64,000 nt of DNA. Origin: Hysterium pulicare CBS 123377 (taxonomy: Eukaryota; Ascomycota; Dothideomycetes; Hysteriales; Hysteriaceae). Shown here in pieces: positions 1 through 64,000 of the stretch; the stretch's first letter is position 1; each line of letters opens with the position of its first letter. The position numbers and the translations under genes were made by a program. The notes beneath the pieces were generated by a model that had not been told where the DNA came from, did no database searches, and worked only from the letters and a program-made list of their open reading frames with translations. Where the stretch lies: assembly GCA_000467715.1 (NCBI GenBank), contig AJFK01000752.1, positions 42,249 to 106,248 on the forward strand, in the 5' to 3' direction.

Positions 1-1298
1 GTACGTCTTGTAGAGAATGTCATTCTTTTTATTGCTTCATTAAACTTACCGGGCCTCCCAGCCTCCTCAAACATATACACCTACTTTGAATATTCTCCTC
101 TCTTTTATTCGCCTCAGAATGAACTCTTCAAGTGATTCCATTTTTCTCTTAGACATACGCCTATCTAGAGAATGTCATTGCCAGCATTCAGGTTGGGTTT
201 CGATTTCCGGCGGTAGGATTCAAAGAACACCAGAGAACTAGAAGTGGTTTAGCCGGTAGGAGTTGTTAGGCATGTTTCGTCTTTCCATGAGTAGAAGTTC
301 GATGTCTTAGGTTTCATAATTGAACCTTGAAATCCGAAAGACCTTCAACCCTTGCTCACAACTCACCCCTCCTAAATATCAGGCAGTCGGTCCCATCCAT
401 TCCCACAGAAATCCCCCAAAACAATATCGTGCACGCTTCGTATTCCCGCTTGTACGTAATGAAAAGGTCTATCGTACGAGTGGCTTGCAGTGGCAAATGC
501 TTAGTCGTAATAAGCATCATCAGCTCGCAGATCAGCGTCAGGATTAGCAGCGGGCCGGTGCATGGGTCGGATCGCCCGATACTTCTAGGAACGGACTAAG
601 GTCGATCCAAATATTACCTGATGCGCACAAGCAGACCATGGAGCCGGGTCATCGGCCAAGTCCATCTGAGGGACCGTTCAGCATTAGACTACCTAAAGCA
701 GGGACTCATGAGGATAGCTTGGCATTTCGTGGAGCGGCTGTGGCTGTGGCGTTATTGATCTTTGGATGCAGAAGCCACCCAGCGGAGAGTCCGGCGCTTT
801 TTGCGCATTTCGTTTGCTTTCGGAGACTGTGCTGTACCGAACTCTAAGCTTTGGCTTACACAAGCTAAGCTAATGTAAAAAGCGTGGTGGCTGCTTACCC
901 CTAAATGTCTGAGTGATTGTGATTGTACTCCATTTTGCTCGCAGGGTAGTGAACCGGATTTAAGGAGTGGTACAGAGGTTAATCAAACTTGTCTTACCGA
1001 CGCGAACTGGCTTTTAGGAGTGTCACATAGCGTGTTCCTATCGTGCTACCGCCTGGAAAAGGGGTATGATACTTCTCCCCTTACACCCAGGTGATGATAA
1101 TATTTATAGTCTTAACGTAGTGAACCATACTTTGGGGGGGGAGTTTCACATTTGCTGGAAAGAAGCAAGCTGCAGTCAAACACGAACTACTTTATATTCA
1201 CAACAGCTGTATACTAACTAAAGAAGTCTAGAGATATCATTTACATACAGTAGATGCGAATGAGCAGAAGGAAAATGAAGGGAAAGTTCATCAGTTCC
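1..1298. other. gene-free flank
   Basis: Only short open frames without recognisable motifs, splice structure or good start context are present. No promoter, repeat or RNA gene could be identified. It probably includes the 3' flank of the monooxygenase gene that ends at 1299. Confidence 0.5.
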
Positions 1299-2646
1299 TC
1301 ATTGCACCACAACTCCCTCTTCCTTTGGTGCCTGCTCCGCATCTGCCTGCTCTTTGGCCTTCTTTTCCTGCGCCTGCTGCAGCTCTTGATTCTTAAAGAA
1401 CTCGCACATGGCGTACCCGCCACGATCATTAAAGAAAAGGTTGAGAAAGGTCATAGTATCCTCGGCTTGGCCCTGGGCACGCACAAACTTCTCCTTCTCA
1501 AATGCGTGAATCGCCTCGTCCATAGCATCGAGGTCGCCGCCGCTGCGTTGTTGCTTCCACTGCGCGAGCTTCAGGCCCAGGTCCAACGCGTCTTGCATGG
1601 CTGCATTGACGCCGTTGCCGGCGAAGGGAGTCATGATGTGCGCAGCATCGCCGATCAACGTCAAGCCTTGTCGGTGTGGCCAGCGGTGACCAACCGGCAT
1701 CATCCACATGGGCCGTGGGACGACATTGAACTTGTTGTCGGCCTTGAGAATACAGTCCTTTGCATCTTGGGTGAAGCCATCATAATACTTGTCGACGAAC
1801 TGCTGTTTGGCGAGGTCGGGCTGCGACCAGTCGATGCCGCATGTGTTTGCCCAGTCCTCCTTCTCGCGCATGAAGCCGAGAATGCGTGTATTACGGTCGC
1901 CGTTGCGCTGCGCGAGCACGGTGATGTTGGGCCCAAGAGTTAGGCACATGCCCTCACCAATACGCTTGCTGAGCTTTGGATCCGTCTTGTCAATCTCGCC
2001 GTTAAGCTTGACTTCAATCCCAGTGATGCCGGAGAAGATGGGCCGCGTGTCGGTGATCAATTGTCGCACCTTGGACCATGCCCCATCGGCGCCTACAACC
2101 ACGTCAAAACCGCGTTCAACGTGGGACTCAAAGTGTAGATCGTATTTTGGCGAGAGGCCAGTTGCGTCGGTCTTGACGGTCCTGAGCTTGTGACCCCATT
2201 TCAGCGTGCCAGGTGCCAGCGAGTCGATCAGCATTGATCGTAGCTCGATGCGCTCGATTTCAGGGCGGTTGTTGTACAAGTCTGGACGGCGGTCTCCTAC
2301 GTCTGAGCCCTCGTCGAGGAGGAGCGTGCCATCTGGCAGGTAGATCTTAAGAACTTCTCCTGCAGTGCGCGCGTACTTTAAAAACTCGTCGTACAGCTGA
2401 CACTCGCGGAGAGCCTTCTGACCGGCATCCTCGTGCAAGTCAAGGCAGCCCCCCTGGGCACGAGCATGGCGATCTAGTTCGTACTCATAGACAGTTGCAG
2501 GCATGGCATTAACCTGGAGCAGGCGTGCTAGAGTAAGGCCGGCAGGTCCCGCTACAGTAGAGCAATTAGTCATGGAACAGAGGACAGCTTGAAGGCAGCC
2601 GTGACTTACCACCGATGATGGCGATGCGGGGCAGTTCAGAAGCCAT
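1299..2646 (-). CDS. TetX-like FAD-dependent monooxygenase
   Basis: Two exons, 2646-2610 and 2551-1299, with a 58-bp intron, give 429 residues. Splicing is needed to complete the N-terminal Rossmann dinucleotide motif, which becomes IIGAGPAGLTLA at residues 10-21; the intron falls inside it. Further flavoprotein hydroxylase signatures are a GGCLDLHEDAGQ segment, VVVGADGAWSKVR, and LIGDAAHIMTPFAGNGVN near the C-terminus (the FAD-ribityl GD motif). The GGxLDLH and GDAAHxMxPFAGxGVN strings match the TetX branch of the class A flavin monooxygenases, enzymes that hydroxylate tetracycline-like or other aromatic and polyketide substrates with NADPH and oxygen. The C-terminal 30 residues are strongly charged. 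No membrane segment is seen. It is divergent from the NRPS at 3699, so a tailoring role on the NRPS product is likely, but the substrate is unknown. Confidence 0.85.
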
Positions 2647-2828
2647 TGCGTATGAGAAGGAAGAAGAGAAGCTCCTAGAAAGATCCAGAGAGAAGCAAGA
2701 GGTGTGGGGTATCAGTTTTAGAAAAAAAAAGACAAAGCGGATATGCGTGACAGTGTCCAAGCAAATAGAAGGGACAAAGTAGACAATTTGTTTGGATATA
2801 GTCTACCAGTATAAGCCAAGTTGAGCGT

Positions 2829-2885
2829 CGGATCCTTGGCGGCACCGGTGCCTTACCCTCGGATCCGTCGCCATCAGCGGATCCG
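2829..2885. promoter_or_regulatory. cluster of CGGATCC sites and a 12-bp palindrome
   Basis: CGGATCC occurs at 2829-2835, and the full palindrome CGGATCCG at 2860-2867 and 2878-2885. The perfect 12-bp palindrome GGCACCGGTGCC lies between them at 2841-2852. CGG/CCG half-sites in inverted arrangement are what fungal Zn2Cys6 factors bind. The block sits in the shared upstream region of the flavin monooxygenase (start 2646) and the NRPS (start 3699), so it could control both. The binding function is inferred; only the sequence symmetry is seen. Confidence 0.45.
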
Positions 2886-2937
2886 AGTGAAACATGAAAC
2901 AGTAATACGACGTGGGATCTGTCTTGTGAAACTCAAA

Positions 2938-3345
2938 TCAATAAAACACAGCAAAGATATGCACGTGGAGCTGACCCTGTAAGCGCGATTCGGCCGGGAA
3001 CTGCTGAGACAACCCAGGCACCTCCCGTCGCCTCGCGCCTAGTTTTCTGGGGTAGCAAGGCTCACTGAAAAGAAGGTTTTTACGTAATGAGCAATACTGC
3101 AGCCTTGTCCCAGGTCGCGTGGGCCGAGGCTCTGTGGAGATGTTGGGCAGCCAAGCAGACCCAAACGAGTTCGTTGCTGCAATCCTTCTCGAACCGAGAC
3201 ACCCTGCAGCCATGAATCCTCCGGCCCTGAGAGCCGCGTGAACTGCTGTGCTACCGGACAATCCACGTGACGTTGCGTCTTCAGCTTTCCAAGTGTGTAC
3301 GACGTGTAAGCCTAGGGCTGTTGCTGATATCAGAATGTTCGCCAT
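2938..3345 (-). CDS. possible small ORF in the NRPS-monooxygenase intergenic region
   Basis: An uninterrupted ATG-initiated frame of 135 codons lies between the monooxygenase and the NRPS. It begins MANILISATALGLHVV, with a weakly hydrophobic N-terminus, and ends with an aromatic tail. No domain, splice signals or convincing codon pattern were recognised. It may be a chance frame within a regulatory region. It is recorded because small cluster proteins are easily missed, not because coding is demonstrated. Confidence 0.2.
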   Translation of the reverse strand: MANILISATALGLHVVHTWKAEDATSRGLSGSTAVHAALRAGGFMAAGCLGSRRIAATNSFGSAWLPNISTEPRPTRPGTRLQYCSLRKNLLFSEPCYPRKLGARRREVPGLSQQFPAESRLQGQLHVHIFAVFY

Positions 3346-3402
3346 GTCTTTCTCCTAATTAGATCTCCGGAGCAGAGAAGAAGTAAGTGCTCACCTATTG
3401 GA

Positions 3403-3409
3403 TATAAAA
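3403..3409 (+). promoter_or_regulatory. TATA-like box upstream of the NRPS
   Basis: TATAAAA lies in the sequence gatataaaag, about 290 bp before the preferred NRPS start at 3699. It also lies about 35 bp downstream of an ATCTCCGGAG near-palindrome at 3363-3372. Position and sequence suit a core promoter; transcription start is not shown. Confidence 0.4.
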
Positions 3410-3698
3410 GCCAAGGTGCCAATCTTCCACAATGGGTATCATGATTCCATAGATTCCAGCTTCGCTTTTCCTATGCCATCGGCAATAGGACTTGGTAACA
3501 TCCACTAAGGACTGGATACTCCTTTACAATCACAACACCAAGCTCAAACGTGTACGCGCCCAGCCAAGAAGGGTCGCTACGGGGTTGATGTGCAGCCCGG
3601 ATTTCAACGAATCACTACACCCCCTCCTTCCATCATCAGTTGCCCTAGAACAAAAGCCAGAACAAAGGGAGGGAAAGACAAGACCGAAAGGGATCAAA

Positions 3699-6600
3699 AT
3701 GAGACGAGCGTCCTACGCACCTTTGGATGCCCCTATCCTTCCTCCTTTACACCTTATCGACTCCTCTACTTCCATTGCAGACCAAACTCTTCGACATGCA
3801 GCTCGTCTCCTCGACCTTTCCCTCGCTTCCATCGACAAAAGCAGCAGCTTTATCAACCTTGGCGGCCATTCGATTCTAGCCGTAAAGCTATCCTCCGCCT
3901 GCAAGAAAGATGGAATCAGCCTGCCTATCGTCAATATTCTTTTGAGTAACACTCTTACCGAGCTCTGTGCTTCAGCAACTCTTTTATCCGTTAATCAACC
4001 ATGTTCACCAACTTCACCGAGGTCGCCAACACTTCGTCGCAAGTCTATTCAATATAACTGGCGCCAGTCGTTTCAGCTCCAAGGATTTCGTCGCCAGTCG
4101 GTACAAATGCAAGAGGCACGTCGCCGATCAATCCAAGACTTGATCGACAGGTCATCTCCAAATGAGATGCTTCTAACGTCCTCTCCGATGACGGAAATGC
4201 AGCTATCCTTCGTGCACAGCTATAAGCAGAGCCCGGGTACCAACATCGTGAACCTGTACGAGACATACAATACTCAGGACGTGCCCGCCGTAAAAGCTGC
4301 CTGGAAGACTGTTATCGAATCAGAGCCTATCTTCCGTGCGACCTTTGAGGCAGAAACATTATTAGTCCACGAACTGTCCTATGCGCCCTTCCGCTGGAAC
4401 GATATCATATGCAAGTCCGAGCATCAATATCAGGCCCAATTGGACAGGTACGTGGCACCAGAGAACATTGAATTTTCCTTTGAATGCGTGACGTACTCGG
4501 GAAAGAGCACCATCATCTGGCGCGTCCATCATATCTTTATCGATGGCCAGTCTGCGCAGTTGATATACGCAAAGCTCCGACGTGTCTTGATGAGCCTACC
4601 TGTTCACCCAGGTACACACTTCAGCAGTGTCGCTTCAGGCGTCCGAGAACTTCAAGAGTCGAGCCATGAGGCCAACCAAGCCTTTTGGAAACAGCAGATG
4701 GAGAAGCATCCTCAGTCAATTGGGCAACTCGCTCTTGCAGAGCCTCGCGAGTTTAGCTTCAAGAATCCCATTGAGCAGGTATCATTTACGATACCCGTCG
4801 AAAAGGTTACTATCGCAGCCCGCCGCAGAGGCGTCTCCTTGGCAGCCTGGTATCAAGCTGCGTGGGCTATGGCGCTTTCCATGTACACTGACTCGGACTC
4901 AGTGGTGTTCGGATCCGTACTTTCCGGCCGCAACCTTCCCGTCGCCGGTGCTGAGGACACGATTGGGCCGCTCATCAACACACTACCTTTCCAGATCTCA
5001 ATCGACCGGATGCAGACCGAGACAGAGTATCTGAAGTCCGTCTTCTCGCATTCTGTGATGCTCCAAAGTATACAGTACTCCTCGCCAGACGATGGCTTCA
5101 CCAGGGACTTTGCGACGGCTTTAGCTTTCGAATTCGACTTGGACGCAGCTGCCGAGGACAAATTCCGATCAATCAAGGCTCCCTGGTTCAGAGTCATTCC
5201 AGACATGCCTTTGTCTGTATTCATGAGCGAGAAAGGAGTACTGCGACTTTGCTACAAGCCGTCTAGGTACGAAAGGACCGACATGCAGTTGCTAGCCCAC
5301 CACTTCCGCAGAGCTATACTCCTCCTACAGTCTTCTAAGCGAACAATGGGAGACCGCATGTCTAAGCTTTTGACGCACGCAACCAGGAGCACCTTGATGA
5401 GCTACGGCAATTGTAATACCAACAATACATCTCTTTCTGCCGTCCATGACGATTTCGTCACGCTCTTCGAGAGAGCCACCAGACAGAATCCCGACGCCAT
5501 TGCTGTTGAGAAAGGGAAAGTGACCTTGACATATGCCGAGCTCGACCGACGGGCCAGTGTACTCGCTAAAAGTTTGCAAGTCCACGTCCAACCTGGAGAA
5601 GTCGTCTGCGTTCATGCTGATCGGTCGATCAATTGGATCGTGGCCTATTACGGTATTCTCAAAGCCGGCGCAGCCTTTTCCGCCTCAGACGCCGCGCTTC
5701 CATCTCATATTCGCAACATGAACTTCGAGACAGCTGGAGCTAAGGTCTACATAACGCCGGACCAGTCGCAGAAAGTCGCACAGCCCGATGCGTACAGCCT
5801 GTGTTTCTCGGTTGATGAACTTGTCCCTGAGGATATGAAAGTAGAGAGGTTGCCTCATCGGCAAACGCCGCGGCCTGAGGACGTCGCGTACGTCTGCTTC
5901 ACTTCGGGCACTACTGGCAAACCTAAGGGAGTCATTTGCCACCACGCAGGTTTAGTAGCATTACAGACTGATCCGGAGGTTCGCCTGCTTGCTGGTCCAG
6001 GAGAAAGAGTGGCGCAGTTCCTATCGCCGGCTTTTGATGGCAGTATCCTTGAGATATTTTCAGCTCTCTCGTATGGTGCAACCCTTGTACTCAGTGATGG
6101 AGTCGACCCATTCTCACAGTTACGGAGAGCTACCACTGCCATGCTTACGCCATCGGTCGCCCGCATATTGGAGCCAAAAGACTTCCCCAACCTAAAGGCA
6201 GTATATTTTGGTGGTGAACCTGTGCCACAGCAAGTCAATGACAAGTGGTCTGAAGAAAAGCTCACTTACAACCAGTACGGCCCAACCGAAGCCAGTTGCG
6301 CTTCCACCATCCAGCCTCTGCAGCCAGGGCGACGGGTAGCAATCGGGCCTCCAAACCCAACCACGCGAGTATATATACTGGATCGGAATCAGCAGCTTGT
6401 ACCGCCTGGCGTTGTTGGGGAGATCTACTGCGCTGGAGTTCAGGTATCTCGAGGCTATATTGGTCAGCCTGAGTTGACCGCACACCGGTTTTTGCCCGAC
6501 TCCATCTGCAGGCGACCTGGCGAGATGATGTATCGCACCGGCGACCGCGCCTTTTTTAACCATATGGGAGAAGTTGAATGTCTTGGTAGAAATGATCGCC

Positions 6601-8538
6601 AGATCAAACTGCGCGGATTTCGCACGGATTTGAACGACATCGAAGCGCGGGCCGCGGGCGCGATCATGGAAGCCAGCGCAGTCGTTATTTGCCCCAAAGA
6701 TGATTATCTTGTATGCATGATGCAACCGGAGACGCTTGATATTGCTAATGTGCGTTCAAGACTTACCAATGTTCTTCCAGTACACGCAGGTAAGCCAACC
6801 CACAAGTATCAATGAATTGTGAACTGATACTAAACAAAATACAGTTCCGCGAGTTATACTAGCCGCATCGAAATTCCCCATCACTTCGTCTGGAAAGCTT
6901 AATTATAAGGAGATTGCTCGTCTATGTAGCGCTTCTTCACAGTCGATTGCGCAGACGTTCAAGCCAATGTCAGCTACAGAGATGGCCGTAGCCCAGGTCT
7001 GGAGGCGTCTTCTAGCTCTCGGTGCTTCGCAGGAGGTGACGGGTGCGTCGAACTTCGCTGAGCTTGGAGGACACTCTGTTCTTCAGCTTCGTCTTGCCAG
7101 CGAGCTGTCAAACATTTTCAAGGCTCGTATTCCCATGTCGCAGGTCATCAAGGTAGCAAACCTTTCCGAGATGGCTTCGGTCATTGACGAGATTCGATCT
7201 CAGGCGAGTGGCGCATCGGCTATGCCGCTTAAAACACTAGGGACGAACAATGTGTCTCCGATCGAGGCAGAATGGTTCGAGAAGTACCAAATCAAGGAGG
7301 GTGTCACGTCCTTCAACGTGACTTTCGCCTGCACCATTGCACCTCAAATCGACATCGACCATCTTACTGCTTGCTGGAATGCCATGTTAGCCCGTCATCA
7401 GATCTTCCGCAGCAGATACCACAGAGATGAGAGCCGGCCCGAGCGAGTGAAAAGGACATATTCTAAGATCAACTCCCAAGTCACCAGAGTGGATAACTTT
7501 GACCTTTGGGAAGAATGCAATCAACCATTCGACGTTGAACACGAGAACCCCGTTGCTGTCATAATCTCCAAGTCGACGATGCTAGTGAGGATGAGCCATA
7601 TCATTGCTGACTTGACAGCATTACAGGCGATGTTGAAAGAGCTCGTGCAAATGTACCACGGAAGTGGACTCGGTTCAGTAAAGAGGAGGTACGCTGATAC
7701 TGTGAACTGGAGCGCCCCAGCCACTGCTGCTCAGAAGCAGTGGTGGGCAGAATACCTGCGGGCAAGTAGAGACAGTGAGAACGTAATCTCCAAATTATCA
7801 AAACGGACGACGTACAAAGGAGAGTCTCGTGTCATAAAATTCCCGCTGGCATTGGCCCAAAAAGTGCTTAAGTATTCCGCTGAAAACTCGGTGACTTTGC
7901 ATCAAATGGGACTTGCCGCAGTTGCCCTCGCGCTTCAGGCCGACAACGATAGGACCGACATCGTTCTGGGTGGCCCATGGTTCAACCGGCAGGCAGAAGA
8001 CGTCGAGACAGTCGGGCTGTTCCTCGAGGCCATTCCGATCCGCATTCGACACGATCATAACCAGGAAGACTCATTTATGAAAAGTGTCCAAGGCTCCAGT
8101 CAGTCTGCACTCTCGAACGGAATCTCGTGGGGCCAGGTTCTCCAAGCCATGGGCTACACGGGTGACACAAGGCCAGATTACCCGCACAATCCTGTGTTAG
8201 ACACGGTAGTGACCTTCCATGATGACCGAAAGACTTTGAAGGTGCCAATCGATGGCCTTGAGCCACTCTACACGTTCGGGCACGGTGCCAAGTTTGCGTT
8301 GATGGTTGAGTTCACCGCCCTCAGCGAGGAATCCGTGATCGTGCGGCTCGAGTACGACGACGCGATCATTTCAAAGGCCACAATTACCTGGATCGAAGAT
8401 TTGATCCTGGAAGGCCTGGACTTGATCTCTACCAGTACAGAGTATGGGGCGATTAAAGAAAAACTGAGGAGTATGAAGTGCGGAGAGATGGAGAGGAACA
8501 TAGAGAATGTCTTTGGAAGGGCCTTGGCGACTTTGTAA
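3699..8538 (+). CDS. non-ribosomal peptide synthetase, T-C-A-T-C
   Basis: Exons 3699-6789 and 6845-8538 (55-bp intron) give about 1594 residues. Domain order is visible from core motifs. T1 has LGGHS with Ser58 as phosphopantetheine site. C1 has HHIFIDG at 277-283, a complete HHxxxDG. The A domain has FTSGTTGKPKG from 734, YNQYGPTE near 858, YRTGDRAF near 945, KLRGFRTD near 970 and the catalytic-lysine motif SSGKLNYKE. T2 has LGGHS with Ser1108. The terminal C has SHIIAD around 1281, the SHxxxD form usual in fungal terminal condensation domains that release products by cyclisation. The A domain has Asp in FDGS, the position that binds an amino-acid amine. The start has A at -3; another in-frame ATG lies at 3588. 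Only one A domain serves two T domains and the protein begins with T, so the first unit must be loaded in trans or an upstream A domain was lost. Product unknown. Confidence 0.9.
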
Positions 8539-9478
8539 GCGGCGTCGGGAAACTTGGTCTTTAGCCAATCGGAAATCGGGTTCAGCTACCTGCAAAGCCG
8601 CACGCTGCTGTGACGCAGTCGAAGCATTGGAGACGAAGATAATATCGTAAGCGTAGTTTAGAATAGTTTAGAACCCGAAAGATATGGGCACCAATATCTA
8701 TGCTCATTGAACGCGTCAGCTGATGGCCCCTTTAAATAGATCCTTTACCAGCTAAGATACGGAGTTTGTACTATGCCGTCTCAGCCTAGCTCTCACGCTG
8801 GGCAATGAAGCGCGTTTGTAAGGGCAGGCAAGATAACTGATATCTGTGGTAGGTGCGCGCGCAGAAGGGAGTCGTATGTCTAGAAAGGGTCGCAATAAAG
8901 GATGTCAGATTGAAATGTCCTCGGTAGAGGTCGACTACCACAATGGGTGAGGTAATTCGTTGAAATCTGGGTTGCGCATCAGCCTCGAATCAACTCTTCT
9001 CGCTGAGCGCATGCAACAATTGACCTTAGTCCCATAACTGTAAGGGATTATTTGTCCCTCAGCGAATATCGAAGTTGTTCTCCGCATAGCCTTCCAATGT
9101 TAGTTGGGTAGGAAAGGTGATCCTAAAACCAATATTCCAGATTACCACACCCATTGTGCTCCGAGGTAGACAATAGGCTAATGAAGAGGCTGGAGCAAAA
9201 ATCTAACATCCGAGTGCTGGCATGGGATACGAGATGGATTAGTTGGAGAGACAATGGCTGTAGTTCCCTGACAATACAACTTGAGGTTAAGAACAGAGGG
9301 GTTCAACAGGATTGCAAGAGCACCAAAACTTACCTATTATCATTTGAATATATGATCACCTATAGCAATCAACAACCCTCACAAAATCCCTGCAGAGCCT
9401 GCTTGTTCATGACAGTTGAAAAGCGTTGTGCAAAGCAACATCGAATTCATCATTCAATTGTCCATTCCGTACAGTAAC
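8539..9478. other. intergenic region between NRPS and dehydrogenase
   Basis: This convergent 3' region separates the NRPS (+) and the short-chain dehydrogenase (-). Short frames here have no recognisable motifs. No repeat, RNA gene or terminator structure stood out. Confidence 0.5.
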
Positions 9479-10258
9479 TCATTCGGGTACCGTTACGCCA
9501 CTTACCTCCTCGCAGATCTTCAGCAACCTATCCTGGACCTCAATATCATCAGCCACAGCTTTCGGCTTCCCTTCCCTTCCTCCCGGACTAAAATACTTTC
9601 CAGTCGTTTTCGCCGCTTCATCTTCTCCCTCCGCCAACATGACATAAGTTTCCACAGCGGCATCAATATTCCCCGATGCGCCTGCGCCGCCCATCTTCGT
9701 CGCTACCCAACCTGGCTCAAGCACATTGCTCGACACGTCAGGCCAACGTCTCGCGAATGCCTTTGCAAACATGATATCATGCAGCTTACTATCGCTATAA
9801 GCTTGCATATCGCTCCATTTGCTCTCTCCTCTCTCCGCCCATGTTATATCCTTCAGATCCCCATTCCCACCAGAGTGTAGCCCCGAGGACACAAACACGA
9901 GCCTTTTCGGTCGATTGATCAAACATGCGAGGATATACGGAGCGACGGTGTTTACGGCGGCTAGAGCGGGCATGCCATCGGCTGTCTTGCGAAAAGGACC
10001 CAGGAATAATCCTGCGTTATGAACCACACAATCGAATGTCCCCAGTTTGTTTACCTCTTCCGCGAGCTTTTTAGTATCGGAGATGCTGGAAAGGTCGCTG
10101 ACGAGGACGTTCGCGGCGTCGGGACAGGCGGAGAGGGCGTCTTTAGCTCGTTGAGCGTTGCGTGCGTGAAGGACGACGTGATGGCCATTTTTCACAAGCT
10201 GTTGGGCAGCGAGGGAGCCGAGGCCGTCGGAGGAACCTGTGATGAAGATTCGAGCCAT
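9479..10258 (-). CDS. short-chain dehydrogenase/reductase
   Basis: A single exon encodes 259 residues; the ATG at 10258 places the Rossmann motif TGSSDGLG right at the N-terminus (residues 7-14), as usual for classical SDRs. Also visible are VHNAG (the NNAG-like stabilising motif), the catalytic Ser in VFVSSGLHSG and the active-site YSDSK (YxxxK). The family reduces ketones or oxidises alcohols with NAD(P)H. The C-terminus, around TTGKYFSPGG, resembles WW-oxidoreductase or retinol-dehydrogenase-like fungal SDRs. It lies between the NRPS and the MFS carrier, so it is a candidate tailoring enzyme of the cluster. Its upstream region contains copies of a CGGAGAT motif shared with the regulator promoter. 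Confidence 0.85.
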   Translation of the reverse strand: MARIFITGSSDGLGSLAAQQLVKNGHHVVLHARNAQRAKDALSACPDAANVLVSDLSSISDTKKLAEEVNKLGTFDCVVHNAGLFLGPFRKTADGMPALAAVNTVAPYILACLINRPKRLVFVSSGLHSGGNGDLKDITWAERGESKWSDMQAYSDSKLHDIMFAKAFARRWPDVSSNVLEPGWVATKMGGAGASGNIDAAVETYVMLAEGEDEAAKTTGKYFSPGGREGKPKAVADDIEVQDRLLKICEEVSGVTVPE

Positions 10259-10406
10259 ATTGAGTTGTGAAGGGTGTGAGAGGATTGGTGCCACACGTCA
10301 GTCTATCATACTGCGTGGTGGACGATATTTGTATCTGCCGTTGGGATTGCGTCATGGACTCTGTCGGGCCATTACGACGAAAGGATGCATGGCGTTTAGA
10401 TAGAAT

Positions 10407-10499
10407 ATCTCCGACATCAATATCTAACCATGTCGCGGAGACGAGATAGCGACTGGAGAAAGGCGTCGAGGTTCCGCTCTTCATTTCAAGAGCGGAGAT
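10407..10499. promoter_or_regulatory. CGGAGAT motifs and inverted repeat upstream of the dehydrogenase
   Basis: ATCTCCG at 10407-10413, CGGAGAC at 10436-10442 and CGGAGAT at 10493-10499 lie upstream of the dehydrogenase start. A 9-bp inverted repeat, TCCGCTCTT / AAGAGCGGA, occupies 10473-10481 and 10488-10496 with a 6-bp loop. A further ATCTCCG is at 10761-10767. The same 7-mer occurs twice in the promoter between the MFS and regulator genes. Use as a regulator binding site is inferred. Confidence 0.4.
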
Positions 10500-10928
10500 C
10501 TGTTCCGCGTGACTAATCGATGACTAACGGCCAAAGATAACATCCAAATGCCGAGACACCACCATGAAACGCGATTGAAGGTTGAACAATGAGCTCTCGA
10601 GGAGGCAGACGAGATTTTAAGCTGCTATTCATCAGTTGGGGAGGTGCAGTAGCTTAGCAAGGTCGCGAAGTCATACGTCAACCACGGAGCTCGCGATCTC
10701 ACCAGTCCACACGGATATTTTAGTACTTCTGAAACACTCCAGCATCCCTAAAACTTATATATCTCCGACTCCCCATATCTTGAAATTACAGAACCCCAGG
10801 ATGCCAATCCCCAATATCCTCCGCCTTTCCGTACTCTTCTAATGTTTGTCTACAACAGCAAGCGCGATGAAAGAGTAGGGATTTCAAACCAAGATTTTCG
10901 TCCATAAGATACAGGAAGCATCCAAGCA

Positions 10929-12289
10929 CTATATTTTCCCTAGAATACCTTGAGAGGTTGCAGCCTTGCTCACAAAAGCAATGACACCACCCACCAAACA
11001 CGTAACGCCGCTGAATATGGATACTTGCGAGAATCCTCCATACTTTTCGATGAGCACCCCATTAATCGGAGGACCCATCAGAGCTGCAAGCGAGCCTACG
11101 CCCATTCCCATTCCCATATAGGTTCCCATGTCTCGGGGATCTTTAGGACAGACGGCAAAGGCTGCAGCACCTCCAGAGATGATAGTTCCCGAAAAAAACC
11201 CAAAGGCAATCGAATATACCACCAACGCTGCAGTGGTTTCCGCCTTGTCCAAGCAGAAGATGATGATGCCGGCGATAACGCCACCAATTGCGAGTACGTT
11301 CAATCGCCCAAATTTGTCCGCTAGAACCCCCGGGATGATTCGACCAAAGGTGGAAGCTGCGTTGACAATCGCAAGCAAATACGAGGCAAGTGTTGCGTCC
11401 ATGCCTCTCGTGACCGCATATGTTGGGATGAAGAACAGTGGCGCGAACATGCCGAGAAACATAAAGAAAAGAGAACAACACAGGGTAATGAAGCTTGCTT
11501 CTCTAAAGGCCGCTCCGATGAAAAATGTGGTTGTTCTTGGTGGCAGACGAGCTGTGATGGCCACACATGAAAAAGCCAAAAGGGGCAACATGATGAATCC
11601 AATGACTCTCATTGTCCAGCCAAAACCCAGAGAAGAGCTGTTCAGCATCTTGGACAATGCAATTGGAAAGATGATCCCACCGATGGACGAGCCAGAAACG
11701 ACCAGACCCAAGGCAGCTGCACGTTTCTTGTCGAAGTATTGCGAGACTGCTGCCATTGCAGGGAACATTAAAAGGCCTATGGCTATGCCCGTCAGAACAC
11801 CTTGCGCGAGCATGAAATGCCAATATTGTGTGCATAGGCTCGTCATCATGATGGAGAAGACGTAGAGAACCGCAGCCGGCCGGATAACCTAATACTGTGT
11901 TAGTGGATAGGCTCAGGCTTCCACGGAGCGAGAAGACATACCCATGCGCCAAAACGATCAAACAATGGTCCTCCGATGGCGCCGGCTGCAAACTGCAGGA
12001 AAGCTGACAGAGATCCAATCCAGGCAATATTATCTGGCGATTCGTCATGGAGCTGGTGAGTCATATAGTACTCTTGAAGAACGCCGAATGAGTTCACGTA
12101 GCCTAGACCTGAGAAGAAGATGAAAGCCGATCCAGTCGCCACAAGCCACGCTCGAGGGCCGCCATCGGGCGCTTCCCCAAAATCAGGAGAATTGGCGGGT
12201 ATCTTCTCTTCGCCGAGTTCGGCGTCGTTGATGGAATTTTGTCCCTGGCTTTCGTGCGAGACTTCACTCTCCATTCCTATAGTTGTCAT
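10929..12289 (-). CDS. MFS transporter, monocarboxylate-porter type
   Basis: Exons 12289-11942 and 11888-10929, with a 53-bp intron, give 435 residues. The cytosolic N-terminus (about 40 residues, acidic) leads into PDGGPRAWLV, the signature opening of fungal SLC16/MCT-like carriers. About twelve hydrophobic segments follow, such as those around SAFIFFSGLGYVNSFG, LTGIAIGLLMFPAMAA and SLFFMFLGMFAPLFF. GxxADKFGR-like loops (GVLADKFGRLN) fit the MFS fold. The splice junction joins FDRFGAW to VIRPAAVLYVFSIMM, restoring the second helix. Such carriers export or import small carboxylates and are common in secondary-metabolite clusters. It is divergently transcribed from the Zn2Cys6 regulator, 370 bp away, which suggests shared control. 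Substrate and direction are not readable from the sequence. Confidence 0.88.
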
Positions 12290-12659
12290 GTTGCAATGAG
12301 AGGTATGCGGTAGGGTATCCTTAAAATGACAGGGTTGTGCTGTGATATGGTGCAACGTAATACATTATAAGAGAGAAGAATCGGGATTTTAAGATACATT
12401 ATATATATAAAAATGCTTGAGAAGTCACTTCTGGGCTGTCGCGTGATTCGCGGAGATGATATGTCGCGGAGATAGCAGACTCCGACTCGGCAAGGACAAA
12501 GATTCGGCATTTTCTATGGCAGTCCACACGGCCCATAAGCGCAGATGCTGACTTCGACTCATCATAACCTTTCCCGACTCTCCGCAACTCATTGATCTCT
12601 TCCTGTCTCCGGCCAAGCCAAAGAAAAGTCCACCGGTGTTACGATACTAAGGGATAACC
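12290..12659. promoter_or_regulatory. divergent promoter of MFS carrier and Zn2Cys6 regulator
   Basis: The 370-bp region separates two oppositely directed starts. It contains two copies of TCGCGGAGAT at 12448-12457 and 12464-12473, spaced 16 bp start to start, so CGGAGAT falls at 12451-12457 and 12467-12473. A CTCCGACTCGG stretch follows just downstream. An AT-rich tract (around 12385-12415, including tatatatata) lies nearer the MFS start. CGG triplets in tandem suit a Zn2Cys6 protein, possibly the neighbouring one acting on its own promoter; this is inference. Confidence 0.5.
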
Positions 12660-15126
12660 ATGACCGAGCCCGAACGCCGGCGGAGAAGACCAGCTGTGTA
12701 GGTTGGAATCCCCTAGCGGTGTCTTGCACTGACAATACGAGGAATGCAGTTCATGCTCTCTCTGTAGGAGACGTAAGATTCGATGCGATCGAGAAACTCC
12801 CTGTAGTAACTGCGTGCGGTCGAAAAACGAGAATTGCGTTTATGAGAATCACCCTTCGCAACCTCCGCGGCAACGCCTTGGCCTTGGCCGAACGACTGAA
12901 CTTGGCCTGACCCAAGAGTCCCGAGGGCTTCATTACTCTGCACCTATTGATGGAGATTTCAGCATCAGAAGAGGGTCCACAATCCCGAGCCATCCGTCGA
13001 AGCCATTGGTTTCTTGTTCAGCAAGTGCATCGACTCTTGGCGGTCAATCGTCTGCTCGAGATGTCGAGACCATGAAGAGTAAAATTAGACAACTGGAAGA
13101 ACAGTTGGCTAAGTCAACTCAAAGTTCTACCTCATCTCCTGTTCCGGCTTCGAGTTCTGACCTGGAGACGACCACGTCACGAACAGCTGGGTCTTCCCAT
13201 GGTCAGCATGAGACCCCCCTGTTCCCCCAGTGTCAAGTCATCAGTCGTAGTGTCGTGCATAAGACCCGCCTGTTTGGCCAAAGCCATTGGATTAATGGAC
13301 TTGCATTGGTAAGCTCTTGTGCCATCCCTCCAACTTCGTTGAACATATAATTTTTTTAACGATCATTAGTTCCGAGACATGTTTGAGATGATTGAGCCGC
13401 ATCTACGGGAAGAAACATCCAATACTCTCTCTGGCATGCAAAGGTGTAAATCCTTGGCAAGGGCAATCAAATCGCAGCGGGCCCCCTCGTGGCCCACGCC
13501 ACCAAGAGCCGATTTACCCCAAAAAGATGTCGCGGATAAGCTTGTGGACTGTTACCTTCGGACGAGTGAAAGCATCTATCGAGTCCTGCACATACCTACA
13601 TTCAGAGGGGAATATGAAGCACTCTGGGAATTGGATTCTGAGCCAGATACAGCGTTTCTGGTCCAACTTAAGCTGGTGCTTGCCATCGGAGCTACCACGT
13701 ATGATGAACGATTCTCCCTGCGTGCATCGGCCATTCGATGGGTGCATGCGGCTCACAATTGGTTTTCGTTGCCGGGGTTTAAGTCTCGATTAAATATCCA
13801 AGCTCTGCAGACCAATATCCTACTTTTGCTTGCTCGAGAAACAGCAGGTGTGGGCCAACAGTTGATCTGGATTTCAGCCGGCGCACTACTCAGAACAGCA
13901 GTGTATATGGGGTTGCATAGAGATCCTGCATATCTGCCAAAGAGGACCATCTTCGCTGCTGAGATGCGCCGAAGGCTATGGAACACAATCCTGGAGATAA
14001 CTCTGCAATCGAGTATGGACTCGGGGGGACCTCCACTCATTTCTCTTGAAGACTTCGATACCGAGCCTCCCGGTAATTTCAATGATGAGCAACTCGTGAC
14101 CCAGGATCCTGTGCCAAAGCTAGAAGATGAGTTCACGCAAGCGTCTATTGCCAGAGCGCTCCGCAAGACGTTTCCACCTCGTCTTGCAATTATCAAGTTC
14201 TTGAACGACCTCGGCTCCCATGGTACTTATGAAGAGACGCTTCGACTTGATGCAGAGCTAAGGGCATCATACAAAACTCTGTGTCGGACCCTTCAAGCAT
14301 ATACTTCGAGCGCTGGACGCTCGCCCGCCCAATTTGAAATACGTGTAGCTGATCTCATCATGAGTCATTACCTCTCATCCCTTCACAGTCCGTTTTTCGG
14401 CCCGGCATTGCACGAAACAGCTTACGCATATTCCAGGAAGGTAGTGATCGAGACCTCGCTCAAAATTTGGTGCGTAGCGTACCCATCCTCGGCCCTCATG
14501 GCTGCTCAGTCCCGCAGTGATCAGGCTTCATCAGATCGAGACGATTTGGCGCGAGTCACGGTCACCAGCTGTTCATTCTATCGCACCGTTGCCATGCAAG
14601 CTTGCTTCGTCATAGCAGCGGAGCTTAGAACTCAACTACAAGAGGAACAAAGTCTGGGCCCCGTCCCTTTACGATCAAATTTGCTTTCCATATTGGATGA
14701 GGCAAAAGTTTGGTCCTTGCAGTGTATAGAAGCTGGAGAAACTAATATCAAGGGCTACTTGTTCATGTGTCTAGTCGCTGCACAGATCGAAGGGCTCATG
14801 CGAGGGATTGAGAAGGACGAGTTTCCGAAAATATTAGTCAAAGCTGCCGAAGAATCTGAAGAAAGATGCTTGCCGATACTTGAAGATATGGCGACCCAGG
14901 GCCAGAGCGATGGAGCTGTAGATTGGCTTAATCAAACGTCTTTGGACACGCCGGCTGAACTGATGGAAGACTGGGACTTTATGGTAAGTCAAGGACAACC
15001 ATAACGAACTTGCCCATCCCTCACAATCTATATCAGATGTCAGACGCCCAATTCAATTTCGGGAATTCGGATCCAATGAGTTGGGCGTTCAATGACGCCA
15101 CTACGCAAGAGCTCTCACTTTGGTGA
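12660..15126 (+). CDS. Zn2Cys6 transcription factor with fungal-specific TF domain
   Basis: Four exons (12660-12697, 12750-13308, 13370-14983, 15037-15126; introns 52, 61 and 53 bp) give 766 residues. The first intron must be removed to read the zinc cluster: RRRRRPAV then CSLCRRRKIRCDRETPCSNC, with a sixth Cys seven residues later (C-x2-C-x6-C-x5-C-x2-C-x7-C). A coiled-coil linker follows (DVETMKSKIRQLEEQL). The middle and C-terminal part has the features of the fungal-specific transcription-factor domain, for example YRVLHIPTF, a short hydrophobic helix around AIGATTY, and AVYMGLHRDP with MRRRLWNTILE. The last small exon adds a W-rich tail ending ELSLW. Next to the MFS carrier, it is the likely pathway-specific activator of this cluster. 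The strong zinc cluster makes the family assignment secure; its targets are inferred. Confidence 0.92.
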
Positions 15127-15217
15127 CAAAGAGCTGCTACCGTGATCTGAATACGAACGGATCCTTGAGTGCAGTCGAGACAATACGCAAGATAGAAGAG
15201 TTGTAATACAATAGAGT

Positions 15218-16527
15218 TCAACCGAAGCGGTAATGCACTACTCCGATAATGTCTTGTTCCGACATCATCTCCGTTGGAAGCAGGACTGGATTCGTGTTGA
15301 TGTTCGACCTCGTCGGGGAAGCCTCCTCTGTAAGGTCTGGTATCTTGCCTTCTTGTTGTTGTTGCCACATGGCAATTTTTTCTGCCTCCCATTCTTCCCC
15401 TTGCCAAGTTCTTCCCTATAGATGTCTCAAGCACAACTGCTTTCCTTCATCAGGATAGTATAGTCAAGCCGTCCATTTCATCCACTACAATACATGGTTA
15501 GTCAAAACTCATCAAGTTTAATTCAATGCTCCTTCGAAAGTCATGCGCCATGGATAGAAGACTCGGGAGTAAGGCCAATACGAAATTTTTCGCCCCCAAT
15601 ACACACAAAGAATAGGACAGAAAACTTCAGAAATTGCCTACAACTTACAAGTCCTTCCTTCATCTGCGCCCTAGCGCGTTGGCCGATCTTGTCTTCGATG
15701 GAGTTGCCGCGAAGCATTGCCAGGCGCGTAGGGAAGACACGAGCCGGATAATGCGCGGTAGATGCAACGTGCGGCTTGTCATGCCAGGAAAGGAGTGGTG
15801 TGAGTGGGACTCTAATGGCCCGCTGCGATGCCGGAGTGAAGTCGCACTCGAGTGTGGATGTCAACTCTTTCAGAACTGGAAACTCAATGACAGCTGCTAA
15901 TACGGCATATGATAGCATACGCACTGCCGGGAGACAGACATACATGATGGGACTTTTGGAGTCAGACTCAGAAGCTCTCATGATCTGCAATAGAGGATCT
16001 ATAAGAAAGTCGGAAACCAAAATCCAGTCGTGCTGCTATACCCAGACATATGATGTTTCGGTCATTCTCAATGCTGAGTGCACAGCTAGACCGAAGCCAA
16101 GACGTCTCAATTGCTCTATGAATGTGACTTTCTTGTCGTGTGTCTGCACTGCTGTGTAGCTCACAACATTGTGAGCATCATATGGGCTGCCACATTCAGC
16201 CTCTGCCTCTGTCTGTGTGTAAACAATGTCTTCTTCATGGCCTTGGTAGTGATGTTCGAGAACGAGTTTCTTCACATTTTTCTTGTAGAAACTGAAGTCC
16301 CTTGCTTGTTCAGAAGTAACGCAGCCCTTCTTTAGACGAGCCTGAGGGGCAACCTGATCATAATTGTCGAAGACAACGATCACCCTCCAGTCCACTAAAC
16401 CTGGGCAATGACAGCTGAAGGACTTCAGAACCGATGATAATAGCTCTGTTGATGGAGCAGATGGTGTTGCTGATGTCGTTATGATTATTGTCAACAGACT
16501 GCTGGCTGTCGGCACGTCTGCTGTCAT
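15218..16527 (-). pseudogene. glycosyltransferase-like gene broken by three in-frame stops
   Basis: Reading down the minus strand from an ATG at 16527 gives a coherent protein start (ITTSATPSAPSTELL, then RVIVVFDNYD and RRLGFGLAVHSALR). At 16038-16036 an in-frame TAG interrupts SYVWV and QHDWILVSDF with no frame change and no plausible intron. The frame then continues through WHDKPHVASTAHY and IGQRARAQMKEGL. A donor (GTAAGT) at 15648 and an acceptor ending at 15485 lead into WMKWTA, a TGA, LYYPDEGKQLCLRHL, a TAG, and GRTWQGEEW, ending at 15218. Each stop is one C:G to T:A change from CAG or TGG. The opening segment resembles GT-A-type fungal hypothetical proteins, but the family name is tentative. 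Both flanks of each stop stay conserved-looking, so inactivation seems recent; repeat-induced point mutation is one possible cause. Confidence 0.65.
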
Positions 16528-16856
16528 CACTCATCGAGAAGCGTGACTGAAACTTATATGGCGGTATTGAGATTCACCACTGGAAATCACGGCCACCAAG
16601 GAGTTGACGAATTTGATGTGAATTTCTGAGGTTGTAGCGTGGGTGATTGTGGCGTACGTCATTCGCTCGCTCTGAGTGAATTACAGTTCGTTAACGAGCT
16701 ATTAATTACCAAAAAGAACACTTGCTTTGCTAACGGACAGTCCTCATCTCCTCCGCTCTCACAACCATTATTCAGTTCTCAACGTCACGCGCCTACCATT
16801 TTATAAGGAACTTCACCAGATTTACCTCCTTGCTCGCCTCTTCCCACACTATCACC

Positions 16857-17552
16857 ATGGGCAATACATTACTCCGCCTACCCCCTGAAATCCGGGACAT
16901 GATCTACGAGCTAGTGGTGGTATCGGACGAGCCAGAACGTGTCGAGTTGAGCTCCAACACAAGCCACAAATATCTACTTCCCTCCATATGTCACACGAAC
17001 CGACAAACTTTCTTCGAGGTAGCTCCGGTATTCCTGAAGACGTGCATTTTCGTCTGCAGGGAAGTGTCGGCTCTTCGGAAGCTGAGCAACTGGCTAAACA
17101 CCTTTCCCAATGGAGAAGGCTTCGATAGCATTCGCTCCTTGAACTTACCAGAATTATATCGACACCACAAGGACCAAATCCGTGAGACAATTACCATCTT
17201 ATCTCGTTACTCAAATCTCAGGAAGCTCCGCCTTGCATTCTCTCTCCCAGCTATCAGCAAACGAGCCCGCAATGACCGTGGCATTAGGGTTCACCGTCCG
17301 CTTTCGGTGTCCGACATGGTAGAACTATACCATCTGGGAGGGTTACTCAAACTCACCCGTCTCAAATTTCTAACTATCTATGTCGCACCCTCCTTGTGGG
17401 ATGTCGAAGATACCGAGGATGGTAGAGAACCGGCGAACCTCTGGGGACTTATCGACTGGGTTGAGCAGGAATTCCAAAAGGTACCCGTGCAAGTTACCAT
17501 AAGGGGCGTCGTCTGTGATCCTCTTTCACTGGAACGCAACGGAGATGATTAA
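16857..17552 (+). CDS. LPPEIRDMIY-type hypothetical protein (F-box-like N-terminus)
   Basis: A single exon encodes 231 residues; the start has an ideal context (CACCATGG). Residues 7-16 read LPPEIRDMIY, followed by ELVVVSDEP and SICHTNRQTFFEVAPVF. This layout is that of a very large ascomycete family with an F-box-like helix, followed by poorly conserved leucine-rich segments (IRSLNLPELY, LRKLRLAFSL, LKFLTIYVAP). Members are usually uncharacterised; some may be SCF ubiquitin-ligase adaptors. No transmembrane region or signal peptide is present. Function beyond the family is not readable here. Confidence 0.7.
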   Translation: MGNTLLRLPPEIRDMIYELVVVSDEPERVELSSNTSHKYLLPSICHTNRQTFFEVAPVFLKTCIFVCREVSALRKLSNWLNTFPNGEGFDSIRSLNLPELYRHHKDQIRETITILSRYSNLRKLRLAFSLPAISKRARNDRGIRVHRPLSVSDMVELYHLGGLLKLTRLKFLTIYVAPSLWDVEDTEDGREPANLWGLIDWVEQEFQKVPVQVTIRGVVCDPLSLERNGDD

Positions 17553-20500
17553 TAGTGTTGGGTAGAGGTTCACGGCGGGTGTCATGATCAGTCGTATTGC
17601 GCACTCCTTTGGCTGTACAAGTCTGGAAAGCACCCATTCTATAATACCCTTCAGAATAACATCAATGACGGCAACTTGATTTCAAGCCTTACACTGAGTC
17701 TAAGTCGGCTTTGTAGGTTGGCGATAAAAGGAATGGGTAAGCAGAGACCTACCCTCGGAATACGACCAATTTTGATACTACGCGTGATTGTGAGCATTTG
17801 GGTATGAGCCTTTTCGGGGAGTTGTTTCATCAAAAACATCAAAGCATAAGTCGCATCACTGGCGCATAGTTTTCATGATAGCTTGAATTTGAGGCCGCAT
17901 GTCTGATTTTGAAGTATGAGACCCGAAACATTTATCTGATTAATAATGAGCGGAATTTAATGAAACCTTTTCGGAGGAGATGTTTACATTTCTTGAGAAG
18001 CTTTGCCTCGATTTCGGGAGAAGAGTTCTATGAATACACTCAGATGGGATGAGGGTAGCAACTAGATTGCGGCATATTGAAATAGACATCGACCAGTGTC
18101 TTTATTAGGAAATCGACCATGGTTTTGACCGTCTACTGTGCGCATGGTCCAGTTCTGAAGCGGAAACATTCGGATACCATAAGCGGTAATCCTTGACCTA
18201 GCTAACTGGGGAAAGGTAAAGTTGGTCGATCTTTAATCTATTGAATGTCAGACAGAACCCTGACCATCGTCGATTGGTCGCTCTCAGGACTACATAAAGA
18301 CATGTTGAAACCCAGGGATCGCCTTGTTAGCGTTCTTTCGGGATATCACTTACTAGCAATTGCATCCTTCGATCCTGTTTAACTGGTTCCGCAAACTTAT
18401 CCGTAGCATTACAGGATCTGAGTAGCTTCACAACGTTAGACAGTAAGCGTTGGGGGCTAAGACTATACAAGGCCATATTACAAAGCAGACGTCATCCATG
18501 ATAAAAAGCGGAGGGAGTTCAAAGCCCCAGAAACATCTGAAACGAGACCATGAAAACAAATCCCTCACCAAATTCTATAAAGAAAAGACGAGCCGTTTAG
18601 CAAATCTGCTCTTCCCGAAAGTCAGACCCCGCTCGGTCGAAGTTCTCAGCCTTCTCTAAATCAAGATGCATTTTTCGATGTCACTCCTCGCGCTCCTTAC
18701 GCTTTACACCCCTCTTATCGTCGCTCCTCCAACAACCAAAACACCCCTTACTACGTCGATTGTCGTCACAAAGCGTATCGCTTCCGCTACCCCAACCCCC
18801 CACATTCGCGATGGCCGGAACATGCACTAGGTGGTAAGCGGTAAGCGAACTCCTTTCTTTCCCTTACCGATAATGGGACGGAGGAGGGAAATGGTGGTAT
18901 CGGTGAAGAAAGGAAGATGCAAAGAGCGGAGAGATGAGATCTAAGATCGTGTTGGGGACTGTGCTGATGCTGTAACACAGATCTGTTCCTCTGCTGCGAG
19001 TGATAGGCCGTTGGGATTGTTACTGGCGAGAAATGATGTTTGACTTCTTGAGGGTTTAGCGTGGTCTGAATGGGGATGCAGCCGTAACGGAAAGAGAGGA
19101 CATGAAAGGATTATGAGCAGCAACGGCAAGCCGGAGGTATGAGGATGTCTCTTCCTGGTAAAGATGGTTCAGAATGATGGTTCGCATACTGTCGTTTTCG
19201 AAATGTATCTGAATTCGTTCTCAAATGGCACCGATGACGGCATGATTTTGATAAGAATCCTTACCTAGATAGGCCAAGAGGCCAAGAACATAGATCACAT
19301 GACTAGGCGCCAGGCAGCAGGATGAACTAAGCCGCCTCCAGAACCAGGCAAGATACAAATAGCCTCCGCCCGCTCGCCTTCTTCCTCTGCTTCTTCTCTT
19401 CTTCTTCGTGGATGCAGATGCTGCGGTGATAGGTTTCCATACTTCGGTAGAAGGCGATCAGACCAAGGCTATGTGTCCATCAATGCGGCTTCTGCTGGTC
19501 TGGCTTCCAATGAGACCTCCACCCCGGCAGCGTTTGATTTCCCTCTCTCGGTGTGTTTAGGATTGCCCACCAAAGCAACCCCGCCGACTTGCTAGGTGAC
19601 CTTCTCTCTGTCCTCAACCCCTCCAAGGCTAAGGCAGTGTGCCATCGGTCGTCATTGACATTGGCACGTCGCTGAGCAGCAGAAGACCAGGCTCCGGCCT
19701 CGTGGATGCAGCCTTACTCCTTGACTTCAAAGGTCGTGGACCGCATGAGGAGTTGAATGGTCTCCCTCCTTTCAGTGGCTCGGATGACGCTCCATGAGCA
19801 ACGACTGGAAGCTGGATCAAGACCGCATGCTCATCCCCCTCCGAAACTTAGTTTTGGTCCCACCCCTGGTCGAGTCTTTACTTGTTGGGGTCCCCTGCAC
19901 TTTGTCCGCCTCACTGGTCCCGGCGTGTGTTGTCAAGAAGTACGATCGGGATGAAGGGTTTTCCTTCTTGCAGTGGTCGCTCCCTGGAAGTCGGTTTTTC
20001 CTTTCGTTGAGCTTTTCGCCTTGTGCGGGAACTTGAAGAAGGGTTTACGTCGCCATCGCCATGTCTGACGACGCGAAAAATGGCCTATGCTCACTCTCGT
20101 GAGCTACCTTCTTGACCACCCGAGCAGCTTACAGCACTCCGCTGGTTTTGCCCCTCTCGTCGTGGCCAATTTGCATCTGCTTTGAAGCCGCCGCTGCCAT
20201 ATGAACAGTGAAGTGAAGTTGAGCCCACCTGGGCTGTGGCACCTGCAAAGTTGCTCCAATATCTTTCGTCTTCGCAAATACTTCTCTCAAAAAGTCGATC
20301 GACTCAACTCCCAGAAGATGCCTCTCTTCACTCTCAGGGCCACCGCCTGTATCCAACCGTAATCTTTCGCCCTTCTCTCTAGCCATCAAAGTCCAGTGGA
20401 ATCGTCCCCTTCCACGAAGCGCCGAAACTGTCACGGTCATCACTGTGGCTAATGACCCTTTTACTTTGCAACTTATCTTCCTCGGCCAACTTCTGTCGAT

Positions 20501-21108
20501 CCAGTTCCCTCCGGTGTCACGCGATCTGGTTGCCTTTCCGATCATTTTGCGCAATCTGCGTTTGTTGTGAAAGGCACATCACCGGGAACGCCTCACTAGG
20601 AATCTCGCTCGCACTAGACGAAGGCTCGCACTTTTCGCGACGCGACTTCAAGCTGCACGTAAGTACCAGCATTTCGAATTGGCAGAACTCGACTTTCGTG
20701 ACATCTCCAATGCATAGCAGGCAAAGATGTCTTAATCCCTTTGTAGGCTTGTTGCTTCTCACTCGCATGCAGGACAGGCTCCGGAACGTTCCCTACTTCG
20801 ATCCGATCGAACCCAGACTCGATCCGACCCCCAGATTCAGGTACAACGTCTACAATCCCAGCGAACTAGAACTTCAACTCGATTTGCCATAGCAGGCCTG
20901 GTTTCACCGAAACCGTTCTACCATTACCTTCTGAGTGTCCAGTATCCGTAGTAGTCCATCACATCGATCTCGGGCCAAGCGCAGGTGAAGGTAGCTCAAA
21001 TCCAGATATAAATTCATAAATGCCATGGCTGTTCCACTGGTTTCGCGGATTTGGAAGCATGGTGGTAGCATACACAGAGTCGCTCAAGTACCAGCATGCT
21101 TAAGTGAC
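17553..21108. other. gene-poor region
   Basis: This 3.5-kb stretch has many short frames on both strands but none with a recognised domain or a coherent splice model. Several parts (about 19450-20060) look like broken coding sequence, yet no family could be named. One possible small secreted ORF at 18666-18830 is listed separately. No terminal repeats or reverse-transcriptase motifs were found, so a transposon call is not supported. Confidence 0.45.
18666..18830 (+). CDS. possible small secreted peptide
   Basis: An ATG frame of 54 codons begins MHFSMSLLALLTLYTPLIVA, which looks like a signal peptide. A short Thr/Pro-rich tail follows (PPTTKTPLTT) and ends at a TAG. It has no cysteines and no recognised family. 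A chance frame cannot be excluded, and no intron or promoter supports it. It is noted only because the N-terminus is a clear hydrophobic leader. Confidence 0.2.
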   Translation: MHFSMSLLALLTLYTPLIVAPPTTKTPLTTSIVVTKRIASATPTPHIRDGRNMH

Positions 21109-21830
21109 TTATCTCCAACCAGCTTTGAGCTTCTCGATGGCTTCCGCTTCTGGCACAACATCGGCCATCTTGGCATTCATATCGAAAATGTTGGCATTGT
21201 GGATCTCCGGAGACCGATCACCACAAGCCTCGCTGACAACCTTGAGTACTATCAGCATTAAGCCAATGACGATTGGAAAATAGAATGTTAACATACCATT
21301 GGCCTATATCCATTCGACATGGCATCCAGCGCACTCGCTCTCACACACCCACTCGTACTAACTCCACAAATAACCAGAGTGTCCACTTCCTTGAATGTAA
21401 GCCTCGAATTCAGATCCGTAGCAAAGAAGGCACTCGGAAACCTCTTCGGTATCACAATGTCCCCCTCCTTCGGCTCCAACCCCGGCATCCACGTCTCTAG
21501 ACCGCTCTCCTTGCCTTTCTGAAATACGGTCAACAGCGGTGCTTTCGAATAGAAGACCCCCGCATCCGACATGTCAGGCTCCGTGTATATCACTTGTGTC
21601 CATATCACGGGTACATTTCCTTCACGGGCAGCGGTTACGAGACGGGCTATGGAATCGGGAGCGGCGGCGGAGGCGGGGTTGGAGGACGTGTCGAGAGGCG
21701 AGTCCTTGGTCCAATATGCTCTGCAGACGTCGATTAAAAGGAGGGCAGGTCGGGAGCCCCATCCGATCTTGTGGGAGAAGCCGGAGCGCATATAGCTTTC
21801 TGCTTGCGAGCGGGTAGAGATATTCGCCAT
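21109..21830 (-). CDS. isochorismatase-like cysteine hydrolase
   Basis: Exons 21830-21297 and 21240-21109, with a 56-bp intron, give 221 residues. The catalytic triad of the isochorismatase-like hydrolase family is visible: Asp34 in ALLLIDVCRAYW, Lys129 in IPKRFPSAFF and Cys162 in GVSTSGCVRASALDA. The cis-peptide-bearing GVST run precedes the cysteine as expected. The second exon supplies VVSEACGDRSPEIHNANIFDM, the end of the fold. The best-known close relatives are N-carbamoylsarcosine amidohydrolases and other amidohydrolases rather than true isochorismatases. No signal peptide is seen, so a cytosolic enzyme is likely. The neighbours do not reveal its substrate. Confidence 0.88.
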
Positions 21831-23347
21831 GGCAGATTCGATGACCGCTATGAAGCTGGTATGTAGGAGGAAGGTTCAATTGAAGTGCGCCGAGCGCAAA
21901 TGTACGAGAGCCGAAGCATATTTAAGTTGGCCGTATCGCGGTATCGGATGGTTGACGTTCAGACGGATGCATGTTCCCGATTCCGATAAGAGCGGCGATG
22001 GAGTATTCACGTCTTGGCGCCGAGGAATCGGAATATCATGACCCCGAGAACTTCAGCTTGAAGTTTGAACAATCTCCCCTTTGACTGCACTTCGAAACTA
22101 CCCTGACCTCTCTTTGCGACTGATTGAAGTCATTGTCGCTCGTTCTTCGTCATTCCTCACTCACATGAACAGCAAAATTCTCACTGATTCCGACGAGACA
22201 ATGATCATTGGTGCACAGAGTAGCACGCTCGTCGCACATGGAACCACCAAGCCTAGAATCCCAACAGCCTGATCTGCTCATGCAAAGCATTAACATCGGA
22301 ATAGACACTATGCTGGAACTTTCTACTGCAAATGGGAACCCGACTCTGATGGCTACCAGCTACCCGCCCTGAGCTGGGGAATATTAGAGAGCTGAAACAA
22401 TCTCACGAGACCATTGGGTTTTCAGGCCGCCTTGTGAACGCCCATGTCTGCCGCCATCATCTCTACGCTCAGATGTTAAGATCGTGGCGGTGGGCTTACC
22501 GTTTTGCTTTGCTAGCTGAAAGATGGGTCGCATCCACAGCCACCAGCCTGGTCGGCCCGCTCCCTCCTTAGGTGCAGGCGTCTTACTTGCAGACAAGGCA
22601 TCCACAAGTGCGCCTTTCAGTACACGATGCAGACATCTGCAGTTCACTTCGAAAACATTCAGCTGAATACCACAATGCAGATAGTATGACCACCTTGGCC
22701 TTCCGGTTCTGTACTCGTGTGCAACACCGGTAAGAACCACGTAGAGCACAGCTGTCTATCAATAGGTCATTTATTTCCTTTCTCTTTGATCCTGACCAGT
22801 CTAAACGGCACGTCTGTCGGCAACTGATTTCGCAGTCTGGCCTGCACCCACTCGTCAGCCGGCCTTCCAGCATCTCGTTCCCCACCCGTCTTTATATCTA
22901 AAAGAAAGTTTTGCAATACGATGCAGCACAAGACCCAGGCGTCATAGCTTCTTCCTGTGGGTGTAACCCAAATAACCTCTATTCGCTCAGTGTACCGAAA
23001 TCCAGCCAGTCAGCGGGATGGTTGCATGGGATCTTCGTAAAGATAGACGCAAGTTGTGTATCATCCCCCGTTGTCCACAATTTTCAAGTGCTGGGGATAC
23101 GGTCTTAACTTGTGACGTTGGATTCTTCGCGTGTGCATTCCTTTTCCAAACCGTTCAGCTCAGTGTATAAGGTATTTAAGGGTACTCCATATCCTTCTGT
23201 CTGCATCCCTCATTCACCTTCTTGGTCCCAGCCTTGGAAAGCATTGCTCTCATCTCGACAACCTTGTGCCGGGCTAACCTTATTCTTTGTTCAACACGAG
23301 ATCGCCTCACACGTTACGCTCTTCATACGTCTTCTTGCAACGACAAA
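21831..23347. other. divergent intergenic region
   Basis: This 1.5-kb region separates the cysteine hydrolase (-) and the PsiD-like decarboxylase (+). Frames of 60-140 codons occur but carry no motif or splice logic. No repeats or RNA genes were recognised. Confidence 0.45.
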
Positions 23348-24859
23348 ATGTCCCTACTTCACGTCGGGAAACCGCAAAGTCCCTATGTCAAGCACCGCCT
23401 TGGAGGCTGGATGCCCAGCGACCCTACGCATTTCCAGAAGTGGCTTGAGGACACTGTCGATCATGTCCGCAAACATCACCAGAAGGACAGGGCCGATATT
23501 GATCCTTCTATTCAAGCATTCTGGAAGCTGATTGAAAGCAATACCGAAGTCCGCATGTACTTCAGCCTCATGTTTGATCAAGTTCCAATGAAGGACCCAT
23601 ACAACCAAGATCCTACCGGAAAGCCGACTATTCGAAGCTGGCAGGAGATGTTGCTCACATTCGACCTACTACTAAAGAAGGGTCCCATCTGGCTGTACAA
23701 CACCGAAGGTCAGAAAGGGCTTGTGGGTTTCCCATTTAATGCTGTTTTGGTGAGTGGTCTAATGAAGGATATTCCCAGACAAGCGGACCTTAATACAACT
23801 TGTAGGACTGGCCCATGGCTACCCCTGCCGGTGTCTTTGCTTTCCTTCGGAAGGACGTCAATGAATGCTTTCGAGGAATGCTTGCCGCGTACAATGCTTT
23901 CCTCTTCAGTCCAAACTCAACCACGGTATTGGACAAGGATCCAGAGGGTTGGTTCTCACCTCAAGCTCTCGAGACTATGGGTGAGGTTGCCTCTGAAGGC
24001 TACGGTCCAATCTCTTTCGACAAAGCCTATATATGTACCCCATCTGCAGCCCATTATGGATACAATTCCTGGGATGAGTTCTTCGTCCGCCAGTTCCGGG
24101 AAGGCGTCCGGCCTGTGTATGAGCCGAACAACACCAAAGCGATCACAAATTGCTGCGAGTCGACCCCCTACGCGTACGAGGAGAACGTGAAACTTTTCGA
24201 TACCTTCTGGATAAAGGGCCAGCCTTACAGTCTGGCAGATATGTTGGGTAATGAGGCTGATGCAAATCCATTCGTGGGAGGCACGGTCTATCAGGCATTC
24301 CTCTCGGCTCTTAGCTATCACCGTTGGCATACCCCCGTCAGTGGCACCGTTATCAAGCTCGACTATATTCCTGGCTCTTACTATGCAGAGAACTATTGGG
24401 AGGGCTTTGCAAACATCGATAACCAAGGCAACCCAAACCCCGACCCCGCCGCACCAAACAATTCCCAAGGCTACATTTCTCAGGTAGCTACCAGAGCTGT
24501 GATGTACCTACGCGCGGATGATCCAAGCATTGGCGTCATGGCCATCGTTCAGGTCGGCATGGCCGAGGTTTCGACGTGCCAGTGGACTGTTAAGCCCGGG
24601 CAATATCTCACGAAGGGCCAAGAAATTGGAATGGTGAGTAATACACAATGTCGCAATTAAAGAAGCGTAGACCAGTTACTGACGTTGTTTGCAGTTCCAT
24701 TTTGGAGGCTCGACCCACTGCCTCGTCTTTCGGCCAGGTGTCAAGCTTGATCTCAAGGTTAAGCCTCCTTATACTGGTAGCGAGAAGAATCTCCCCGTCC
24801 GCGGATATTTGGCAACCATTTTGAATGGGCCTCTATATGACGATGATGAAGCTTCATGA
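23348..24859 (+). CDS. PsiD/phosphatidylserine-decarboxylase-like enzyme
   Basis: Three exons (23348-23749, 23806-24633, 24695-24859; introns 56 and 61 bp) give 464 residues. The N-terminal half contains MYFSLMFDQVPMKDPYNQDP and a WQEMLLTFDLLLKKGPIW segment. This is typical of the extra N-terminal domain found in fungal decarboxylases related to PsiD (tryptophan decarboxylase), not in membrane phosphatidylserine decarboxylases. The C-terminal domain has YNSWDEFFVRQF, TPVSGTVIKLDYIPGSYY and the self-cleavage motif FHFGGSTHCLVF. There Ser416 of GGST should become the pyruvoyl cofactor. The enzyme would decarboxylate an amino acid or a phospholipid head group. No mitochondrial leader or membrane anchor is visible, favouring a soluble amino-acid decarboxylase. 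Substrate is unknown. Confidence 0.87.
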
Positions 24860-26126
24860 AAGAGGTAGGCATTCCTGTTAGGAAGCCCGGCGAATTACAG
24901 CAAGCTGAAATCCTTGTTTTGTTTCTATTTGACTCCAAGCAATCATTGCCAATCTGTAATCTTCATTCTCGTATATCAGTCGTTACAGACCAATCCAACT
25001 TGAAATTTGCTTTGCGCTCTTCAGGTTCATGGCTTCTGCCCGTTCATCGATGCTTTGAGAAACCAGTGGTTATTTGCGCAAGGAACTTCGATGCGCCCTC
25101 TTTAGGCCTCTGGCTGTTTGCTTTTGCTTCCAAGATAGGAACAGCTAGCAAACCTCCGGAACTTTCTGCCATCTCAGTCAGTTTATGCTCAAAGATACAG
25201 CTCGGAACCGTCTCATTTCCTGTTGCTCCTGAGACTAATATGGAGTCACAGCTCAGCACCGTTGTATGACGATGGGGTATGTATGCTCAACGAGACAGCT
25301 ATGGTAACACGCGAATATTCCGATGTGAGCTAGACTAGCTGGCTGATCGAGACTATCATCACGGCGCCTCAGCATGGCATCTGTCATGCCTGCTTCTCAA
25401 AGATGCACGGAGACAGACGTTCGAAAGCGTCCCGAAGAGCAGTTCTTGAAAATAATGGTACCATCGCGGATTGAGCATGGCCCTGATTCAAATGCGATGC
25501 TCAAATCGGCCATAGTGGTGTGTCTTTTTGCGGTTGGTGCGGAGGACTGGCTTCCTGATCGTCGGGACTCTCTTGCGAAGGGATTTACTTTTGGGTTGAG
25601 CTCTTAGTGTGAGACTCTGAACATGTAGATATCAATCAACTATTCATGTAAGCTATCGTGCGTCAGTAGATCTCTAAACTAATGTCCACTTGGCATATGA
25701 TCCAGGTCACGTGAACGTTCTCTCCGAAGAGCATAGACTAAAAGTTAGTCCAGCCACTTTCGTCACCAACTCACCTTCACAAAGAAGCGTACGCCGAAAG
25801 CAAGCTTCGCAAGAGCACAGCCAGCGGACTTTTCACATGAAGAATTTTTAGACTCCGATCCCCTAGATCTACAGTAAGCAAGGCTGACTCCCGGTGACGA
25901 TCAGGCCAATAAGTACGTGTCACGATTGAATCAAGATTCACAGCCCCCCACCAGTACCAATACTTGCATATTTATACCGTATATCCCCATCTTGGCCAGC
26001 CTTGCTTGCAAATCTGTCTTAAATACTACTTTTAAAATAACCTTCACCTTTCTTATTTTCAAATCACCGAGAAACTTCTCTGCATATCTTCCACCCCGTC
26101 CTTTAAGATCATACTCTATCGACAAT
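24860..26126. other. intergenic region
   Basis: There is no supported gene. Frames on either strand have no recognisable motif. The last 150 bp before 26127 is pyrimidine-rich and probably the promoter and 5' leader of the glycine-rich protein gene. Confidence 0.45.
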
Positions 26127-26351
26127 ATGGGCTGCTTCGGCTCCAAACAATCAAGATACCCTCAAGGCACAAGCAGTGGTGCTTATGCTGGCGGCGGATA
26201 TGCCGGCGGCGCATATATCCCAAGTGGTGGTGACGGCGGCGGCGGCGGCGGAATTTTTGGGGGAGACGGGGGCGGAGCAGGAGATGGCGGCGGCGGAGGA
26301 GGAGGAGGAGGAGGCGGAGATGGAGGAGGAGGTGGTGGCGGTGGAGCTTAA
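26127..26351 (+). CDS. small glycine-rich protein with MGC acylation motif
   Basis: A single exon encodes 74 residues. The N-terminus is MGCFGSKQSRYPQGTSS. Gly2 followed by Cys3, with Ser6 and Lys7 at the accepted positions, matches a dual N-myristoylation/S-palmitoylation signal used to anchor proteins to membranes. The rest is almost wholly Gly with Ala, Tyr and Asp, ending in long Gly runs. It is encoded by GGN repeats that are open in other frames too. No domain is present. Proteins with this layout are often annotated as glycine-rich or hypothetical. The acylation signal is seen in sequence; membrane location is inferred. Because of the repeat, length may vary between strains. Confidence 0.6.
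   Translation: MGCFGSKQSRYPQGTSSGAYAGGGYAGGAYIPSGGDGGGGGGIFGGDGGGAGDGGGGGGGGGGGDGGGGGGGGA
26229..26349 (+). repeat. GGN-rich simple sequence
   Basis: About 120 bp of GGC/GGA/GGT/GAT triplets inside the glycine-rich gene form an imperfect trinucleotide microsatellite. It encodes the poly-Gly/Asp tail and is a likely site of length variation. Confidence 0.8.
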
Positions 26352-26920
26352 GATTAAGGCCTGGTTAGAAGGCAGATGTGCAGTGGTTGATTGAATCTGT
26401 GCAAGGAGTGAATGGAAGCTTGAAGTCCGCATCGATGATTCCGAGTCGGCGAAGGAGGTTACAGTATATCAATTACTTGGAGATTTGGAAATGGCATATC
26501 TGGAGGTTGCGAAGTTATCAAAGCTGTCGGGTTTCTTTGATCGATGTGATGTATGAATTCGGGATTGCTCACGTGAGGGCTCACACGTGCCCGGCTTCTT
26601 CTCGGCAATCAGGCACTCCGAAAAGATTTCACACATCTCTGTCGACTCGAGATTCTGTCACACTTCGCTGTGGTTCCAGCCGCCTTGAGTCATGTTCTCA
26701 TCTCACGCTCACTTTCATTTTAATGCAACCTGGCTCGGAATACTTCTCGCGTGGAGTCATACAGGCGTCAACCTTCGGCGTATTTAGTCCGAGTTCTTGG
26801 ATTGTATCCGACACTAACAAGTTCTTCGACTACTTGTCTATTCTTCTATACAACCTCAATTAACGTACCTCTATAGCAACTTACCTTCTCTAGTGCCCCC
26901 TACGACACTCTTCTTGACTG
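26352..26920. other. intergenic region
   Basis: This is the 3' flank of the glycine-rich gene and the promoter of the GNAT gene. No additional gene is supported. Confidence 0.5.
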
Positions 26921-27673
26921 ATGGCCGAAACGCAACCCGCCCCAGCCTACAGCGTCCTCCGTATTCCCACTAATACTGCTCGTCTCAACGAGCTCGTCAA
27001 CAAATTTCGCGACTCGAAGCTGGCTGCTCTTCAAGCCGAGCCAGGCGGCTTCGCTGTAAAATACGAAGACGAAATCCTATACCCCTCCTCTGTCTGGCTT
27101 CGGCGCCTTACCGGATCGCTCACAGAGATCCTCGTTTGTGTAGCTACAACTGAGCAGGCGAACACTTTGGATAAGGATGAGGATACCCTTTTGAATGGCG
27201 ATTGGGTGGGATTCGCAACTCTGAACGGTCCAATTCCCTACTCCGCATACCAACTTCCAGAGTCAGGGCAACCGGTACCGAAGCATCCAGAATTGGAGAC
27301 ACGATGGCACATGTGCAGCCTGTATACCTCACAGGCACATCGGGGTCGCGGGCTCGCCAAGCGCCTGATAAATGCAAGCATAGCGTCTGCACAGGAACGT
27401 ACGCGTACGCTTGAGAGCGGGGCGGACATGAAGGCTAGGATCCGACTTTTCTGCAATCCAGGGAAAGCTCTTGTGGTAGGACTATACAAAGGCATGGGTT
27501 TTTCGGAAGCAGGCCTGTGCACGCAGAAGGAGGCATTCATAGCAAATGGCGACGAGAGCTTGGTCCCTAATGATATTGAGGATACTGAAAAGTCCAGGCA
27601 TACCTGGCTCAGACGGTGGGGTCTTGCTATGGAACGAGTTGTAGATGCCTCAAAAGAAACGATCATTGTCTGA
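26921..27673 (+). CDS. GNAT-family N-acetyltransferase
   Basis: A single exon encodes 250 residues. The GNAT core is visible as ILVCVATTEQAN...WVGFATLNGP (strand 4 region), then MCSLYTSQAHRGRGLAKRLI. There the acetyl-CoA pyrophosphate-binding loop RGRGLA is a complete Q/RxxGxG/A motif. RIRLFCNPGKALVVGLYKGMGF matches the conserved C-terminal strand and Y-x2-GF helix. The N-terminal RIPTNTARLNELVNKFRDSKLAALQ is typical of fungal members. The enzyme would transfer acetyl from acetyl-CoA to an amine; the acceptor cannot be told. It has no targeting signal and appears to be transcribed alone. Confidence 0.85.
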   Translation: MAETQPAPAYSVLRIPTNTARLNELVNKFRDSKLAALQAEPGGFAVKYEDEILYPSSVWLRRLTGSLTEILVCVATTEQANTLDKDEDTLLNGDWVGFATLNGPIPYSAYQLPESGQPVPKHPELETRWHMCSLYTSQAHRGRGLAKRLINASIASAQERTRTLESGADMKARIRLFCNPGKALVVGLYKGMGFSEAGLCTQKEAFIANGDESLVPNDIEDTEKSRHTWLRRWGLAMERVVDASKETIIV

Positions 27674-28127
27674 AAAATGCAGCAGACTACCGTAACCCAG
27701 CCTTTGGCTCTGCTGGCCGAGCGTGAAAGCTGCGGTCTGCTACTTTATCTTCCAAAGGAAGCTGACGGGTATGCAGGTGAGCAAACATTTTTATGCCAGA
27801 AACGTGAGAAGGTACCTAGGTAGGCAGCAACTGCGCCACAATTCACCCCGCGCACCACCTCCGCACCGCGCATTCGCGCGATTCTCATTTTCCAGTCTAC
27901 CCTTCTCTCATGCCTCTTCTTTTCCGTCATAGCAATTCACTTTTCTTCCTCGTATCAAGTGGTACACTCTTGTTTCGGGCTTACTCTGATTCGAACTCGT
28001 TGTCCTGTTATTCCATTGACTTCCTCCTACCCTCGTCTCCGGAACTGTTTCTAATACATCTGGAGCTTTTGTTCGAGCATCTTTTCGATCATAAATATCA
28101 GATCAGCAAGCCTTGATCGCATCGACA
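27674..28127. other. promoter and 5' leader of the RRM-homeodomain gene
   Basis: This is a pyrimidine-rich, gene-free stretch. Around 27840-27900 it contains GCGCACCACC/CGCGCATTCGCGCG, a short GC-rich alternating tract. No other feature is supported. Confidence 0.45.
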
Positions 28128-31100
28128 ATGAGTAACGCGCACGACTTTGCGTTTGACTCTCAGCATGTTCCTGCACAGATCCCCAGGGCTCCACCTGTCG
28201 TTCCCAGATTCTCTAGCAACGACTTGACCTCTACTACCAGTTCTATACGACTAGATGAGACCGATCCGATGAACGATAGTGCACGTAAGACTGCCGAGTG
28301 GCCCCGTCCACAGAGTGACAAGCGCAAGAATTTCCTAAACTTCAGCGCTGCTGGCGGTAACACTGCTCTTCCCATCTCTGTGGGTTCAACTGCTCAGAAT
28401 CTCCCCTGTGACACTTTGTACGTCTGCAACTTGTCGCCTGATCTCTCCGAAGATGATATGAAGGATATATTCTCAAAACAACAGGGCTACAAGCGTTTGT
28501 GTTTTCGGACCAAGCAGGGCAAAGCAATGTGTCTCGTCAAGTTTGAAGATGTGGCATGCGCAGTCATGGCATTGCATAACCTAAAAGACCAACCATTACA
28601 GGAAAGTGTAAAGGGTGGGTTTGACCTAGGATTTGCAAAAGACCCATTAGGTGTTCGCTTTGCAAAAGAGCCATCAGTTGTTCGAAGCATGCATTCCAAG
28701 CCAACCGTCCTAAATCTATTGTCTTCCGAAGCAGAAAGCCCAAGCAGCATGGGTCTTTTGTCTTCACAATCCTCAAAGAAGCATCTAGGGGATCGTAAGG
28801 CGTACCCAATGTTCCACTATTATGTATCTTCTCCGAGCTGACATATACCTAGTCTCAAATATCCTTCTGGGCAACACGGCCAGTCTACAACCTACCAGAT
28901 TAAAAAGTAATTTTCCCCACTGTAACGTCGTGCTCTTTAGTCAACATGCCACTTCGGTCGCGCTGATCAAAGTTCATCCGACTAATTGTGTTATCAACTT
29001 AGGAGTGACGGAGAATGTTGCGGATAGTGACGAAGTCGTACCGCTTCCTTCCAATCCCTTCGTTCCTTCGTATATCGATCCTACAAGAGTATTCTCAGTT
29101 AGACTTACCCAGGAGCATCATAATACTCTCGAGGCTCATTTTCGGCGGGAGCCTAAGCCGAGCAGGACCACTAAGGAAGCACTGGGCGCAAGACTTGGAG
29201 TTCCAATCGATAAGATTAATGTAAGTGCAAGGAACAGACGTATACGTAACTCTTCTACTGACTTGAGGTCTCAGAACTGGTTTCAGAATCAAAGAGCAAA
29301 GACGAAACTAGATATCAGGAAGCAATCGAGTCCATTCGACCACAGCGAACCAGAAAGAAAACTGCAAGAACGTTTATCGCTTCGGGAGATCGAAGCATCT
29401 TCGCCACAGACAAATTCATTCTTCTACATATGTACCCTTGCGCCGTATGGGTGCACCGCATCATTCACAACAAAGTCAGAATGGATACGTCATACGTACG
29501 AAGTCCATTTTCCTTGCCAGTCATGGAGTTGCCATGTCTGTACGGGAAGGGCTGAAAAAGCCGCAGCGCCCAATGGTGGGTTGCAGGCTCGAGCATTGTA
29601 CACCTACAGTTCCGGGGATCCGAACAACTTGAACTTTCGACAAGGTGATATCATTGAACTCCTCGAGCAACACGAGAGCGGTTGGTGGGATGGTACTCTG
29701 AAAGGAGTTCGAGGATGGTTTCCAAGTACTTACTGTGCTATCATGCCTCGCACATCAAACGACGGAAACCAAAGCCGGCTTCCAGGTTCAGCCAAGGTCT
29801 CCAAAGGTGTTGAGAATGAGGATACCATCTTGGACACGAATACTGCTGACTTCGCATATTCTACGCTCTCCCGCAAGACCCATGGCATCGAGCATCGAGA
29901 AGTGAAGGCCGTAAACACATCGGCAGAGTCGGGATGTTCTTCCATGCGTCAAGATCTTCCTGTAATAAGTATTTGTGTCTTCTGTAGTCAATCCTTCTCT
30001 GGTCCGGATAGCTGGAATAAGCGCATGCAGCACATCGGTGGGCATTTTGAACTGGCCGAGAAATCCAAAGGTAGTTTTGTGGTTGGACCCTGGAGGACTG
30101 ATGTTTTCGTTGAAGCATATCTGCTGCATAAAGACATGATCCATCGGAATGGCCATGGCATTTGGGAGTTGAGGGATCGGAAAGAAATGAAGTCCGTGGA
30201 CGGTGAAGACTGGAATACCTCAAGCGGCTCCGACGAGTTCAGTCAGGATTCATGTGATGAAGAGGGTGACTCAACATCGACAAGTTCCGATTGCTTATCG
30301 ATCCCGTTCATCTCCGTTAAAACGAAAATGCTCGATACGCTGATGCGAGAGGTTCACACGTTGTCGAGTCTTCCGCCGGACTCTCGTACTTGCGCTTCCG
30401 GTCAGACGTCCCAACGTAGCCAGACCAAGTGTGTTACAGCCGGAACGGGCAAATCTCAACCAAGCAGCAAAGCACTGGGCAAGCGAGCTATGCGGGAAGA
30501 TGATAGTCGATATCCTGACGAAGACGATGAAGATTCCAACAAACGTCGAAAACGCGGGAATGGAGCGAATGATCCCGAGGACAACAAACCGCCAGTTCGC
30601 TATGCTTGTCCTTACTTCAAACATAATCCGCGTGGGCACAAAGGCCGGGCTTGTCGTTATCCTGGCTTCACAACTGTCCACCGCATGAAGTAAGTCGAAG
30701 AAAACGATGGCTGTTCATCCACGCTAACCGATCTTCAGGGAACATCTATACCGAACTCACATTTCTATCCATTGCAATAGATGCCATCGCATTTTCGACT
30801 CCGAAGATGGTTTGAGGGACCACCAAAGAGAAATCCAACCATGCTTGATCAATAATCAACTACCACCGGAAGGAATCGATGCTACCCAGCTAGCTCGCTT
30901 GAAAAGCAAGAAGAAGTTTGGCTGTGAGACCACAGAAGAGGAGAAATGGAGGGCGATTTACCATTTCTTATTTCCAACTGAAAATGCATCCTTTGTTTCA
31001 CCATGTAAGCACCCTTGTTCTTGCTTCTTTTGCTGGCAGTATGGTCTAATCTCTAGCATCAGACTGCGATGACCTCGTTGAACCCATTGACGAAAACGAT

Positions 31101-31721
31101 CTGAACGAATTCGAGTTATTCTCTAGACGGGAATTTCCTCGCAGAATACGACAGGAGCTTAACACCTTGTGGGATACGCTAGCACAGCCGATAGAAGACC
31201 AACTCAGAGCCGAGCTCATCGGTATCGTAGAGAGGTGCCGCGATGGCCTCTTCCATGACTACCATCGCCAAAGAGGTGACTCCTCCTTATCATCCAACGA
31301 ACTCGATGTTCCTCTACCCTATGATCTCCAGAATGCGGCCTCGGTGGGCAAGTCCAGTAGCGGAGGTGGGGTATCGGCGGCGGAATCCCAACCAACCTTT
31401 AATGAGCCCGACGTCACGGACGTCCTGGACTTTGATCTCAGCGCACATGATTGGCTGCTAGTCGATGAATTCGAGAAGGATGGTTTATCAGACGATACGA
31501 GTGACTTCGAACATATCCGCTCAACAGCAACGCCACCACCGGACTTGAAGGACAAAGTCGACGTATCGAACGACGATATGTCGCCCAGATCTGAGCGCAA
31601 AGATTTCTCGAATAAATATCCTTACGATAAGGAATACCTGATTGATCCGACGATTGATCCGAGGTCCGATCCGGATAACGTTTTAGAGAATTTCGACTTT
31701 GACAAATTCCTTGCGATTTAA
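28128..31721 (+). CDS. chimeric RRM-homeodomain-SH3-C2H2 regulator
   Basis: Proposed exons are 28128-28794, 28853-28906, 29003-29220, 29275-30689, 30739-31004 and 31063-31721, about 1092 residues. Residues 93-175 are an RRM close to the C-terminal RRM of Whi3/Scw1 (TLYVCNLSPDLSEDD, YKRLCFRTKQGKAMCLVKFE). A 58-bp intron (GTAAGG, branch CTGAC, CTAG) joins it in frame to the next part. Residues 270-327 are a homeodomain whose recognition helix IDKINNWFQNQRAK is complete only after removing a stop-free 54-bp intron. A C2H2-like element lies near 366-403. Residues 416-470 are an SH3 domain (ARALYTYSSGDP, SGWWDG, RGWFPSTY). Further zinc elements follow: CVFCSQSF...HIGGHF, then YACPYFKHNP...VHRMKEHLYRTH with CNRCHRIF. 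The acidic C-terminus could be an activation region. The 28907-29002 intron is optional (96 bp, in frame). The RRM could instead be a separate 237-residue gene ending at 28841. Confidence 0.7.
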
Positions 31722-32610
31722 GCGTGCATAATGCGCAAATACCTAGCTAAACACATGTTCTGCGACGCCGTTCTAGACAATACGGTCTACGAATTTTCCC
31801 AATGCTTGGGGCTTTGTCCTGACTTTTATCTTATCTTGGAAGGCGTCCTCATTGTATAAAGCCGCTCATTAGTACATTCCTGCAGTGCAATGTATACTCC
31901 TATGAGGCCATATTCGGTGTTTCGCTTTGGAAAGGTTGTTTTATGTCGATACAAAACGCTGGACTCGCGTTTCAAACATGCGCTCTTCTTATGATACTAT
32001 GATGACCATTGTCATGAAGCTCATGCATCAATCGAAATATTGACGGGGTTTTCTTATGTATATTGCGACGCATAACCAAACTTCCTTTCACGTGCGTCAT
32101 TAGTTTCACGATAAATAAAAAGCCTCTCAAGTTGAGAACTTGTAAATCACAAACCTCACAATATTATTACGCTAGACATTGGCTCTTCCTTCAACACCTC
32201 ATATCATACTCGAAGCGATGTTGAGAGAAGATTGCAAGCGATGGAAGCGTTGATGCCGATCCGTTCTGGGTGCACCGGCAAAAGAAAAGAAGGCTGACCC
32301 ACCAACCCCATCGTACCCCTGCCGTGCCTAATTACCGATCCCGGCACACCCAGATTCCCCCTTGAAGCCGCCCTTGTCCATATCGAGCGACCGTTAAGGC
32401 TGTCATAGCGCCCGTTCATCTCCACGAGCTGAACCCCCATCGACGATTCGTTGCGATGCGATACGATGCGATGCCCTGCTCTTGGCTTTTAATCATCATA
32501 CCACAACAACAGCAGAAGAGGTTGGTTGGGTATTACAATAACTTTGGATTCATGGATAAATATATACGACCGTGACAATCACCACTACGTCGATTATTAA
32601 TGGATTACGA
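31722..32610. other. convergent 3' region
   Basis: This gap lies between the homeodomain gene (+) and a secreted-protein gene (-). A short repeat TGCGATGCGATACGATGCGATGCC lies near 32450-32474, built from GCGAT units. No gene is supported. Confidence 0.5.
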
Positions 32611-33495
32611 TCAGTTCCCGAGGGTACTACTCCCCCCACCCCCGCTCTCGGCGAGCAACTGCGTGCCCACCACTTTCCCGGAGAGGTCCTGGAAGATGGC
32701 TGCGAGGATGTTCAAGCCGGCGTAGGGCTGGTAGATGTATTCGAGTTCCTCCACCTGCTGGCCATTCCGCGTCACGGTTTTGTTGAAGCCATTGAAGGTC
32801 ATGTCCGTCTGGAAATTCCCGACCGTCGTCTGCGACAGGACGTTTCCGTCGTTGTCGAGTTTCTGCTCGACGATGTTGCCGTCCTGCGCAAGGACGCGAT
32901 TCGTGTGCGTGTTTCCGGAGTAGTCGTTTATGGAATACAGGATCCCGTGCTCGAGTTCGTAGTCGAGCGCACTCAGACTGCGCGAAGTCAAAGGCTGCGT
33001 CAGCCCTCCAATTGTCGTGTTGACGATGGTCCCGAGATCCTGGCCCAGAGTCGCGATAACGGGATTTAAGTCGAGTGAATGCAGCGTGTCGTTGATCATG
33101 AGGACCAGGTTCTCCAATCGCGCCTCGAGAAGCACCTTCGCGGAAACGTTTTGAATGCGTAGAAGGACGCGGTCGATGCTGAGATCGACGCCCGCGTTGA
33201 ACGAAAGCAGTTTCAGAACTTGCGCATCGAGATTTATCTTTGCCGTCAGGTTCTGCACCGTGATGTCGATTTCGCCAATGGAGACGGAGGCGTTTAGGAA
33301 GACGTCGGGTTCGGGGATGCTGTCCGAGACATTGGCGGCTGTGTTTTCCGTCTCGTAGAGAACGGCGGTTGGGTCGCCATCTTCGCGGATGTCGAGCTTG
33401 TAGCCTGTGTAGCCGTCGCTGTCGGCGATGGATTGCGCGGCGACGAGGAAGGGCAGCAGGAGAAGCGTTGCTATTGAAAGGAGTGACGGAACCAT
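32611..33495 (-). CDS. secreted protein, paralogue A of a divergent pair
   Basis: A single exon encodes 294 residues. It opens with MVPSLLSIATLLLLPFLVAAQ, a clear signal peptide. The middle section (PDVFLNASVSIGEIDITVQN, then AKINLDAQVLKLLSFNAGVD and SLDLNPVIATLG) is of beta-rich or amphipathic character with repeated Asn. The C-terminal part has VGNFQTDMTFNGFNKTV. Several N-x-S/T sequons are present. No known Pfam-type domain was recognised. The protein aligns along its length with the one encoded from 34015 on the opposite strand, so the two are duplicates. Conserved points are PDV(F/L)LN, NL.A.INL, NAGV, SLDLNP and MTF.G. Ends in SGGGGSSTLGN. Likely a cell-wall or extracellular protein of unknown role. 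Confidence 0.75.
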   Translation of the reverse strand: MVPSLLSIATLLLLPFLVAAQSIADSDGYTGYKLDIREDGDPTAVLYETENTAANVSDSIPEPDVFLNASVSIGEIDITVQNLTAKINLDAQVLKLLSFNAGVDLSIDRVLLRIQNVSAKVLLEARLENLVLMINDTLHSLDLNPVIATLGQDLGTIVNTTIGGLTQPLTSRSLSALDYELEHGILYSINDYSGNTHTNRVLAQDGNIVEQKLDNDGNVLSQTTVGNFQTDMTFNGFNKTVTRNGQQVEELEYIYQPYAGLNILAAIFQDLSGKVVGTQLLAESGGGGSSTLGN

Positions 33496-34014
33496 TGTGG
33501 TGGTTTATGAAAAACAGCAGCAGTCGGGACGCCGGCGTGCTGGTGTGAGAGAAAGTGAGAAAAGAAGGAATGACAGCTTGGCTGGTTGGTGAGAGAGAGA
33601 ACGATGTGGGGGAGCAGGTTAACAAAATGATTTTGGAGGGTGTCGTGATGAGACGTGCATGCATGAGAATCGTGAAACATTCGACCGATGCATGAACCCG
33701 AGAATTAATTAAGGAGACCAACCGATATTCGAGTTTCACGACAAAGCCGGTATTTTGCACGCTAAAGGTGCGAATATCAGCGGGCATCCCAGAGAACGGC
33801 ATCGTAAAAGCCATGGAAGCCGCCCTGGTTCTGGGCGCATGGCCAATTTATCCGAAATTGCTCTATGGGAAACACCCTTCTCATAAGACGTCTTGCCGAA
33901 GCTTCATGCATCTGCGGTCTTCTTAAAAGTTAACGGGCCAGAGTCTTTCTTTTCCTCGCCTTCTTTCACGTCGCTCTCTACCAAGTCCTGCTCGTTCGCC
34001 GCGCTGCCGCTACC
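33496..34014. promoter_or_regulatory. shared divergent promoter of the secreted paralogues
   Basis: This 519-bp region lies between two divergent starts. It contains GCATGCATG-type palindromic stretches near 33656-33664 and a second TGCATG near 33689. No gene is evident. Shared regulation of the two genes is inferred from the head-to-head layout only. Confidence 0.4.
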
Positions 34015-34932
34015 ATGCCGTCTCTCATTTCGTCTCTCCGCATGCTTCTGATCGGCTTTCTCTTCTTCACTTTCTCTACCCAGATTCTGGCTCAAAGAAC
34101 TCGAACTTCGACCGCAAGCAGCGCCACTTCTGTTGCTAAAGCGGCTACTTCTTCCTCTCCTCCGATAACTGGCGGCACGACATCGAGAGTATCCAACTCA
34201 TCTTCAACGTCCACGCAACCACCATCAGTCGCGACGACCTCGACCGCGCCCGATGTTCTCCTCAACGTACCCAATCTGTCCGTCGGCCGCATCGAGCTCG
34301 ACGTAGACAACCTCCAAGCCGACATCAATCTTGCGGCCAACGTCGCGCAACTCGTCACCATCAACGCAGGCGTGCAAGTCTCGGTGCAGAAGATCAACGT
34401 CACCATTTCCGACGTAGAAGCCCAGCTCGAACTCATTGTGCGCCTGGGCAACCTCGTCGACATCGTCAACCGCGTCTTCTCCTCTCTCGATCTGAACCCG
34501 CTTCTCATCGGCGTACTCAACAACGTCACGAGTTTGGTAGGTGAAGTCGTTGGAGCGGTGGATGGCCTGCTCGGATCCATCACCCAGGGCGGAACGGTGC
34601 TGAACTTCCTCGTCGACAATCTCGGCAACATCGTGCAAGAGGTCACTGGAACGGCTGGAAATGCCGTTTCGTCCATTGTCGGAAACTACCTTAATAACAT
34701 GACCTTCACGGGACAGACGCAACAGCTGGGTAATGGATTAGTGCAGAAGACATACTCATACAGCCCGCTGAGTGCGCTGGTGAACATCGTCTTTAATGCG
34801 GCGGGCCAGGTGGTTCAGGCTACGGTCGCAAAGGCGACGGGAGGCGGAGGAGCGACATCAACGGCGAGCTCTACGAGTACTGCAGCGCCGGTGTCGTTAC
34901 CTGTCAGTTCGGCAGCGCCTACGACAACGTAG
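34015..34932 (+). CDS. secreted protein, paralogue B of a divergent pair
   Basis: A single exon encodes 305 residues. The N-terminus, MPSLISSLRMLLIGFLFFTF then STQILAQ, is a signal peptide. A Ser/Thr-rich linker follows (about residues 28-80, likely O-glycosylated), absent or shorter in the paralogue. The shared core runs PDVLLNVPNLSVGRIELDVD, DINLAANVAQL, INAGVQVSVQKINVTI and SLDLNPLLIGVL, ending with VGNYLNNMTFTG. The C-terminus is GGGGATSTASSTSTAAP with no hydrophobic GPI-type tail. The start has a good context (taccATGcc). Function is unknown; a secreted, wall-associated or surface role is inferred from the leader and Ser/Thr-rich segments. Confidence 0.78.
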   Translation: MPSLISSLRMLLIGFLFFTFSTQILAQRTRTSTASSATSVAKAATSSSPPITGGTTSRVSNSSSTSTQPPSVATTSTAPDVLLNVPNLSVGRIELDVDNLQADINLAANVAQLVTINAGVQVSVQKINVTISDVEAQLELIVRLGNLVDIVNRVFSSLDLNPLLIGVLNNVTSLVGEVVGAVDGLLGSITQGGTVLNFLVDNLGNIVQEVTGTAGNAVSSIVGNYLNNMTFTGQTQQLGNGLVQKTYSYSPLSALVNIVFNAAGQVVQATVAKATGGGGATSTASSTSTAAPVSLPVSSAAPTTT

Positions 34933-36682
34933 ATAATACTCTTGTTATAATGTAATACGAATGCATCTTGTCCTTGTTCGACGCGTGCTATGGCGTGACG
35001 CGAGGAATGAACGGCTTATGCTGGCGTGAGGGGTCATAATCTCCTTTGCAAATTGCACGGGATGCCATCAGCCTCGAGGTTGATGTCGAGCTGACAGGGC
35101 GGGGCGAAGCGAGGCGGGATGCGAGCAAGGGTCAATAGGGGTGTCCTGGATTCGGTAAAGCGTTTGTCATGCTGTTCTGTCCCAGCCGTCCGAGTTTTAC
35201 GATTCTTCAAACCATTCACAACGTCATCGCAATCCTCTTCGGACGGGGACGCCTAGCCGCATAGTTGCCATGTTTACCTGCGGCCTTGTGGACTTCGTCT
35301 GGACGCTACGCTTTTCATATACCACGTCTGCCCGAAACGGATATCGACTTCGGATATAGCGCGTCCATTTTGGCTGAGGTTCACGTCGATATCTCCCTGA
35401 AACAACCGACTGAACAGTCTGACTACCTTGTACGAGAAGCCGGAAAAGTGCATCCTGGACGAGCTTATTATCAAGAATCTTATTAACAACCAGTGCGACA
35501 TCCAGTTGACCTTCCCCAGCTCCATTTTGGCATTTCAGTATGACGGTGCATAAGCCGGCAGACCACGTAAGCGCGTCAGACTTGAAATCTCGAAGACGTG
35601 GAATAGATCTTGAAAGGAGATGTTGAAGCTGGATGGGTCGGAGCCATTGGGTGGAGGAGAATCGGAAGTTCAGGAGTGGGGAGGTAAGTTGTTCTTAAAG
35701 TCTCTACATATCAAGTATGATAAAGGGCGCGGCAGGTGACTATTCCTCCGTCTAACCTCTTTCGCCTACAACGGACCCTTTCCTTGACGTTAGGGATTGG
35801 ATTTCATCGGATATCAACGATACTCAAGCTGAAGTATGCTCGCACTGCCAAGACCCGAATGGTCCGTGCGCTTTGGTGCAGAGCATCCACCTGAGGCTGT
35901 ACATGCGTATCCACCTATCTTCATTTCATGATAACGAAGATGTGTCAATGACTAATCCGCTACAGATATCATGGCTACTTCGGTGCACTTAATGAACATG
36001 TTCTACTCGGTGTCTACGGCGTACCCGATGAACGCAAGGAAGGCTACAGATACAGGACCGAGGTGATAGCAGAGAAGAGATGGATATGATCATTCAACCA
36101 CAAGTGCCCACCGATCTGTATCCCTCCGCGCCTACCTATCTACGCAATTCTTTGGCGGAATGGCACAAACCCCCCTAAATCGACCTCACTCGTTCCAAAT
36201 GTGGCATGCGCAGCGAGACTCGTATGATACAGACCCACGGGCCCTTGTGAAGTTTGCTTCCTTCTCCATTCTTCGTCAACGTATCACAAGCACGTGTTTC
36301 ACCGCTCTTGGCATATGAGGAGACTGACGTTGCCTTGTCCAATCAGCTCACTGGATCCCGTCCCGATCAGGTATGGTGCGCAAGGGCACTGTGAACGGCC
36401 AGCGATAACGCCATCAAGCCCTATAATTCATCAACGGCCTTCACAACCCCACCATCGTAGGCGACGACTACATCATTGTAGTGTGACATGTTATCACGCA
36501 TTGGACTGCTGGTCATGCCGCTTATCCGTGCTTCTCGTCGTATCTTCGCAAAGATGAAAGTGTCGAACATGTATATAAATCCCCGCACTAGTCCGCCGAT
36601 ATCCACCTCTCGCTCAGGCCCGTGACATTCAACGTCTTTACTGTCTTCATTCTTAGATATCAAGTTCAGTCCCGGGTAAACA
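34933..36682. other. intergenic region with one possible small gene
   Basis: Most of this 1.75 kb holds only short meaningless frames. A two-exon reading at 35836-36089 is listed separately. The end of the interval is the promoter and leader of the TauD-type gene. Confidence 0.4.
35836..36089 (+). CDS. possible small two-exon protein
   Basis: Exons 35836-35906 and 35966-36089 are joined across a 59-bp intron (GTATCC, branch TGACTAAT, CTACAG). They encode 64 residues: MLALPRPEWSVRFGAEHPPE then AVHAYHGYFGALNEHVLLGV and a basic end (RYRTEVIAEKRWI). Intron length and signals match the rest of the window, and the joined reading is free of low-complexity runs. That is the only evidence for coding. 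It could also be the surviving part of a larger decayed gene. No family was recognised. Confidence 0.3.
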
Positions 36683-38027
36683 ATGGCCCCCTCAGCAACC
36701 CTCCCCGAGGACGATGGTCCCATCAACCCCCTCTACGACCCCTCCATCGAAGCGCACTCTCGCTCTCAAGGAAAGCGTCTCCAACCAACCGGTGTCCTTG
36801 ACGAGTTTAAGCAAGAAGATGTGACGCCCGTCATTGGAACCGAGTTCTCGGGTGTAGACCTAGTCGAATGGCTCGAGGCCCCGAACGCGGATGAGTTGAT
36901 CAAGGACCTCGCTATCAAGAGTATGTCCCCATCTCTCAGTCCATCCCATAGGACCACATCAAACTGACTCAACCCCCAGTCTCCGAACGTGGCGTCGTCT
37001 TCTTCCGTGCCCAAGACCGACTCACCAACGAGCTCCAAAAAACCCTCATCAACCGACTCGGAGAGTTGACCGGGCGTCCTGCAGCGAACACCCTGCACAT
37101 CCATCCCATTCTGAATGATGAGCGGGAGCTCGGTGGAAGTGACCCAGAGATTAGCACCATCAGTAGTGTTCTGTTCAACAAAATCTACAAGCCGGGCGAC
37201 TCGACGAATGACATTTCGCCCAAGAAGCAGAGCTCTGCCCAGTGGCATAGCGATATTGCGTTTGAGCCGGTGCCGGCGGATTATACGAGTTTGAGGTTGA
37301 CGCAGTTGCCGAGGACTGGTGGTGGTATGTCTTCCCCTCCTCTTTCCTATGCTACCCCTCTTACGATTCTTCCACCTTATCTATCCAATCTTCCCCTAGT
37401 CTTTCGCTGACCATCATCCAAGACACCCTCTGGGCCTCAGGTTACGAAATCTACGACCGTATCTCTACCCCGTACCAAAAGTTCCTCGAGTCTCTTACCG
37501 CGACCTTTGCCCAACCAGTCTTCCAAGACGCCGCCAAACGCGGTAATTTCCAACTCTACGACAAGCAGCGTGGCGCCCCCGAGAATGTCGGCGGTGAGCT
37601 GAAAGCCGTACACCCGGTCGTGCGCACCAACCCCGTCACCGGGTGGAAGAGCGTGTTCCCGGTCGGTGGGCACGTAAGGCATATCAACGGCTTGAGCGAG
37701 CAGGAGAGTAAGACGTTGTTGGACTGGTTCTTGAAACTTGTGACCGAGAACCATGATTTGCAGGTTAGATTCAAGTGGAGAAATGAGAACGATATCGGTG
37801 AGTTTGTGGCATTTTTTTTTTCAGATGCCCCAATTTTAGTGCATGAGATGGGATGCTAATACGTTGGTGCAGCTATCTGGGATAATCGTAGCGTGTTCCA
37901 TTCGGCCACCTTCGATTATGATGGACAGGGGGATCGGTTTGGAAATCGGGCGGTGGGTTTGGGGGAGAGGCCGTATTTGGATCCTAAGAGCACTTCCAGG
38001 CGCGAAGCATTGGGTGTGCCTGCGTGA
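36683..38027 (+). CDS. TauD-type Fe(II)/2-oxoglutarate dioxygenase
   Basis: Four exons (36683-36920, 36980-37324, 37423-37797, 37873-38027; introns 59, 98 and 75 bp) give 370 residues. The iron-binding facial triad is visible: His169 and Asp171 in WHSDIAFEPVP and His329 in RSVFHSATFDY. The 2-oxoglutarate-binding arginine is probably in the following GDRFGNRAVGLGERP. Conserved surrounding strings are TGRPAANTLHIHP, RTGGDTLWASGYEIYDRIS and HPVVRTNPVTGWKSVF. The last two are typical of fungal alpha-ketoglutarate-dependent taurine/sulfonate dioxygenases. The enzyme would hydroxylate a small substrate such as a sulfonate, releasing succinate, CO2 and often sulfite. No targeting signal is seen. Splice junctions all restore conserved sequence, so the model is secure; the exact substrate is not. 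Confidence 0.9.
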
Positions 38028-38603
38028 ACCCATTGAGAGAATGGAACGTGAGAGGGTTTCGAACACCCAATGAGAGTTGCGAGAGACTGAAATGAGAGCA
38101 GATGACAGATGATGACGGATGATCTGGTATATACAAGACGTTATTCTTTCTCGCCGAAGCCACTGTTGACATCGTCGGGCTACAATAATCGAATCTCGGC
38201 GAGATTTCTCGTAGATTTGGTCAGCTTTGAACCCTTATCGAATTCGTTCCACTTATGTGGCGTTGTGGGAATCAATTGCAATTCTTTTCCGATGGACATG
38301 GGTTGCAGCCATATCTTTTGCGTATCATCCACATTTCGTAGAGTCAACCTTAGATTCATACAGCATAAAGTGTTGGTTGTCACATCCACTAAAACAGGCA
38401 TTAGCAATCTGTGGAAGAGGAAGAAAATCCGAAGTCACTTCTGTCCTTCAACACGAACCTTACGATGCAACAAATCATCTTGATTTTGCTTAGGACGGAA
38501 GATACTGCTAGATCGACGTGATGATACCAGGCCACTTTGTTCGAGGTCCTCGTGAATCTAAAGGGGCTGAGATCGATGAAGAGTTCCCTCGATAGATAGT
38601 CCA
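38028..38603. other. convergent 3' region
   Basis: This is shared 3' flank of the TauD-type gene (+) and the patatin-like gene (-). Overlapping frames of about 80-120 codons lack motifs and are not called. Confidence 0.5.
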
Positions 38604-40439
38604 TTAGATGTGGCCTCTGCCTTGCTCGATCATATCCCGAAGTTGATCACCATCTTCATACCCATGCTGCACGATGAGGTGTTGTCGGAGGCTGTCGCGA
38701 GCGGTACGGAGCTTCATTGATTTTCGACAATTCTTGACGAGGCAGCGATATTGGACGCCGGTAGAGACAAGCTCCCACTTACGGACATCGCGACACCTCG
38801 CCCGTCGGTGATCCACAAGGATCTGGGCAATGTTCTGGATATCTTCTTGCTTCTCCTGGCAGTAGGCGCGCGTGAGCTTTGTGATTTTTGAGAGCGTGGT
38901 TTCGTCTTCTTTCCTTCGCCGCATTCTTCGCAGAGTAAACTGGCCTCGAGGTTTCCATTCATCGAGCTTCATTTCGCCTAGTCCATAGTGCATAGGGACG
39001 TTAAGGCGTCGATATTTCTTGCCTACGGTTTGCTCTGCGATCATCTGCATCGTCCCATGAGTAGCTTCCGAATCGCTGGCCAGCTTTTTGGCAGCTTTGA
39101 AATACGCGTAGAATTTTGAGAAGTGCCCGTCTGCAAATCTTGACACTGCCGATTGACCAGTACCAATGGATAATAGCAGCGAAATATTGGAAGCATCATT
39201 CCCATGCATTTGTGAAACTTCAAAGTAGAGCTCCTGCACTGGATTGTTGGTCCCGAAGCCACCATCACCAAATTTACGGTTCTGAATCTCAATAGGATCG
39301 AAGTAAAATGGTGCAGCCGTTGTGGCTCGCGCCACTTGCCATATCGGTATGCTGTGTGCTGAGCCCGGGTTTCTTTCCGTGGCATCTCCCAGTCTGGATC
39401 CCCAGTGATCGTAACTTCTGAAGAGATAGGGCCCTGAGTTTGACACTGCTTGGGTTTGGTGGTGCTCGGATTCGACTACCCCGTATTCGTGATGGTTTGA
39501 AATACGCTTCTGCTCATACGCAACACATACGCTGGGTGGGATCGTGTTAGAAATTGAAGTGAAAGAGAAGTTAAAGGGCTGCATGCTTACGTTTTGCACA
39601 AGTCCTTTGCCGAATTGAAGTTCCCAGCACCAATCTGTAGTTGCTCTGGCGGAAGGCCACGAGCAGCTACCTTCTCCACGACTCGCTGAAGTCTCTTGCC
39701 ACAGTATTTGTCTCGGAGGTATGGAATAGGGCCGCGAATTGATGCCCATCGACGGTGCCCAAAGATGTCGCCCGCGAATCGTTCATATTCCTCGATGCAC
39801 TCATCTATACTCATGCGGAGACGACCTAGCATGATGCTTATAAGGCTACATTATGATTAGCTAGGACGTTGTGAGCGAGCGGGTTTGAATGCAATACGTA
39901 CCCTCCCGTGCTGGTACCTCCGATATAGTCAAAATAGTGGCATGGGTAGAACTTGCATTTGTCTTCGGTATCATTCTGCTTTCGTCTGCTTTTGATGTAT
40001 GGTAGGGGATGGTAGCTTGAGTCTGCTTTCTCGTGAATTTCTGAATCCTGCTCTATTTGCTCCACACGTTTCATAATCTCCTGGAGAATTAGTAGGCTAG
40101 AGTAGCCCCTGATACCACCACCGTCTAGAGTCCATGTAAGCTAGTCTATTCAACCCAACAAAAGCTCGAATACTCACCCAGAGACAATACAGTTTGTTTC
40201 GCCCATTGTGGATCTACCACCGACGAGGCGTACGATCGAGCTGAGATGGTAGATAGACCGGTTGATGTATGACGAGGTGGTGAGGCTGGATTTGGGTCTT
40301 GCTCGTCATCTCTCACGTCAAATCGGGTGTTGGTTCGTCTGGGTGGCAAAGGAGTAAATTCGTCGGCATCCTCGAGACCTTTCGTTAAACTGGAGCTGGA
40401 AGGAGCTACGTGTGATGATTGTGTGGTATTAGTTGTCAT
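38604..40439 (-). CDS. patatin-like phospholipase
   Basis: Four exons (40439-40178, 40124-39902, 39845-39591, 39531-38604; introns 53, 56 and 59 bp) give 555 residues. All hallmarks of the patatin fold appear across splice junctions. The oxyanion-hole motif LSLDGGGIRGYS has DGGGIRG at 88-94. The nucleophile elbow GGTSTGG has Ser159. The catalytic aspartate is Asp336 in FGDGGFGTNNP. The family hydrolyses acyl esters of phospholipids or neutral lipids. The N-terminal 80 residues are Ser/Thr-rich and disordered. After the lipase domain comes a basic region and a Cys2-His2-like element (CLVKNCRKSM...LRQHLIVQHG) close to the C-terminus. This resembles tails seen in many ascomycete patatin proteins of the NLR-like repertoire. 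No signal peptide or membrane span is present. Confidence 0.9.
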
Positions 40440-41852
40440 GTTGCAGGGACCTTTCGGTCTGAGTGTTAAGGAGCTCGATAATATTCCGCGAAACTTTAAA
40501 ACTATGTTGCTACCGAATCGGATTACTCAATATATAAGACTTAGAATCAAGACCACCTAGAACGAAGATCGAAAGGCTACAAGGCAATGATGAATTGGTG
40601 AGCAGGAGGCTCTGTTGCTCGGGCGTATTGCAAGCCGGCATCTTAGCTGAGAACCATCAGCCTCCACAAAAAAGGGATTCTGCAAACCAGTGCAGCCCCC
40701 AACTATTATTGGCTGCCTATAGGAAAAGCTGGAAGGGACGACACTCCTGATGCGGGCAAGGACTGAGCCGCTTACGGACCAATATTATCACGAGCCATAG
40801 CATGTGAGTAAAATCAAAATGAGCCACAAAACAAAAAAGAAATAGAGAACATAGAAGGAAACTCCTAGATAGTGTCAGAAGCCAAACGGACATGAACCTA
40901 TGAAGTAGGAAAGTAGTGAAGAAGGCAACGACCTGTGCTACAGTTTGTGGTAATTCGAGGACAAGATCTCGATGTCCGTCGGGCGTAACTGAAGAGGAGA
41001 CAGGTTCTTTTGTGGCTGTCGGCGCATGAGCTCTTCGAGTCGCACAGCATTATAAGGAGGCGTTTTGTTTATCATTTCCGGTGAACTCAGCCTCCCCAGG
41101 TGCCTTGAATGGAAGCACTTCTATAGGTCCGCAAGGCGATGTTGCTAAGCCATGCGTATCAGCTGCCGTATTGACACCGGAAAGGGAAAATGATTTGGAT
41201 AGAGCCCATCGAGGTTGGCCTGTCTTGAGGTAAGTCGGAGAAGTGAGGACGTATGTCGATGGGATTTGCAGAGTGGAGGACTTGAGGCGACCCGAAGGAG
41301 GGGGGTTTTCGTGGCGGTTCCAGGATAACTTCGGTCCTGGGTCCTGCTTGGGGCAGCTTCATTGCTTCATCCTTTCAACAAGATTGTCAAAATAGAAAGT
41401 ATTAGAAGCGGAGTCATCTGTCCACTTGTATGAGTGCGTGTAGGCAAACGGGGCGTAAGTACTATCTTATACGTTGGAAGGCAAAGGCTGCGCCTCCACC
41501 ACTCAATTCTCTGACCCTCCTGCGACTCTTATGTTTCATACGATCCACCACAAATAACGTGGCTGTACCGGTCTGGCGATCTTAAGACTCGTTCAACTTG
41601 CCTCCACTCGCAATCCACTTGGGGGCTATAAATGTAGTCCGGATAAGGCTTGCGGCCATGTCCACCACATCCAGTGTTTGCTGCATGCCGCAATCACTTG
41701 GACAAGTGCCCTGGTATGATGGTGCCACGCGCTTATTCGAGGTGATTTCGTTTTGCAGCTGAGGCACATCCGATCCTGATCCTCGTTGACTCCCAGCCTT
41801 GGGGCTAGGAGGATGATTTCCGTTACGTATAATAGCCGTCATCTCTCATCTG
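40440..41852. other. intergenic region, possibly with decayed coding sequence
   Basis: On the minus strand, the frame starting at 41842 (MTAIIRNGNHPPSP) stops at 41582 but reads on in frame for some 40 codons. A separate clean stretch YAPFAYTHSYKWTDDSASN lies near 41370-41456. No family was recognised, and no splice model joins the pieces, so this is not called as a gene. Confidence 0.35.
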
Positions 41853-42011
41853 ATGCTAAATCAGATACCCACAGCCGGATATATATCAATTCTAGCTCAC
41901 AGCAAACCCCTTTCACGATTTGTTACTTCTGAATTTTACTCTCGAGGGTTCCTTCGACCTTACTCATCTTTCATAAGTTTGCTTCGTCCTTCCGTTATAT
42001 CAATCTCGTCA

Positions 42012-42461
42012 ATGTCGAAAGGCGAGGACGATAAGTCAGTATCGACTGCGCCAGCTGTTCCTCCAAGGTCGGACTCTGCAAGTAGTACGGAGAGTGACGT
42101 CGCAATTGCATACTGCCCTCTTCGGCAAATTGCGTACAAAGACTCCATCTCTAATATCACCCGTAAGTGCCCGCTTGAACTCAAGTAAATCGGTATTGAT
42201 GCTCAGTATGCAGAGGGCAAATGCATTAGAGTTCCGATACAAGGCCGCCGAAATCAAGTTGACATTAAACTCCCCATTGGCGATACAGGTGTGGAGCTCT
42301 ATCTTGCGACGGTAAACCTCAGCCGATTAGGCTTTCATACGAAGCTGCAACGGAAACGAGGCAAGATAAACTTCATCTATGTTCTCGGCCAGGTTCCTGA
42401 TGCAAATGGCAAGCTTGAGCTAGTTCAGTTCAGTCTACCTTCAAGTCCCAAACTGTGTTAG
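42012..42461 (+). CDS. uncharacterised small protein, two exons
   Basis: Exons 42012-42162 and 42214-42461, with a 51-bp intron (GTAAGT...GCAG), give 132 residues. The N-terminal 50 residues are Ser/Asp-rich. The spliced second half reads ITQGKCIRVPIQGRRNQVDI, then KLPIGDTGVELYLATVNLSR and FIYVLGQVPDANGKLELVQF, which looks like a small beta-rich domain. The frame works only with the acceptor after TATGCAG, and splicing removes the stop that otherwise follows, which favours real coding. An upstream in-frame ATG at 41853 would add 53 residues. No family was recognised. The sequence just downstream looks degenerate. Confidence 0.5.
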
Positions 42462-44752
42462 CATATGGGGTGATGGCTAAGGATATCTCTTTCGTTCCTC
42501 TCACGACGTTACGAACCCGTATTTGGCTGCTGGGATGCGTTTTGGACGAAGTTTGGGGATACAGCGTGCGGAAATTTAGTCGTATAGTAATCGTTACGAG
42601 CATCAGGGTTTTTTTGGAAGGCAAATCGAAGTTCCTACAATCTCATATGAGAGGATCTAGCGCATGTTATTTTACACGGAGACCTACAGGTATGGACTGT
42701 GCACGCATATATCCTAGAATTCAAAGATATTTAATACAAGCCTCAGAGGACGCCGAGCTCAAAAGGCTTAAAATACGTAGACGGGGCGCAAACAATACTG
42801 CGCAAAAACAGTTCCCGGTGTGGAGCTTCTTTAAGGAGATCACTTGATTCATATGTGAAGGAGCTTACCTATCTATGAGCTTGTATTTAATCATTTAGGT
42901 CATGTAGGCACCATCCTCTGCGTGTAGAAACCGGACATCTCAGGACTCGCGAGCTCCGAACGCTCTCGCTTATCGGCCTTCTTGGCATGAAGCCCGGGCA
43001 TTCTTCGTGGTGGCAGTGTGAACATGTCTCTTTTCCCATCCCGAATATAAGCATGCTACAGAAGGCAGCAGTGGAGAAAGTTGTGGCTGAGGCTATGCCG
43101 AGAAGACAGACCACAAGGCAAATGAGCCGAGGATACCGGACGTTTCCGACCTCGGATCAATAGATGAGTGTTGAGAGCATATGCTTCCGCCTGAACTCAT
43201 TGATCAGGACGTTGACAAAGTATGAAGGATCATGCCCAGTGTGATAATACTAGGGCATCGTCCGCCTAATCTACTTTGTCCTAGCGCGATTTGCACCATC
43301 TCGAACTTCGCTCGACCCTAAGCACCTCTATGAATGTCATCTTTATGCCGTCCATTACTGGGGGCTGTATTGCAACACGTATTTTCGTGGAGTAAAATAA
43401 AAACTGCCCGTATTTCGAACATGTCTGAAGCCTTTCCACTCCCCAACCCTCTGCGACTTTGTTGGAGGCTGCACCTGCTCGCCTTATGAATCATCGACTT
43501 GGCCTTCGAAAAGCGGATTGCGAAAATGGCACCCTAATAAATGTAATATCGCATGTACGATCTAATTAATGAGCGATGTAGAGACGCACGAATCTCATAA
43601 AGCCGTAGCCTTACGAGGTGAGAGTGGGGAGAAGTTCTTGTCAGGTTTCATTGTGGCTTTGAGTAGAAATCTCATTCCTTACCATTTCAAGATCTTACGA
43701 TTCATTCGTGTGGCCGAGTTCCGGCTCACTCTCATTGCTCGCTATGGGGAACTTCGTATTTTCCAAATGGCTTTAAGCCATTATATCTCTCTTCACGCTC
43801 CATCCTGCAAAGGTGAAGCTGACTACCCTAAAAAGGCTGCCAAACTGAGCCATCCATTCGGATAAGCTTCCGATTTTTAAGACGCGCACTTCGCTCGGCG
43901 ACTTTCTCCTTCTTAACCGCGAATTGTATCAGGCATTCAGATCGCGTAAGCCACGGTCTTTCCTCCAAGCCTAGACACCTTTTTAAAGCCTCCTTGCCCT
44001 GGCGGGGCTCTTCCAAGGCCCAGGTTAATGGATGCAGCTACTCTTTTGGATACCAGTCGAGGTGAGATGCCTTCGAGCCTCTGAGGTTTACCGCACCGCT
44101 GTTATCGCGTACCGCACATGACGGATCGGCGGAGCAGTTTGATGGAGTTCGATAGCGGCTTCATACCTCTGCGGTGTTACCAAAGTCATCAGTCACCTCA
44201 CATGTCATGGCTCGTCATTTTCGGGGTCTACGGCTGCTTCTTCCAACTTCATTACCATCAGCCTCCAATTGGGATCAGCGAAGGGTATTAAATGAGGTCG
44301 CTCTCTTTAAAGTGACTTGAAAAACAGCATGAAAAGTATAACCCAAATTGAATGGGTCCGGGGTAGTACCACAAACAATGACACCTATCGTGCATAGACC
44401 TATCTTCTCCGACTAGGTATATCTGGGTTAATGGGAAGTAGGGTATGACAGGCCTCAGAATCGACGCTACCACGTGTATCAATCCCTTCATCACGTAATG
44501 CAGACGTATTCCGCCTCGATCATCTTCAATACGCTCATCTGCATCCGCTAACACAGCACCAAGCAAACATGAAAGAACGGGTACTTTGCAAGCATTGTCA
44601 CACGTGCGGACTCGGGGGTTGTGGAACGCAAACATTGCTAATCATGATCGCTCTTTCTCCGACTACCAAGGTAGGCAGCTTCAACAAACAACACCAATGT
44701 ACGACTTCAGCAGAGGAAACATGGAAGCACCACTATCCTTCCACCATCTTAT
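42462..44752. other. gene-poor region
   Basis: The first 380 bp contains pieces in different frames (EVPTISYERI, MLFYTETYRYG, VHAYILEF) vaguely like a BTB/POZ domain with frameshifts; too weak to call. The rest, including a 98-codon frame at 43569-43865, shows no recognisable gene. Confidence 0.4.
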
Positions 44753-45808
44753 ATGCCGCCACCCCAACAAACCTTCGTCTCGAACATCCCTTTCGTTCTT
44801 CACCTCGATCCCTATTCTCAAGTCACAGATAATATACATCATACCTCGCAATCCGATTTCCACTCCAGAAGCACGTCTCCAACCTCACCCGATCATCACC
44901 TCAAACCTCCCAAGATGATCGAAACCTTCAAAGACATGAAACGTCCCAAACATCACGCAGACACTTACGACCACCTCAACCTCGAACATACCGCCAGCCA
45001 AATCTTACACAAGATGGAGGATTCGTCCAGCACGAGTGAACTCTCCCGCATCCGGTCTCGCGTCCTCTCCAACGCGCTGACAATATACGGCCCAACCCGC
45101 CAACTCGACGTCATCACCTTCGCACCTACCTCAGCTCGAAAGATCACGGCGGCAATTGTCGAGCACAATCCGACGGGGAGAAGCTTCGTACATTGCACGA
45201 GTGCTAAGGAGGCTAGTAGAGTCGCCGCCATGGAACATTTGCTCGTAATTACAGAGGATATACTGCAGCGCCTGATGGACGCGCAGGGCATTGAGAGTAG
45301 TGGGTGGTTGCCGGCTACGGCGGCGGCGCAACAGGCAGCTGTGGTCGAAAGAGCAGCGCAGGCGAATGCACAGGCCGTTATGGAACATAACGGAAGTTTG
45401 CATAGCGGAAGTGTGCATAGTGGAAGTGTTGCGGGAAGCGTGGCTGGAAGCGTGGCGGGAAGTCGGAGGAGCAGTGTGCAGCCGCTAGAAATGGGGTGAG
45501 TTCTACTGCCCGATCTATGATTCCCTTGAGTCTCGGCTACCTGGAATGCACTTGATGGAGGCTCTTGAGAGAACTGAGGAGTGCAAGCTAATCTGATAGA
45601 CAGTGGAATGCCGCTTAACGCCATGGTCCGCAGTAACAGTGACATCCTAAGACAAGCTTCTCTGCAGTGGAATAATGGCGATGCAATGCACCAACAGCTC
45701 TCGATCCCGCGGACGAACAGCGATATTATTCATGGGCCGAAACCGATGGCTGTTGGTAGGAATCCCGGACATGGCAGGGTGCAGTGGAACTTGGGGTCGG
45801 AGGGTTAG
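44753..45808 (+). CDS. uncharacterised fungal protein with Gly-Ser-Val repeats
   Basis: Exons 44753-45495 and 45604-45808, with a 108-bp intron (GTGAGT...GACAG), give 315 residues. A His/Pro/Ser-rich N-terminus leads to a compact central region: DHLNLEHTASQILHKMEDSS, then LDVITFAPTSARKITAAIVE and VHCTSAKEASRVAAMEHLLV. This last segment looks like an alpha/beta domain with a final amphipathic helix. An Ala/Gln-rich stretch is followed by short repeats (SLHSGSVHSGS, VAGSVAGSVAGS). The second exon contributes two related SNSDILRQAS / TNSDIIHGPK motifs. An alternative start is the ATG at 44915. No named family was recognised; conserved-looking central sequence argues for a real gene. Confidence 0.6.
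45388..45465 (+). repeat. GGAAGYGT-based minisatellite in a coding exon
   Basis: Six imperfect units containing GGAAG(C/T)GT, spaced 12-15 bp, encode SLHSGSVHSGS followed by VAGS repeated three times. It is short but clearly tandem, and copy number may vary. Confidence 0.7.
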
Positions 45809-46053
45809 GCAATGCTAGAGCCAATAAAACTGCACAGACAATGGCTAGGGAGACAAAGTTCACTATGATTAGAAATTGATTTGGTTATCGGAATTGAAAG
45901 CAGGAAGGACAACTTTAGAACCGGTTCCATTATGCATAGCATCCTACTAGACAGCATAGCTACCTCTGAAGCGAGTATACTTCACTTCTCCGATGTCCCA
46001 AAACAACGCCAAACCGAAGAATGACCAAGATGTAGCGTGAGCGAAGAATTAAA

Positions 46054-47012
46054 TCAAGTAGACTTCTTGGCAAATTCCACTCGGAGAATCAAGTGACCGA
46101 AACCATCTGAAGAGAGTGTTAGCAACAGGTCCTAGTCTAGACAAGCCTTTAAACTTACAGCCATCCATCTTTTCGCAAGCCTTTGCCGCGTCTGACCGGT
46201 CCGCATAGCTGACGAACGCAAACCCCTTCGCCCTGCCAGTTTCCCTGTCTTTCGCCAAAAACACCCTCGTAACATGTCCAAATCGCGAAAACATGTCTCG
46301 GAGGTCTTGTTCCTCGGCGAACTCGCTCACGTTGGTGACGCGCAAAGTGGCAAGGTCGTCCCTCTCATATTTTCCACCCATTTTCTCCCCAGCGCCCGCG
46401 CGTCCACGGAGATGAGGCGGCACGTAACTCGATCCGCCTCCTCCAAGTGCTCCGGCCGCATCCGGAGCCTCATCCGCCAAATCCACAGATGTACCTTCAC
46501 CCTCTGGCGCCATGGTGTCTTTGAAGGGACACTTGATGCTCCAGTGATCTCCGCTGCAAATTCTGCACTTGATCTTCGCATCCTTGAGATTCTCCTTCTT
46601 CTTCTCCGTCTCGCTCTTGTCATCGGTACTCGCCTTCCAGTTCGCCATCGGCCTGAAGACGATGTTTTCCGCAATGCTGGTTGTGTCTGTTTGAGGTCCC
46701 TCGGGCTTGCCCTTTTCGTTGCCGAACTTGGCCCAGTGCTTGCGCTCGGCGACGCGGGGATTCACGACTTGCTTGACGACCGTTTTGCGGATTTTCCGGG
46801 TCGTCTTGATTTTCTTGCCATCTTCGCGGATCGACCAAGTCACAAAGGTCTCGGTTCCGTCTTTGTTCTTTATGATTTGTTGTTGAGGGAGCTGGACAGA
46901 ATCTTCGTCTTCTTCTTCGGCCCAGTCGGTGCGGCTTTGAGTGTGGTCAGATCTGAACTGGATAGCTGGCTAGGAGGGGAGCAGTGTCTACATACCCTGC
47001 TACTCGAGACAT
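46054..47012 (-). CDS. TIF35: translation initiation factor eIF3 subunit G
   Basis: Three exons (47012-46996, 46934-46159, 46106-46054; introns 61 and 52 bp) give 281 residues, the usual size for fungal eIF3g. The tiny first exon encodes MSRVAG and joins [16 protein letters not shown]. Family signatures are [20 protein letters not shown], a CCHC zinc knuckle ([15 protein letters not shown]), [11 protein letters not shown] and a C-terminal RRM ([39 protein letters not shown]). The last exon restores [18 protein letters not shown], the RRM's final strand. The protein is part of the eIF3 complex that recruits mRNA to the 40S ribosome, in the cytosol. It is divergent from the NmrA-like gene. Confidence 0.96.
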
Positions 47013-47816
47013 GTTTGCTGGCAAGTTATTACAGAGTCCAGAGAGTGAAGTTGGTGGTGGGCTGCCTCTTTTAGTGCTGGGTGTGATAACGTCGAGTTGT
47101 GCAGGTTGTGGCGTCGTGGGGTACGAAATGTTGGCGAGCGGCGTAACTCCGGCTTCACGAGTCATAGCCGGCCTTGCAGCACCGTTCCGAGTCCATTGAT
47201 GGCTGACATCGACTTCACGTCTACGTAGGCAGGTCTTTTCACTGGGCAATTCTGGAGAATCTCAGGAGCAGTGTGTTTGGACTCTGGACAACTGTTTTCG
47301 TCCTCTACATCCCGTTATTTGTTACCGCATACGCTGGTTGAAGCTGCCAAGCCCTTCAGCTCACCCCTTCAAGTCCGCATTATGAAAAGGGAACACCTAT
47401 CAGCTAGATACACTGTCTCCCCCTTATGATGTTACCTAGTAAGTATTGGAATCATGTTTTCATACTTTCTTCTATGTACGGCTCCCATTTCTTGAAGCGC
47501 GTTTGTTCAGCGTTTGTCAGCATCGCAACCTCGCGCTTTCGGCCTGCCGTCGATCGGGTCGTGCCGAAGCTGAGGCTTTCATTCAAACAACAGGATTGCT
47601 TAGAGCAGCCGCTTGTTAATGTGAAAGGTAGGTCGATGAATATGCAGATGCGGGATTACCTATCCAATCACTTCATCCCCGCATCGCCACTTGGGCCTCT
47701 CGTATCTCGTACAAGAGAACAGCAACATACGCGCTGTTCGATAAGTTCAAGCATCTATTATCTTTGTCTTGTTTTTCTCTCCATACTATCGCATTTCCCC
47801 TCCGAACTCTTCTATC
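47013..47816. promoter_or_regulatory. divergent promoter of eIF3g and the NmrA-like gene
   Basis: This 804-bp region lies between two divergent starts. A pyrimidine-rich stretch (tcttgtttttctctcc) is next to the NmrA-like start. Frames inside have no motifs. No specific regulatory site is proposed. Confidence 0.4.
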
Positions 47817-48908
47817 ATGTCGAAAACTCTGTTGATCACTGGAGCCACCGGCAAACAGGGTGGTGCCGTCATTGATGCACTTCTCGACTCCGACTTCGAA
47901 ATCCTTGGTGTGACACGGAACAAGACTTCGCCCTCTGCTGAGAAACTCGCGGCAAGATCGCCCAAGATCAAGCTTGTGGAAGGAAATCTCGACGATGCGC
48001 CTGGTTTATTCGAAAATGCCAAGGAAGTGACGGACCAGCCCATCTGGGGTGTGTTCAGCGTACAGGTATGAAATCTAACCCAACTGATTCAGAGTGGACG
48101 GAAAGGTCTCATGAGCCTCTAAGTCGACGGCTACCCTTGCATCGCTCTTGATCACCAGTCTGCCCAGTGGTGTTTGTTGAGGAGCCACCAGTTACTTCCT
48201 CATCGCGATAGATGAGAACCTCGTAGCATCTGTTAATGATAGCTCCAGATACCAATGGGGGGCGGCCAAACTCCGCAAACGGAGGAGCAGCAAGGGAAAG
48301 ATCTCGTCGATGCTGCCATCGCCAACAACGTCAAATACTTCGTCTACAGTGGCGTCGATCGCGGAGGTGCCAGATCCTCATCGAACCCAACATATGTTCC
48401 GCATTTCATTAGCAAGCACAACGTCGAGGAGCACCTCATATCGAAGACGTCGAATGAAGAAATGCAATGGACGATCCTTCGCCCGACAGCATTTCTGGAC
48501 AACTTTGCCAACAACTTTCAGGGCAAGATCTTCGCGACAGCATGGAAGGTGGCGTTGGCGGACAAACCACTGCAACTGATTGCCGTCAAAGATATTGGAT
48601 GGTTTGGAGCCAAAGCTTTCAAGGATCCCCAGCACTTTGCGGGCAAGTCGTACTCTCTAGCTGGGTGTGATTTGACATTTGATGAGGCCAGTAAGATCTT
48701 CAGGGAGAAGTTTGGCCGGGAGATTCCTACTACTTTTGAGTTTATTGCGCATACGCTCCTGTGGGCCGTGAAGGAGGTAAACATCATGTTTAAATGGTTC
48801 AAAGAGGAGGGGTATGGAGCTGATATTGCGGAGTTGAGACGACTGCATCCGGATTTGTTGGATTTTGGGACGTTTTCGGTGAAGGAGAGTGGATTCAAGG
48901 GTACTTGA
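47817..48908 (+). CDS. NmrA-like NAD(P)-binding protein
   Basis: Exons 47817-48065 and 48249-48908 give 302 residues; the 183-bp intron is longer than most here. The N-terminal Rossmann motif is GATGKQGGAV (GxxGxxG, residues 9-18), with GVTRN at the end of the second strand. Then come LVEGNLDD, VFSVQIPMGGGQTPQTEEQQ across the junction and YFVYSGVDRGG. The Tyr-x3-Lys of true SDR enzymes is not evident, as in NmrA-type regulators. NmrA of Aspergillus is a redox sensor and negative regulator of AreA in nitrogen metabolite repression. Many paralogues, which this is more likely to be, are NAD(P)H-dependent oxidoreductases or redox sensors of unknown partner. Cytosolic or nuclear location is inferred from lack of signals. 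Confidence 0.87.
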
Positions 48909-49377
48909 GAGACTAGAAGTGCTTTCTCCATCCAGAAGCCTCATCTGGTTTCCGCGTTTCTTGTTTCTGTACGCAGTCCTATTGTCTGGTGACCTTGAGG
49001 ACACACTATTAGAATGTACGAGGTCGTTGACTACGGTCAGTCACGTTTGCAAAGGAATTCAGCCACGTAGTTGAAATATGGATAAAACATATAGCCTTGA
49101 GGAAAGTAAGCTACCTACCGTTACACTCGAGAATGCCACTGGACTTTGGGCACTTCGGCGATGGGAGAAGCTTGGCAAGGCGGCGTTTGCCGAGACGCAC
49201 AGCCACAGCAGGGGCCAGTATTCCTCACGTTATGGCTGACCGAGGCGTACGCCAGGCAATTCAGCTTCAGGTTCCCCTAATTATCCTCGAGTCAAAAGAC
49301 TTCCAGCATGGTCAGTCGTCGGTGACGACTTCGGATCACTCTCACAAAAGTAAGCATAACGCCGGACCTTCGACGTC
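48909..49377. other. intergenic region
   Basis: This is the 3' flank of the NmrA-like gene and the promoter of the Akr1 gene. No gene or notable repeat was seen. Confidence 0.5.
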
Positions 49378-51793
49378 ATGTCCTCCGCAACGACACCTCC
49401 GTCTTCACGCCCGGATTCGCACACTTCAAACGGAAGACCAGTCGAGGGCGATGACCATGTCGAACTCGAGGATATGGCTTCAAAGAAGCCCAGCCTACCG
49501 ATCGAAGAGGACATTATGCAACTATCCAGGCTAGGCGAGATCGCGACAATACAGAGACTGTTTGACAGCGGGAAATTTGACGCCAATTATAAAGACGAGC
49601 AAGGCATTACACCACTTCATGTACGTCCTCGACCTCTCACTGCGTTTCTTAGAATGCTTGACATTTGCGGTAATAACATGACTCCAGTGGGCCGCAATTA
49701 ATAACCACTACCCTCTATGCCATTTCCTCCTCCAAAACGGTGCAGATGTAAATGCCAAAGGCGGAGATGCCGTTGCAACTCCAGTTCTATGGGCCGCGAA
49801 AAGATGTAACTACTACGTCGTGAACCTACTTCTCCAGAATGGTGCCGATCCTCTCCTCACCGATGACCAAGGCTTCAATCTCCTCCACTCTGCTACCCTC
49901 GACGGGAACGTTTTTCAGCTAGTCTTACTGCTTCATCAGGATATACCAGTAGATATACCGGATTCGCAACTGCATACCGCGTTGATGTGGGCTGCATACA
50001 AGGGATACCCGTCGTGTGTGGAGCTTTTTTTGAAATGGGGTGCGGATGTGCACGCGACTGACGAGCAAGGATTCACAGCTTTGCATTGGGCGCTTGTCAA
50101 GGGATCCCCAGGCTCAATACAGTACCTGGTTGAGTATGGGGCGGACAGATTTGCAAAGAACAATGACGGGAAGATGCCGGCGGATACAGCTCGAGAGATG
50201 CATACATTGCGGCAGTGGCATAAGGCGTTGACGGCTGCCGGGTACAATGCGGATGGCTCGTCGAGAGACTTTCCGATACCGTACGTTAAGGACACACGGA
50301 CCTTCCTCTCACGCTTCATCTTCTTCTGGCCGTTTCTCATTGTGTTCTGCGCGATCTATGTTCTCAGCCACTTTCCGATCTATATTGCTGTCCCGCTCTT
50401 TGTAGCAGTTTCATATGGACTCCAATGGGTTTGCGTCAAATCGTTACGGTGGGCACCACCCAACATGAGTAACATACATCATACTGTAAGTTGCCGCGGA
50501 AGACCGTAAACACTTTGTACTGATTTATTCCAGCCATACTTAGCAGGCATTTTTGCGGCTACCTTATTTTGGGTTGGTCTTCGGTGGGTTACGACTGTTC
50601 TGCCTTGTGAGTATTCAGATGCCATCCCTAAAGACCTACTCCTTACCAATCGCAGGGACTTTCCGAACAAATTTCTTTCTTAACATTATTTTCGCCACCT
50701 TCTACGGCCTCACGGCCTATTTCTACGCTTTCAGCATGACAGCGGACCCAGGTTTCGTCCCCAAGTCAGGAAGCCGAAGCCATCAAAAGAAAATCATCGA
50801 GCAGCTTTTGGAGCTACGAGAATTCGACGAGAACCACTTTTGCGTCAATTGTATGGTTCGCAAGCCACTGCGGAGTCGGCATTGCAGGAGGTGCGATCGG
50901 TGTGTAGCGAAGTCAGATCAGTAAGTCAAACGGTCGAACATCTGGTTGTCATCTCGTTGATAAACTCCAGCCATTGCCCCTGGGTGAATAATTGTGTTGC
51001 GAACAACAACCACCGGCATTTCCTCTATTATGTCATCTCCCTGGAGATTGGCATTTTATATTTCGTCTATCTAGTACTGGCTTGTATGTATGCGCCCTAC
51101 TTTTGACAGCGGCATATCCTCACTTCAATAGATCTTTCAAATCTACCAAAACCGAAGGACGTCCAGTGCAATGTCATTTCAGATGACCTCTGCGAGATCC
51201 TTTACAAAGATCCCTATACCATTGTTCTCAGCATCTGGGCAGCCTTCCAACTTACCTGGGTCACAATGCTTCTGATTGTTCAACTCCTCCAGATCGGTCA
51301 AGCCTTGACAACGTTTGAAAGCATGCGCGGTCATCTGAACAGCCATCCGACAGTAGCCGAAGCTGTTACTTCATTTGTTACCACAGGGGATACAACGCAA
51401 GCGACTGGTTCCACGCCTGCTTCTGGCTTTGGCTCTGGTCAGGACACAGGAGAAGGTCCTAAACCTAAACCACCAAAACACTCTGTCTGGGATCAGTGGA
51501 AGCGACTTCTGGGAGTTGACACTTTCATGGCAACGGCGTTTCGGGGGTCGCGGGAAACACAGGCGCGGAATCGTGGCAATCCTTTCTCAAGGGGCATCAT
51601 CAAAAACTGCTCAGACTTTTGGTGCGATGGAGCGCCCATGTTCAACGGAAAGGAAAGTGGGTTTGCACATCTTGGTGGTGAAAGGGTCGACTACACTCGG
51701 CTGTATGACATTCCCAGGATGAGAATGCGACGGCAGGACGAAGGGGGTGGAGGACGATACGAATCCGTTGCCGATGAGGAAGAGGAGGCTTAG
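49378..51793 (+). CDS. akr1: palmitoyltransferase Akr1 (ankyrin-DHHC)
   Basis: Six exons (49378-49620, 49688-50485, 50534-50606, 50656-50920, 50971-51083, 51132-51793; introns 48-67 bp) give 717 residues, normal for Akr1. Residues about 45-280 are ankyrin repeats ([40 protein letters not shown]). Membrane spans follow: [48 protein letters not shown]. The catalytic cysteine-rich domain has [15 protein letters not shown] and [19 protein letters not shown], with DHHC at 459-462. The intron at 50921-50970 cuts the codon for the first His of DHHC. Two more membrane spans follow. The enzyme S-acylates proteins at Golgi or endosomal membranes, using the ankyrin part to hold substrates; yeast Akr1 acts on Yck2. 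The acidic C-terminal tail ends EEEEA. Confidence 0.96.
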
Positions 51794-52112
51794 CATTGCG
51801 TTCCGCGTTGGAGTTGTACAGTATTATCTTATGTATTGGCGCGAGAATGTCCTGGCGTTCTTCGCCGTCAATATCAGCCACCTGCCTATGACTCGCAAGG
51901 CTGGTGGCTGTGCATGCTAAACCCGAGTTATTTCCAGCAACTGCCGAGAGGCGCATCCCCGCGAAGAATTCTTCCAGCCTTCACCACTTTCACCACTTCC
52001 ACCACCTTTTGTAACTGTTGTCTTCGAAGTGACTGCATTCCTAATTAATAATATGATACAACCTTAGGCACTTCATGCGTCGGCATTGGCATTGCGCGAG
52101 AAACCGCCCACC

Positions 52113-54071
52113 ATGACCTCATGCGAAGCCCTCATGGGCCTCCGATCCGTCTTCCGAGCAACTGCGAGATCCCGCAAACACGCCCCGAAAGGTATACCAT
52201 TCGGCTTAAGCAGGAGTATATGTATCGACTGTCAGCGAACACTGCGCATTCAGAGGCGCTCTTGGAACAACGCGTGCCTTGACCGGGCCGTATTACCCCG
52301 TGTCACAGTTCGGGCGGCCGCTGGATACAGAGGGTTCGCCCACGTTCACCACCGTAAGATGCTAGCAATTCATATTTGGACTGGTCTTTGTAGGCTGATT
52401 CAAGAGTAGAGAGTACACAGACATCTGGACCCCTGGCCGAATACGATGCACGGGTTGAGTCGGGTCGATTACGGGACGATGAGCACCAGAGAGGTATGCT
52501 GGTAGACGTAGAATACCGCAAAGCCTGGGAAAGCTGACTCTGGTATCTAAGGTATTATTCAAAACCTCGAGGACCTCCACGAAATGCTTTCCCACTACCG
52601 CCGACCTCCCGTAATCCAACCAACAATCGAGTCTCTCCAACCCCCTAAGAAATCCTTCTTCTCCTTGTTCTCTTCGAAGCCGAAGTTCGGAGCATTACCT
52701 CCCATACCCGAGAGCCTCCCTAAAGGCCTCTACATGTACGGTGATGTGGGCAGCGGCAAGACTATGCTGATGGACTTGTTCTATGATACCCTACCTTCGA
52801 ACATCACAGCGAAGACTAGAATACACTTCCACAATTTCATGCAGGGTGTGCATAAAGACTTGCATAAAATGAAGATGAAGTATGGGAATGATATTGATGC
52901 AATACCGTTTGTAGCGGCGGGGATTGCGGAAAGGAGTACCGTTCTGTGTTTCGATGAGTTTCAGTGTACGGATGTTGCAGATGCCATGATACTGAGGAGG
53001 TAAACAACACCATCCTTCAAACCTACCACAGGCTGTGGAATCTTTAGGCCTCTTTCGGTTTGTATAAACTGTCCCTAAATCGTTGATAGGCTAGTCGAAT
53101 CCCTCATGTCCCACGGTGTAGTGTTGGTAACGACATCGAACCGCCATCCTGACGACCTCTACAAAAATGGGATCCAGCGCGAATCCTTCATTCCTGCAAT
53201 AAACATGCTGAAAGACCACCTCCGTGTCATAAACCTCGACTCCCACACCGACTATCGTCGCATTCCTCGACCTCCATCAGGTGTCTACCATCACCCTCTA
53301 GACGCTGCCGCAAACACTCACGCCGAGCGTTGGTTCCGCTTTATGGGCGATGTTGAGAAGGATCCACCGCATAAGGCCAAACATCAGGTTTGGGGCAGGG
53401 ACATCGAAGTGCCAAAGGCCAGTGGCAAGTGCGCGTGGTTCACGTTCGATGAGATCATTGGCCGGGCAACTGGAGCGGCGGATTATCTAGAGTTGATGAG
53501 AAACTATGATGCTTTTATTATTACGAATGTGCCGGGTATGACCCATAAGACCAGAGATTTGGCGAGAAGATTTATTACACTTATTGATGCCATCTATGAA
53601 AGTCGGGTATGATCTCCTTGGCATTACCGCTCATCAGCGCTTTTTCGAAGAGCAGCGGTATCTAAGCAGCATTGTTGAGCATTCACTGACACTGCGCAGG
53701 CAAAACTCGTCATGACAACCGCCGTTCCCCTTACCTCCCTCTTCATGGATGCCTCCGAACTCAAAGATGCAATGGAGTCCAGCCAAGCGAAGGGGGACAT
53801 TCCGCCTCCGGACTCCGAAGACCACGGCGTTTCAGATGTGATGAGACATCTGATGGATGATCTGGGCATGAATATGAGCATGCTTAAGAACTCGAATCTC
53901 TTTACGGGGGACGAGGAAAGATTCGCGTTTGCGAGAGCGTTGAGTCGACTCAGTGAGATGGGAAGTCAAGACTGGGTGGAAAGGGGCATGGGATTGGAGA
54001 AGAAGGGTGGCAAGCAGGAGATGGAGGGATGGCAGAGGGTTCGGAGTCGGTGGAGAGAAGATATGCTGTAG
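52113..54071 (+). CDS. afg1: mitochondrial AFG1-like ATPase
   Basis: Five exons (52113-52353, 52410-52493, 52552-52999, 53090-53606, 53700-54071; introns 56, 58, 90 and 93 bp) give 553 residues. The start has context ccaccATGa. The N-terminal 75 residues are rich in Arg, Ser and Ala and lack acids, as expected of a mitochondrial targeting sequence. The AAA-type core shows GLYMYGDVGSGKTMLMDLFY (Walker A near 172-179), IHFHNFMQGVHKDLH, and LCFDEFQCTDVADAMILRRL (Walker B). Then come VLVTTSNRHPDDLYKNGIQR and CAWFTFDEIIG, all standard for the AFG1/LACE1 family. Yeast Afg1 helps degrade or assemble mitochondrially encoded respiratory subunits. The first intron's acceptor (ending at 52409) was chosen to keep frame with GPLAEYDARVESGRLR and is the least certain junction. 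Confidence 0.93.
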
Positions 54072-54980
54072 GGTATGGGTGGATGGATGGAACATCGATG
54101 CAGTGGAGTTCAAGTTGGCGGCAAGGACTCGAAGGTGTCGGTAAGCTGTTGCGAACATCTCTTGGACTTTTTGCTAGAATAGTCCCCCATTAGACCGCTG
54201 AATCGCATGGGTCCATTTTGTTGTTATGGGAGCTATTTTCCGCCTGTATGTGGCGATGGCAAACAAAGTGCGAGTGTAGCAAACATGCCTGGTACCTTCT
54301 CCGTGCTTAAAGATCGTTAGCATCGTGTCTTCGCAATTAGGGCGAGAAATGCGAACTACTGAAGTGGCTTGAACATTGCGCCCTGCTGGTATAATAGCAT
54401 CTTATATAGCTCAGCGTTACAAGCTGAATTCTACCTATCTACTCCTAGGTCTTCGGCGACTGTGATCAAAATACGATCGAGATAGCCATTCCACTCTGGG
54501 TTCCGAAGTTCAAATTGATCAGAATCCAGTTCCCAGGTGTTCTGTACGTTGTGTGGTCTACGATAGTTCTGCTACCCTTGCTAAAGGGCGCATGGTGATT
54601 GGCCTGAATGATGTTTGCGCATCATGCACAGATGCTCCGATAGAGGAACTTTGATGGGGGTGCCTCGAACAAACAGATCCGGGGCTACCAAATGCCGCAA
54701 GGACACGAATCTGGCTACGCGCTCTTCGCCAATGGTGTCCAACTTGAAATCGATCTGAAATTTGACGGAATCCATCCATGAAACGGTATCGCGCGCAGTT
54801 TGGATGCTGCAAGAATCTAACAGATGGAAGGCTTTTTGCGGGAATAAGACAATAACATGAGAGAAGGGTGGTACAAGTGAAAGATGACAGTAGGTAGTCG
54901 ACACGACACGGGAGAGCGACGACACCAAACCTACGCGCTAAAGGGGCTTTAAGTTTTAGCGTGGGCATGATCGTCAATTC
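54072..54980. other. convergent 3' region
   Basis: This gap lies between Afg1 (+) and the FAD monooxygenase (-). Frames on the minus strand at 54558-54977 have no motif. No gene is supported. Confidence 0.5.
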
Positions 54981-56402
54981 TCATCTCTGATACTTCTGTC
55001 GCGTTGCCAGACCTTCTATGACTTCGTTCCACACTTGTTCGATGTTATTCTCATACATCCAGTCCATGTTTTGTCCGCCAGATTTGATCACCTTCGCTCT
55101 TACCCTGTCTTCCTCCGTCGGATCCTCGAAGCTACCAAGCATGGCGTTTCTTCTACTTGCTTCTGTTGCAAGGTGCGCGTACATCTTACTGTAATACGGC
55201 AGTCGTATCGCATCAAAGAGCGGCAACGCTTTACTTCGGTCGTTCTTGAAGTATGCTAATGCTTGAGCTAATATCCATCCATCTTCCATAGCAAAGCCAG
55301 CACCGGAGCCGAAGGCACCTGAAAGAGCGTGTGATGAGTCGCCGACGAGGGCGATTTTGTTTTCCCAAGCGGTGAGGTGTGACAGCTCGGGTCCTGCAAA
55401 TGCAGCGAACTCTCGCCAGGCGCCGTACGGTACTTGTTTCAAAGCTTTTTGGAGCTGCGGAAGGTAATCCTTGTTGATCAGTACGTACGCCCTTTCGTCT
55501 CATATAGTGACTTACCGTGAAGTGGGACTCTACATGCTCATTGGTAACTGGTACACCCCAACTGACCTTGCTGGCACTGTGTATCTCTGGATCTTGATAG
55601 CTCCTCGCCGCAATTTCACTGAGACCTTCTCCCACCGGCGAAAAGTACACGTGCGTGGTAGGTAGGTGCCACCACCCGGTAATGTCGAATCGAGGATCCT
55701 GTTCTTTCAAGGTCGCCTGCGGAAGAAGAGCGCGCCAGATCGTAGTCCCGGTGAATTTAATCGCGTATTTTGGCCAAGCGCAGTCCCGCACAACCTATGA
55801 TGCCCTATTCTCAGTAGAATAACATTACTCGCCACAGATGCTTAAGCCTTACAGAACGAATACCGTCCGCTCCAATAACCAGGTCAGCGGTACTGACCGT
55901 GCCGTCTGTAAAATGTAATTCGATTCCCTCCGCGCCCTTGTCTATCATTTGTCGCAGTTTCTTTGAAAGTTGGATAACACCCGGGCATATATGTGCTAAC
56001 AATGTGGACTGGAGTCTCGTGCGTTGCGTCCTTATGGGTGCTCGTCGACGGTCATTTGGCTTCTCAACTCGATGGATCTCTTCTCCTGTTCGACCGTTGC
56101 TACAAGATGAGTAAGCTCAGTGAACTTCGCCGTCAACGTGAGTTCTTCACTTACAGGTTTAGCACCGTTAAAGTTGGATGCCCAGTTGTTAGAGTATCCG
56201 CGACACCAAGCAACTCCAAGACATTCCACGTGTTTTGACCAATACTAATACCAGCCCCAACTTCACGTAGAACTTTAGCCTGCTCGTAGATTGTCACATG
56301 AACATTCGGAATCTTCGATAAAGCGATCGCGGTTGCCAATCCACCGGGTCCGCCGCCGATGATGGCTACATTTAGAGGCGCAACGGAAACATCGACTGTC
56401 AT
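54981..56402 (-). CDS. salicylate-hydroxylase-like FAD monooxygenase
   Basis: Four exons (56402-56155, 56099-55853, 55794-55516, 55454-54981; introns 55, 58 and 61 bp) give 415 residues. The FAD-binding Rossmann motif is AIIGGGPGG (residues 13-21), followed by VHVTIYEQA and the GAGI loop GAGISIGQNTWNVLELLG. The DG motif DLVIGADGIRSVVRD is formed across an intron. The GD motif is IALVGDSSHALSGAFGSGAG, with GFAMEDGWILAQALAYF. These are the three signatures of class A flavin-dependent aromatic hydroxylases such as salicylate 1-monooxygenase, which use NAD(P)H and O2. A GWWHLPTTHVYFSPVGEG stretch is typical of fungal members. No signal peptide is visible. It differs clearly from the TetX-like enzyme at 1299-2646. 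The substrate is presumably a small aromatic acid but is not determined. Confidence 0.9.
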
Positions 56403-57108
56403 TTTTGAACTTTCTGAACTCTCTGAACTCTCTGAACTCTAGGCTCATTGGCATCAGCAATTCAGGTTCTTCAGGTGGAAAGATATTTGTCTTCGTAAGA
56501 CGTCGTCAGAAGTCACGTGAATTGCGTGCGAGGGATGTGGCGCTATGTCAAAGATAAGCCCAACGAGGAGTGGTTTTGCGCCCCGCGCGTCAGGAGGTCG
56601 AGTCGACAAAACAAAGGGTTTGGGGATGGGAATTTTTTCCCTGACTTCGAGAGTGTAACATCATCCCCAGAACCCATTGAAAACCCGCAAACTTCACCAC
56701 TGAACTTCTGGCCGCCGTCTCATATGCACTACGGCTAAACTACGCTGTCTAGGTAAGCATCACATCCACTCAGCGCTAGAGTCTCGAGAAAACGAGAACT
56801 CAACGCAAAATCAAAGCAACACCGTTACATCACTCAATGAAATCAACCATAAACGAGAGCTTTAAATATAATCACCGCTTACGCGTGGTTGAGCTTCATC
56901 AAACTCTTTTTCGAGTCTCGAGAAGCCGTCTCGCAACACCACCTCGTAACACCATCGCTATGATAATGGCCCAAATGCCATTCAGCCTCCGATATAAGTT
57001 CAAGGAAGTAAACAAATTATAATTCAAGCATATGGTCAGCTGAAAAAAGAAAGCTTAGAAATTGGTCACCACTTTCGGAAAATTGTCCGTCATCTCCATA
57101 GCTCGACC
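56403..57108. other. intergenic region
   Basis: The stretch 56406-56440 contains three tandem copies of tctctgaac/ctctgaactctc units just upstream of the monooxygenase start. Otherwise no gene, motif or repeat is supported. Confidence 0.45.
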
Positions 57109-58714
57109 TCAGTCCCAAGTTCGCGGAGTAGTGTACATAGCATTATCCCACAATTTACTTTCGATTCCTTTCTCACCGGTTCTACCCTCATCCTTGGAGT
57201 TCCCTCGGTTCAAGTTCTTCGTAGCATTAGCCCTCTCTTTTCGCAGCTTCGCCCAAGTGGCAAGAAGGGCCGAAGGCCTCAGACTTGGTGGATCTGTTCC
57301 ACCAAGAATCGGCATCTGCTCAAGAGTAAGGACGCCGGCATGATACATGGCTTGGACAGTCGGATGGACCACCGCGTTATGCGGGATGTCACGCATGGCT
57401 CCGTTGTTGGGTGGTAGATAACGAGGGACCCATTTGCCGGACTCGAGCTCCAACCGGGAGAAGAATGGGAGAATTTCTAAGAATTATCAGCAGAGAATCT
57501 GGGGATATAGAACGGCGCTGAGCGCGTCGGACTTACCAAGCATCCACCAACAACATGTTCCGAACCACGATATACCGCCTCCGAAGGACAACATGTCGTG
57601 GGGCTGGTTGGTGCGAACGCGGATCTCGTGGTTTGAGAGACGCTTGCGGTGGATTAGACCGAACAACCACGTTTCATATTCGACCGGCTTGAATGTGTCC
57701 TCAATTACAGGACTGTGATCGAATGCTAGCTTCTGATTTTCCGGCAATTCGTCCAGCTCCTTGAGCATCCACTCAAGAGGCGTGTCGGAGAGGAGATGCC
57801 GTTGGTTCTTTTGCAAGCCCCATCCACCACCCACATCTCCATGGTTCCCTGCAAACCATACCTCCTTGATATCGCAGTTGAACTCCTTTGCCGTCTCCTC
57901 ATCCATATCGAACAGCGCCGGCTTAAACTTCAATCTCCGTTCATGTATCGAGATCGCATGCCGAACGTATCTCGCAGGAGGCTGCACCATAACCTCATAA
58001 TGCTTTGCCCCAAACGGAATCTCAAACTGCGTCACACTATTCACACAGTCGAACAAACCCAAGAAATAAACCACAACGCTCGGCCGACAAAACGTCGCCT
58101 TGAACTTCCGCATATACTGTAGCCGAGCTACGTCTTCCTTTGTCTGCGGCATATTGCTCTTGCTTCGTTGATAATCGCTAAACGTGTCCCAGGCAAAACG
58201 GACCATTTCCTCATTGCCGCGGGATAAGAGTCCAATAGAAAATAGCATCTCGGAAAGAAAACGAGCGGTATAGGCTCCGCGTGAAAAGCCGAAGATATAA
58301 ATTTGATCTCCCTCGGCATAATAGCGCATTATGAAGCGGTAGCCTGCGAGGACGTGGTGAACGAAGGAGGTTCCCACGCCTTGGTCGATTGTTGTGAGAA
58401 CTTTGGATTTGAGGCGGGTCCAGAAGTTGCCGGTTGAGGAGTTGGATTGTTGTGAAGTGTACGTGCCGATACCCGCTGTATACGTAAGTGATGAGTTTCT
58501 TCGTACATGAGAAGGGTGATGTAGATGGTAGAACGAGCTTACGTTGGTAATAATGGAATTGATCAGGTGCATCGCGGTCGAGTAGTTGATAGATCTTGAC
58601 TATGTTGGTGTCGGCTTCATTGCCTAGGAATTTGTTGCCTGTTCCATCGAAGCAGAGAACGAGGCGCTTAGAAGTCCTCTTCTCTTGGAAACCTGAGGTG
58701 CCGTTTTCATTCAT
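57109..58714 (-). CDS. DUF2235 alpha/beta hydrolase
   Basis: Three exons (58714-58543, 58475-57537, 57476-57109; introns 67 and 60 bp) give 492 residues. The N-terminus has RLVLCFDGTGNKF, the invariant opening of DUF2235. The nucleophile elbow IFGFSRGAYTARFL has Ser122 in GFSRG, and VWFAGNHGDVGGGW carries the conserved Asp region. Other conserved strings are TIDQGVGTSFVHHVLAGYRF and FLGLFDCVNSV. The family covers fungal hydrolases of unknown substrate, and bacterial members include type VI secretion phospholipase effectors. The third exon adds a basic C-terminal part (WAKLRKERANATKNLNRGNS). No signal peptide or membrane anchor is visible. Lipase or esterase activity is inferred from the fold only. 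Confidence 0.88.
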
Positions 58715-59891
58715 TGCAATGGTGATACTGGCAATACGAGAAGGTGCACGCGATGGTTCTCCGAAAGTGGATTGAGTATTCTATGCGAGCTGGGGTACAA
58801 CGACTGCTCGTCAAAGCCCGTCGCCGATAAAATAGCTTGATCAGTTTCTCTCAGCTATCTAGCGTCCCATAGCGAGGTAGAGAACGCCGTGGAAGTGACA
58901 TAGGCAGCTGCTGCGATGTGACCAATTCATATCAGCCAGCGAAGCGAACCCTTTCTTTCATCATCCCAAAAAGGTTCGATCCGCCCTCAAAAGCGAAGAA
59001 GATCGCGATCTGTCCGGTGTACGTGGTCGCTATCAACGCTGCAGAGGCTGCATATGGTGATGGAGTGCACGCTAAAGCCAGAATGCAGGATCGACGGCGG
59101 GCTTTCAGCATCATCCGCTACCAACTGTTCGGCAGCCCATGCATCCATCCCTTTCTTTCACCATCGAAGACGCAGGCTCTCCACATTGGGTGTGGTCACG
59201 CATCTCGGGCCGTGGATTCGGCAACTTCGAGCCGAGTTGCGCTTTATTGATCACCGCGCGTCGCACGAATCACTTCACGGGAAGAAGGGCCGATCCGCGG
59301 ACTATGCTGCGATAGGAAATGATGTTTGAGTAGCTCGCATCCTGCAGACCCTGATTCTCAGCTCTCTACCAGCCAAAAAGAGCGTCACACTACCGGATCT
59401 GAACAACGGCTGAACCTACGACACTTTATCTCTGCATTAGACGGTGCATCCCGAGGAGTGCACACATGAGGAAATGAGGATTCAGCTCTCGGGTGGACGA
59501 CTCAGCTACCCCACAGCAAGCCCTCCAGCCTCGCAAACCAATCATCAAGGTAGCCACGTGAACAATTTCCGAGACGTCCAGCCAATATTGACCACAAGGG
59601 AATGCTGAACGACTATGTACATGCATGAAAAGGAAACGCAAATGTCCACCGCTAATCATTGAGGCTGCTTGCGTATATCTCCCAGCGAGAAGATATGCAT
59701 GCCTGATACGAGAGAATCGAGATCTCTCCATCGCTATTTCCCGACGGTCTGCCCACTCCGCAAGGATCGTTGCACCAAGAAGATTCTCTTGCTTTCTTCA
59801 TGCCGAGGGAGCTTTCCGCTATCACTGCTTAAAGTTACCCTTCCTTCATCGTGTGCTCTCTCTGCTTATACCTCTATCCTGCTCTCCAATC
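58715..59891. other. divergent promoter region
   Basis: This 1.2-kb region lies between the DUF2235 gene (-) and the Ppo-type gene (+). An in-frame ATG at 59625 would extend the Ppo protein by 89 residues, but these have no domain character. No other gene was recognised. Confidence 0.45.
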
Positions 59892-62800
59892 ATGGTACAA
59901 ATGGCCGTCTCACATTTGGATGACAGGACCTTGCAGGTCGGAGCAGCGGTCGGAGCTGGTGCTCTCCTGTACATGCTTTACAGTTGGCGTTCCAATGCAT
60001 TACCCAAAACGGTGACCGAGGAGAAATATCAAGGCGGGGAAGCTTATGGAGATCCACCAAAGATTCAAACTGGCATGCTTGAGGATATCATGGCCCTAGT
60101 AAGGAAGGGAAAATTGATTTCCACCGTCCAGACTCTCCTGGAGGTGAAAAAAGAGCAGGGAAAGCCGATTGACGACAAGAAAATGACGGTATATGTATTC
60201 TCTCAACGACTACTTCCAGTTCCTAACATACGATAGATGGAGAAATTGATTGCCGTAGCTGCAGCCCTACCGGAGACGTCGAAGACTAGGATCAAAATCA
60301 CGAATACCATGGTTGATGCGTTATGGGACAGTCTTCAGCATCCGCCATTGAGCTACATGGGCGATAAATTTCAATATCGAACGGCCGATGGAAGCTTTAA
60401 TGTAAGCTCGTCACGTTTTTCTCAAAGACAAAGTCGCAAGGTTCCAAGTTCTGACCGAAGTTTTAGAATGTCCTCGAACCCGATCTTGGTAAGGCTGGAA
60501 CGCCGTATGCCAAAACTTGCAAGACCGAGAAAAAACTACATGCGGTCAAACCAGACCCTGGTCTACTTTTTGATTGTCAGCCATGCTTTGACCCTCATGA
60601 GATAAATGACTGACTTCCCGCAGTACTTATGGCGCGTGAAGAGGGCGGCTTCAAAAAGAATCCAGCAGGAATTTCCTCGATGTTATTCTACCATGCAACC
60701 ATCATCATCCATGGTAGAGGCGTCCTTGGCTGTTCTTTTTATTCTCGCTGACTCAATGATTACTAGATGTCTTCCGAACCAACCGCGTCGATCCTAACAT
60801 CTCCGATTCATCTTCTTATCTAGACCTAGCTCCGCTCTATGGGTCGAACAGGGAAGAGCAGGAAAAAGTCCGTACCATGAAACGCGGCCTATTGTGGCCC
60901 GACACTTTCCATGAACGGCGTTTGCTTGCTCAACCACCAGGCGTCAATGTCATGTTGGTCATGTACAATCGTTTCCACAACTACGTCGCGGACATTTTGT
61001 TCAAAATTAACGAAGGCAATCGTTTCCCAGAGCCTGATAGGAATCTGCTCGATAAAGATGAGCTGGAAGCTGCAGAGAAAAAGCTGGACGAGGATTTATT
61101 CCAAACCGCAAGATTGTCAGTTTCCTTGGTTTCATTTTCCATGCCGCCTTTAACGTTGCGTATGTAGGATTGTCGGCGGCCTTTACATCAACATCTCCTT
61201 ACATGACTACCTTCGCGGTCTCACCAACGCCCATCACTCCGATACATCTTGGACTTTGGATCCTCGCGTCGCTATCGACAAACACTTTGATGGCCACGGC
61301 ACTCCTCGGTAGGCTTCTTCACAAATGTTTCCCCACCCCTTTCTCCGTCTCACTCCCTTTCAACCCTCCTGACTTTCACATCTTGTAGTGGCGTCGGGAA
61401 CCAGGTCTCCGCCGAATTCAATCTGCTGTATCGCTTCCATCCTATCATTAGTCAGCGTGATGAGAAATGGCTGAACAACTTCCTCTCTGGGGAGGTGTTC
61501 AAGGATATGACGAAGCCGCTTGATAAGTTGACACCCAAAGAATTACTTACTGGTTTGCTTAAATACGAGAAAAACATCCCAAGTGAACCTCGAGAGCGCG
61601 CTTTCGCCCATTTGAAAAGAGGTAAAGATGGACGGTTCGACGATGGAGAGATGGTTGAGATTTTGAGGAGCAGCATGGAGGATCCTGCCGGTATGTCTAT
61701 CCGCATCAAGCAATAGCTTTCCCAGATTCTCTCCCGAGCTAATCATGCCCTTCCCAGGCCTCTTTGGTACCAAGATGGTTCCAAAAGCCATGCGCGTTGT
61801 CGAGATCTTAGGCATCCTTCAAGCGAGAAAATGGCAAGTCGCTTCCTTGAACGAATTCCGCGGCTTCTTTGGCCTGAAGCGACATGAAACGATGGAAGAC
61901 ATCAACCCGGATCCCAAAATTGCTGATATTCTTCGCTCGTTATATGATCATCCAGATATGGTGGAATTGTATCCCGGACTCTTCCTCGAGGAGGGGAAAC
62001 CCGACCTGAATCCTGGCTGCGGAGGCTGTCCCCCATACACTGTCGGTAGAGCAGTATTTTCTGACGCAGTGACTTTGGTTAGAAGTGATCGATTCTATAC
62101 GCTTGATTACACCGCGAGCACATTGACGAATTGGGGGATAACTGAGGTAGCTCAGGATTACAAGACGTAAGTGAACTTCTTGTGTATAGATATTTTGCCA
62201 TCCTATAAGAATTAATAACTGACTTTACCTTAGGCTCGGAGGTTCTATGTACTACAAGCTGATTCAACGCGCGTTTCCTGGCTGGTTCCCCTACAACTCC
62301 TTGCACGTAATGCAACCGTTCTTCACAAAGGATAAGAATGAAGAGATCGCAAAGAAGATCGGCACTATCGAGCTCTATACGAAAGCAAACCCGAGGCGGC
62401 CCCCTCAACCAAGAATTCTCACGTCTCATAGCACCATCAGGAAGGTGCTCTCAGATCAGCAAGCATTTGGTGTCCCTTGGCTACCTGCATTGAATGATCT
62501 CTTCCCAGAAAAGAAAGACTTTTCAGCTTTCATGCTTGGAGGCGACCAACCAGCAAATACCATTCAGAGAAATCTAGTCGGTGATCTCATTTATGGGCCC
62601 CAAGGTTTCAAGAAACTCCTTTCTGATACAGTCATTGGTCTGGCGAAGAAATACCTCAATGCAGAAGAGTTTTCCGTTGGCGGGAGAGCTAAGCAAATAG
62701 ATATCCTGAGAGAGTATGTACCGTCTTTTCTTTATAGCTTCGCGTGCATTTGGCTAACAACCCTACTCTAGTGTTGCCATTCCCGTCAATGCACACATGC

Positions 62801-64000
62801 TAGCCGATCTTTTCTCTCTTGACCTCAAAACATACGATAACCCCTACGGTAGCCTCACTATCGCTGAGCTGTACCGTCACCTCCTTAATGTACGTATTTG
62901 GGGTTTCAACAACAATGATCCGGCCATGGCATGGCGCCGTAGAGCTTGGGCAAGAGAAGGTGCAGAGACACTCACCAGGACCACCAAGGAAGTCGTCAAT
63001 GGAATTGCTATCGAGGCGAGGACAAAGGGGTTCATTGGATCGCTCTTTTCTAAACGCTCGACTCGGCCGAATCGAGCCAAGCTAGGCACACTGAGGTGGT
63101 ACGGCCGCGAAGTGGTGAAAGAAATACTCGCAGCTGGAAAAACGGAGGCGGAAGCGGCAGATATTTGTTGGTTAACTGCGCTAGCCGGAGTCGGTGTCGT
63201 GGTTGGTGCCGTGAGTCTCCCTTACTCTCTACTTCTTTCGCACTCTCTTCCCTTCAACTGCTGTCCTTGAATTGATAATGGATAGACGGCTAATCTGATA
63301 ATAGTTCACCGAGATCCTGAAATTCTTCCTTGAGCCCACGAACCAGAGTCTCTGGTCCGAAATGCAAGATCTCGCCGCGCAAAACTCGCCAAAAGCTGAC
63401 CAACGAATTCGTGAACTTGTACTCGAGGCCCAAAGGCTTACAAGCACACAGCGGAACCTTCGTATCTGTAAACAGAGGACGACCATCGATGGTCAAACCT
63501 TTCAACCTGGCGAAGCTGTTGTGTGCCTCCTTGGTCCAGCATGCAAGGATTCTGCAACAATTGCTAACGCTTCGACCTTCCAACCCGGCCGTGATAAAAC
63601 CGCCTACATGCACTTCGGATTCGGCCCGCATGAGTGTCTTGGTCGGGAGGTGGCGCTCACATACATTACTTCGATGATCACAGTATGTGCGGGACTGAAA
63701 AATCTGAGGAGAGCGCCCGGGCCCATGGGACTGTGTAAATATATCACCGTGGGAACCGAGAAGTGCTACTTGAATGATAGCTGGAGTTGGTTGACTTTCG
63801 ATCCAACGAGTGAGTACTTCCATTTGTTCACTTTTCGTACCCTGATATACCCTTCTGGATTTGCCAGTCTTTCGAACTTCTACCTTCAGAAATAGGGGAA
63901 GTTCGATGTGTGAACTCTAGGTCAGGACTCTGCTAACATGGTTGTAGCCTGGAAGATGCATTTCGACGGAGAAGGAAGGGGGGGTTTTAACCCCCCCTCC
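59892..64000 (+). CDS. Ppo-type fatty acid dioxygenase/P450 (linoleate diol synthase-like), 3' partial
   Basis: Twelve exons (59892-60188, 60237-60401, 60467-60575, 60624-60713, 60767-61115, 61168-61308, 61389-61690, 61758-62166, 62234-62713, 62772-63210, 63305-63809, 63948 to the window end) give 1113 residues so far, close to family size. The N-terminal half is a haem peroxidase-like dioxygenase: SSMLFYHATIIIHDVF (distal His near 220), YLDLAPLYGSN, YINISLHDYLRG, and FNLLYRFH with catalytic Tyr398 and proximal-ligand His401. The C-terminal half is a P450: ExxR in LVLEAQR and FGFGPHECLG with haem-ligand Cys1038 intact. Ppo enzymes oxygenate linoleic and oleic acid; the P450 half isomerises the hydroperoxide to a diol (psi factors that balance sexual and asexual sporulation). 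Retention of the cysteine favours a bifunctional enzyme over PpoC-like forms that lost it. Two donors are GTCAG-type. No stop occurs before 64000. Confidence 0.92.
63978..63997. repeat. G7-TTTTAA-C7 quasi-palindrome at the window edge
   Basis: Seven G, TTTTAA and seven C lie directly next to the window end, within the last exon of the Ppo-type gene. The arms are perfectly complementary. Its location at the very end could be coincidence or an assembly-edge effect. Confidence 0.6.

Follow-up and report, generated by a model that had tools for sequence, protein, structure and literature searches.

The gene lies on the forward strand of a 64,000-nt window (the whole stretch of DNA that was analysed) from contig AJFK01000752.1 of Hysterium pulicare CBS 123377, and all coordinates given here are positions in this window. 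By in silico splicing of 28128–31721, five exons and four canonical introns yield a single open frame that encodes 1124 aa, starts with the ATG at 28128 and ends with the stop codon at 31719–31721. Exon 1 (28128–28794) encodes residues 1–222 and the first base of codon 223. It is followed by intron 1 (28795–28852, 58 bp), exon 2 (28853–29220), intron 2 (29221–29274, 54 bp), exon 3 (29275–30689), intron 3 (30690–30738), exon 4 (30739–31004), intron 4 (31005–31062) and exon 5 with the stop codon (31063–31721). A second possible acceptor of intron 4 at 31056 is likewise in frame. A previous sequence-only reading had placed intron 1 between an RRM frame and a homeodomain frame; its GTAAGG donor, CTGAC branch and CTAG acceptor are present at that position and join both frames in phase.

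In the spliced protein RRM_1 (E 1e-6), Homeodomain (PF00046, E 1.2e-11, 44.7 bits against a cut-off of 22.9) and SH3_1 (E 2.7e-13) all score above the Pfam cut-offs, confirming the domain set proposed earlier. For the C2H2 fingers that had been claimed as well, the Cys/His motif and homology to paralogs stand, whereas the Pfam models stay below their cut-offs (zf-C2H2_4 with 15 of the 27 bits needed, zf-C2H2 with 11 of 25.2); the paralog C510 is below the cut-off, too. A basic stretch, KRRKR, occupies residues 768–772. The own-genome matches listed comprise at least 89 RRM, at least 25 SH3 and at least 11 homeodomain matches, the split homeodomain of gene C266 being absent from these 11. Among the matches listed, two of these families share a contig on C250, C106, C572, C426 and C498. 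They come closer than 5 kb only on C498, at the gene described here, with a spacing of 489–1174 bases, compared to 27–84 kb on the other four.

The homeodomain stretch (29101–29340, residues 306–367; Pfam match 306–356) includes intron 2. It is nearest to the homeobox gene C266 (E 2.0e-6 in the genome search, 2e-13 in a local search), for which a 54-bp intron is inferred in the same codon position, following ..DKIN. The match to the homeobox-finger gene C426 is poorer (E 7.7e-4), and the homeodomains of C8 and C557 reached E 0.003 and 0.002 in local tblastn, these two genes having been found in the genome search through their fingers only. A C2H2-type finger with a following C-x2-C (29392–29541, residues 385–434) is nearest to C510, as is a second stretch (29926–30273, residues 563–678) with the finger CVFC...HIGGH; C510 is without a recognised homeodomain. 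The C2H2 tail (30523–31238, residues 762–964) belongs to a family with the relatives C577, C596, C18, C421, C4 and C92 as well as weaker ones. Intron 3 is positioned as in C4, C92 and C18, and the donor site of intron 4 is placed as in C577 and C4. In C596 the corresponding donor is less canonical (GTAATG), and in C92 a Zn2Cys6 match is located just upstream of the tail-family stretch.

The sequence-only reading had likened the rest of the protein to fungal homeobox-C2H2 regulators. The host gene is not a usual one of these: homeodomain, middle fingers and tail are each nearest to a different gene or family. In the text available for TmHox2 and TmHox7 of Talaromyces marneffei (PMC11508405) and for MoHOX (PMC2779367), a homeodomain is combined with C2H2-type fingers, as here, and SH3 and RRM are mentioned 0 times. 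In contrast to such regulators, the homeodomain studied here is nearest to a gene in whose 843-aa frame Pfam recognises the homeodomain as the only domain, without C2H2.

The RRM (Pfam match to residues 97–155) lies in a Whi3/Scw1 patch at 28380–28679 (residues 85–184). Its best own-genome match is C540:51544–51843 with E 1.3e-30 and 56% identity over residues 86–185; the patch as a whole is 57% identical to C540 over approximately 100 residues around the RRM. In an 11-row tree the RRM groups with this Whi3/Scw1-type gene with a support of 97/91, so that the proposed likeness to the C-terminal RRM of Whi3/Scw1 is well founded. Only a fragment is present, with similarity reported only for residues 85–185 compared to a C540 frame of 595 aa, and the RNP1 reads KAMCLVKF here versus GPMCFVEF in the donor. 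The end of the RRM carries a tandem duplication with a period of 27 that had been missed before: two 26-nt copies (28632–28657 and 28659–28684, forward strand) with 88% identity, encoding FAKDPLGVR and FAKEPSVVR.

Upstream of the RRM, a patch of 96 bp (28280–28375, residues 52–81) is related to polyketide synthase (PKS) genes. Its DNA is 81% identical to C525:35147–35245 on another contig (E 1.7e-18), its protein is 71% identical to C525 over 31 columns, and a PDB sequence search matched it to the non-reducing PKS CTB1 (6fik) with E 1.4e-4. The patch corresponds to the region behind the ketosynthase domain, retains strand and frame of C525 and is not a folded domain. What is shared with the non-reducing PKS is thus this 30-residue stretch, whereas the ketosynthase and acyltransferase present in C525 are absent here and only a scrap of linker is left. 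The earlier proposal of capture from two genes therefore holds for the sources of RRM and SH3 but had overlooked the PKS as a third foreign donor, as well as the continued presence of the RRM and SH3 sources at other places in the genome.

The SH3 (Pfam match to residues 451–496, 29590–29727) is part of a Cdc25 patch at 29566–29787 (residues 443–516). Its best own-genome match is the Cdc25-type gene C228 with E 5e-26 and 56% identity, the next SH3 gene following at 6.4e-8. Over 74 residues the patch shares 58% amino acid identity with C228, and the DNA is 71% identical over 29561–29750. The E-value bears out the assignment to a Cdc25/Ste6-type SH3 made in the sequence-only reading; the SH3 tree (11 rows) is weak, with a support of 56/93 for a fork that includes a third SH3. 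Pfam finds SH3, WW, RasGEF_N and RasGEF in C228, and the latter three are absent from the protein described here. The pocket residues ALY.Y, WW and FPS.Y are common to both, whereas the RT loop reads YDYDADDRTS in C228 and YTYSSGDPNN here. Changes in the SH3 may prefer variable positions, with p 0.009 when the flanks are included and a weaker 0.06 for the domain alone (30 positions kept and 16 changed). In the host, a finger loop is either replaced or split by the SH3. A split finger is possible, in which the SH3 would separate the C-x2-C from an H-x3-H further on (HGIEH at residue 548); the alignment with C510 around this proposed finger is weak, so that the SH3 may have been inserted or may have taken the place of the loop.

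For further donors, the stretch behind the SH3 up to the tail was searched and gave six off-locus matches at E ≤1, five of which are C2H2 relatives (C510, C4, C596, C92 and C421), the sixth being C343:122512 with E 0.13. A gene on C343, NCBP3 by Pfam, was considered as donor of 28861–28920 (forward strand, residues 226–245), where inspection by eye shows agreement at 12 of 19 residues and E 0.03 was obtained inside a longer query. The stretch alone gave no match at E 10, and this possible short resemblance is no more than a weak lead.

Compared to the matching genes, the fraction of differing synonymous sites is 0.958 for the RRM, 0.77 for the homeodomain, 0.663 for the SH3 and 0.19 for the PKS patch, distances that bound an age only if these present genes, and not lost paralogs, were the donors. 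Synonymous differences of the PKS patch are distinct from those of each of the other three (Fisher p about 2e-4 or less, from rounded counts). As a control, the corresponding fraction between the PKS genes C525 and C366 is 0.87 in the same stretch. Since the PKS value is far below the 0.66–0.96 of the others, the pieces probably came at different times. In the three domains pN is 0.25–0.27 versus a pS of 0.66–0.96. For the PKS patch pN/pS is near 1 (0.159/0.19), giving no sign of protein-level constraint. The 1124 codons contain no internal stop versus approximately 15 expected under neutral change of 0.11 per site. Taken at the sequence level, a single spliced protein under selection is likely.

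We conclude that the locus is probably a single nuclear regulator gene, a patchwork that arose by repeated short captures of host-gene pieces. Its base would have consisted of homeodomain, C510-type zinc-finger stretch and C2H2 tail. These parts would have been joined at the DNA level with their introns retained, because intron 2 sits at the C266 position and the positions of introns 3 and 4 are common to tail relatives. The base would then have gained about 300 bp of Whi3/Scw1 with the RRM and about 220 bp of Cdc25 with the SH3, and later the 96 bp of PKS. Every piece would have been copied, not moved, because the matching genes still exist in the genome, and reads in the strand and frame of its source.

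That exons were captured, as had been suggested, does not agree with the position of the pieces. The matches lie inside open donor frames (PKS 1522 aa, RRM 595 aa, SH3 252 aa). In the host, the PKS and RRM patches are both found in exon 1, which ends 115 bp downstream of the RRM patch, and the SH3 is found inside exon 3. The Cdc25 piece starts close to the beginning of the donor frame, and a donor intron shortly upstream is possible. Patches of about 96–300 bp inside open donor frames speak against exon shuffling and would fit templated insertion; repeated insertion of this kind at DNA breaks may be the likeliest route. The PKS patch measures 96 bp, the RRM patch about 300 bp and the SH3 patch about 222 bp, and their ectopic sources are kept on contigs C525, C540 and C228, respectively. 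Templated insertions in yeast and humans are described as about 50–300 bp long and potentially complex (PMC11724301). According to the text available, they have in common with the present case short pieces, distant genomic donors and the possibility of several pieces. They are, however, fresh laboratory events, whereas here several in-frame pieces were fixed in one gene, apparently at different ages and with junctions too old or too diverged for microhomology.

Other explanations must be weighed against this patchwork. The main rival to a single spliced protein is a pair of adjacent genes with overlapping frames: the first, for an RRM protein, would end at 28841, and the second would encode a homeodomain-SH3-C2H2 protein from the ATG at 28822, 28795–28852 staying unspliced. 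Both frames are open on their own and this ATG exists. Chance intron-like strings occur at about 0.4 per kb: at equal strictness the two window strands gave 0.44 and 0.34 per kb, in the same range as in shuffled sequence (0.25–0.56 per kb). The second start would, however, fall within the coding end of the first gene and leave no room for a promoter. In a scan to 30000 the ATG at 28822, located inside intron 1, is the only one of the homeodomain frame upstream of the homeodomain, and the following one at 29743 is already downstream of the Pfam SH3 match. Moreover, canonical donor, branch and acceptor link the frames in phase, intron 1 being the sole candidate of that strictness within 28691–28900; we roughly estimate the chance of an accidental join fitting the frame at a few per cent. 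We therefore regard two genes as unlikely, and the captures from PKS, RRM and SH3 genes would hold under this reading too. Old domain shuffling deserves more weight as a real possibility, short of being probable. Here RRM, homeodomain, SH3 and C2H2 would form a conserved family of the lineage, only the PKS patch would be recent, and the locus would be unremarkable. This concerns timing and manner of arrival and overlaps with the patchwork explanation. Synonymous sites are saturated for RRM and homeodomain and nearly so for the SH3 in comparison to the present genes, and the frame looks selected, so relatives may well have the same gene. Against it, no second full copy was found in this genome, and no protein or family of this arrangement in the literature searched by titles and abstract openings, with few subscription journals covered. 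By tblastn, none of 6 pattern-matching stretches in a viral contig collection and none of 41 in a collection of prokaryote genome contigs, neither collection being fungal, was a relative.

Multi-donor mosaics are typical of Helitron- or Pack-MULE-like elements in plants (cf. PMC4858842). This would speak for a mobile element that gathered gene pieces and became the gene, which we nevertheless consider very improbable. Element ends were not recognised, with four inverted-repeat pairs of 14–32 nt and 72–86% complementarity in 27400–32600. A DNA search with 27700–32300 returned three matches, all of them the locus itself, the PKS or the Cdc25 gene, and Pleurotus Helitrons are reported to be without a tendency to capture host gene fragments (PMC4289320, in the part available). 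Least credible is a non-functional relic or an assembly artefact. The lack of constraint on the PKS patch would agree with a relic, but the frame is intact and pN is well below pS in three domains; a DNA difference of 19–42% between the pieces and the matching genes argues against misjoined reads.

Returning to the patchwork, a more far-reaching version can be put forward only tentatively. The locus might be a recurrent acceptor, its N-terminus and inter-finger loops having been patched repeatedly by short templated insertions of host coding DNA, at least two of them at clearly different times, with in-frame survivors selected. Break repair would then be a route of domain capture and would have produced a regulator whose modules, taken from the Ras/cAMP and Whi3 networks, serve as decoys or for docking.

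Concerning function, homeodomain and fingers would bind DNA and the KRRKR stretch would direct the protein to the nucleus. The SH3 of yeast Cdc25 is reported to bind adenylyl cyclase (PMC7343979, PMC7227425, as far as the text of these sources was available). In the protein described here the SH3 would bind a proline-rich partner, presumably with altered specificity because the RT loop has lost most of its acidic residues. The RRM would add an RNA contact, perhaps weakened because one of the RNP1 aromatics is Leu. The protein may thus act as a regulator touching Ras/cAMP partners and RNA. If SH3 and RRM work, DNA binding, RNA binding and a docking module of the Ras pathway would be joined in one regulator. 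It is still an open question how new domain combinations originate when exon shuffling is not involved. With likely donors and recipient in one genome, apparent differences in age, a surviving frame and piece sizes as in the templated insertions of laboratory yeast, the step from a break-repair accident to a working protein becomes open to dating and testing, making this gene a good case for the study of how new proteins arise.

Between 28128 and 31721 (+), five exons and four canonical introns join into a single frame of 1124 aa plus a stop codon. The intron at 28795-28852, claimed in a sequence-only reading that had proposed a chimeric gene with RRM, homeodomain, SH3 and C2H2 zinc fingers, was confirmed in this spliced model. 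In the spliced protein the RRM (aa 97-155), the homeodomain (aa 306-356) and the SH3 domain (aa 451-496) are over their Pfam cut-offs and uphold this part of the proposed anatomy. The C2H2 models stay under theirs, and zinc fingers are suggested by Cys/His spacing and paralog homology. In the homeodomain frame, scanned up to 30000, ATG codons occur at 28822, 29743 and 29944. The first lies within intron 1 and the other two downstream of the Pfam SH3 match. Together with the signs of selection described below, this makes one spliced gene, and not two, the more probable reading.

Likely donors were found in the same genome (37.2 Mb, 596 contigs searched). Residues 86-185 have their counterpart in a Whi3/Scw1-like gene on contig C540 (E 1.3e-30, 56%), and the SH3-containing piece has its own in a Cdc25-type gene on C228 (E 5e-26, 56%), for which Pfam gives SH3, WW, RasGEF_N and RasGEF domains; both resemblances had been recognized from the sequence alone. 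A third donor, a polyketide synthase (PKS) on C525, had been overlooked. It matches aa 52-81 (28280-28375) with 71% over 31 columns in protein and 81% over 99 columns in DNA (E 1.7e-18). An independent PDB sequence search with aa 42-86 as the query (E limit 10) gave five distinct sequences, three of them constructs of the PKS CTB1 (E 1.4e-4), the others norsolorinic acid synthase (0.027) and an unrelated designed protein (0.094). A DNA search with 27700-32300 returned three places, namely this locus, the PKS gene on C525 and the Cdc25-type gene on C228. An NCBP3-like piece at aa 226-245 is only suggestive. No relative was found in viral and prokaryote contig collections.

The nearest homeodomain is that of C266, whose 843-aa frame gave no other domain in Pfam at E 0.01. 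Both homeodomains carry a 54-bp intron at the same codon; in C266 it was deduced from 18 codons that stay in frame. For the middle finger stretches the closest gene is C510, in whose 572-aa frame no homeodomain was recognised; the SH3 occupies the position of the second-finger loop in C510 and may have split or replaced a second finger of this type. Further members of the C2H2 tail family that includes the C-terminal part lie on C577, C596, C18, C421, C4 and C92, and there are weaker matches. Among five of these relatives, the intron 3 site is at the same place in C4, C92 and C18, has a less canonical donor in C596 and is missing in C577; among three, the intron 4 donor is at the same place in C577 and C4 and less canonical in C596. 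The intron positions that the locus shares with C266 on the one hand and with tail relatives on the other show that the recipient was fused as DNA, its introns retained, rather than by way of cDNA. In C92 (L063 464-1929) a Zn2Cys6 match lies directly upstream of the tail; members of this family may thus combine with more than one kind of DNA-binding domain. A homeobox gene on C8 (L033 106-2243) has C2H2-like fingers as well as a Zn2Cys6-like stretch that falls just short of the cut-off.

Synonymous divergence was counted after Nei-Gojobori as the share of synonymous sites differing (pS). It amounts to 0.958 for the RRM (62.6/65.3), 0.77 for the homeodomain against C266 (29.2/38.0) and 0.663 for the SH3 (33.5/50.5). 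If RRM or SH3 derive from lost paralogs, their values give only an upper bound on capture age. The PKS patch has a pS of 0.19 (4/21), which differs from SH3 (p 2.1e-4), homeodomain (p 2.9e-5) and RRM (p 2.3e-12; rounded counts). Over the same stretch the PKS genes on C525 and C366 differ by 0.874 (18.5/21.2), hence this stretch is not slow by nature. The low value together with this control points to a split of the patch from C525 much later than that of the other pieces from their nearest genes.

The pN values of RRM (0.27), homeodomain (0.25) and SH3 (0.25) are all far under pS, in counts that also include the branches leading to the donors. Roughly 4% of all possible single changes create a stop codon; even at 0.11 neutral changes per site about 15 stops are expected and 0 are observed. 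Changes in the SH3 piece seem to favour positions that vary across nine other SH3 stretches (p 0.009, flanks counted in); for the SH3 domain alone, 30 kept and 16 changed positions have mean entropies of 1.58 and 2.14 (p 0.06). With a pN of 0.159 close to its pS, the PKS patch on its own shows no apparent constraint.

As to how the pieces arrived, exon capture had been proposed. The PKS, RRM and SH3 pieces lie within open donor frames, and the only host intron near a piece is the one after exon 1, which begins 115 bp downstream of the RRM patch. Classical exon shuffling therefore does not account for these three pieces, although a donor intron may still lie just upstream of the Cdc25 piece. 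Templated insertions in yeast and humans are described with about 50-300 bp (PMC11724301), and the patch sizes of 96, about 300 and about 220 bp with retained source genes fit such events. Short pieces of host genes would thus have been copied into the regulator gene at DNA breaks, with the sources kept; at junctions of this age microhomology is no longer visible. Capture of gene pieces by a transposon is less likely: no element ends were recognised at the locus, the DNA search gave no second copy, and Pleurotus Helitrons reportedly show no tendency to capture host fragments (PMC4289320). We consider it fairly probable that the locus encodes a patchwork nuclear regulator that took up short pieces of unrelated host genes, templated insertion being the likeliest route; confidence is slightly reduced because the SH3 conservation test weakens for the domain alone.

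Elsewhere in the window, two long frames with condensation, AMP-binding and PP-binding domains represent an NRPS gene or genes (3489-8538, +). Phosphatidylserine decarboxylase-type domains match at 23806-24660, within 23180-24660 (+), with an overlapping upstream frame presumably joined by an intron. The frame at 26128-26351 (+) has a short MGCFGSKQS start and a long glycine-rich tract at its end. Another RRM gene, eIF3g by Pfam (46049-46969, -), is unrelated to the patchwork locus. The frame at 57487-58599 (-) carries a Tle1-like phospholipase catalytic domain (PF09994, E 3.2e-75); this model, named for a bacterial type VI effector, has its match here in a genome of fungal type.

Homeobox proteins that also have C2H2 fingers have been described (PMC11508405, PMC2779367). 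Neither paper mentions SH3 or RRM. For this arrangement, chimeric genes and the mechanism, nothing alike appeared among the literature matches listed, which is no proof of absence. Chimeric genes are already known; new is a multi-donor patchwork regulator, apparently of several ages, with likely donors at hand.

The product would be a nuclear regulator that binds DNA and carries two side modules borrowed from other genes. In yeast, adenylyl cyclase is a binding partner of the Cdc25 SH3 (as cited in PMC7343979, PMC7227425), and Whi3 attaches to mRNA at GCAU motifs (PMC3875557). The SH3 of the locus keeps the ligand-pocket residues and has lost most acidic RT-loop residues; the RRM of the locus keeps the RNP2 tyrosine, has Leu in place of an RNP1 Phe and ends in a tandem duplication. 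These residues are assumed to have the roles usual in SH3 and RRM folds. From these changes and the duplication, both modules are expected to have altered rather than inherited partners.
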